From Bdellovibrionia bacterium (GTDB taxonomy: Bacteria; Bdellovibrionota; Bdellovibrionia; Bdellovibrionales; JAGQZY01), in NCBI GenBank assembly GCA_030424665.1, contig JAUHWN010000028.1, forward strand, positions 1 to 33,937: DNA of 33,937 nt. The letters are read 5' to 3'. The position numbers were made by a program, and so were the translations under genes. Under the pieces are notes generated by a model that did no database searches, was not told the origin of the DNA, and worked only from the letters and a program-made list of their open reading frames with translations. This document shows positions 1-33,937 of the stretch, in pieces (position 1 is the stretch's first letter; every line of letters begins with the position of its first letter).

Positions 1-38
1 GTAGGGAACACAGAGGTTTTTTAAATAGGGACAATCTT

Positions 39-1505
39 ATGAGCAACAAAATTATATGTATCCTTCTTTCATTTGCTATGGCCTATACACCAGGATTGGC
101 AGTAGCAGCGAAGTCAAAAGCAGACTTTTCACAAGACGGACCGGTTTTCGTTAGACAACTCTTAAAAGAGTTACCTATCAACAAGCAAGAGATTTCTAAA
201 AAGAAGATGATGAATTTCTTTTTAGAAAAACAGCAAGTTGAGTATCACCAAGGAACAAAGAAGTTTTTTAAGTCTCTGCCGCTCAAGAAACTTCCCAAGT
301 ACCAAGTGGACCGGGTGAAGCTTCCGAACGGAAAAGATACTTACAAGATTAGTTTTACCCACAATAAGAAATACGTTTCAATGGAAATGGTTTTTGGCCC
401 CAAGGTATACGCGCGAGTCAATGGCTACGAAATTACAAATAAAGATATGCTTCACGACGCCGGTCGTGGTGCTATGATGAAAGCTCTCGGTGTTAATCCG
501 GCAAAAAGACTTTTCCCCGCATCAGTTGTAAAGAAACTCAATAAGGGCGAAAGAGCACTTTATACGTATCACCTAAGAAAAGTAGTTATGGCCATGGACG
601 CTGTTCAAAAGGCTAATGAGAAAGCTCGAAGTGCTGCAGTTAATAAGTACAAAGATTTAAACGCTCTTTTTATGCTGCTTTTTGGTGAGAAGGCTTATGC
701 GAGTGAATACGATGGCAACCCTTGTGTGAATGCCGGCTGGACTTCGCAATACGTGAATGGAAGCTGTTCGATTCCCGGTTCTAATGGGTGTCAATACCAG
801 GGAGAGCGAGGGATCAAGTGTAATCCAGTGATTTTTGGACGCACCAGTGGAGGTAACTATTGTGTGCGAGCCGATAATAATGCTTCTAGCTCGTGTGATC
901 AGCAGAATCCTTTGACCTCTCCTGGAAATGTCAGAGCGGTCATCGAAAGCAATGGACAAACCTATAATCAGCAAAGCGTGAACGCTCTTAATGCGGCCAT
1001 TGAATCGGCCATTCGAGCCTGTGCGAATCCTCCAGCGAGCAACCGAGCGGATCAGGAAGAAGCTTGTGAAGTTCTTAGAAGACGCCATGGCCAATTCGTT
1101 GCCATTCAAGAAGATATTATCGCTGATATCGATTCGGGTCCAAACACGATTACTCCGGCGGCCGAAGAAGGACCGGGTTTTGGTGAGCGTGCTGGTAACT
1201 GGATGCGAGAAAATAGAAATTGGTTAATCCCTGTGGGAATTGCAACTGCCGTTGCGGTAGGTATTCTCTTGATGAGAAACCGTAACAAAAATAAAGGCGG
1301 TGATGATCCTGATCCGACTCCAACGGATACCCCAGTGGGTAAGCCAGGAGAGCCCGAAACGGAGCGCTGGGCTGGAACCGGAACCCTTAGAGTCCGACAA
1401 GCAGCCTATGCTGGTTGGTCGACAGATGATATTGGCGCGATGATGCGTGGAACTGGTAGTAGTGGACGACCTGGTGTCAGGCCCGCCACTCCAGTAGATA
1501 TTTAA
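39..1505 (+). CDS. exported Cys-rich single-span membrane protein, unknown function
   Basis: The product is 488 aa and I do not recognise the family. Residues 1-23 look like a Sec signal peptide (hydrophobic core, Ala-Val-Ala before the likely cut). A Lys-rich segment follows. A Cys-rich segment begins near residue 229, including the stretch GIKCNPVIFG followed by a YCV; such spaced Cys suggest disulphides outside the cytoplasm. Near residues 396-413 is one hydrophobic span (WLIPVGIATAVAVGILLM) followed by a basic stop-transfer stretch (RNRNKNK) and a disordered Asp/Pro/Thr tail. This predicts a large periplasmic part, one membrane anchor and a cytoplasmic tail. The ATG is preceded by TAGGGA about 7 nt upstream. 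The next gene starts about 20 nt after the stop on the same strand, so the two are probably cotranscribed. Function unknown. Confidence 0.85.
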   Translation: MSNKIICILLSFAMAYTPGLAVAAKSKADFSQDGPVFVRQLLKELPINKQEISKKKMMNFFLEKQQVEYHQGTKKFFKSLPLKKLPKYQVDRVKLPNGKDTYKISFTHNKKYVSMEMVFGPKVYARVNGYEITNKDMLHDAGRGAMMKALGVNPAKRLFPASVVKKLNKGERALYTYHLRKVVMAMDAVQKANEKARSAAVNKYKDLNALFMLLFGEKAYASEYDGNPCVNAGWTSQYVNGSCSIPGSNGCQYQGERGIKCNPVIFGRTSGGNYCVRADNNASSSCDQQNPLTSPGNVRAVIESNGQTYNQQSVNALNAAIESAIRACANPPASNRADQEEACEVLRRRHGQFVAIQEDIIADIDSGPNTITPAAEEGPGFGERAGNWMRENRNWLIPVGIATAVAVGILLMRNRNKNKGGDDPDPTPTDTPVGKPGEPETERWAGTGTLRVRQAAYAGWSTDDIGAMMRGTGSSGRPGVRPATPVDI

Positions 1506-1526
1506 TAGCAAGAGAGAGTTAAAGTG

Positions 1527-2921
1527 ATGAACAAAAAGAATTTTAGCCTCTATGTGGCTACAGCGTTTATGATATCTCTCGCAGTGGGAGCTTTAATAAC
1601 CCAAAACTGCGCAAAGGCTCGATTTGATCGAATGACAAGTGACTGTACCGGTTCCAACTGTAACAATACTGGTTTTAGCGTTAAGTGGAATTTTGACATC
1701 GAGTGGGGCGAATGCTCTGCTGAATGTGGTGGCGGTACGCAGACTCGAGAAGTTTATTGTGAAGATGCTTCTGGCAATCGGGTTGATGAAAGTCGATGTT
1801 CTTCGGCCGATCGACCTGCCGAGCAGCGAGTTTGTAATGTCCACTCTTGTGATAGTCTCAGATATGTTTGGGTCCCAGGTGCCTGGGGGACATGTACGGG
1901 CGGAACGCAAACGCGAACGATCGCATGCTATGACACGCAAACCTCTACTGAAGTTGACGATTCTAATTGTACGCAGACTCCTCCAGAAACATCGAGAAGT
2001 TGTACGGCGACCACTGCCTATACCTATATTCAAGATATTCCGGATGGAAATGCCGACGTCGACATCCTATTGATTTTGGATGATTCGGCTTCGATGGAGC
2101 CTGAGCAAATGAAGATTGCAAACCGCCTTGGTGGCTTTGTGGGTGATCTCGACGGCGCTAATATTGACTGGCAAATGTGTATTACGACAACTGATATTGA
2201 TTTTTATCAGGGACGCGCCATTGTCTGGGAAGGGTTAAACAACCACATCCTTAAAAAGGCAGATGGCAACCGCGATGCGGTTTTTCGAGATACCATTACT
2301 AAAATTGGTGCGGGCTTTAGTAACGATGAGCAGGGCATTAAAGCGGCCTACCTGGCAGTTGAAGACAATACGATCTCAAAGTGTATGCGCGATAGTGCGG
2401 CCCTTGTGGTCATCATTCTCAGTGATGAAGATGAGCGCAGTGTGGGCGGTGTTCGTTCTCGAAGTAGTGCTCAGTACCAACCTCTTGGACCAAAGAATAT
2501 GCCGACTGAGTTTATTGAAGTGGTACAAAATACCTTTTCAAGTAACACAGCTGCAAAGCGCTTGATTGTGAATTCAATTATTGTTCGCCCCGGAGATACG
2601 GTGTGTGAAACAAATCAAGATAATCAAGGAGTGCCAAGTTTCTTTGGAACGAAGTACGATGAATTATCTCGACTCACCGGTGGATATGTAGGGGATATTT
2701 GTGCCAATGATTATCGGCAAAACTTGAAGTTCTTCCAGAACAATATTCTGAATCAGCTTTCAAAGGTGGATCTCACCTGTGATCCGAAGAATATCACAGT
2801 GATGACGATACCAAATGTAGCGGGTATTAATTATACGGTGAATGGCAATGAAATTTCATTCGTACCACCCATCCCCGGCGGCACCCGTGTCATAATCAAT
2901 TACGAGTGCGACAACCCCTAG
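1527..2921 (+). CDS. secreted protein with two TSP1-like repeats and a VWA domain
   Basis: The product is 464 aa. An N-terminal hydrophobic segment acts as export signal; Cys29 follows it, but TQNC is not a canonical lipobox, so lipidation is uncertain. Residues ~58-109 carry a thrombospondin type-1-like repeat (WGECSAECGGGTQTR, then spaced Cys), and ~116-160 a second, shorter one (WGTCTGGTQTR). Residues ~177-390 look like a von Willebrand factor A domain with a MIDAS start, DILLILDDSASM (DxSxS), and a later hydrophobic strand ending ILSDEDE. A small beta-rich C-terminal tail ends the protein. In this fold class these modules bind proteins or glycans, so adhesion or matrix binding is the likely role (inference). 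A GTG at 1524 directly precedes the ATG at 1527; either could initiate, with weak SD (AGAGAG). Probably an operon with the Cys-rich protein upstream. Confidence 0.85.
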   Translation: MNKKNFSLYVATAFMISLAVGALITQNCAKARFDRMTSDCTGSNCNNTGFSVKWNFDIEWGECSAECGGGTQTREVYCEDASGNRVDESRCSSADRPAEQRVCNVHSCDSLRYVWVPGAWGTCTGGTQTRTIACYDTQTSTEVDDSNCTQTPPETSRSCTATTAYTYIQDIPDGNADVDILLILDDSASMEPEQMKIANRLGGFVGDLDGANIDWQMCITTTDIDFYQGRAIVWEGLNNHILKKADGNRDAVFRDTITKIGAGFSNDEQGIKAAYLAVEDNTISKCMRDSAALVVIILSDEDERSVGGVRSRSSAQYQPLGPKNMPTEFIEVVQNTFSSNTAAKRLIVNSIIVRPGDTVCETNQDNQGVPSFFGTKYDELSRLTGGYVGDICANDYRQNLKFFQNNILNQLSKVDLTCDPKNITVMTIPNVAGINYTVNGNEISFVPPIPGGTRVIINYECDNP

Positions 2922-3028
2922 GTAGAAGCTTCCTTTTGGTAGCGACAGCGCGTAAAAAAGCCTTCCATATAGGAAGGCTTTTTTTGTTTTGCCTGACGCA
3001 AGCGCGCTACCAAAAGGAAGCTTCTACC
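2921..3028. repeat. 24-bp perfect inverted repeat enclosing a terminator
   Basis: The arm at 2921-2944 (begins GGTAGAAGCTTCC, ends TTGGTAGCG) is the exact reverse complement of 3005-3028. The 60-bp interior holds the terminator hairpin at 2954-2984. The left arm starts on the last base of the upstream stop codon. The size and the perfect arms resemble a dispersed palindromic element or MITE-like insertion, but no second copy is present in this window. Confidence 0.8.
2954..2984. terminator. bidirectional Rho-independent terminator
   Basis: A 13-bp stem, 2954-2966 with 2972-2984, closes a 5-nt loop. The stem core is AAGCCTTCC/GGAAGGCTT, with an A-tract on the left and a T-tract on the right, so it can stop transcription in both directions. 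It lies between convergent genes ending at 2921 (+) and 3043 (-). Confidence 0.85.
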
Positions 3029-3042
3029 CAATTGCCTGGCAC

Positions 3043-4593
3043 CTAATTAAAGATTTGGAATTCGACGCGGCGGTTTTCCTTACGTCCTTGGTAGTTTCCG
3101 TTATCGGCGATCGGTTGGCTTTCACCCTTTCCGCGCGCGATTACTCGATTGGCTGGAATTTTGTGAACCTTGATGAGGTATTTGCGAATCGTCTTGGCGC
3201 GACGAATACTTAGAATCCTGTTCTTCTTAGCCGAGCCAATTGAGTCTGTGTGTCCAACGATAATCAGCTTCTTGAATTTAGGCGGCTTTCGTAAATACTG
3301 ATTGAGTCTCTTGAGGTAAGTTCTAACTCGGCCGTAAACTTTAGATGATGAGCCGGGCTTAAAGTTAACGTTTTTAAGAACGAAGACCACTTTACGTTGC
3401 TTCCTCTCATTCTTGAGTACTTTGTCGATGGCTGTGACTTCATCAAATGGATCATCCACATCGGCGATCGGTTCGAGGCCCTGCTCGTTGAGTAGGCGAT
3501 CTTCGGCCTTTGTGTCGAAGTCTGCATATTGGTCCGCTCCAATATCTTTAATAGTTTCATCAATGTCATCGGAGAATTCATCACCACCGGCACCTAAGTT
3601 GTCGTCGGTATCGGCATATTTATAAATACGATCTTCTTTACGCTCGCGCACCATTTTGACTTCAGTTGATTTCCCGGATCCGAAAGCGTAGTTGATCCCA
3701 GTAAAAAAACGCCAATCCGGAGAAGCCGTTCCTGCCGCAAGTTCAGTACCGAGTCCTCCGAGAAGTGAAAATCTAGAATTGAAGTCATGTTTAGCTGCAA
3801 TCAAAGATTCAAAGCTCGATTGCCCATCTGGTGCGGCCGAATCTGTTGGGAATCCGCCAAAAAGTTCAAAGATAAATTTAGTATCCCATTTGGCTACGAG
3901 AAAACTGGCGGCGACTGATGCCACAATAGAGTCGGAATAGGGGACAATGACAGGGTCAATTTGAGTGCCGGGACTGCGCAAGCGATAGCCCAAGTTGGCG
4001 GCAAGGTTCCAGCGCCCGAATGTTTTATCGGCGGCAACTTCAAAGTTAAGGATGGGGCCGGCACCGTCACCCGAATAAATATTATTTTCGATTTGATTAA
4101 AGTTAATGGTAAAAATTCCAGCGATTCCGTAGGAGTCGTCACCGATAAAGCGATACTTTGTATTGAGTCGAATTTCGGAGAGACCTTTTTGCGAAAAACT
4201 TCCGTAGAGTTGATCAGACTCAATGGACTGATTGACAATCATAGGAGCGTTGAGGCCTACATCCCAGTTTTTCATAATTCCATAACCAAAATTAAAGTCG
4301 ACCGCACCAACGGAATCACTGTAGGTCGAGCGGTCCCGAATTAATGCGCCGTCGATGGATTCGAAATAGGGAAGGGTGTTGTAGGCGATATTGTAGTAAA
4401 AACCAAAATTAAATATCTTTGGTTGCAATGTTTCTGAAGAGTGAACAGTTACAAAGTCGAGACCACTTGGAATGGGATTGAAGTTTTGAAAATCACTCCC
4501 AATGACATTCGCACTTGCTGGTAGATGAAAGAAGCTGACACTCAAAATGAGTATGCAAAATAGCTTTTGAAACGAAATATTTCCTAATTTCAC
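3043..4593 (-). CDS. outer-membrane OmpA-family protein with beta-barrel N-terminus
   Basis: The product is 516 aa. A signal peptide ends near residue 28 (FHLPASA). Residues ~30-310 are rich in alternating aromatic/polar strands such as FNFGYGI and LNTKYRF, as in outer-membrane beta-barrels. A very acidic linker (~325-395, many Asp/Glu) follows. The C-terminal ~115 residues form an OmpA-like peptidoglycan-binding domain: GHTDSIGS, then NRILSIRRA, then an RVIARGKGES and a closing NRRVEFQ. The family ties the outer membrane to peptidoglycan, by binding diaminopimelate through conserved Asp and Arg. The start is GTG with GAAGGG six nt upstream. An acidic linker is reminiscent of Ca-binding repeats (TSP3-type) in other OmpA proteins, but no clear repeat is visible. 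It converges on the terminator at 2954-2984. Confidence 0.9.
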   Translation of the reverse strand: MKLGNISFQKLFCILILSVSFFHLPASANVIGSDFQNFNPIPSGLDFVTVHSSETLQPKIFNFGFYYNIAYNTLPYFESIDGALIRDRSTYSDSVGAVDFNFGYGIMKNWDVGLNAPMIVNQSIESDQLYGSFSQKGLSEIRLNTKYRFIGDDSYGIAGIFTINFNQIENNIYSGDGAGPILNFEVAADKTFGRWNLAANLGYRLRSPGTQIDPVIVPYSDSIVASVAASFLVAKWDTKFIFELFGGFPTDSAAPDGQSSFESLIAAKHDFNSRFSLLGGLGTELAAGTASPDWRFFTGINYAFGSGKSTEVKMVRERKEDRIYKYADTDDNLGAGGDEFSDDIDETIKDIGADQYADFDTKAEDRLLNEQGLEPIADVDDPFDEVTAIDKVLKNERKQRKVVFVLKNVNFKPGSSSKVYGRVRTYLKRLNQYLRKPPKFKKLIIVGHTDSIGSAKKNRILSIRRAKTIRKYLIKVHKIPANRVIARGKGESQPIADNGNYQGRKENRRVEFQIFN

Positions 4594-4626
4594 TGATCGC
4601 CCTTCCGTGAACGATGATAGACCTGT

Positions 4627-4640
4627 CTATAAATTTATAG
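4627..4640. promoter_or_regulatory. 14-bp perfect AT palindrome upstream of OmpA-like gene
   Basis: CTATAAATTTATAG is a perfect palindrome 34 nt upstream of the GTG of the OmpA-family gene. It contains a TATAAA that could serve as a -10 element on the minus strand, but I find no convincing -35 at the right distance. It could be an operator or the -10 region. Confidence 0.3.
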
Positions 4641-4693
4641 CTAAACGGGGTTTCTGGCTAGAAGCAAGGCTTCTCAGTCACTCGAAAAGCCGC

Positions 4694-6133
4694 CTAAAGT
4701 CCAGTTAGCTGGCTGAAGCCCAAGCTACAGGTGTTTTGAGGTCTAAAATTGCCATTGAGCTGCTCGCGATTTCGAAAGCGAAAACGAATCTCTTTGGTGT
4801 CCGGAGCTATTTTCACATTGTTTTTTGTGTAGCCAAGCTCTCTCGCTCTCAGGCGAGCTCCAGCGACCATTGCTTCTGCATCCATTGGTACATACCAGTT
4901 GATATGATCATTATTGAATCGGTTTTGCTTCCAATCGAAATTATTAATAATTCGATTAGGATAATAGTCTTCTGTTAGTTCAACCTCGCCGACAAATTGA
5001 TGCCAGAATTCCAGAAGATCTTGTTGGCCGTTTCTCTCCATGACCGCGCGAACCGGAGCTCCATCAGTAAGATCCAAAAATACAATTTTTCCAGTCAATT
5101 GCATGTTTTCGTCGAATTCAATTCGCATGTTTTGCAAGTGGGCTGATGACATTTTGAAGCCGAGTACTAAATTCATTTCAACAAGTGCTTGAGCAAAATA
5201 AAATGAGATTTTCTTTTTGAGCTCCTTGCTGGTCATGTTGTTCAGTCGAGCGATTCGATTCATTTCAAGATCGTCGTGCAGAACGAAGCCAGACATATGA
5301 AACTTTTTTCCAGCTGAGACTTCTTCCATCAAGCGAACAGAGATCGCTATATCACCATTTTTTTCACCGGGGCTGACTCCCATAGAAAATGCTTCCCAGG
5401 CGATATCAGCGACTTTTAAATGATGCTTTTGGGAGTTATAGTAGTCACTGAGTCTTCGATTAAAATAAGCCCAGTTAACAGGGTAGGGCCTTTCTATATC
5501 ATCATCACCCTGAGCGTGTTTTGATGTCGCCGTTTTAAAACTAAAAATTCGTTCTACTTCGGAATTGGAAGAGGGAATGGCCACAATCACACTACGAGAG
5601 GCTGTATTAAAACCTCTCACTTCAGAGAGGGGGTCCGTCTTGTCTTCGTCCTCTTCCGTACGATAGTAACGATATTCCAGGCCGAGATCGGCAAAGTAGG
5701 TCATCAAACGATATTTAAAATCGTCATCTTGAGGAGATAGGAGCCACTTTACTTTTTTAATTCCCCCTTCTTCTTCGGTGACCAAAAAGTTGCGGATGTC
5801 TTCGGGTAGATAGGCCGCTTGGTCGATTAAAAACCAATGGGGCCCTTTGTCTCCACCTTGAAACCAATCGACATAGTGACGACCAATATTGACCTTGGAG
5901 GGATCAACCGTGATTTCTAAATAGGGAATTGCTCGGCGATAGGCTGTAAAATTGAGAGCAGCTGTTTGCGAGCCCGAACCAATCCCAATATTGTGCTGGC
6001 TGTCCCAGTCCACAAATTGGGCTGCTGGCTCAGACACCGGACCTAGATCGGTACTCATTTCTTCTTGAGCTGTGGCCACTGAAGAGAGGCCTAAAAGGAG
6101 GCTGAAAATAAGGCGAGCGATCAGTAAAATCAT
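4694..6133 (-). CDS. exported protein of unknown family
   Basis: The product is 479 aa. The ATG at 6133 is chosen over the in-frame TTG at 6145 because GGAG lies six nt before it and the protein then begins directly with a signal peptide (MILLIARLIF, ending near VATAQ). The mature part is mixed alpha/beta with an acidic loop (RTEEDEDKTD) near residues 160-170. A segment near residue 330 (SSAHLQNMRIEFDENMQL, then GKIVFLDLTDG) has the rhythm of a kinase-like or siderophore-synthetase-like catalytic core (H..N on one strand, D on the next), but this is only a loose resemblance. I cannot name a family. The flanks are a convergent-free gap on the left and a divergent methyltransferase gene on the right. 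Confidence 0.85.
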   Translation of the reverse strand: MILLIARLIFSLLLGLSSVATAQEEMSTDLGPVSEPAAQFVDWDSQHNIGIGSGSQTAALNFTAYRRAIPYLEITVDPSKVNIGRHYVDWFQGGDKGPHWFLIDQAAYLPEDIRNFLVTEEEGGIKKVKWLLSPQDDDFKYRLMTYFADLGLEYRYYRTEEDEDKTDPLSEVRGFNTASRSVIVAIPSSNSEVERIFSFKTATSKHAQGDDDIERPYPVNWAYFNRRLSDYYNSQKHHLKVADIAWEAFSMGVSPGEKNGDIAISVRLMEEVSAGKKFHMSGFVLHDDLEMNRIARLNNMTSKELKKKISFYFAQALVEMNLVLGFKMSSAHLQNMRIEFDENMQLTGKIVFLDLTDGAPVRAVMERNGQQDLLEFWHQFVGEVELTEDYYPNRIINNFDWKQNRFNNDHINWYVPMDAEAMVAGARLRARELGYTKNNVKIAPDTKEIRFRFRNREQLNGNFRPQNTCSLGFSQLTGL

Positions 6134-6310
6134 ATGAATCTCCAATACTTAATGCGTCGCATCTTAACTCCTCCTGGGGCCCAGGTGTAGGCTTTTAGGG
6201 GCCTGTGAAATAGTTATAAAGGAGTGACCTAAACGGGCCTAATCTCGGCCATCGTGATAGGACTCTCCTGTCTTCAAGGTCTTATGACCGATTGAGTGGG
6301 AAATAATCGA

Positions 6311-7453
6311 ATGCAGAAGTTAAAACTTTCACGAAATTTGCGAAAAAGTATCCTCCGTGGGCATCCTTGGGTTTACGGATCAGCCCTTGAGAAGGTTGGC
6401 GCTGCAAAGAGTGGTGAAATGGTGCAGGTCTTGGATTCGAAGGGAGCTCATTTAGCATGGGCTTTTTATGATAAGGACCACGACTTTGCCCTGCGAATTC
6501 TATCTCTTGATAAGGCTCCTCCAAGCCGAGCCGTTTTCGCCAAGAAGTTACAGAACGCCTTAGCGCTAAGACTCTTCAATGCAGAAACCACGGCCTATCG
6601 CCTACTCAATGGTGAAGGGGATTCTTTGCCGGGAATGGTTTGTGATCGGTATGAAGATGTTGCTGTTTTACAGTTTGATAGCGAACCACTCGAAAAGTTC
6701 TGGCTGTCCCAAGGAGTTGTTGAAAGTTTGCAGGAGTTTTTTGATTGGACTTGTATTATCAACAAGTCTCGACACCACAAGGAACCGGTTTTTTTAAAAG
6801 GGCAACTCAGCAACTCGATATCGATTCAAGAAAATCAGGTCGCATTTTCTATCAATGTTTTAGAAGGTCAAAAAACCGGCTTTTTTCTCGATCAAAGGGA
6901 AAACCGCCAATACCTTTCTCGCTTTTCTCAGGGTAAGAGCTTTCTAAATCTATTCAGTTACACCGGAGGATTTTCGATCTATGCCGGTGTCGGTGGTGCC
7001 AGGCAAGTCACTAGTGTGGATATAGCCCCCAATGCGATCGAAAACGCCCATTTCAATTGGCAACTGAATGGCCTGGAGAAAGCCTGCCACAAGGGAGTGG
7101 TCAAGGACTGTTATGAATTCCTGAAAGAGACTAAAGAGCTCTATGATATGATCATGGTCGACCCACCTTCGATGGCTCCCAATGAGAAGTCAAAACCCCA
7201 AGCCATAAAGAAATACACAGACATTTTTGCCATGGCTGCTAAGCGCTTACCCGCTGAGGGCCATTTATTCTTAAGTAGTTGTTCTTCTCATATTAATTTT
7301 GATGACTTTTCTGCTATAATCGACGAAGCCCTATCTCAAGCACGGAGAACCGGTAGAGTTCTTCGGGTTTCAGGTCAGGGGAGTGATCATCCATTTCGCC
7401 ATATTCATCCTGAGATGAGGTATTTAAAGTTCTACCATTTGGTATTAGATTGA
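6311..7453 (+). CDS. rlmI: RlmI-type class I rRNA large-subunit cytosine-C5 methyltransferase
   Basis: The product is 380 aa from ATG 6311; a GTG at 6296 is an in-frame alternative with no better ribosome site. The N-terminus (LRKSILRGHPWVYGSAL) is the PUA-like RNA-binding domain of the RlmI/YccW family. The C-terminal half is a Rossmann methyltransferase: NLFSYTGGFSIYA for SAM binding, SVDIAPNAIENA for the ribose-binding acidic strand, VDPPS (Asp284) for motif IV, and SSCSSH with the conserved late Cys. In E. coli RlmI makes m5C1962 in 23S rRNA using SAM. The length is close to the E. coli protein (396 aa). The downstream gene starts 10 nt after the stop, so the two are one operon. Paralogues with other targets exist, so the site specificity is inferred. 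Confidence 0.85.
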   Translation: MQKLKLSRNLRKSILRGHPWVYGSALEKVGAAKSGEMVQVLDSKGAHLAWAFYDKDHDFALRILSLDKAPPSRAVFAKKLQNALALRLFNAETTAYRLLNGEGDSLPGMVCDRYEDVAVLQFDSEPLEKFWLSQGVVESLQEFFDWTCIINKSRHHKEPVFLKGQLSNSISIQENQVAFSINVLEGQKTGFFLDQRENRQYLSRFSQGKSFLNLFSYTGGFSIYAGVGGARQVTSVDIAPNAIENAHFNWQLNGLEKACHKGVVKDCYEFLKETKELYDMIMVDPPSMAPNEKSKPQAIKKYTDIFAMAAKRLPAEGHLFLSSCSSHINFDDFSAIIDEALSQARRTGRVLRVSGQGSDHPFRHIHPEMRYLKFYHLVLD

Positions 7454-7462
7454 GGAATAAAA

Positions 7463-7951
7463 GTGGATTTTGCAGATAAACAGGCCATACTCCAACAATT
7501 TACCGAAAAGTTTCGTGATGAACTGAACGTCATGTTGCAATCGGCTGACGAGGCTCGCAATTACGCAATTGCCGACGACGCCAAGGCTGAAAATAAGTAC
7601 GATACCCGAGGACTTGAGGCTTCGTATTTGGCCCACGGGCAGGCAAAAAGGGCCCAGGACCTTGCCAAGGTCGTCGGAGTTCTTGAGCTACTCGAAGTAA
7701 AAGATTTTAAAGATAAATCGATTGAAGCGACAGCGCTCGTACACATCGAAATCGATGGCGAAAGAAAAGCATGGTATTTTACTCTTCCGCAAAGGGGAGG
7801 AGAGTCTATCGAATATAAATCCCAAAAAATTATGAGTCTTTCTCCAGAGTCTCCCCTTGGGCAAAATGTTTTTGGGGCTCGCCTTGGGGATTACTTCGAA
7901 CTCAACGGTAAAAATGGTCCCTTAGAATATGAAATCATTCAGGTGATTTGA
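7463..7951 (+). CDS. GreA/GreB C-terminal-domain protein
   Basis: The product is 162 aa. The start is GTG, with GAGGAA six nt before it; that ribosome site overlaps the stop of the methyltransferase gene, suggesting translational coupling. The C-terminal third (PESPLGQNVFGARLGDYFEL, ~129-148) matches the FKBP-like domain of GreA/GreB elongation factors, in which an S/T-P-x-SPLG-x-x-L/F-G signature is typical. The N-terminal half is helical and includes ADDAKAENKYDTRG, similar to the charged helical segment of Gre-fold proteins, but it is not a standard GreA coiled coil with the tip acidic pair in a clear position. It may bind the RNA polymerase secondary channel or act as an anti-Gre regulator (inference). 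Its last 17 bp overlap the convergent K+ channel gene. Confidence 0.8.
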   Translation: MDFADKQAILQQFTEKFRDELNVMLQSADEARNYAIADDAKAENKYDTRGLEASYLAHGQAKRAQDLAKVVGVLELLEVKDFKDKSIEATALVHIEIDGERKAWYFTLPQRGGESIEYKSQKIMSLSPESPLGQNVFGARLGDYFELNGKNGPLEYEIIQVI

Positions 7952-8777
7952 TATGGCCCTGGTCGCAGTGCTCGAGTAATTTTTCCCCACAATTATAGCA
8001 AAACTTTGCCTCTGGAGAATGGCCTTCGGCACCACATTCATAGCAAACGAAGGTCATTATTTGATGTTCCTTATGGGCTTGTGAAAGTTCCACAGACACA
8101 ATTCCCGTGGGGACTGCTAATATTCCATAACCCAGAATCATAAGGGCAGAGGCAATGGTTTGGCCGAGGACCGTCTGGGGAGTGATGTCTCCGAAACCAA
8201 CGGTTGTAAGAGTCACAATCGACCAGTAAATGGACTTTGGAATACTTGTAAAGCCATTGTCTTCTCCTTCTACCAAGTACATTACAGTCCCCATAAAGAC
8301 TGCGATACTGAGAACTGAGCCGAGAAAGACAATAATTTTTCTAGAGGATCGAAAAAGGGCGATTTTTAAGGTTTGGGCTTCGCCGACATAGCGTCCGAGT
8401 TTGAAGATTCTGAAAATACGAAGGAGTCTAAATATGCGAACAACAAGCAGGGACTGGGCGCCAACTAAAAAGATACTTAAATAAGTCGGTAAAATCGAAA
8501 ACAAATCGATGAGGCCATAAAATGAAAAGATATAGCGCTTTGGTTTTTGTACAGAGTAAATTCTAAGGAAGTATTCGATGGTGAAGAGAAAGGTAATGAC
8601 CCATTCAATAATGAGAAGTTCTTCACCAAAGCGGGCTTGAATAGAGCTCACACTTTCGAGACAAACGGCCACAACACTAGAAACAATGAGTATCAAGATC
8701 AGAACATCGAAGGCTTTACCCTCGGGGGTTTCGGCCTCAAAAATGATCTCTTGAATGCGCTCTTTTAGCTTTGCCAC
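7935..8777 (-). CDS. voltage-gated potassium channel with C-terminal zinc ribbon
   Basis: The product is 280 aa in the inner membrane. Helices: S1 ~22-42, S2 ~55-72, S3 ~83-105, S4 ~108-126 with Arg114, 117, 120, 123 and Lys126 every third residue (voltage sensor), S5 ~147-168, pore loop with the selectivity filter TVGFGD at 192-197, S6 ~203-229. After S6 comes a rubredoxin-like zinc ribbon, CYEC (245-248) and CYNC (260-263). The Kv-type architecture is clear; the TVGFGD filter is a common variant of TVGYGD. The zinc ribbon replaces the usual RCK/TrkA-N or cyclic-nucleotide domain and may sense or assemble the channel (inference). The start is GTG with no clear SD. Its 3' end overlaps the convergent Gre-like gene by 17 bp. 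Confidence 0.9.
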   Translation of the reverse strand: MAKLKERIQEIIFEAETPEGKAFDVLILILIVSSVVAVCLESVSSIQARFGEELLIIEWVITFLFTIEYFLRIYSVQKPKRYIFSFYGLIDLFSILPTYLSIFLVGAQSLLVVRIFRLLRIFRIFKLGRYVGEAQTLKIALFRSSRKIIVFLGSVLSIAVFMGTVMYLVEGEDNGFTSIPKSIYWSIVTLTTVGFGDITPQTVLGQTIASALMILGYGILAVPTGIVSVELSQAHKEHQIMTFVCYECGAEGHSPEAKFCYNCGEKLLEHCDQGHIKSPE

Positions 8778-8837
8778 ATTTAAAGACTAGTCGATTTTTT
8801 ATGATTTAAAAATAGGTCTTATATCTTTTGCCCTGCA

Positions 8838-9260
8838 TTAATTGTTGCGAGCTGTGACTTCCTGTCGCCTCAAGGGCATCGAATCTACTTTTTTAAAGAT
8901 CTGTTTGGCTGTGAACATGTATTTGTGACTCATCTTCAATTTTCCATCGAGACCAATAAGTCCATACCAGCGGTTTTTAAATCCCCGGTATTTCTTGCGG
9001 AACTTCTCTTGAAGTTCGGGGGACTCCACCAGGAGAAAAACCAACTTTCGATCTTCGATTTCGTCAGTGCGCTCACTGAAACGCTTCATTAGAAGAGAGA
9101 TGACGTCTTGAGTATTCTTTTTAAGTAAGATGAGGATCACTCGCTTATCATTTTTGTATTCCGTGACTCGGGAAACTTTGTCGATAATTTCGATTTTTAA
9201 TGAGCCCGCTGAAGCAATGCTCGAAATAGACAGAAGAATTAAGACTATAAAAATCCGCAT
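8838..9260 (-). CDS. DUF4174-family exported protein
   Basis: The product is 140 aa. The ATG at 9260 is chosen because GAGGAA precedes it by about five nt and the protein then begins with a clean signal peptide (MRIFIVLILLSISSIASA). An in-frame start at 9293 would add residues before the signal. The mature part has a thioredoxin-like strand (RVILILLKK), a helix with paired acidic/basic residues, a second strand (DRKLVFLLVES), the turn GLIGLDGKLKM and the closing DSMPLRRQEV. The end pattern, gly-leu-asp-gly followed by a basic region and a D-x-MP-x-R-R motif, is characteristic of DUF4174. These are small periplasmic or secreted proteins of unknown role. It is divergent from the hydroxylase/SDR gene. 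Confidence 0.8.
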   Translation of the reverse strand: MRIFIVLILLSISSIASAGSLKIEIIDKVSRVTEYKNDKRVILILLKKNTQDVISLLMKRFSERTDEIEDRKLVFLLVESPELQEKFRKKYRGFKNRWYGLIGLDGKLKMSHKYMFTAKQIFKKVDSMPLRRQEVTARNN

Positions 9261-9423
9261 AAGTTCCTCAGGTAAATTGGAGATACATACCACTTTCGCA
9301 CCTTTTATTTTGCCCTAATCACTGGGGAAAGTCCGTGCAAAAGTGAGAAAATTAGGGAGGTGGAACTGGGGCCATCTGATGACTTGTTTAAACGAAATTG
9401 GCCATGTTAGTCTCAATTTGAAT

Positions 9424-9433
9424 AGGAGGCCCA
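9424..9433 (+). promoter_or_regulatory. Shine-Dalgarno site deciding a GTG start
   Basis: AGGAGG at 9424-9429 is a full consensus ribosome site four nt before GTG 9434, which supports the GTG over any downstream ATG. Confidence 0.8.
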
Positions 9434-10648
9434 GTGGCGACTTTTCTGGAAGTTCTTATATTATTGTTACTTTCTAGTTTCGTCTTTGATGGAATTCATT
9501 ACTTCCTCCATCGACTTGAAAATCATCCCCATCCTTTTCTGCGGCGTCTGGGGCAGATGCACGCCGATCACCATCGATTCTTTGATGAGAACTTAAAAAT
9601 TAACGAATCCTACCGGAGAAAAAATCTGGTAAATCACGTGCTTCCGGAAGCCTTAACGGCATACACTGTTATCCTTTTAGGGGGGATTTTTGTTTCGGGA
9701 CTTTCGCTTCTCATCACGTTATCGGTTCAAACCTGTTTTTTAGCACTCAATCTCTATTGGCAAGGGGAGGACCCCCATCACCGCGAAAAAGATCCAGCAC
9801 CAAGCAGTCGATTTTTTTCTTTTTGGGTGCGGGCCAATTACCACCGTCTTCATCATATCTTCCCGAATCGTTATTACAGTTCTTTTCATCGACTTTTTGA
9901 TTGGTTGATGGGGACGGGGCACCACTTAGAAACAAAACGTTATGCGGTTAGCGGGACTTCCAGTGGTTTAGGGCGAGAGTTACTCTTGAGCTTGAGCAGC
10001 CTCTCGAATTATTCCATAGTTCGCCTTAAGCATGGGCGTGACTTTAATGGTCTCCAGGTATTTGCAAAAGAAAAACTAAGGGGGATCGATGTCCTCGTTC
10101 TTTCCCATGGGAATCGTGAGCCAGAAAAGTCCATGTCGGCCAACTATTGGTCCTATGTGAATCTCATAGAGGCCTATAGAAAGGTTTGTGAAGAAGAAGG
10201 ACGCACTCCAGAGGTTTGGGCAGTCGGCTCGGAAATTGAGTTTCATCCGAGTTTTGGTGTTAAGTCCTATGTGCCTTACCTCGAATCCAAAAGAGCATTT
10301 CAGCGAGTGGCTCGCTATTATGCTTTCTATCCGGGCCTCATTTATCGTCATATCGTACCGGCGGCCTTTCGTTCGCAAATGGGTTGGGGTTTTTTCTCGG
10401 CTCGGACTGTAGCTCGTTTCAGTCTTTTTATGATTAAAAGACAAATGCACTATATTCCAGTTACCTACACGGGCTTCGCTATTTTGAACTACTTTAAGTT
10501 TCTTTTCTTAAGTTACCAAAACCCCAGGGACCTATACGGTGAAACGTGGTTTGATCCAGACCTTGCCCGAGCATTAACCCAGCAAGTTCCTTACATTGAC
10601 AGAAAAAAGCAAAACTTCTTTGTGGAGCTTCAATTGGGGCCGAGCTAA
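9434..10648 (+). CDS. bifunctional fatty-acid hydroxylase/sterol desaturase plus short-chain dehydrogenase
   Basis: The product is 404 aa. The N-terminal half is a di-iron fatty-acid-hydroxylase/sterol-desaturase domain: His clusters at H22/H26 (HYFLH), H43/H46/H47 (HADHH), H137/H140/H141 (HRLHH) and H163/H164 (GTGHH), with two hydrophobic segments (~1-20 and ~75-110). From ~170 a short-chain dehydrogenase domain begins: AVSGTSSGLG gives the NAD(P)-binding TGxxxGxG-type loop, and Tyr282/Lys286 form the YxxxK catalytic pair. This two-domain order and length match the family annotated PRK07424, known from cyanobacteria. Known reactions of the pieces are O2-dependent hydroxylation/desaturation and NAD(P)H-dependent oxidoreduction of lipids; the exact substrate is unknown. 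The acyl-CoA-binding protein gene follows 69 nt downstream, pointing to acyl lipid chemistry. Confidence 0.85.
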   Translation: MATFLEVLILLLLSSFVFDGIHYFLHRLENHPHPFLRRLGQMHADHHRFFDENLKINESYRRKNLVNHVLPEALTAYTVILLGGIFVSGLSLLITLSVQTCFLALNLYWQGEDPHHREKDPAPSSRFFSFWVRANYHRLHHIFPNRYYSSFHRLFDWLMGTGHHLETKRYAVSGTSSGLGRELLLSLSSLSNYSIVRLKHGRDFNGLQVFAKEKLRGIDVLVLSHGNREPEKSMSANYWSYVNLIEAYRKVCEEEGRTPEVWAVGSEIEFHPSFGVKSYVPYLESKRAFQRVARYYAFYPGLIYRHIVPAAFRSQMGWGFFSARTVARFSLFMIKRQMHYIPVTYTGFAILNYFKFLFLSYQNPRDLYGETWFDPDLARALTQQVPYIDRKKQNFFVELQLGPS

Positions 10649-10717
10649 CCGGAGTCCACTTGACTCCCCCAATGGAAGCCATAGGATAAGGTATTCAAGT
10701 TTGATTGCGAGGAAACC

Positions 10718-10969
10718 ATGGATTTTAAAGAAGCTTCAGAAGCCGTAAAAAACCTTTCGAAAAGACCCGATAATAACACTCTTCTTCAGCTCTATGCTCT
10801 TTTCAAGCAGGCCTCAGAGGGAGACGTCAGCGGAAAGCGTCCAGGAATGCTGGATGTGAAGGGGCGTGCTAAGTATGATGCTTGGTCAAAGATCTCTGGA
10901 ACCGATCAATCCCAGGCCGAAAGCCAGTACGTTCAATTGGTCCAAGACCTAATAGCAAAGGACTCCTAA
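10718..10969 (+). CDS. acyl-CoA-binding protein (ACBP)
   Basis: The product is 83 aa, the size of the stand-alone ACBP domain (~86-90 aa). It carries the typical four-helix pattern: a helix-1 FKEASEAVKNL, the YALFKQA motif of helix 2, the K-G-RPGMLDVKGRAKYDAW segment with the ligand-binding Tyr and Lys/Trp, and a final helix SQYVQLVQDLI. ACBP binds medium and long-chain acyl-CoA in the cytoplasm and buffers the free pool. It follows the hydroxylase/SDR gene closely and precedes glnS by ~136 nt. It is common in eukaryotes and patchy in bacteria, so its presence is notable. Confidence 0.92.
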   Translation: MDFKEASEAVKNLSKRPDNNTLLQLYALFKQASEGDVSGKRPGMLDVKGRAKYDAWSKISGTDQSQAESQYVQLVQDLIAKDS

Positions 10970-11040
10970 GAGATTCTTCTATTCCTTTTCTTTACACCGG
11001 TGTCGAGAAGTCCCGGTGGCTTTCTGTTAAATATAAGCTT

Positions 11041-11070
11041 GAGAATAATGACTGTTTATGTCAAATTCTC
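11041..11070 (+). promoter_or_regulatory. imperfect hairpin in the glnS leader
   Basis: GAGAAT (11041-11046) pairs with ATTCTC (11065-11070), and inside it TGAC pairs with GTCA, leaving small bulges and a 7-nt loop. A second short GAGA/TCTC pair lies immediately downstream. No T-tract follows, so it is not a terminator. It could be an operator or mRNA leader structure. Confidence 0.35.
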
Positions 11071-11105
11071 AGGAGACAAGTTCTCTAACAGGAGTGACAT
11101 AGAAG

Positions 11106-12782
11106 ATGTCTGAGTCAAAAACCGTGGGCCCCAATTTTGTAAAAGCGATTATTCAAAAAGACCTTGAAGCGGGTAAAAACCAAGGGCAGGTGATCACTCG
11201 ATTTCCTCCTGAACCCAATGGTTACCTTCACATCGGACATGCAAAATCGATATGCCTTAATTTTGGCTTGGCCGAGAGTTTCAATGGCCGTTGCCACCTG
11301 CGTTTTGACGATACGAATCCGGTCGCTGAGGACCCAGAATTTGTTGATGCCATTCAAGAGGATATCAAATGGTTGGGCTTTGACTGGGGGGAGCACCTTT
11401 ACTTTGCCTCAGATTATTTTCACAAGCTTTATGATTTCGCTATTGAGTTGATCAAAATGGATAAAGCCTTTGTGGATACGGGTAGTGTCGAAGAGATTCG
11501 CGAGGCGCGAGGAACTCTTACCGAGCCCGGAAAAAACAGTCCCCATCGCAATCGATCCGTTGAAGAAAATCTGGAACTCTTTGAGAAGATGAAAAAAGGT
11601 GAGTTTGAAGAAGGTAAGGCCGTTCTTCGAGCAAAAATAGATATGTCGTCGCCCAATATGAACTTGCGCGATCCCATTCTTTATCGCATCAAGAAAGTGG
11701 CCCATCACCGGGCTGGCAACGAATGGTCGATCTACCCAATGTATGATTTCACTCACCCCTTATCTGATATGCTCGAAGGAATTACCCATTCGGTATGCAC
11801 TCTTGAATTTGAGGATCACAGGCCTTTGTACGACTGGCTACTCGACACTTTAAAAACCCCTTGTCACCCTCAGCAAATTGAATTTGCCCGATTAAATTTA
11901 GACTACACGATGATGAGTAAAAGACGGTTTATTGAGCTGATTGCCAATAAAACAGTGGCCGGTTGGGACGACCCGCGCATGCCGACGATTCGCGGGTTAA
12001 GACGTTTGGGGTTTCGAGCCGAAGCCATTCGAAGTTTTGCTGAAAAGGTGGGTGTTACCAAGAAAAATAGTATTTCGGAGCTCAGTTATCTTGAACAGAC
12101 CGTTCGAGAGGATCTGGATGTCTACGCCGATCGGGCATTTGCCGTTTTAGATCCGATTAAAGTCGTTATCGAAAACTGGGATGAAGGTAAAAAAGAAGTT
12201 TTTGAGGGGCCAAAACATCCTAAGGATGAGGCGCGCGGCAATCGAAAGCTGACGATGACCCGTGAGATCTATATTGATCGGAGTGACTTTCTCGAAGAAG
12301 CGCCAAAGAAATTTTTTCGACTTAAGCCCGATGGTCACGTTCGCCTTCGCTACGCCTTTGTTGTTCATTGTCACGAGGTGATTAAGGACGACTCTGGAAA
12401 GGTTGTTGAGCTTCGCTGTACCTACGACGAACGCACGAAAAATGGAGTCACTCCAGAAGGTGAAAAAAAGGTAAAGGGAATTATTCACTGGTTGTCTGCC
12501 GAAGAGGCGGTGCCTGCAGAAATTCGACTTTACGATCGTTTGTTTTCTGATCCCAACCCAGCTTCGAAAAACCATGAGGATTGGACTCAGACATTGAATC
12601 CGAACTCCCTTGAAGTCATGAAAAATGCATTTGTTGAGCCTGGACTCGAAAGTCTCGCTCCCGAAAGTCATGTGCAGTTTGAACGGCTTGGTTTTTTTGT
12701 GACCGACCGACGGGATCACAGCAAAGATCACGTTGTCTTTAACCGAACTGTAACTCTTAGAGATAACTGGACCAATAAGTAA
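11106..12782 (+). CDS. glnS: glutamine-tRNA ligase
   Basis: The product is 558 aa, close to E. coli GlnS (554). The class I aminoacyl-tRNA synthetase signatures are present: PPEPNGYLHIGHAKS with HIGH at 42-45, and MMSKRRF with the KMSKS-equivalent MSK at 270-272. Further GlnRS landmarks are FDDTNP, GFDWGE and YPMYDFTHPLSD. The C-terminal beta-barrels for the anticodon follow (VVELRCTYDERTKNG, GIIHWLSAEEAVPAEIRLYDRLF). It joins Gln to tRNA-Gln with ATP in the cytoplasm. A direct GlnRS means this organism need not use the Glu-tRNA amidotransferase route for Gln. SD AGGAG lies about ten nt upstream. It is convergent with the giant-lipoprotein operon 26 nt away. Confidence 0.97.
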   Translation: MSESKTVGPNFVKAIIQKDLEAGKNQGQVITRFPPEPNGYLHIGHAKSICLNFGLAESFNGRCHLRFDDTNPVAEDPEFVDAIQEDIKWLGFDWGEHLYFASDYFHKLYDFAIELIKMDKAFVDTGSVEEIREARGTLTEPGKNSPHRNRSVEENLELFEKMKKGEFEEGKAVLRAKIDMSSPNMNLRDPILYRIKKVAHHRAGNEWSIYPMYDFTHPLSDMLEGITHSVCTLEFEDHRPLYDWLLDTLKTPCHPQQIEFARLNLDYTMMSKRRFIELIANKTVAGWDDPRMPTIRGLRRLGFRAEAIRSFAEKVGVTKKNSISELSYLEQTVREDLDVYADRAFAVLDPIKVVIENWDEGKKEVFEGPKHPKDEARGNRKLTMTREIYIDRSDFLEEAPKKFFRLKPDGHVRLRYAFVVHCHEVIKDDSGKVVELRCTYDERTKNGVTPEGEKKVKGIIHWLSAEEAVPAEIRLYDRLFSDPNPASKNHEDWTQTLNPNSLEVMKNAFVEPGLESLAPESHVQFERLGFFVTDRRDHSKDHVVFNRTVTLRDNWTNK

Positions 12783-12808
12783 TCAGAATAAAGTTACTGA
12801 GTCGTTGT

Positions 12809-15800
12809 TTACTCCAGGGAACAGGTCGGAGGAGTGATATCAATTTGCGGAGTGGTTTCGACATAGAAATCACTCGTTCTGCGATTGAAGGACCGCTGTC
12901 CGCGGAAAAAGCGTCCGGGCCAACGATTGTAGTCAGCATAGTATTCAAATAGAGGCTGTCCGATTTCAAACTCATAAACCATCTTATCGGGGTGGTTTGT
13001 GGGAAGTGACTTGTCTCGACATTCAAAATCTTTTACAGCTCCTAAAATATCATCAAATGTTCGCGTTTCCGCTTGAACTCGCTTCTTTACCATTTCGTCA
13101 AGCTGAGCCCTTAAATGCTCTGACACGGGAAAGACAAATTTATTATGCTCAGCCTGGTTTTGAATTTTTGAATATTCAAGAGCGTCTTCAAACACATGTG
13201 GATAATCAATCGTATCAATTCGTTTTAAGGGGGCATCATCAATTGACCCTTGGGATGTGACATCACTCGATGGCCAAACAATCCATGATCCTATGCGCTC
13301 AAAACTCGAGACGTAAAGGAGCCAATAAAAGTAGGGTTCCGGTTCGAGGGATTCATCATTGAGCATAATATCTATAAGACTGCTTTCGTTACCAATTTCG
13401 AGAAGCGTATCTCTTTCAAAATATCTCAAAATTTCTTTCGTCTCATCAGACATCTCATAATACTTTCTAAAGCGAGCAATATAATCGACGATAGACTCGG
13501 GTTTTAAATGTTCTGGGATGCGATCGGTCTGTCCGAGGTGATTCATGATTCTTTGGTAGTTGATCCAGTTCTGATAGGTGTCTCTGAGGGGAAAGATCAT
13601 AGAATTCATGTGCCCTGCCTTTAGCCACAAGACATAGTTGTCGGTAGTCCGAAGTACTTTTTTTACAAACTCATCGACATCTGGAACATAGCTAATTCTC
13701 TGGTTTTCCCGATTCGTATATAAATTTCTTGTAACGTCGTCGCGTGTAAAGTCCGTAGGAATTTTAACTCTGGCATAGTCAATCAGCTCCTCCATGTGTT
13801 CTTTAGCACGAATCAGGAGATCCATCTTGTGATAGAGAAAATGTTCACCAGTAATCTCATCATATCCGCGATAAGAATTAGGATAATCCGAAAAACGAGT
13901 AAAACTGAGGTCTGGGCTTTGGCCACTTCTGATTTCGGTCATCGCCTGGTGGACTTTTTTAATATGAGCTATTTCATTAGACATAATAGAAACCATTACG
14001 TCTTTGTCCTTTGTTACAAGGTCGAGGTAACACTCATCGTAGTTTTGCGAGAGACGACTTACACCTTCAAGGTAACTATTGAGTTGATTAAGAGCATTAG
14101 TTCTCAGGCGGTTCACTGGAGCGAGCTTACTTTCAATGTCTGCTGAATCCAGATTGAGGCGAGTCGCAAAGTGATTGCGAAGATTGCTCACTAGGGCGTC
14201 TGCAAACTGTATGTCTCTGAGTATTATCAATTTGTAGGCCTCGAGTTCCTCTGCCATTTGTAGTGAGTAGGGGTTTAGAGCAACCTGCCCATTACTCGTG
14301 GTTTGTCGAGTGATGGCGCGAGTAAATACCCCAAGTGTTGGCTTGATTGAGAAATCGGTGATCTTGACTTGTGAGGAATAGCCACCGTCTCCTTGGGCAG
14401 CCTGGCACAATGACAAGAATTCTTGATAAAAACTATTGTCATCGTGACGGTGAATAGACCAATTTTCTAGATCGAGAAGCATCTGAAGTCGAGATTCGAC
14501 GACAATTTCATAGAAGACTTTAATGTAGTCAAAAGGATCTATGCCCAATTGATCAAAACTGAGGGTCTTGAGCGCAAAATCAAAGACATAGGCGAGTTGA
14601 TAAAAATTGAGTTTCTTTTCTCCTGCTGAATAGTTATCAGTAGTTACGCCATACTTAAAAAGAAGTGGGAATTTCCGTAGATGATTATCTCGGAACGTCC
14701 GAATCATACTCTCGTATTTCTTTGTAGTCGCTGAGACACCACCAATTCTGACCCTAGACTCAATTTGTCTTTTTGAAATGTAGTAAATCGCCATAAGGTG
14801 ATGATTGTAAGAGATTAAGAACTTTATATTTTCCTTTAAGTAGTTGAAAAAAGCTTTGACCCCTCTATTATCGAGACCTTCAATTTCTCTCAAAGCTCCA
14901 GTGGACTCGCTAAAACCACGAATTCGATCGACTCGAGTTAGAAAACCAAGCACCTTCACTGTCGAAAGTTCCGAGACTCGAATCGCCTCTTCGATGACTT
15001 CACTCTTTGCGATGGTTTCGTCAGAAAAAACTCTTGCTTGAGATTTATTGGTCGACAGAATTAGATGAGCTAATTGAATTTTCAAATATTCGTAACTGAT
15101 GTTGTTGAATTCTTGAAGGGACTTTTGGCTCGCTTGCCAAATCCAGCTGATTTCGTCGATCCCGAGACGGTTATAGAATAGAGCGTCCACAATCCAGAAA
15201 TATTCATTGCGCTGAATTGAAACATCGAGATCTAGATTTGTGATCATAAGAGAGTGACTTGAAGAGATTTCTCGTAATCGTGATTCGAAGCTATCAGGTT
15301 CATTTCGCCTGGATTCAATGGAATTGGTTACCTCAGGGTTCACCTGTCCATCTATATAGAGTCCAAGTTCAAGACCTTTTTGAAAAATCAGGCGGGAAAG
15401 GGGGTCCCTTAGCTCTGCTCTCGTCAAGTTGAAAACATTGAGCTGCTGTACAAGTCGAGTGATTTCCTCTTCGCTACCATTTTCAAGAAAAATTTCTAAT
15501 ACTTCAGCCGTTAACTCGTTAAAAGTTTGTCGATCGACAAGAGCTATTCTCTCGCCTCTCTCACTTGAAAAAAGGGTTTCAAGCGATCGAATATTTTTAA
15601 GGTATGCGAATAGAATAGTATTGTTCACGTCTCTTGAGCGTCTTTCGAGGTAGAGGTGAAGGACCGTATAAAAACGCTTAACCTTGTCAGCACTTTCTAG
15701 ATTGTTTTCATGAATTTTCACCCATTTCTCTAGGACTAAGGCAAACAATGGGGAACTCGTAAGAACCGGCAAGAGAGGGCAATCATTGGCTTCAACTGTA

Positions 15801-16183
15801 CAGTTATAGAGTAAGCTCTCGATAACGAATTCAACTTCAGATTCATTATTTTCAATTTCTAGGACATTTTCGTACCAATTGTTTATGAGTTCTCGAGTTT
15901 CTTCCTGATTTGTTTTGTATTGTGCAATGAGTTGGTCTCTGTCGATGAGAAAGCTTCTGTATTCATTAACAACAAAATGAGGGTCGTCACCTTCAGAGCC
16001 AAGTCGTAAGAGGTGATGCGGGAATTGAAGTTCTTCTTCGCCATCTGAAATCAGGTTCCGATCGCTATCGATGGCCTGTTCATGATGTATAATAGACCGA
16101 GTAGGGAGGTCGCAAGCAGCCAAGAGAAGAAGTAGACAGACTAAGAAAACTCGAAATTTGAGTTGTAAAGGGTAGAGGGACAT
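12809..16183 (-). CDS. giant lipoprotein of unknown family, paralogue of its upstream neighbour
   Basis: The product is 1124 aa. The start at 16183 is preferred because the last codons of the preceding gene (GAGGAGG) give its ribosome site; the stop TAA is only two bases before this ATG. Signal peptide with lipobox LAAC at Cys24, followed by Asp: in E. coli Asp at +2 holds a lipoprotein in the inner membrane. The rest is predicted mostly helical, with no catalytic motif that I recognise. A Y-N-CT-5 residues-C pair near residue 125 and a later DEC are shared with the 1187-aa neighbour, as are NEYFWIVD and KENIKFL. Third gene of a three-gene operon. Function unknown. Confidence 0.9.
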   Translation of the reverse strand: MSLYPLQLKFRVFLVCLLLLLAACDLPTRSIIHHEQAIDSDRNLISDGEEELQFPHHLLRLGSEGDDPHFVVNEYRSFLIDRDQLIAQYKTNQEETRELINNWYENVLEIENNESEVEFVIESLLYNCTVEANDCPLLPVLTSSPLFALVLEKWVKIHENNLESADKVKRFYTVLHLYLERRSRDVNNTILFAYLKNIRSLETLFSSERGERIALVDRQTFNELTAEVLEIFLENGSEEEITRLVQQLNVFNLTRAELRDPLSRLIFQKGLELGLYIDGQVNPEVTNSIESRRNEPDSFESRLREISSSHSLMITNLDLDVSIQRNEYFWIVDALFYNRLGIDEISWIWQASQKSLQEFNNISYEYLKIQLAHLILSTNKSQARVFSDETIAKSEVIEEAIRVSELSTVKVLGFLTRVDRIRGFSESTGALREIEGLDNRGVKAFFNYLKENIKFLISYNHHLMAIYYISKRQIESRVRIGGVSATTKKYESMIRTFRDNHLRKFPLLFKYGVTTDNYSAGEKKLNFYQLAYVFDFALKTLSFDQLGIDPFDYIKVFYEIVVESRLQMLLDLENWSIHRHDDNSFYQEFLSLCQAAQGDGGYSSQVKITDFSIKPTLGVFTRAITRQTTSNGQVALNPYSLQMAEELEAYKLIILRDIQFADALVSNLRNHFATRLNLDSADIESKLAPVNRLRTNALNQLNSYLEGVSRLSQNYDECYLDLVTKDKDVMVSIMSNEIAHIKKVHQAMTEIRSGQSPDLSFTRFSDYPNSYRGYDEITGEHFLYHKMDLLIRAKEHMEELIDYARVKIPTDFTRDDVTRNLYTNRENQRISYVPDVDEFVKKVLRTTDNYVLWLKAGHMNSMIFPLRDTYQNWINYQRIMNHLGQTDRIPEHLKPESIVDYIARFRKYYEMSDETKEILRYFERDTLLEIGNESSLIDIMLNDESLEPEPYFYWLLYVSSFERIGSWIVWPSSDVTSQGSIDDAPLKRIDTIDYPHVFEDALEYSKIQNQAEHNKFVFPVSEHLRAQLDEMVKKRVQAETRTFDDILGAVKDFECRDKSLPTNHPDKMVYEFEIGQPLFEYYADYNRWPGRFFRGQRSFNRRTSDFYVETTPQIDITPPTCSLE

Positions 16184-16185
16184 TG

Positions 16186-19100
16186 TTAATTTCCCTCCTC
16201 TCCCTGAGTGCACAGCGACAGGTGATTATTGCTATTATAGAAGTTTTTGGACTCTCGGGTAAAAAGAGCTTCTCGGTTACTAGCATTTCTTAGATCGCGA
16301 TCGTTAATATAGGTGCGGTTGTCCTCAAATCTAAAATCTCCGGGGCGAGTTCCTATGCCCACGAATTGAGTTGTCTCAATTGTGTTTCCGAGGGAGAGCT
16401 CAAGGTTGATCGCACTGATTCGATCCTGAAAAGAATTCGAATCTCTATTTTCTCTGATGACATCAGCAAGACGATTAATTTTTTCAAACCGATCATTGAC
16501 AATGCTGTCATAAGAGTCAAAAACGCTTTGGCAAAAGTACGTTTTTGGAGGAAATATCAAGTAAACTATATCACGTAAAGCAAGACCGGCTTGCTCGGCG
16601 TCTTTCATGATACCTGTTCCATCCTCGAATCGATACCCTTGATCAAAAAGTGTACCTCGATAAATATTTTCAAATATAGGAATTACCGCATCTGAGTTTC
16701 TCACAAAGATAAAGTCTTTAATATCATTTCTAGGCATAAAATCCGTTTTTCCTATATAGAAGAGTACGTCTTTATACTCTTCGGGTAGACTGACGATTTC
16801 TCTGGATCGGACCGCCTCTTCGAGAAGCTCTTGGGGTTCGATTTTTGCGATACAGTCTTGACCACCACTATCGTTTTGAGTGGTTTCGTCGCATACGGAA
16901 GGATTTTGCTCAGCCAATTCACTTGGAACCTTAAAAGGGCTCAATTTGTAAAAATTTTGAATCACCTTCTCTTTGTGTCGAACATCCTTGCCATTTTTAT
17001 AATACTCGAGCCACTTAAAAATTGATCCTGAGTTGTAAACGAGAATCCGGAGGGCGTTGCGAACAAAATCTATTTCTGAGTCGCCGATTCTTACCTGACG
17101 GCTATTGGGACTGTTGATGAAATCGATTCCATCGGTGTCTTCAAGTTCGATGACCCGAGTTTCTACCCCAATACTATCGGTTAATGTATAGGGAGAATTC
17201 GTTACTGATTCGAGTGTACTATTGAGTCTCTTAGTTATTCTTTCATAGGCTCCGTACTTGGTAATTACATACTGGGGATACTCGATATTGTCGGCTCCTA
17301 ATAGAGGTCCAACCTCTTCTTCGAACTTTGCACGATCGAAGCTTTCGCCATGGGTTTTTGCACTTTGATAAATTCTTTTGAAGTAGTTGATTTCGTCTCT
17401 CAATATATCGAAAACTCTAGAGCGCGTATGTCTATAAACCTTATCACTACAATCGTTAACCATGCGATGTATGTAATAGAGAGTTCCGATGTAGTTTTCC
17501 CGCAATTCTTCGATTTCGGCAATAATACGGTTGATTTGCTGAATTTCAGGGGAACCCTCTTGATACTCTCCTTTGTCCTTCAAGTATTGAAAGTAAATAT
17601 CTATGAGATTTCTGACTCTTATGATTTCTTTTTCATAACCAAAGGCGACTGACTGAAAGTCATTGATCGAACCCCATCCATATATTTTGAATGCAAGACC
17701 AAAGGGCGAAGATCCGACTTCACCAGACCCAATGAGAACATTAGAATCTAAGCTCAAGTAGTCGATAATCGACTTGTAGTTGTTTGGATTTTCACAATAC
17801 AGTTTGAGTTCGTTTAAGTTGTTTTCATTTAAAAAGCTATCGTTGAAATCACGAATTTTTCCATCGAGATCAGTTCTGATGGGGTCCAGATATTGGCCCA
17901 GTACTTTTTCGAAGAATTTTGTTCGCGTGATCGATTCTTCACCCGTAGATTCATTTTGAAAACGGAAAACATCTAAGCTCTCTGATACGATAATGTAGTA
18001 GTAGGCCAGTGCAATTTCACCCTTTGAGAGTTTGACAGAGTCCTTAGCGTAGTTAAACCACGGTCGAAAGCCACCGTTAAGCATATAGCGTATAACTATT
18101 GTTGGATCGACTTCGACTTGAGCGCCGAACCATGTAGTAAAAGTAAATGGTGAGTCTAAAGCCGATAAGAAATAGCTGAGAATTAGCATGTTGGGGTAGA
18201 TGCTTAGAAGTTTGATATTAGATTTCAAGCTATTGGTAAAGTCTTGGAGTTCACGGAAGCTAGAAAAGTTTTGCTGAAAGCTCGGTATAGAAGCTCTAGC
18301 GAAAATATTAAGCATTTCAGTTCCGAGAATTAAACGGTCCCAAAGATTGTTGAGCGAGTAGCTTTCATTAACTGTTACTTCAAACATTTCATTGTTTGCG
18401 AAATTTTCAGCTCGATAGATATCTGTAAAACCCTCATTAGTTAAATAGATGGTTTTTGCAAATTCGATTTTTAGGTACTTTATGATCCAGCTGACCAGGA
18501 CATCTTTGTCTTTACGTGAGTTCGCCCAAATTCGATCGGCGTACTCCGATGATATATGCTGATTATAAAGTCGATCGATGATAAAGAAATATTCATTAGC
18601 TAGCTTGTCAGGGCTGTATTCATCGAGATCGATACCATAATTAGAGAAGAATCCAGGTGTTTTTTCGAGAATTCGTTGAATCTCTTGGTAAAAGCTAGGG
18701 TTCGTGCCGTTTCCATTTTCTTGGTAATTTCTTATCTGTTCTTTTAACTGTGGGTTCAGTTCACCAGTTTCTCGGTCGTAGAGGTAGTATTGCGAAGCGA
18801 AATCAAACATTCGTGCGGTACCAAGCTGCAGGCCAGAACTTTCACGTTCACTATAATTCCAAGGATTAAAGTTATCGATAAAAGCTCGAAATTCTGGAGA
18901 GTAAGGGTCACTGACTTCAAAATTATTGATGATCGAGTTAAAAAGGTCGATTTGTGCTGAGAGCGGAGCATATTGCCTATAATCGAGGGCTTCAATTTCG
19001 TTGGCAGGTTTACCAAGAGTTTCAGCGTATTCATGAATCAACCACGCTTGGTAGCCCTTGAAAAAGTTGAGGTATATGAAATTAAGTCGCGGCATTTCTG

Positions 19101-19749
19101 ACCGAGACTTGATTTCGTAAGTCAAAAGAATAGCCTGGTAAAGGTCTCTAAATGGTCGCAATTCCTCTTTCTGGGCCGCTTCAAGGCAAAGTTCTGAACG
19201 GCAGGCAGATTCTCTAACGGCAATAGCCTTGCGTGAAACATACTCGAGTAGGACGTAGGCAGAGTATGCACTACCCTTAAAGATACGCTCAAATTTGCAT
19301 TCACGCATTTTCTGTGTACAGCCGTAAGAAACAACCTGATAGTAATTTTCGAGAAACTCGTCAGAAAGACTTTCGGGGCTTTTCTGTAAAATGGCGTGAA
19401 GAGCTGTATCCATGGACCTAATGAGGCGCATGGTTTTTAGCTCAAAGCGAATGTGAAGTTGTTCGAGAACTTCTGCCTTCATAAGACCGTTAAATAGAGG
19501 CTCTACTATTTCATTAAAGATGGCATCTGCCGACTTATTACTGAGCGCTTCATTACGTACTGAGGCTTCGACTTGATCGGCATCAAATTGGGCGAGAACC
19601 TCTTCGGCATCGGCTTCAAGCACGCGAGTTTGACGAACCTCTGGGCTGAGTCTGTTCTCATGATCCAGACGAGTCACTTTTTTGCTATCACAAGCGGTGA
19701 TAGCAAGAGATAGGAATGTGAGAATTATAACTATCCTATTCACTGACAT
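16186..19749 (-). CDS. giant lipoprotein of unknown family (second gene of operon)
   Basis: The product is 1187 aa. Signal peptide and lipobox ITAC with lipid Cys20, again followed by Asp. The remainder is mostly helical, with acidic/aromatic segments such as NEYFFIIDRLYNQ and YLKIEFAKTIYLTN. No enzyme motif is recognisable. The protein aligns by eye over most of its length with the 1124-aa neighbour (see findings). The ATG overlaps the end of the upstream protease gene by 14 bp, with AGGGTGA just before it, so translation is probably coupled. There is no similarity that I can name to secretion systems or porins. Envelope component associated with the protease (inference from operon only). 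Confidence 0.9.
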   Translation of the reverse strand: MSVNRIVIILTFLSLAITACDSKKVTRLDHENRLSPEVRQTRVLEADAEEVLAQFDADQVEASVRNEALSNKSADAIFNEIVEPLFNGLMKAEVLEQLHIRFELKTMRLIRSMDTALHAILQKSPESLSDEFLENYYQVVSYGCTQKMRECKFERIFKGSAYSAYVLLEYVSRKAIAVRESACRSELCLEAAQKEELRPFRDLYQAILLTYEIKSRSEMPRLNFIYLNFFKGYQAWLIHEYAETLGKPANEIEALDYRQYAPLSAQIDLFNSIINNFEVSDPYSPEFRAFIDNFNPWNYSERESSGLQLGTARMFDFASQYYLYDRETGELNPQLKEQIRNYQENGNGTNPSFYQEIQRILEKTPGFFSNYGIDLDEYSPDKLANEYFFIIDRLYNQHISSEYADRIWANSRKDKDVLVSWIIKYLKIEFAKTIYLTNEGFTDIYRAENFANNEMFEVTVNESYSLNNLWDRLILGTEMLNIFARASIPSFQQNFSSFRELQDFTNSLKSNIKLLSIYPNMLILSYFLSALDSPFTFTTWFGAQVEVDPTIVIRYMLNGGFRPWFNYAKDSVKLSKGEIALAYYYIIVSESLDVFRFQNESTGEESITRTKFFEKVLGQYLDPIRTDLDGKIRDFNDSFLNENNLNELKLYCENPNNYKSIIDYLSLDSNVLIGSGEVGSSPFGLAFKIYGWGSINDFQSVAFGYEKEIIRVRNLIDIYFQYLKDKGEYQEGSPEIQQINRIIAEIEELRENYIGTLYYIHRMVNDCSDKVYRHTRSRVFDILRDEINYFKRIYQSAKTHGESFDRAKFEEEVGPLLGADNIEYPQYVITKYGAYERITKRLNSTLESVTNSPYTLTDSIGVETRVIELEDTDGIDFINSPNSRQVRIGDSEIDFVRNALRILVYNSGSIFKWLEYYKNGKDVRHKEKVIQNFYKLSPFKVPSELAEQNPSVCDETTQNDSGGQDCIAKIEPQELLEEAVRSREIVSLPEEYKDVLFYIGKTDFMPRNDIKDFIFVRNSDAVIPIFENIYRGTLFDQGYRFEDGTGIMKDAEQAGLALRDIVYLIFPPKTYFCQSVFDSYDSIVNDRFEKINRLADVIRENRDSNSFQDRISAINLELSLGNTIETTQFVGIGTRPGDFRFEDNRTYINDRDLRNASNREALFTRESKNFYNSNNHLSLCTQGEEGN

Positions 19750-22700
19750 TCACCCTAAAGATATACGGGAACCACCAGTAGCCATTGAGTAGGCCGGCCG
19801 CCGATAGAGCGGCTGCAATTCCCTTTGTCGATTCGAAGCAATTATCTTCACTGACACCAGTGATTTCTTCGAACTTGTTAAATTCTGTCTGAATACTTCG
19901 TTTAAAAATACGATCGAGTTCGGTCGAAGTGGCAATTCCCTTAGGAATGCGAAAGCCCTCAAATTGGGGAGTGGTCGTGAAGTATTGATTAAGTCCCTTG
20001 TCACCTTCTATACATGACTTGAGAACATCATTGTATTTAGTGAGAAGTTTTTCTTTAACGCCAAGTTCAGCGAGTTGGTCATCCTCGCTACGATTGATCG
20101 TTACCATATAGGCAAAAGAGTAAGCCGCTGAATCGCTGAAGAACTTAATTGGGGTCAGCGGGTAAATGATCATATCGTTGGCTCGCGCCACGATGTGACC
20201 TTCTGGAAGTATGTAGGCATCTTGCCCATCAATTTCTTTTCGCGAAAGAGGATCAAATATCGTGAGTTTAAACCTCTTGTAGAGTTCAGGAGTACCGCTA
20301 TCGATTCCCTGTAGGATTAGAACGGCTACTTGTGGTTCAAGTTTAGTTTGATCATAGATTTTCTCCATATATCGAAGAGGGAATCTATGGTTATCGTTGT
20401 TTGTGCGTGACCATCCAGAGAGATAGCCCATCCATGAAACGGCTTTACCAACAAAGGTCGCTTCATCGCCAAGGGATTGAAAACGAAGGTTTGAGGTTAA
20501 GGCGGAACCGAGAGTGTCCGTATATTCTCTTGGGTAGAGCGAACCCATAAAGTAGTTGGCGTCGGATTGACCGTAATAAAATGCGTAGCCAAAAGGGGTC
20601 ATCACCTTTGGAGACATCAATTGAAAGAGAGACGAAACCTTGAGCGGCAGGTTTGTCATCTGCGACCAGGTCCCCAGAAAACGAGAAAAGTCTCTACGCT
20701 GATCTCCTCCACGGATTCCGCCTGGTAGGTAATAGTCTTCGTGGTTGTATCGTGTCGAATCTACTAGGGGTTTAGTGAGGATCTTTTTGAACTCTTCTAT
20801 GTTCTGTTTGTTGGTTTCACAGAGATCCTTGAATTCAGAGTTCTGACTAAAAATTTCTCTGAGAAGTGGGTGTTCAATTTCTTCAACATTTTCTTTAGCA
20901 CAAGCCGTAGAGAATTGATAGAGTGCCTGTTGATCCTCAGAAATTCTTTGAATTTCTGGCTCAAATTTTCTTCTCATGTAGTCGTAAAAAAGGCGAATTC
21001 GACCGGTCATCGATATCGCTTTATACCAAAGATAGCCTTCGACTCGATCTGCACCTGCAGAGTTGTCTGTAAAAGAATAAAGGTACTGAATAAGATTGTC
21101 TGTTAAATCTTTCCAGTAGTTGTTTGCAACCTCTTGATAGGTTGTGCCTCGGTCCCAGCGGTTGCACATAGGGTCGTAGTAGTAACTGGCTTCCATATCG
21201 TTACAAGATGGGAAGTAAGCAACTTCAAAGGCTTCTGTTGAGTCTTCGTCACAAGGAATTGATTGGTAGACGACTTCTCCAGAGTTTGGATTATAGGGTT
21301 TACTGGCAGTCGCTGGTTGATCAGAGCAAGTGAATTGCGGAATGCGACCATCAGCAGGGACTTTAAAGAAAGAAAAGGTTTCTGCACCGGAGCCCGTTTT
21401 ATAGCCAGGGTATTCTTGGTTGTAAAGGTAGCGCAGAACTAACTTGTCGTGTTCGCCAGGTTTGATTTTTTCGAGATCAGAGTGAACCTCGGTCGTTCCA
21501 TGGCGATAATCCATGATCGACGAAAAATAATTGTACCCGGCCTCTTCGGTCGCCATTTCCGCCATCGCTTGGTACATCGCCGGTGGAACTCGCTCAGGAT
21601 CTGGCAGAAGGTTTCCTTTAAACTGATGTCCGAGTCCTAAGAAGTGTCCATATTCGTGCATGGTGAGATCAGTAATTACCGATTCAATGGCATCATTCAC
21701 ATTTGGAGTTTCGCCGCGTTCTGTAGAAGCCATCCATTGTGTCGACATCATTTCGAAATTGCGATCAAGTCCGAATACATTTCTTGCTGCCATGACTGCT
21801 TCAGGAATTTCTGGAAGTGAGTTTTCAGGGTCAGATCGTAGCAATTCTTCTTGTGCCTGGGTCTCGGCGTTTTCTTCATAGCCTGGAAGGTAAAGATAGT
21901 CTTCTAGAGATTTATTGCTAATTTCTGCCTGAACATCGTGTTGGTAGCGACCAATAAGACTATTCAAAGAGCCAGCGATGTTTTCTATCTCGCGTCGAGA
22001 GATGGAAGTGTCATCATTAAGATCAGTGAGCATTCGGCTTAATTCGGCTCGACGGTTGGTGGCATCAGTACTTGTCTGCCCCTGGAGTTCGTCGAGTTGA
22101 AATTGGATGAGATTTCTATAGTCACCAACAAGGGATTGACCAGTAAAGCCGGCAAGAGCTTGCCCCGTATAGTCGAGAGATCGAGGGAAGGGGAGTTCTC
22201 TTTCTTCGAGGCCAAGAATTCGGTAGGGACTTATGCGGGCCATGGTTGCAGACGATGGTGCACTCGGCGCAATATATCTATTTATATAGCGCTCGATCAT
22301 TCCCCCATAAATTACGATTCCACCCCAGAGAATTTCACCGTTACGAACATCGGCATGGGTTTGACCTACACCGAGGGGAGAACGAGCGGAAATTTCTTGG
22401 TCGTCGACCCAGTAAATGCTCGGGTATCGCAAATCAAAAGGATATTTAAGTTCTTTAACCTCAGGAATAAATACTTTATGACCTTCGGGAACAGCTCCCA
22501 CATCAACAAAGGCATCATTCCATTTCTCGACGACATTTTTAACAGTCTCTATATATTTGTCTGGAACATGACTGAGGTAGACCTTGTGTTGCTTACTTAA
22601 ATCCCAGTGAGCGGCATAAAGAAGCTGGTAAAGACCATCGGCCTTTTGCCCCATAATGTGCAAGATATTCATATACTTCTGAACCGTTGGGTCCATGGGA

Positions 22701-23431
22701 GTTTTTACGAAGTTGGGATTGTGTTCGAAGGCCTTAAAATTCACTCGAATTCGACCTTGTAAGTTTTCGCCGTACTGTTCAGACTGAGCGTATACAGTGA
22801 GTCCTAAGAAGCCAGTTTCTGGATCCCATTCAACATCGTAGACATCGACGATGCGAGGAGATCCACTCCAAAACCACCCTGCAGAAAGAAGGTTTTCAAA
22901 TCCACTCTTGATGTTTAGGCCCTTGAGGTTGAGTCTAATATAGGGTCGTCGCGACCAGTGACTTCGACTGCTATTTTCTACGAGTTGATTGGTGTCTCGT
23001 CCGCGACCATCTTTGGCCGCCTCTAAGTAGTAGTGTTTTTCGCTGGGAATTTCGAGCCTGTTGGCCCACTTGTCGTGCTGATCGGGAAAGGATGGATTGA
23101 TCCTTTTTGCGATAAGAGCTCGTTCTGTAATTTGAAAGCGAACATTACAGTGGGTGTTGGAGTGAAACATGTGGTAGTTCGCACGATGGGCGGCCCAGCC
23201 AGTCTCTACAACAGGGGCCCAGCCGCAAAGAAAGGTCTTGCTCGAAACCTCAGTTCCACTGCTGAAGGCTTCGCCGAGAAAAAAGGTTTTGCGGATCGAA
23301 TCGTTATCATCGGGAACGGGAACTTCTTGGTCGGGCTTATAAAAGGTACAGTTAGCCAGAGCAAAGCTCAGACTGATTAGCAGAATTAAGTAGCTGACGT
23401 TCGATTTTTTTATAAGACCTAGTTTTCTCAT
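19736..23431 (-). CDS. giant lipoprotein zinc metalloprotease, metzincin type
   Basis: The product is 1231 aa. Residues 1-28 are a lipoprotein signal peptide ending in lipobox LANC (Cys28) with Thr at +2, the type normally sorted to the outer membrane. The zinc site is clear: HEYGHFLGLGH at 592-602 fits HExxHxxGxxH, and a Met-turn SIMDY lies at ~Met640, the spacing expected of metzincins (M10/M43-like). N-terminal segments (VDVYDVEWDPETG, then DVRNGEILWGG) resemble the beta-rich propart of the large zinc-dependent metalloproteases near DUF5117/DUF4953. A long C-terminal half (~650-1231) is not recognised. It is the first gene of a three-gene operon, and no clear SD is seen. Likely an envelope protease; substrate unknown. 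Confidence 0.9.
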   Translation of the reverse strand: MRKLGLIKKSNVSYLILLISLSFALANCTFYKPDQEVPVPDDNDSIRKTFFLGEAFSSGTEVSSKTFLCGWAPVVETGWAAHRANYHMFHSNTHCNVRFQITERALIAKRINPSFPDQHDKWANRLEIPSEKHYYLEAAKDGRGRDTNQLVENSSRSHWSRRPYIRLNLKGLNIKSGFENLLSAGWFWSGSPRIVDVYDVEWDPETGFLGLTVYAQSEQYGENLQGRIRVNFKAFEHNPNFVKTPMDPTVQKYMNILHIMGQKADGLYQLLYAAHWDLSKQHKVYLSHVPDKYIETVKNVVEKWNDAFVDVGAVPEGHKVFIPEVKELKYPFDLRYPSIYWVDDQEISARSPLGVGQTHADVRNGEILWGGIVIYGGMIERYINRYIAPSAPSSATMARISPYRILGLEERELPFPRSLDYTGQALAGFTGQSLVGDYRNLIQFQLDELQGQTSTDATNRRAELSRMLTDLNDDTSISRREIENIAGSLNSLIGRYQHDVQAEISNKSLEDYLYLPGYEENAETQAQEELLRSDPENSLPEIPEAVMAARNVFGLDRNFEMMSTQWMASTERGETPNVNDAIESVITDLTMHEYGHFLGLGHQFKGNLLPDPERVPPAMYQAMAEMATEEAGYNYFSSIMDYRHGTTEVHSDLEKIKPGEHDKLVLRYLYNQEYPGYKTGSGAETFSFFKVPADGRIPQFTCSDQPATASKPYNPNSGEVVYQSIPCDEDSTEAFEVAYFPSCNDMEASYYYDPMCNRWDRGTTYQEVANNYWKDLTDNLIQYLYSFTDNSAGADRVEGYLWYKAISMTGRIRLFYDYMRRKFEPEIQRISEDQQALYQFSTACAKENVEEIEHPLLREIFSQNSEFKDLCETNKQNIEEFKKILTKPLVDSTRYNHEDYYLPGGIRGGDQRRDFSRFLGTWSQMTNLPLKVSSLFQLMSPKVMTPFGYAFYYGQSDANYFMGSLYPREYTDTLGSALTSNLRFQSLGDEATFVGKAVSWMGYLSGWSRTNNDNHRFPLRYMEKIYDQTKLEPQVAVLILQGIDSGTPELYKRFKLTIFDPLSRKEIDGQDAYILPEGHIVARANDMIIYPLTPIKFFSDSAAYSFAYMVTINRSEDDQLAELGVKEKLLTKYNDVLKSCIEGDKGLNQYFTTTPQFEGFRIPKGIATSTELDRIFKRSIQTEFNKFEEITGVSEDNCFESTKGIAAALSAAGLLNGYWWFPYIFRVNVSE

Positions 23432-23588
23432 CAGATGAGGTAATTACAAAACCGGGGCCAGCAAAAGGGAGTAAAATCAGCAAGTTCGAGGGGTCATTCT
23501 GCGATAATTTCGATTTAAGGGATAATATTGCACCCTGAGATGGGTTAAGACGCTAGATTGCTAACAGCCCGGCTCAAAAGAGTCATTT

Positions 23589-23621
23589 AAAATGCTACTC
23601 TCTAAAACTGAGTAGCATTTT
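23589..23621. terminator. hairpin terminator between exported-protein gene and protease operon
   Basis: A 12-bp perfect stem, 23589-23600 with 23610-23621 (core ATGCTACTC/GAGTAGCAT), closes a 9-nt loop. It lies 27 nt past the stop of the gene ending at 23648 (minus strand). The flanking T/A tracts are short, so it may be a weak terminator or a processing stem. Confidence 0.6.
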
Positions 23622-23647
23622 CATAAAAGTGAACTTTTTAATCAGGT

Positions 23648-24568
23648 CTAATCTTCATTAATATTAAGTCCACCTGTATTGAGACTTCTCAAGGTATCGA
23701 TGGTAGATATTTGCTGATGATCTTGAAGTTGTCTTAGACCTTCATTGATTGTTGAAGAATCACTTCTTTGAGCAATTTGGGCCCTCAATCGAATCACGGA
23801 TGGATTATCGCAACTGATCGGCAAAAGGAGTCGAGCCAATTGATCTTTATCCACTTTGAGAGATCCATCTTCGCTCGAATTACCAAGGGTATAACTTGAT
23901 TCAGGACTCTCGCTGCAAAAATCTTTTTTAACTTTGATCTCTATAACTCCATCTATCAACTCTTTTGTTGCTGTTGAGCCGAAGTGGAGCCCTCTTCTTT
24001 GATCAAAACCGTCGATATGCCTTAGTGGCCCAAGAGAGTTAAATTCATCTTGAGCACTTTCAAAATCGAGGTGGATCCCTTGTTCACGCCAACGAGTTCT
24101 GAGCGTCTGGTATGTGGCGGCAATGTCAGACTCAGATCTTCTAACCCACCTTCCTATGTGTTCATCAATTTCAGCTTCCATTGAGTTATTCATTCCGGGA
24201 CTTAATTCTACGGAATCTCTATGTAAAAAGAATTCCTGGCGACTTCCGTATTTGCCCCAAAACTCATCTGGGCCATTGTAGCTCATGACTTGTGAATTCA
24301 AGGCTAATCCCCGTGTGTAGAGGCGGCTATGGCCGTGCTGTCTGATATAGTTAGAATTTAGATGCTGGCAATCCTCAACGATCTGACGGAACCTAGGGCT
24401 TTGAATGAGATCGCTCTGTTCAGAGGTAGCCAGTTCAAGATCACTCGTCTGCTCACTGAGATAGCGATTTGCCGAATTTAATCGGTCCTCACAAGACTGG
24501 GCAAATGCACCATCTAAAGAGAATGGGTTTATTAAGCTAAGAAGAACTACAAGTAATGACGATTTCAT
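23648..24568 (-). CDS. exported protein of unknown function
   Basis: The product is 306 aa. A signal peptide of 23 residues ends at AFAQS; the mature protein starts with a Cys soon after (QSCEDRL). A second Cys (EDCQH) and later Cys (DFCSES, SCDNP) could form two disulphides. The mid-region is polar and helical with Arg/Glu pairs; the C-terminus is Gln/Ser/Leu-rich. I recognise no family or active site. A good ribosome site (AAGGAAAG) precedes the ATG, and a near-consensus promoter lies 80-110 nt upstream. It is a monocistronic unit, flanked by the hairpin at 23589-23621. Confidence 0.85.
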   Translation of the reverse strand: MKSSLLVVLLSLINPFSLDGAFAQSCEDRLNSANRYLSEQTSDLELATSEQSDLIQSPRFRQIVEDCQHLNSNYIRQHGHSRLYTRGLALNSQVMSYNGPDEFWGKYGSRQEFFLHRDSVELSPGMNNSMEAEIDEHIGRWVRRSESDIAATYQTLRTRWREQGIHLDFESAQDEFNSLGPLRHIDGFDQRRGLHFGSTATKELIDGVIEIKVKKDFCSESPESSYTLGNSSEDGSLKVDKDQLARLLLPISCDNPSVIRLRAQIAQRSDSSTINEGLRQLQDHQQISTIDTLRSLNTGGLNINED

Positions 24569-24648
24569 AAACTTTCCTTTTCAATTTCTAATTGAGAAGT
24601 GTGCAACATTGGTGCTGTTTGAAATCTAAATTATGGACTAGAGAGTGT

Positions 24649-24678
24649 TTCATAATGAGACTAAACAAAAACTGTCAA
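24649..24678 (-). promoter_or_regulatory. sigma-70-like promoter of the 306-aa exported protein gene
   Basis: Reading the minus strand, TTGACA (24678-24673, perfect -35) is separated by 18 bp from TATGAA (24654-24649, four of six -10 matches). The predicted start of RNA is near 24642, giving a ~74-nt leader before ATG 24568. The perfect -35 makes this the best promoter I can read in the window. Confidence 0.5.
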
Positions 24679-24749
24679 CAATCAAGCGATCGCCTGTGAA
24701 TGAGTTAGTCACCCTTAATTTATCGCCAAGATCATTCTGATATTGAAAT

Positions 24750-26048
24750 TTACATCAATAATCCGGCGATGGTTGCCGTCAAGAAGGCAGCTAAGCTTCC
24801 ACCGATCACCGATTTAATACCAAGCTCAGCAAGGTCCTTTTTTCGACTCGGAGAAATGCCACCGATACCGCCAATTTGAATGGCAATCGAAGAGAAGTTG
24901 GCAAAACCGCAAAGAGCATAGGATAAAATTAATTCGGTACGGGTGCTCAGAGTTTCCGTAACTTGAGAGAGGTGCAAGTAGGCAACGTATTCGTTGAGAA
25001 TGACTTTTTCACCTAAAAGGGCTCCGGCCACCATGCACTCCTCCCATGGAATTCCCATGAAAAAAGCGAGAGGCGAAAAAAGCCAGCCAAGAACAAGTTG
25101 CCAAGTTAACTGGGCTTCGCCATTGACGAGCAGAACATCGGGAACAAGGGCCACTCCCCAGGTATTAAAACTAGTCCACTCTCCGATTTGGGTCAGCATT
25201 CCATTCATAAGTGCAACGAGGGCAATAAATGCCAGAAGCATGGCTCCCACATTGAGGGCCAGCTTTAATCCTTCACCAGCGCCACTGGCGGCGGCATCGA
25301 TCACGTTGGTGTAATCACTCTTCTTACTTTCTTTAGGAATCGAGCCCATGGTTTCGGGCTTTCCCGTTTCTGGGAGCATGATCTTGGCGATGGCCAGAGC
25401 TGCCGGAGCCGACATCAAACTCGCAGTTAAAAGGTGGGCGGCAATTTGATCAACACTATCTTTCAAAAGTAGAACATAGGAAGCTAGGACTCCACCGGCA
25501 ACGGTGGCCATTCCTCCTGTCATCAGTGAGTACAGTTCAGATCGCGTCATTCTTTCGATATAGGGTTTAATAACAAGTGGGGCTTCGGTTTGCCCAACAA
25601 AAACATTGGCAGCAACCGCAAGGCTTTCAGCACCACTAATTTTCATAAGACGTTTCATGACCCAGGCGAGTCCAAGGACCACGTAATACATAATTTTTAA
25701 GTGGTATAGAACCGCCATAAAACTTGAGAAAAAGATAATGGTCGGAAGAATTTGGAAAGCAAAGTAAAAGCCTTTTGAGTTATTTCCCAGGTCTCCAAAA
25801 ATAAACTGACTTCCCAGTGCCGTATAGTTGAGGAAGCCAACAATGGCGTCGTTAACGTAAACAAAATAAGATCTCAAGGGGCTTTCAAAATCGAGAAATG
25901 GTATACCAAAAACTAAAACTGCCAGTGCTAATTGCAGGCCGAGGCCCCAAAAAACCACGGGTTTTGAAATCGCTTTTCGATTGCTTGAAAGGGCAAATGC
26001 GATAGCGAGCAGAAGAATAATTCCAAAAAAACTGACGAGTCGATCCAT
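24750..26048 (-). CDS. NupC-type concentrative nucleoside transporter
   Basis: The product is 432 aa, matching the ~400-430 aa of bacterial CNT proteins. It has many hydrophobic helices. Family landmarks are visible in order: a GQTEAPLVIKPYI segment (re-entrant loop; Glu binds nucleoside ribose), GGMATVAGGVLASYV, SAPAALAIAKIMLPET, MGIPWEEC, LNEYVAYL (Asn-Glu-Tyr) and an ALCGFANFSSIAIQIGG motif near the end. CNT carriers import nucleosides with Na+ or H+ across the inner membrane. Uptake of nucleosides would suit an organism scavenging prey or detritus (inference). No clear SD precedes the ATG; the upstream gap holds a minus-strand terminator. Cargo specificity cannot be read here. Confidence 0.93.
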   Translation of the reverse strand: MDRLVSFFGIILLLAIAFALSSNRKAISKPVVFWGLGLQLALAVLVFGIPFLDFESPLRSYFVYVNDAIVGFLNYTALGSQFIFGDLGNNSKGFYFAFQILPTIIFFSSFMAVLYHLKIMYYVVLGLAWVMKRLMKISGAESLAVAANVFVGQTEAPLVIKPYIERMTRSELYSLMTGGMATVAGGVLASYVLLLKDSVDQIAAHLLTASLMSAPAALAIAKIMLPETGKPETMGSIPKESKKSDYTNVIDAAASGAGEGLKLALNVGAMLLAFIALVALMNGMLTQIGEWTSFNTWGVALVPDVLLVNGEAQLTWQLVLGWLFSPLAFFMGIPWEECMVAGALLGEKVILNEYVAYLHLSQVTETLSTRTELILSYALCGFANFSSIAIQIGGIGGISPSRKKDLAELGIKSVIGGSLAAFLTATIAGLLM

Positions 26049-26175
26049 GGCGCTAAGATCGTGATTTATGGCTGAGAAGTCAAAGGGAATTGAAAAATGA
26101 ATCTGACGCCGTCACACTTTGTAATAAATATACAAAGGCCTGATGAGTCGCTTGCTTCAGGATGCCCGATTCCAT

Positions 26176-26203
26176 AAAAAAACCGAAGGCCAGTGGCCTT
26201 CGG
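26176..26203 (-). terminator. Rho-independent terminator, minus strand
   Basis: CCGAAGGCC (26183-26191) pairs with GGCCTTCGG (26195-26203) around a 3-nt loop. On the minus strand the stem is followed by seven T (26182-26176). It lies 278 nt downstream of the stop of the FN3-like gene and 128 nt upstream of the transporter start. Confidence 0.85.
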
Positions 26204-26310
26204 CAAGAGAGGAGAGTTGCATTTTGGCATATAACAAAGGTGCGAACACCTTAGCGTGACAAAATTTAAGTTCAAAGGTCGACGACCAATCATACCCGAA
26301 CTTCTAATAT
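26176..26310 (-). ncRNA. candidate small RNA ending in the terminator
   Basis: On the minus strand, a TAGAAT -10-like element near 26309 is followed by ~100 nt containing AAGGTG-TTCG-CACCTT (26252-26237, UUCG-type tetraloop), a C-rich unpaired stretch CTCTCCTCTC (complementary to ribosome-binding sites) and then the terminator. Such an arrangement of a stable hairpin, an anti-SD loop and an intrinsic terminator is seen in many regulatory RNAs. No good -35 is visible. It could instead be the 3' untranslated tail of the upstream transcript. Confidence 0.25.
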
Positions 26311-26480
26311 TCTATTTAACGAGGATTAATTGTCCCCCCAAAAGGACTCCCTGTTACAATACCCACTGATATCTTAGAGCAAGGGTTGTACCTGGAATAC
26401 TCGAAATAATAGCTTCTGGGGTGTTATGATTGTAACTCTAGTGATATCTTGTCTAGTGCCTGATCATTCAAAATGAGACT

Positions 26481-27737
26481 CTAAAGAGCTTTTTGCTGGA
26501 GGGTAAAGGGCATGGGTTCTGACCATTGGGACCATTCATTTTGTTTTTTTGAACGATAGCGAACGCGCCAGAAATACTGTCCCAAATCGAGTTGGGGTTT
26601 GATCTTTAGGTGGGTTCTTTTTGTGGTTTTCTTATAGACCGTAAAAAAGAACTCCGGTGTATTTGCCAATTGAATTTCATAGTACTTTGCCACGGGAATC
26701 GTCTCCCAGGTGAAGCGCAAGGGGCTTTTTTTACTTTTTGTAATGATACTAAAGCTCGCTGGATAGAGGTGTTTTGGCGCTTTTAGGTCGGATCTCTCAA
26801 TCTTTTTTAATCCCGAGGCGAGTTCCCGCGAAAAGAAGTGAACTTCGTGGACTTCTGAGAATTGGCTCATGCCTTGCCCCAGTTCGTTGAGAGAGCGAAT
26901 ACGCCAATACAGACTCTTCTGACCTCGAGCCCAAATATCAAGACGAGTACTCTTTGTCTTTTTGACCTGAACCAGTCGATCTCTTTCAAATCCGTATTCA
27001 ATTTCGTAGGTTGTCACACGAGGCAGAGGTGCCCATGCCAGATGAAACTTTCCGTGTTTGGGAGTGCCGTCCGTACTCTGAGTTGGTTGGATTCCAGGAG
27101 TCTCAGTGTAAATTTGCAAGTGGGTCGCGGCCGAGTAGGGCGACCATTCGCCGGACTCTTTATTACGTCCTCGCAACTTCCAATAGATATTTCCGAGGGG
27201 AAATCGTCGTAGAAGTATATTGGTTTGCCGAAATTGATCCTTGCCTAAAAGTTTCCTGAAGTCTTTGTAGCGTGAAAAAATTAGTTCGTAGAGATCAAAC
27301 TTAATATCTTCTTGAGGGCTAACCCATCCCAGCCAAACTCCGCGCTCCTTCGGTAAGACTAGATAGCCATCATCGCGAAAATATTTAAAGTCCACAGGGC
27401 TGATGTAGATCTTTTCGGTGGAGCTATTGAGGTCAAATTGTTCGAGTTCGACTTTATCCAGATTGTCGGGCTTAGGCGGTCCATAGACAATGATTTCCTG
27501 CTCGAGAGTTTCTTCGGCGGTGGCTTCAGTGTCTAAAATTTCTTCTTCAGGAGAAGCCTCTGCCACCGGCTCTTCGATTTGACTGTGATCAGTCATTTCA
27601 GGTTTGAGTTCGAGGATTCCCTGGCGTTTTAGAACCTTGTATGTGAGAAAGCTCGCCAATCCAAATGATAGAAGAGTCACTATCACTAAAACGGGGGAGG
27701 TCCTTTTGTGGGGCTCGTAACGTCGGTTTCCTGCCAT
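26481..27737 (-). CDS. single-span membrane protein with three fibronectin-III-like repeats
   Basis: The product is 418 aa. A short basic cytoplasmic N-terminus (KRTSP) precedes one membrane span (~15-33), then a Glu-rich linker (~45-95, ATAEETLEQE). Three copies of a beta-sandwich repeat follow, each closing with an aromatic strand and a Ser/Trp-rich turn: IYWKLRGRNKESGEWSPYS, LYWRIRSLNELGQGMSQFS and YFWRVRYRSKKQNEWSQWS. That W-R-V/I-R pattern with a preceding Y-E-I/L strand is what FN3 domains show. The repeats would lie in the periplasm. Role unknown; FN3-like modules usually bind proteins or glycans. Downstream of the small gene starting at 28089, with 58 nt between them, so probably one transcript. 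Confidence 0.8.
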   Translation of the reverse strand: MAGNRRYEPHKRTSPVLVIVTLLSFGLASFLTYKVLKRQGILELKPEMTDHSQIEEPVAEASPEEEILDTEATAEETLEQEIIVYGPPKPDNLDKVELEQFDLNSSTEKIYISPVDFKYFRDDGYLVLPKERGVWLGWVSPQEDIKFDLYELIFSRYKDFRKLLGKDQFRQTNILLRRFPLGNIYWKLRGRNKESGEWSPYSAATHLQIYTETPGIQPTQSTDGTPKHGKFHLAWAPLPRVTTYEIEYGFERDRLVQVKKTKSTRLDIWARGQKSLYWRIRSLNELGQGMSQFSEVHEVHFFSRELASGLKKIERSDLKAPKHLYPASFSIITKSKKSPLRFTWETIPVAKYYEIQLANTPEFFFTVYKKTTKRTHLKIKPQLDLGQYFWRVRYRSKKQNEWSQWSEPMPFTLQQKAL

Positions 27738-27795
27738 GCTTTTATATCGACAATTCTAGTGTTTTTTTGAAACAAAACTGGGCTTCAATAGAGGA

Positions 27796-28089
27796 TTAAG
27801 AGGCTTCACTATCTAGCGATTGGTCCTTCTGACGTTCCTCGAGGGCTTTTTGCTCGCTCTCTTGGTCGAGGTAGCGGTACTTCTTTTTGAGTTGTAGGAG
27901 CCCCAACCATAGGGCATCGACAATGACTTCATTTTTTTTAACCTTCTTCTCGTTTTTATCGACACTCTTATTGGCGATATCGTGAATTTGGTTGATGAAA
28001 TTCATTAGGGCTTCCTTGTCCTCGCTTTTGATTCGGAAAGCCATTTGTGGATAGTCTGTCGGGAGCTTTTTGCTGGGGCGATCTGCCAT
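27796..28089 (-). CDS. small charged protein, possibly ribbon-helix-helix-like
   Basis: The product is 97 aa and I do not recognise the family. A strand-helix start (MAFRIKSEDKEALMNFI) followed, after a Lys-rich insertion, by a helix (NEVIVDALWLGLLQLKKKY) has the pattern of ribbon-helix-helix DNA-binding proteins, though the loop is longer than usual. The tail is Glu/Gln/Lys-rich and probably disordered or coiled. It has no signal peptide. The ATG has only a weak AGG upstream. It sits upstream of the FN3-like gene on the same strand. A regulator is possible but unproven. Confidence 0.7.
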   Translation of the reverse strand: MADRPSKKLPTDYPQMAFRIKSEDKEALMNFINQIHDIANKSVDKNEKKVKKNEVIVDALWLGLLQLKKKYRYLDQESEQKALEERQKDQSLDSEAS

Positions 28090-28284
28090 AGACCTAGTCT
28101 AATTCAAGCTGATTCCCGAGTCCGTATAATTGTCTGACAATGGGAAGATCTAGACATTTTTGCAGCCTAAGGGCCAGTCCTTGAATCGACCGCTGTAGCT
28201 TGTGTGGGTCCTCCCTAGAGAGCCTATTTCTCTGGAGTTTTGCTAAATTTCTGCATTTCTGGGTTTGGCCAACTCCAGCAAGTA

Positions 28285-28311
28285 TTGACCCTTCGGGGAC
28301 TCGCATATAAC
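28285..28311 (+). promoter_or_regulatory. possible promoter of the prp operon
   Basis: TTGACC (28285-28290) and TATAAC (28306-28311) each match five of six sigma-70 bases, but the spacer is 15 bp, shorter than the usual 17. The predicted RNA starts near 28318, about 41 nt before the prpD GTG. I see no clear sigma-54 element or PrpR site. On the other strand an 82-codon frame without SD runs from 28342 to 28094; see rejected items. Confidence 0.35.
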
Positions 28312-28358
28312 TTGTGGCGTCGCTCAATATATAAATACTCATTTTTAAGGAGATTGTT

Positions 28359-29867
28359 GTGAAGAACCACAAGGTCCGTGTTTACCCCTCTAAAGAACCC
28401 CTAGCAAAAGAAGATCAACTCGCATGGAAAATGGCAGAAGTCGCCACCGATCCCGTAGCCGTTTCAGCGGGTGCCACCGATATGATCATAAATCGAATTA
28501 TCGATAACGCCTCAGTAGCAATCGCTGCTTCTAACAGAAGACCCGTAGCAAACGCGCGCTCAATGGCTCTCTGTCACCCTCGCAATGGTGGAGCAACGGT
28601 TTTCGGAATGCCAAATGATCAGACCTTCTCTCCTGAGTGGGCTGCCTGGGCCAACGGTACTGCTGTTCGAGAGCTTGATTTTCACGACACCTACTTGGCC
28701 GCCGATTATTCTCACCCCGGTGATAATATCCCGCCGATTTTAGCAGTCGCTCAGACCAAAGGTAAATCGGGAGCTGAGCTCCTTCGCGGTCTTGCAACTG
28801 GGTACGAGCTTCACGTTAATTTGGTAAAAGGAATTTGTCTTCACGAGCACAAAAAAGATCATATTGCTCACCTTTGTCCTGCAAGTGCTGCGGGGATCGG
28901 CACCATGCTTGGCTTGAATACTGATACGGTTTATCAGTCTATTCAGCAGGCTCTTCACGTTTCTTTTTCAACGCGCCAGTCGCGAAAAGGTGAAATTTCG
29001 TCGTGGAAGGCTTTTGCTCCTGCCCATTCTAGCAAGTTAGCCATTGAAGCTGTGGATCGCTGTATGCGTGGCGAAGGGGCTCCGAGTCCAATCTATGAAG
29101 GTGAGGATTCAGTGATTGCTTGGATGCTCGGCGGAAAGGGTGCTTCCTATGTGGTTCCTCTTCCAGAAAAGGGTGAAGCAAAAGACGCCATTCTTGAAAC
29201 TTACACTAAAGAACACTCAGCAGAGTACCAGTCTCAGGCATTGATTGATCTCGCCTTTAGAATGCGTGAAAAGATTTCTAACTTCTCAGATGTAAAAAGC
29301 ATTGTGCTCCATACATCTCATCACACCCATTACGTCATCGGGACTGGGGCTGGCGATCCTCAAAAAATGGATCCAAAGGCAAGTCGCGAAACACTTGATC
29401 ATTCGATAATGTATATTTTTGCTGTAGCGCTTGAAGATGGCTCTTGGCACCATGTCAATAGCTATACTCCAGAAAGAGCGGGTCGCCCAGAGACTGTTGC
29501 TCTTTGGCATAAGATCTCCACAGTGGAAGACCCTAAGTGGACGGAGGCTTATCACGATCCAAATCCTGATAAAAAGCGTTTTGGTGCACGAGTTGTTATT
29601 ACTATGAATAACGGTGATGTCATCGAAGATGAACTTGGCGTGGCAAATGCGCACCCTGCGGGAGCCCGTCCTTTTGTTCGAGAAAACTACATAAAGAAGT
29701 TCGATACCCTTACTGAAGGTATTATTACGCAGGATGAACGCAATCGCTTTATTGATCTCGTTCAAGACCTTCCAAACTTGAGTGTTGATCAAGTGAAGCT
29801 TCTCAACGTACAAATCCCGATGGCCCAACTCGAAATGAACGAGCGTGACCACCGTGGAATTTTCTAA
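28359..29867 (+). CDS. prpD: 2-methylcitrate dehydratase PrpD
   Basis: The product is 502 aa (E. coli PrpD is 483). The start is GTG with AAGGAGA five nt upstream. MmgE/PrpD-family landmarks: a helical N-terminus with [19 protein letters not shown], the conserved [16 protein letters not shown] segment (Asp and His in the active site), [26 protein letters not shown] and a C-terminal SKG/PNLSV region. PrpD removes water from 2-methylcitrate in propionate breakdown, making 2-methyl-cis-aconitate (cytoplasm). prpB follows 8 nt after the stop. A Lys-rich, Asn-containing loop at the very N-terminus is a small addition relative to the E. coli protein. The operon gives strong support to the call. Confidence 0.95.
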
Positions 29868-29875
29868 GGAATGCT

Positions 29876-30781
29876 ATGATTTTTGAAACAACGGCCCCGG
29901 GCCAAAAGCGTAGAAAACTGAGAGAGGACCTCGATTCAGGAAAGCTTTTACAATTTCCAGGAGCCTTTTCTCCCTTAGTGGCGCAGTTGATTGAAGATTT
30001 GGAATTCGATGGCGTCTATATTTCGGGCGGCGTACTTTCAACAGATCTCGCCTTACCTGATATTGGACTCACGACTTTAACGGAAGTGGCACAAAGAGGT
30101 CGGGCCATTTCTCGAGTGACCAACCTTCCTTCGATTATTGATATCGACACGGGCTTTGGTGAACCAATGAGCGTGGCGCGCACGGTAATTGAAATGCAAG
30201 AATTAGGACTCTCAGGAGCCCATCTCGAAGACCAGGTCAATCCAAAGCGCTGTGGGCATCTCGATAATAAGTCGATCGTCAGCCAAGATGAAATGTGTCG
30301 CAAAATTCGAGCGGCCAGTGATGCTAAATTTGACGATAAGTTTTTGTTGATTGCGCGAACCGACTCAAGGGCCTCTGAGGGACTGGATAATGCCATCGCT
30401 CGGGCTAAGGCCTATGTTGATGCTGGTGCCGAAATGATTTTTCCAGAAGCTTTGCAAAACGAGTCAGAGTTTGAACGCTTCCGAAAGGAAATCAAAGTTC
30501 CATTGCTAGCCAATATGACAGAGTTTGGAAAATCAAAACTTCTCGATAAAACCACTCTAGAGAATCTAGGTTTCAATATGGTGATTTATCCGGTAACAGG
30601 GTGGCGCTTAGCCATGAAGGCCGTCGAAGATGGCTTCCGTTCGATCAAAGAAAAGGGCACGCAAGAACCCATTCTCGATCGCATGCAAACGCGAAAGCGC
30701 CTTTACGAGATAGTTCGTTACGAAGAATACAATGATTTTGATAAAGATATTTTTAATTTTTCCCAAGAAGGACACAACTAA
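29876..30781 (+). CDS. prpB: 2-methylisocitrate lyase PrpB
   Basis: The product is 301 aa, the usual size (E. coli 296). It is a PEP-mutase/isocitrate-lyase-superfamily TIM barrel. The Mg-binding pair is in IDIDTGFGEP (Asp89/Asp91), and the lid loop KRCGH at 124-128 carries the catalytic Cys126. LIARTDSRA and EMIFPEAL are further family stretches. It cleaves 2-methylisocitrate to pyruvate and succinate. SD AAGGA overlaps the prpD stop, so translation is probably coupled. prpC follows 12 nt downstream. Confidence 0.96.
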   Translation: MIFETTAPGQKRRKLREDLDSGKLLQFPGAFSPLVAQLIEDLEFDGVYISGGVLSTDLALPDIGLTTLTEVAQRGRAISRVTNLPSIIDIDTGFGEPMSVARTVIEMQELGLSGAHLEDQVNPKRCGHLDNKSIVSQDEMCRKIRAASDAKFDDKFLLIARTDSRASEGLDNAIARAKAYVDAGAEMIFPEALQNESEFERFRKEIKVPLLANMTEFGKSKLLDKTTLENLGFNMVIYPVTGWRLAMKAVEDGFRSIKEKGTQEPILDRMQTRKRLYEIVRYEEYNDFDKDIFNFSQEGHN

Positions 30782-30793
30782 TCCGGAGGAAGT

Positions 30794-31912
30794 ATGTCTA
30801 AAGTAAATGTAAATAAAGGTTTAGAAGGTGCAGTGATTGATACGACATCAGTATCGAAGGTCATGCCCGAAATTAATTCGTTGGTTTATCGCGGCTACCC
30901 CGTACAAGATCTCGCTGAAAACTGCAATTTTGAAGAAGTCGCTTACCTCCTTTGGAATGATGATTTGCCAAATGCTTCTCAGCTCGAAGAGTTCACGAAA
31001 AAAGAACGTTCTCTTCGCCCATTGAGCAAAGCTTGCCTCAATGTCATTAAAGAACTTCCAACAACGACTCATCCTATGGATGCCATTCGCACGGCAGTCA
31101 GTTTTATTGGATGTGAAGATACCGAGCATTGGGACTACGAGGGAAGTGATCGTAAGCGCGAACGGGCAATGAACCTCCTCGCTAAGATTCCAACGGCGAT
31201 TGCTGCATTCTACCGCCATAAAATGGGCAAAGAATATATTGAGCCAAAAACGGACCTCTCGATTGCAGAAAACTTTTTCCACATGTGTTTTGGCGAGGTC
31301 CCTAATAAGGACACAATCAAAGCTTTCGATGTTTCTTTGATTTTGTATGCAGAGCACAGCTTTAATGCTTCGACGTTTACGACTCGGGTAATTACGTCTA
31401 CAACATCCGACCTATATAGTGCAGTTACAGGTGGGATTGGCGCTCTTAAAGGGCCTCTTCACGGTGGTGCTAATGAGCAAGTTATGCACATGATGTTAGA
31501 GGTCGGTGATCCTGATAAGGCGAAAGACTGGATGCTTCAGGCTCTTAAAGACAAGAGAAAAGTCATGGGTTTTGGTCACCGTGTTTATAAGAAAGGTGAC
31601 TCTCGAGTTCCGACCATGAAGAAGTACGCTCAGCTCATGGCCGATTCAACGGGTGAGCAAAAGTGGATGAAAATGTACGATGGCTTAGCTGAAACTATGA
31701 TCGCTGAGAAAAATATTTATCCAAACTTGGATTTCCCTGCAGGTCCTGCTTACTATATGATGGGTTTTGAAATCGATTTCTTCACGCCAATCTTTGTGAT
31801 GAGTCGTATAACTGGTTGGGCAGCTCATATTATCGAGCAAGCAGAGAACAATCGTATTATCCGTCCTCTTTCTGAGTACATCGGACACGGTGAACGTAAA
31901 GTCAGCAAGTAA
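30794..31912 (+). CDS. prpC: 2-methylcitrate synthase PrpC
   Basis: The product is 372 aa, typical of the small citrate-synthase-family enzymes that use propionyl-CoA. Catalytic stretches: GPLHGGANE (active His), GFGHRVYK (second His) and NLDFPAG (Asp), followed by YYMMGFEIDFFTPIFVMSRI with GWAAH, a pattern typical of PrpC rather than of GltA. It condenses propionyl-CoA with oxaloacetate to 2-methylcitrate. CCGGAGGAAGT is a strong ribosome site five nt before the ATG. It is the last gene of the operon, with a terminator 28 nt after the stop. Weak activity with acetyl-CoA is possible. Confidence 0.95.
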   Translation: MSKVNVNKGLEGAVIDTTSVSKVMPEINSLVYRGYPVQDLAENCNFEEVAYLLWNDDLPNASQLEEFTKKERSLRPLSKACLNVIKELPTTTHPMDAIRTAVSFIGCEDTEHWDYEGSDRKRERAMNLLAKIPTAIAAFYRHKMGKEYIEPKTDLSIAENFFHMCFGEVPNKDTIKAFDVSLILYAEHSFNASTFTTRVITSTTSDLYSAVTGGIGALKGPLHGGANEQVMHMMLEVGDPDKAKDWMLQALKDKRKVMGFGHRVYKKGDSRVPTMKKYAQLMADSTGEQKWMKMYDGLAETMIAEKNIYPNLDFPAGPAYYMMGFEIDFFTPIFVMSRITGWAAHIIEQAENNRIIRPLSEYIGHGERKVSK

Positions 31913-31940
31913 AGACCAAACACTCCATTCAAAACACCAC

Positions 31941-31970
31941 AAGGCTCACACCCGTGAGCCTTTTTTTATT
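31941..31970 (+). terminator. Rho-independent terminator of prpDBC
   Basis: AAGGCTCAC (31941-31949) pairs with GTGAGCCTT (31954-31962) around a 4-nt loop, followed by a run of T to 31967. It lies 28 nt past the prpC stop. Confidence 0.9.
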
Positions 31971-32040
31971 TTCTTTATTTAGTCAAATTGAACTCGGTTT
32001 TCTTTTAGAGTTCGATTTGAAAAAACTAAGCGGAAATAAA

Positions 32041-32069
32041 AAAAAGCTCGCGGGTGGTGCGAGCTTTTT
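32041..32069. terminator. Rho-independent terminator of the 28-aa gene
   Basis: AAAAAGCTCGC (32041-32051) pairs with GCGAGCTTTTT (32059-32069) around a 7-nt loop. On the minus strand a run of eight or more T follows the stem, and it lies 27 nt past the stop of the tiny gene, so it ends that transcript. The symmetric tails make it usable in both directions. Confidence 0.85.
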
Positions 32070-32095
32070 GGTTTACGATTTGGTCTGGTTTTTAT

Positions 32096-32182
32096 TTATA
32101 GAACAAGGCTCACGGATGTAGCCAATAAAACTAGAATTAAAGCGCTCTCTAGTGTGAATACGACTTTCATTTCTCTACTCAT
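32096..32182 (-). CDS. 28-aa single-span membrane protein
   Basis: The ATG at 32182 is preceded by GGAGGGG with ideal spacing (32193-32187). The frame runs 28 codons to TAA at 32096, and a strong terminator follows 27 nt later. The product begins with a short charged stretch (MSREMK), then a mostly hydrophobic helix (ALILVLLATSVSLVL). This ribosome-site, tiny hydrophobic frame and terminator architecture is what bacterial small membrane proteins show. No family is recognised. A regulator of a membrane partner, a type I toxin, or a stress small protein are all possible. Confidence 0.6.
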   Translation of the reverse strand: MSREMKVVFTLESALILVLLATSVSLVL

Positions 32183-32229
32183 ACTTCCCCTCCATCATTA
32201 CCTTAGAATCATTAAATCATCGAAAAAGG

Positions 32230-32311
32230 CTGTGGATTGTCGCGTTTCAGATATCCACGAACCGAAATGAAGCGTCTCTGAAAAACCTCTCATATTGAGA
32301 CGTTCTGAGAC
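32230..32311. promoter_or_regulatory. cluster of inverted repeats between divergent genes
   Basis: GTGGAT (32232-32237) is matched by ATCCAC (32253-32258). TCTCATATTGAGA (32288-32300) is a 13-nt palindrome. AGCGTCTC (32271-32278) faces GAGACGTT (32297-32304). GAGAC also recurs at 32307-32311. Such half-sites between a minus-strand tiny gene and a plus-strand gene suggest an operator or a structured leader; none matches a regulator I can name. Confidence 0.35.
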
Positions 32312-32420
32312 ACTTATGGAAGCCATAAAATTTATTTTACATAATGATTACAATAACTTACAAATGACAGGCTTGACTTTAACGCACAAAGCCTCAAACT
32401 ATTAATATAGGAGGTTTGTT

Positions 32421-32765
32421 ATGTCTAACCGAATTGACCCAACAGCTCTCCTCGAACTAACGGGTGATGAACGCGCCTATTTTTATCAGAAAGCTCAAGA
32501 GTTAACTCCCTTTTTGACCTCAGCAATGGCTTTAAGTATGCAAGTTGATCGGCCAGAAGTGATGGGAGGAACTACAAGTGTAACTTTGAGCCTCAGCGGT
32601 GAGTCTGGCGAGATCGAAGCCAGCGGCCAAGGAACGGACTTCTTTAACGCTGTATTGGATGCAAACGATAGACTACTGAATATTTTGGATAGTCTGCACG
32701 ATCAAGTAATGAGCCAAGAAGAACGAAATATGGAATTAGTTCAGTCGAAAGTTCGAGTACACTAA
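32421..32765 (+). CDS. small protein resembling ribosome hibernation factors (HPF/RaiA-like)
   Basis: The product is 114 aa. A strong ribosome site (AGGAGG, six nt from ATG) precedes it. An N-terminal helix (ALLELTGDERAYFYQKAQEL) is followed by a strand-strand-helix unit, TSVTLSLSGESGEIEASGQG then DFFNAVLDANDRLLNIL, whose order and a D-x-x-x-A-x-D-x-A-like spacing recall the HPF/RaiA/S30AE fold. The basic residues that HPF uses to sit in the ribosomal decoding site are scarce here; the protein is acidic, so the match may be only structural. No signal peptide. Call by fold pattern only; may be a protein of new type. Confidence 0.6.
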   Translation: MSNRIDPTALLELTGDERAYFYQKAQELTPFLTSAMALSMQVDRPEVMGGTTSVTLSLSGESGEIEASGQGTDFFNAVLDANDRLLNILDSLHDQVMSQEERNMELVQSKVRVH

Positions 32766-32844
32766 TTTTTAACGATTTAACTTAAAAGAGACTACCTCTG
32801 AATTTGTTTTTAGGTTAACTAAATACAGGTTCGGAGGTTTTTTT

Positions 32845-33456
32845 ATGGGTTTCGCAGAATCCTTATCTCAACAGAAATTTCATCCCATTATTAAGCTTCC
32901 CGAGAGTTATCCTATTTTTGATTTTAGTGGTGACTACGATGCCGATAAAAACTCCATTAATAAGTGGGGTATTGGTAAATACGATGAATTGCGTCCCAGT
33001 ATGTATAAGGGAGAACAGTACTCTTCAGAAGAGTTGGCGAAAGTTCGTAATATTCACATGGGAATCGACATTGGTGCGCCTCCCAAAACTCCAGTTCATG
33101 CTTTTGCTGATGGCCGTGTGCTTTTTGCTCAAGACAATGCTCAAGCTTGGGACTATGGACCGACGCTCATCACTGAACATGAGATTGAGGGGTTTCAATT
33201 TTGGCTTCTGCTGGGGCACCTTTCTAAAGAAAGTTTGCAGATGAGTCCAGCGGGTAATGAATTTGTCCAAGGCGAGATCATCGCAGAGGTTGGCTCTAAA
33301 GAAGTCAACGGGGGGTGGAATCCCCATATTCATGTTCAGGTTTCTTTGATAAAGCCAAGCGAAGGTGATCTGCCGGGGGTTGTGAGTCAAGAGGACCATA
33401 GCGAAGCGCTCAAAATTTACCCGGATCCGAGAATTATTCTCGGAGCGATCTATTAG
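32845..33456 (+). CDS. M23 (LytM-type) metallopeptidase without signal peptide
   Basis: The product is 203 aa. A GGAGG ribosome site lies seven nt before the ATG. Zinc ligands of the M23 family are visible: His71 and Asp75 in IHMGIDIGAP (HxxxD), His161 and His163 in HIHVQV (HxH); His125 (LLLGHLS) is the catalytic His. M23 peptidases cut glycine-rich or meso-DAP bridges in peptidoglycan. There is no signal peptide or membrane span, so the protein is cytosolic or leaves by another route. The sequence around the zinc site also resembles the M23-like domain found fused to class III aminotransferases and kinases. Same strand as the HPF-like gene, 79 nt downstream. Confidence 0.88.
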   Translation: MGFAESLSQQKFHPIIKLPESYPIFDFSGDYDADKNSINKWGIGKYDELRPSMYKGEQYSSEELAKVRNIHMGIDIGAPPKTPVHAFADGRVLFAQDNAQAWDYGPTLITEHEIEGFQFWLLLGHLSKESLQMSPAGNEFVQGEIIAEVGSKEVNGGWNPHIHVQVSLIKPSEGDLPGVVSQEDHSEALKIYPDPRIILGAIY

Positions 33457-33465
33457 TTGCCCCGT

Positions 33466-33735
33466 TTAGAGAGAGATGAGTCCTTCAATTCCTTGGGTCT
33501 TTTTGTAAATTTCGATAACTTCATCGGAGCTGGCAACGGTTTTAGTCAGGGTAAAGGACTTGTAATTGCCATTTTTAGAGTCTTTGATGTCGGTTTCTTC
33601 TCCAGAAAACAATTCATTTAATTCGTCTATGTTTTCGGATTTAACTATAAATTTAAAATAGTATTTTAAAGGGAATTCCTCGTGATTATCGAGAAGGTGT
33701 TTTAGTTTTTTCCATTTTTCTTCGTTATCACCCAT
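33466..33735 (-). CDS. DUF493 (YbeD-like) family protein
   Basis: The product is 89 aa, typical of the family (E. coli YbeD is 87). It is a small alpha/beta fold with the expected order: FPLKYYFKFIV strand, an ENIDELNELF helix, KNGNYKSFTLTKTVASS strands, and EVIEIYKKTQGIEGLISL closing helix/strand. The C-terminal G-x-Y-x-S segment is the DUF493 hallmark. Function is poorly known; YbeD lies near lipB in E. coli. No signal peptide. SD AGAGGA overlaps the stop of the gene upstream (33747-33749), and only 11 nt separate the two, so they are an operon. Confidence 0.85.
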   Translation of the reverse strand: MGDNEEKWKKLKHLLDNHEEFPLKYYFKFIVKSENIDELNELFSGEETDIKDSKNGNYKSFTLTKTVASSDEVIEIYKKTQGIEGLISL

Positions 33736-33746
33736 TTGATTGTCCT

Positions 33747-33937
33747 CTAAAGTTGAAACTCTCGTAATTGAGCATGCTGAGATACAGTCTGAAACTTACC
33801 TTTTTCGTTCTTTGCAATTTGTGAGCAAGCGATATCGTTATCGTGGGTATAAAAAACAAACCACTTTTGACTTTCAATATTTTCGTAGAGCTTCTGCTTC
33901 TCGTCGATCAACAGTTCAGGGTAACGATCATACCCCA
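33747..33937 (-). CDS. 3' end of a probable metallo-beta-lactamase-fold hydrolase (partial)
   Basis: The last 62 codons of a gene that continues beyond the right edge; two bases (TG) remain at the edge. The visible end reads ...YDRYPELLIDEKQKLYENI, then WFVFYTHDNDIACSQIAKN, then a short tail ending REFQL. The strand-TH-D-x-x-x-A pattern fits the C-terminal His/Asp region of metallo-beta-lactamase-fold hydrolases, where the late His is a metal ligand. It is upstream of, and cotranscribed with, the DUF493 gene. The family call rests on this short tail only. Confidence 0.6.
   Translation of the reverse strand, partial: GYDRYPELLIDEKQKLYENIESQKWFVFYTHDNDIACSQIAKNEKGKFQTVSQHAQLREFQL

What the first reader, a model, noticed from the sequence alone, without database searches (positions are those of the whole stretch)
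12809..23431. Three-gene operon of giant lipoproteins: metzincin protease plus two paralogues
A 10.6-kb block holds only three genes, overlapping by 14 bp and spaced by 2 bp, all encoding lipoproteins above 1100 aa. The first has a clear HExxHxxGxxH zinc site and Met-turn. The other two are related to each other and match no family I know. Tight coupling implies a fixed-ratio envelope complex, possibly a protease with two large partners or adaptors. In a predator-like bacterium this could act on prey envelope or on the cell's own wall, but that is inference.
Basis: partly seen in the sequence, partly recalled or inferred. Interest (0 to 1): 0.75.

Follow-up and report, generated by a model that had tools for sequence, protein, structure and literature searches.

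The report
Giant lipoprotein protease complex with barrel
Three giant lipoprotein genes, one encoding a zinc protease, form a gene set that is inherited as a unit across relatives of predatory bacteria and normally includes a small outer-membrane barrel gene that this genome carries elsewhere, which points to an undescribed protease machine on the outer membrane.

Summary
Three minus-strand lipoprotein genes, G1 (1231 aa metzincin), G2 (1187 aa) and G3 (1124 aa), fill 12809-23431 and are tightly coupled. G2 and G3 are ancient paralogues of a family absent from Pfam, NCBIfam and PDB sequences. The trio occurs in 17 of 291 genomes sampled across the phylum, exactly those with the long-form G1, and G1, G2 and G3 are co-inherited (distance-matrix r 0.84-0.91, 0 of 5000 permutations). 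The window's genus carries four divergent trios. The same barrel family sits beside all 19 long pair-type metzincin lipoproteins found in 18 whole genomes searched, so the trio elaborates a phylum-wide barrel-metzincin module. In the window's genus the only trio-type barrel is an unlinked gene. Best explanation: an outer-membrane metzincin complex with two helical lipoprotein partners, held and probably surface-exposed by the barrel. The physical complex and its side of the membrane are inferred. No published description was found. Structure prediction failed (pLDDT about 36).

The parts
19736..23431 (-). G1: metzincin zinc protease lipoprotein, 1231 aa
   Evidence: ORF; Pfam DUF4953 match in all 16 family members; 35-27% identity over full length to trio members
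23348..23350 (-). Acylated Cys28 codon of the G1 lipobox (LANC)
   Evidence: Invariant in the 16-member alignment
21626..21658 (-). Zinc site HEYGHFLGLGH (residues 592-602)
   Evidence: HExxHxxGxxH in 26 of 26 trio members examined
21506..21520 (-). Met-turn SIMDY (residues 638-642)
   Evidence: [ST][VI]M[DG]Y at the equivalent place in all 26 trio members
19739..20944 (-). Trio-specific C-terminal region of G1 (about residues 830-1231), candidate docking region for G2/G3
   Evidence: Filled in over 90% of trio members and near 0% of pair-type relatives; hhalign 2.9% against pair-type C-termini, 100% for the core
19736..19749 (-). 14-bp overlap of the end of G1 and the start of G2
   Evidence: Coordinates
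16186..19749 (-). G2: giant lipoprotein, 1187 aa, probably mostly helical
   Evidence: ORF; family profile found in the same 17 genomes as trio-type G1
16184..16185 (-). 2-bp spacer between G2 and G3 (ATG start of G3 at 16183)
   Evidence: Coordinates
12809..16183 (-). G3: giant lipoprotein, 1124 aa, paralogue of G2
   Evidence: ORF; hhalign of G2 and G3 families E 1e-90; position-2 and position-3 proteins separate in the tree

Best explanation
The trio encodes one outer-membrane protease machine. G1 is an active zinc endopeptidase of the metzincin clan tethered by an N-terminal lipid anchor. G2 and G3 are two long, probably mostly helical lipoproteins that arose by an ancient duplication and act as scaffolds or substrate-presenting partners; the C-terminal part of G1 that exists only in trio members is the likely docking site. 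A ~280-aa beta-barrel, encoded inside the operon in most relatives and unlinked in the window's genus, is the outer-membrane platform. It probably receives the lipidated proteins and exposes them on the cell surface, as a Slam-like or split-NalP-like helper would. There the protease would cut proteins of other cells or of the cell's own surface. Shown by sequence: gene order, active-site conservation, lipoboxes, barrel-like features, adjacency, co-inheritance. Inferred: physical complex, surface exposure, substrates.
For: Zinc site and Met-turn intact in 26 of 26 trio metzincins. G2 family present in exactly the 17 of 291 genomes with full-length G1, apart from two weak fragments. Distance matrices of G1, G2, G3 correlate at 0.84-0.91 and with the barrel at 0.77-0.83, 0 of 5000 permutations. 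Trio G1 proteins form one clade with a C-terminal region found nowhere else. Barrel family: signal peptide, C-terminal Phe in 39 of 66 against 6% background, beta-type amphipathicity, one member matching OMP_b-brl. All 19 long pair-type metzincins in 18 whole genomes have a barrel gene within about 3 kb. Every trio without its own barrel lies in a genome with a trio-type barrel elsewhere. Conserved motifs directly after the acylated Cys, 26 of 35 and 30 of 35 against 1 of 35 and 4 of 35 in other lipoproteins.
Against: No structure: predictions failed. No interaction or localisation data. The barrel assignment rests on sequence features, and its match to a known barrel family is weak and in one member only. 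Some relatives have orphan barrels, and the window's own trio has no linked barrel. Asp at +2 in the window's G2 and G3, an inner-membrane retention signal in E. coli, could argue against outer-membrane sorting, although it is found in only 7 of 35 G2/G3 proteins.
Confidence: 0.5

Rival explanations
1. [quoted passage not shown]
For: Default fate of lipoproteins is the inner leaflet; conserved cysteines suit an oxidising periplasm as well as the surface; the barrel is small and has no periplasmic export domain.
Against: Does not explain why several divergent trios are kept per genome with patchy distribution between genomes, unlike a housekeeping function.
Confidence: 0.22
2. Feeding complex: the metzincin digests proteins of prey or surroundings at the surface, G2 and G3 bind and present substrate, and the barrel is a channel that takes up the peptides, in the manner of SusCD systems.
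For: Predatory relatives live on prey proteins (general knowledge); helical lipoprotein partners resemble SusD in outline; several divergent trios could serve different substrates.
Against: No TonB-dependent receptor or SusD match in G2, G3 or barrel; the barrel is far smaller than SusC; one unlinked barrel for four trios in the window's genus.
Confidence: 0.15
3. Only co-expression: the genes serve separate envelope tasks and are merely transcribed together.
For: Adjacency and co-inheritance alone do not prove contact.
Against: Perfect co-occurrence across 291 genomes, a G1 region present only where G2 and G3 are present, and near-universal coupling of the genes.
Confidence: 0.1

Closest known systems
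DUF4953 (PF16313, 'Met-zincin') metalloproteases
   Same: HExxHxxGxxH plus Met-turn, and the best Pfam match of all 16 G1-family members
   Different: Match covers only about 90-150 residues around the active site and is near the cut-off for the window's protein; G1 is far longer and has a C-terminal region unique to trios
Slam and its surface lipoproteins (PMC7857515, PMC5449769)
   Same: Outer-membrane barrel gene next to lipoprotein genes it may export
   Different: Slam has an N-terminal TPR domain and a 14-strand barrel of family DUF560; the barrels here match no such family and are about 280 aa including the signal peptide
NalP, lipidated autotransporter protease (PMC7857515)
   Same: Lipid-anchored protease whose surface exposure depends on a barrel
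   Different: NalP is one polypeptide with a fused barrel; here barrel and protease are separate genes
SslE, giant surface metalloprotease lipoprotein (PMC4014459)
   Same: Giant zinc metalloprotease lipoprotein in the envelope
   Different: SslE is of the M60-like family and is exported by type II secretion; no M60 match in 16 G1-family members
SusCD-type uptake systems
   Same: Outer-membrane barrel with helical lipoprotein partner (general knowledge)
   Different: No TonB-dependent receptor or SusD domain found

Membership tests
Metzincin clan | HExxHxxGxxH zinc-binding motif | tested here: met
   26 of 26 trio G1 proteins
Metzincin clan | Met-turn downstream of the zinc site | tested here: met
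   SIMDY-type motif in 26 of 26
Metzincin clan | Metzincin fold | tested here: inconclusive
   Model of the catalytic region pLDDT 36
DUF4953 (PF16313) | Score above the Pfam gathering cut-off (24.2 bits) | tested here: inconclusive
   Window G1 21.7 bits, 24.4 in the genome search; best family member E 1.4e-11
Slam (DUF560) | Pfam domain of the Slam barrel or N-terminal TPR in the barrel protein | tested here: not met
   No such match in 13 barrels
Autotransporter (type V), NalP-like | Passenger and barrel in one polypeptide | tested here: not met
   Separate genes in all loci
SslE / M60-like | Peptidase M60 domain | tested here: not met
   No M60 match in 16 members
SusCD | TonB-dependent receptor and SusD domain | tested here: not met
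   No such match in G2, G3 or barrel families
Outer-membrane beta-barrel (fourth component) | Signal peptide, amphipathic strands, C-terminal aromatic residue | tested here: met
   C-terminal F 39 of 66 against 6%; beta/alpha moment ratio 1.11 against 0.94; crude measures, strand number not determined

The most novel reading that the evidence does not exclude
The phylum has its own outer-membrane machine, unrelated to Slam or autotransporters, in which a small barrel exports giant protease lipoproteins recognised by a short signal after the acylated Cys; the trio is its most elaborate form, with two helical giants that feed substrates to the protease during contact with other cells.
Probability: 0.3. 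Interest if true: 0.88.

Novelty: new variant of a known kind. Interest (0 to 1): 0.68.

Why it matters
Two giant lipoprotein families and a barrel family without curated description are tied to a protease with a conserved active site, in a phylum known for predation. A review notes that phyla which display surface lipoproteins but lack Slam must use translocation systems still to be discovered (PMC7857515); the barrel-metzincin pair is a concrete candidate. Closed genomes of the same order, probably Bdellovibrio, carry the simpler pair, so it can be tested in a tractable laboratory predator. The link between a G1 region present only in trio members and the presence of G2 and G3 gives a direct docking prediction.

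Tried and rejected
Deeper alignments were not folded: the folding tool lists the sources it accepts, and the informative homologues came from the genome search/get_from_genomes, which are not on that list; I did not test the rule. G2 and G3 against Pfam, NCBIfam and PDB: nothing credible. Metzincin profile against PDB: best E 0.25, archaemetzincin. Idea that G2/G3 derive from the C-terminal extension of pair-type metzincins: hhalign 6.1% and 0.7%, rejected. Idea that the 461-aa lipoprotein beside the pair in L083/L084 is a short G2/G3: the match lies mainly in the signal peptide, rejected. A first hhalign hit of the G1 C-terminus to the pair-type C-terminus (44%) came from a profile that contained the window's own G1; without it 2.9%. 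The 306-aa gene upstream (23648-24568) is not a barrel and not part of the set. Viral contigs and plasmids: no relatives. Promoter and terminator scan: no more sites than in shuffles. Papers: no description of the system found.

Full report
Observation. The block is as described. On the minus strand, G1 (19736-23431, 1231 aa), G2 (16186-19749, 1187 aa) and G3 (12809-16183, 1124 aa from the ATG) follow one another with a 14-bp overlap and a 2-bp gap. All three begin with a signal peptide and lipobox. G1 carries HEYGHFLGLGH and SIMDY, the zinc site and Met-turn of a metzincin. It matches the Pfam model DUF4953 'Met-zincin' only marginally (21.7 bits against a cut-off of 24.2; 24.4 in the genome search), but all 16 members of its family match at E below 0.1, the best at 1.4e-11. 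G2 and G3 match nothing credible in Pfam, NCBIfam or PDB sequences. They are homologous to each other over their full length (hhalign 100%, E 1e-90), with four invariant cysteines in equivalent positions.

Where else it occurs. The closest named genome is a Bdellovibrionia MAG, JAUICP01 (99% identity in G1). The genome search gives other genomes by handle only. In a phylum-wide sample of 291 genomes the G1 profile finds full-length trio-type proteins in 17 genomes, and the G2 profile finds its family in the same 17 plus two weak N-terminal fragments (Fisher p 7e-28). These genomes fall in six families, two of them outside the window's class. The window's genus has four trios per genome. They are not recent duplicates: each belongs to a different old subtype, and in one subtype a trio of this genus (L029) groups with one from another class (L085) in the G1, G2 and G3 trees alike. 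Either old subtypes were lost many times or trios moved between lineages; the data do not decide.

One unit. Across 20 complete loci, pairwise distances of G1, G2 and G3 correlate at 0.84-0.91, with 0 of 5000 permutations as high. In the tree of the lipoproteins, proteins in position 2 and position 3 fall into two old groups with one small exception (L040/L106), so the duplication that made G2 and G3 preceded the spread of the trio. Trio metzincins form one clade (SH-aLRT 97), and their last ~400 residues have no detectable counterpart in other metzincins of the phylum: almost no columns filled there, and hhalign 2.9% against 100% for the core. Gaps between neighbouring genes have a median of -1 bp.

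The missing fourth part. In most trio loci of other genera a ~280-aa protein lies between G2 and G3 (once before G1). It has a signal peptide, an alternating hydrophobic pattern and usually a terminal Phe, the marks of an outer-membrane beta-barrel (one member matches OMP_b-brl). An iterated profile of this family picks up genes next to almost every related metzincin lipoprotein fetched, trio or not. Because those loci were chosen for their metzincins, I repeated the test on 18 whole genomes. Nineteen long pair-type metzincins were found, all with a barrel gene within about 3 kb, and 19 of 23 strong barrel hits lie beside one (my comparison of the two lists; chance estimate about 1e-44). The shorter 720-950-aa metzincins of the same genomes have no strong barrel hit nearby, an internal control. 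Exceptions are orphan barrels in G011 and G187, and the window's genus, where the only trio-type barrel is an unlinked 404-aa gene next to a PhoX phosphatase (L099, L100). Every trio seen without its own barrel (window genus, L041, L085, L102) lies in a genome that holds a trio-type barrel elsewhere.

Anchor sequences. Directly after the acylated Cys, trio G1 proteins carry a proline-rich motif (roughly PxxExPxP), pair-type proteins C[AT]K (26 of 35, against 1 of 35 other lipoproteins in the loci), and G2/G3 proteins a His at +7 to +14 (30 of 35 against 4 of 35). This is compatible with a sorting or docking signal; the background set is small and the motifs were noticed before they were counted.

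How it most likely works. The best reading is an outer-membrane protease complex: a lipid-anchored metzincin, two helical lipoprotein partners docking on the trio-specific part of G1, and a barrel that seats or exports them. An active enzyme and a co-inherited unit are well supported by conservation. The physical complex, the outward orientation and the substrates are inference. Rivals are a periplasm-facing envelope protease, a feeding complex with the barrel as channel, and simple co-expression. Structure prediction did not help: pLDDT 35.5 for G2 and 36.0 for the G1 catalytic region; the low-confidence G2 model is mostly helical, which is only a hint.

Comparison. It may work like, but is not a member of, Slam with its surface lipoproteins or the lipidated autotransporter NalP (both reviewed in PMC7857515), or SslE (PMC4014459). 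The metzincin belongs near DUF4953. No paper found describes the pair or the trio; the 2025 predation proteome highlights other proteases (PMC12546842). I therefore call it a new variant of a known kind, with a real chance that it is a new kind of outer-membrane machine.

Limits. Genomes are partly MAGs and unnamed. The phylum searches scored two candidates per genome. The barrel profile was iterated inside a set of loci chosen for metzincins, which the whole-genome test only partly offsets. The distance correlation shows co-inheritance, not contact. Calling the closed genomes of family f8, genus g16, Bdellovibrio is my inference from genome size and the number of closed genomes.

Noticed in passing
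window 23648-24568 (-): A 306-aa signal-peptide protein directly upstream of the trio in this genome has no match in the near-identical relative G001, where only about 217 bp separate the transporter gene and G1, nor in two other genomes.
   Followed up: partly
L099:10171-11385 (-), L100:6693-7907 (+): The unlinked trio-type barrel of the window's genus carries a ~120-residue Lys-rich stretch between signal peptide and barrel.
   Followed up: no
L032:8810-13072 (-), L142:6646-12033 (+): The window's genus also has two pair-type metzincin lipoproteins (1420 and 1795 aa), each next to its own barrel.
   Followed up: partly
L112:4812-7865, L120:5623-8532, L127:5373-8222, L128:4403-6832: Four pair-type relatives have HExxHxx[N/S]xxH in place of the usual Gly at the seventh position.
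   Followed up: no
L079:14164-14955 (-), L081:4375-5118 (+): In several closed genomes a ~250-aa secreted protein starting 'IDVIFDIDWTTFY' (HAD-like by eye) lies between barrel and metzincin.
   Followed up: no
L083:10585-11970, L082:10450-11793: A ~450-aa lipoprotein follows the pair in some closed genomes; its weak match to G2/G3 lies mainly in the signal peptide.
   Followed up: partly
L139:7940-8827, L140:7970-8998: Orphan barrels of the same family sit without a metzincin but each next to a ~235-aa protein in two related genomes.
   Followed up: no
window 28359-31912 (+): Complete methylcitrate gene set (PrpD, PrpB, 2-methylcitrate synthase) near the trio.
   Followed up: no
L045:4555-8390 (-): In genome G045 the trio metzincin is split into two overlapping ORFs near the zinc site, a frameshift or an assembly error.
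   Followed up: no
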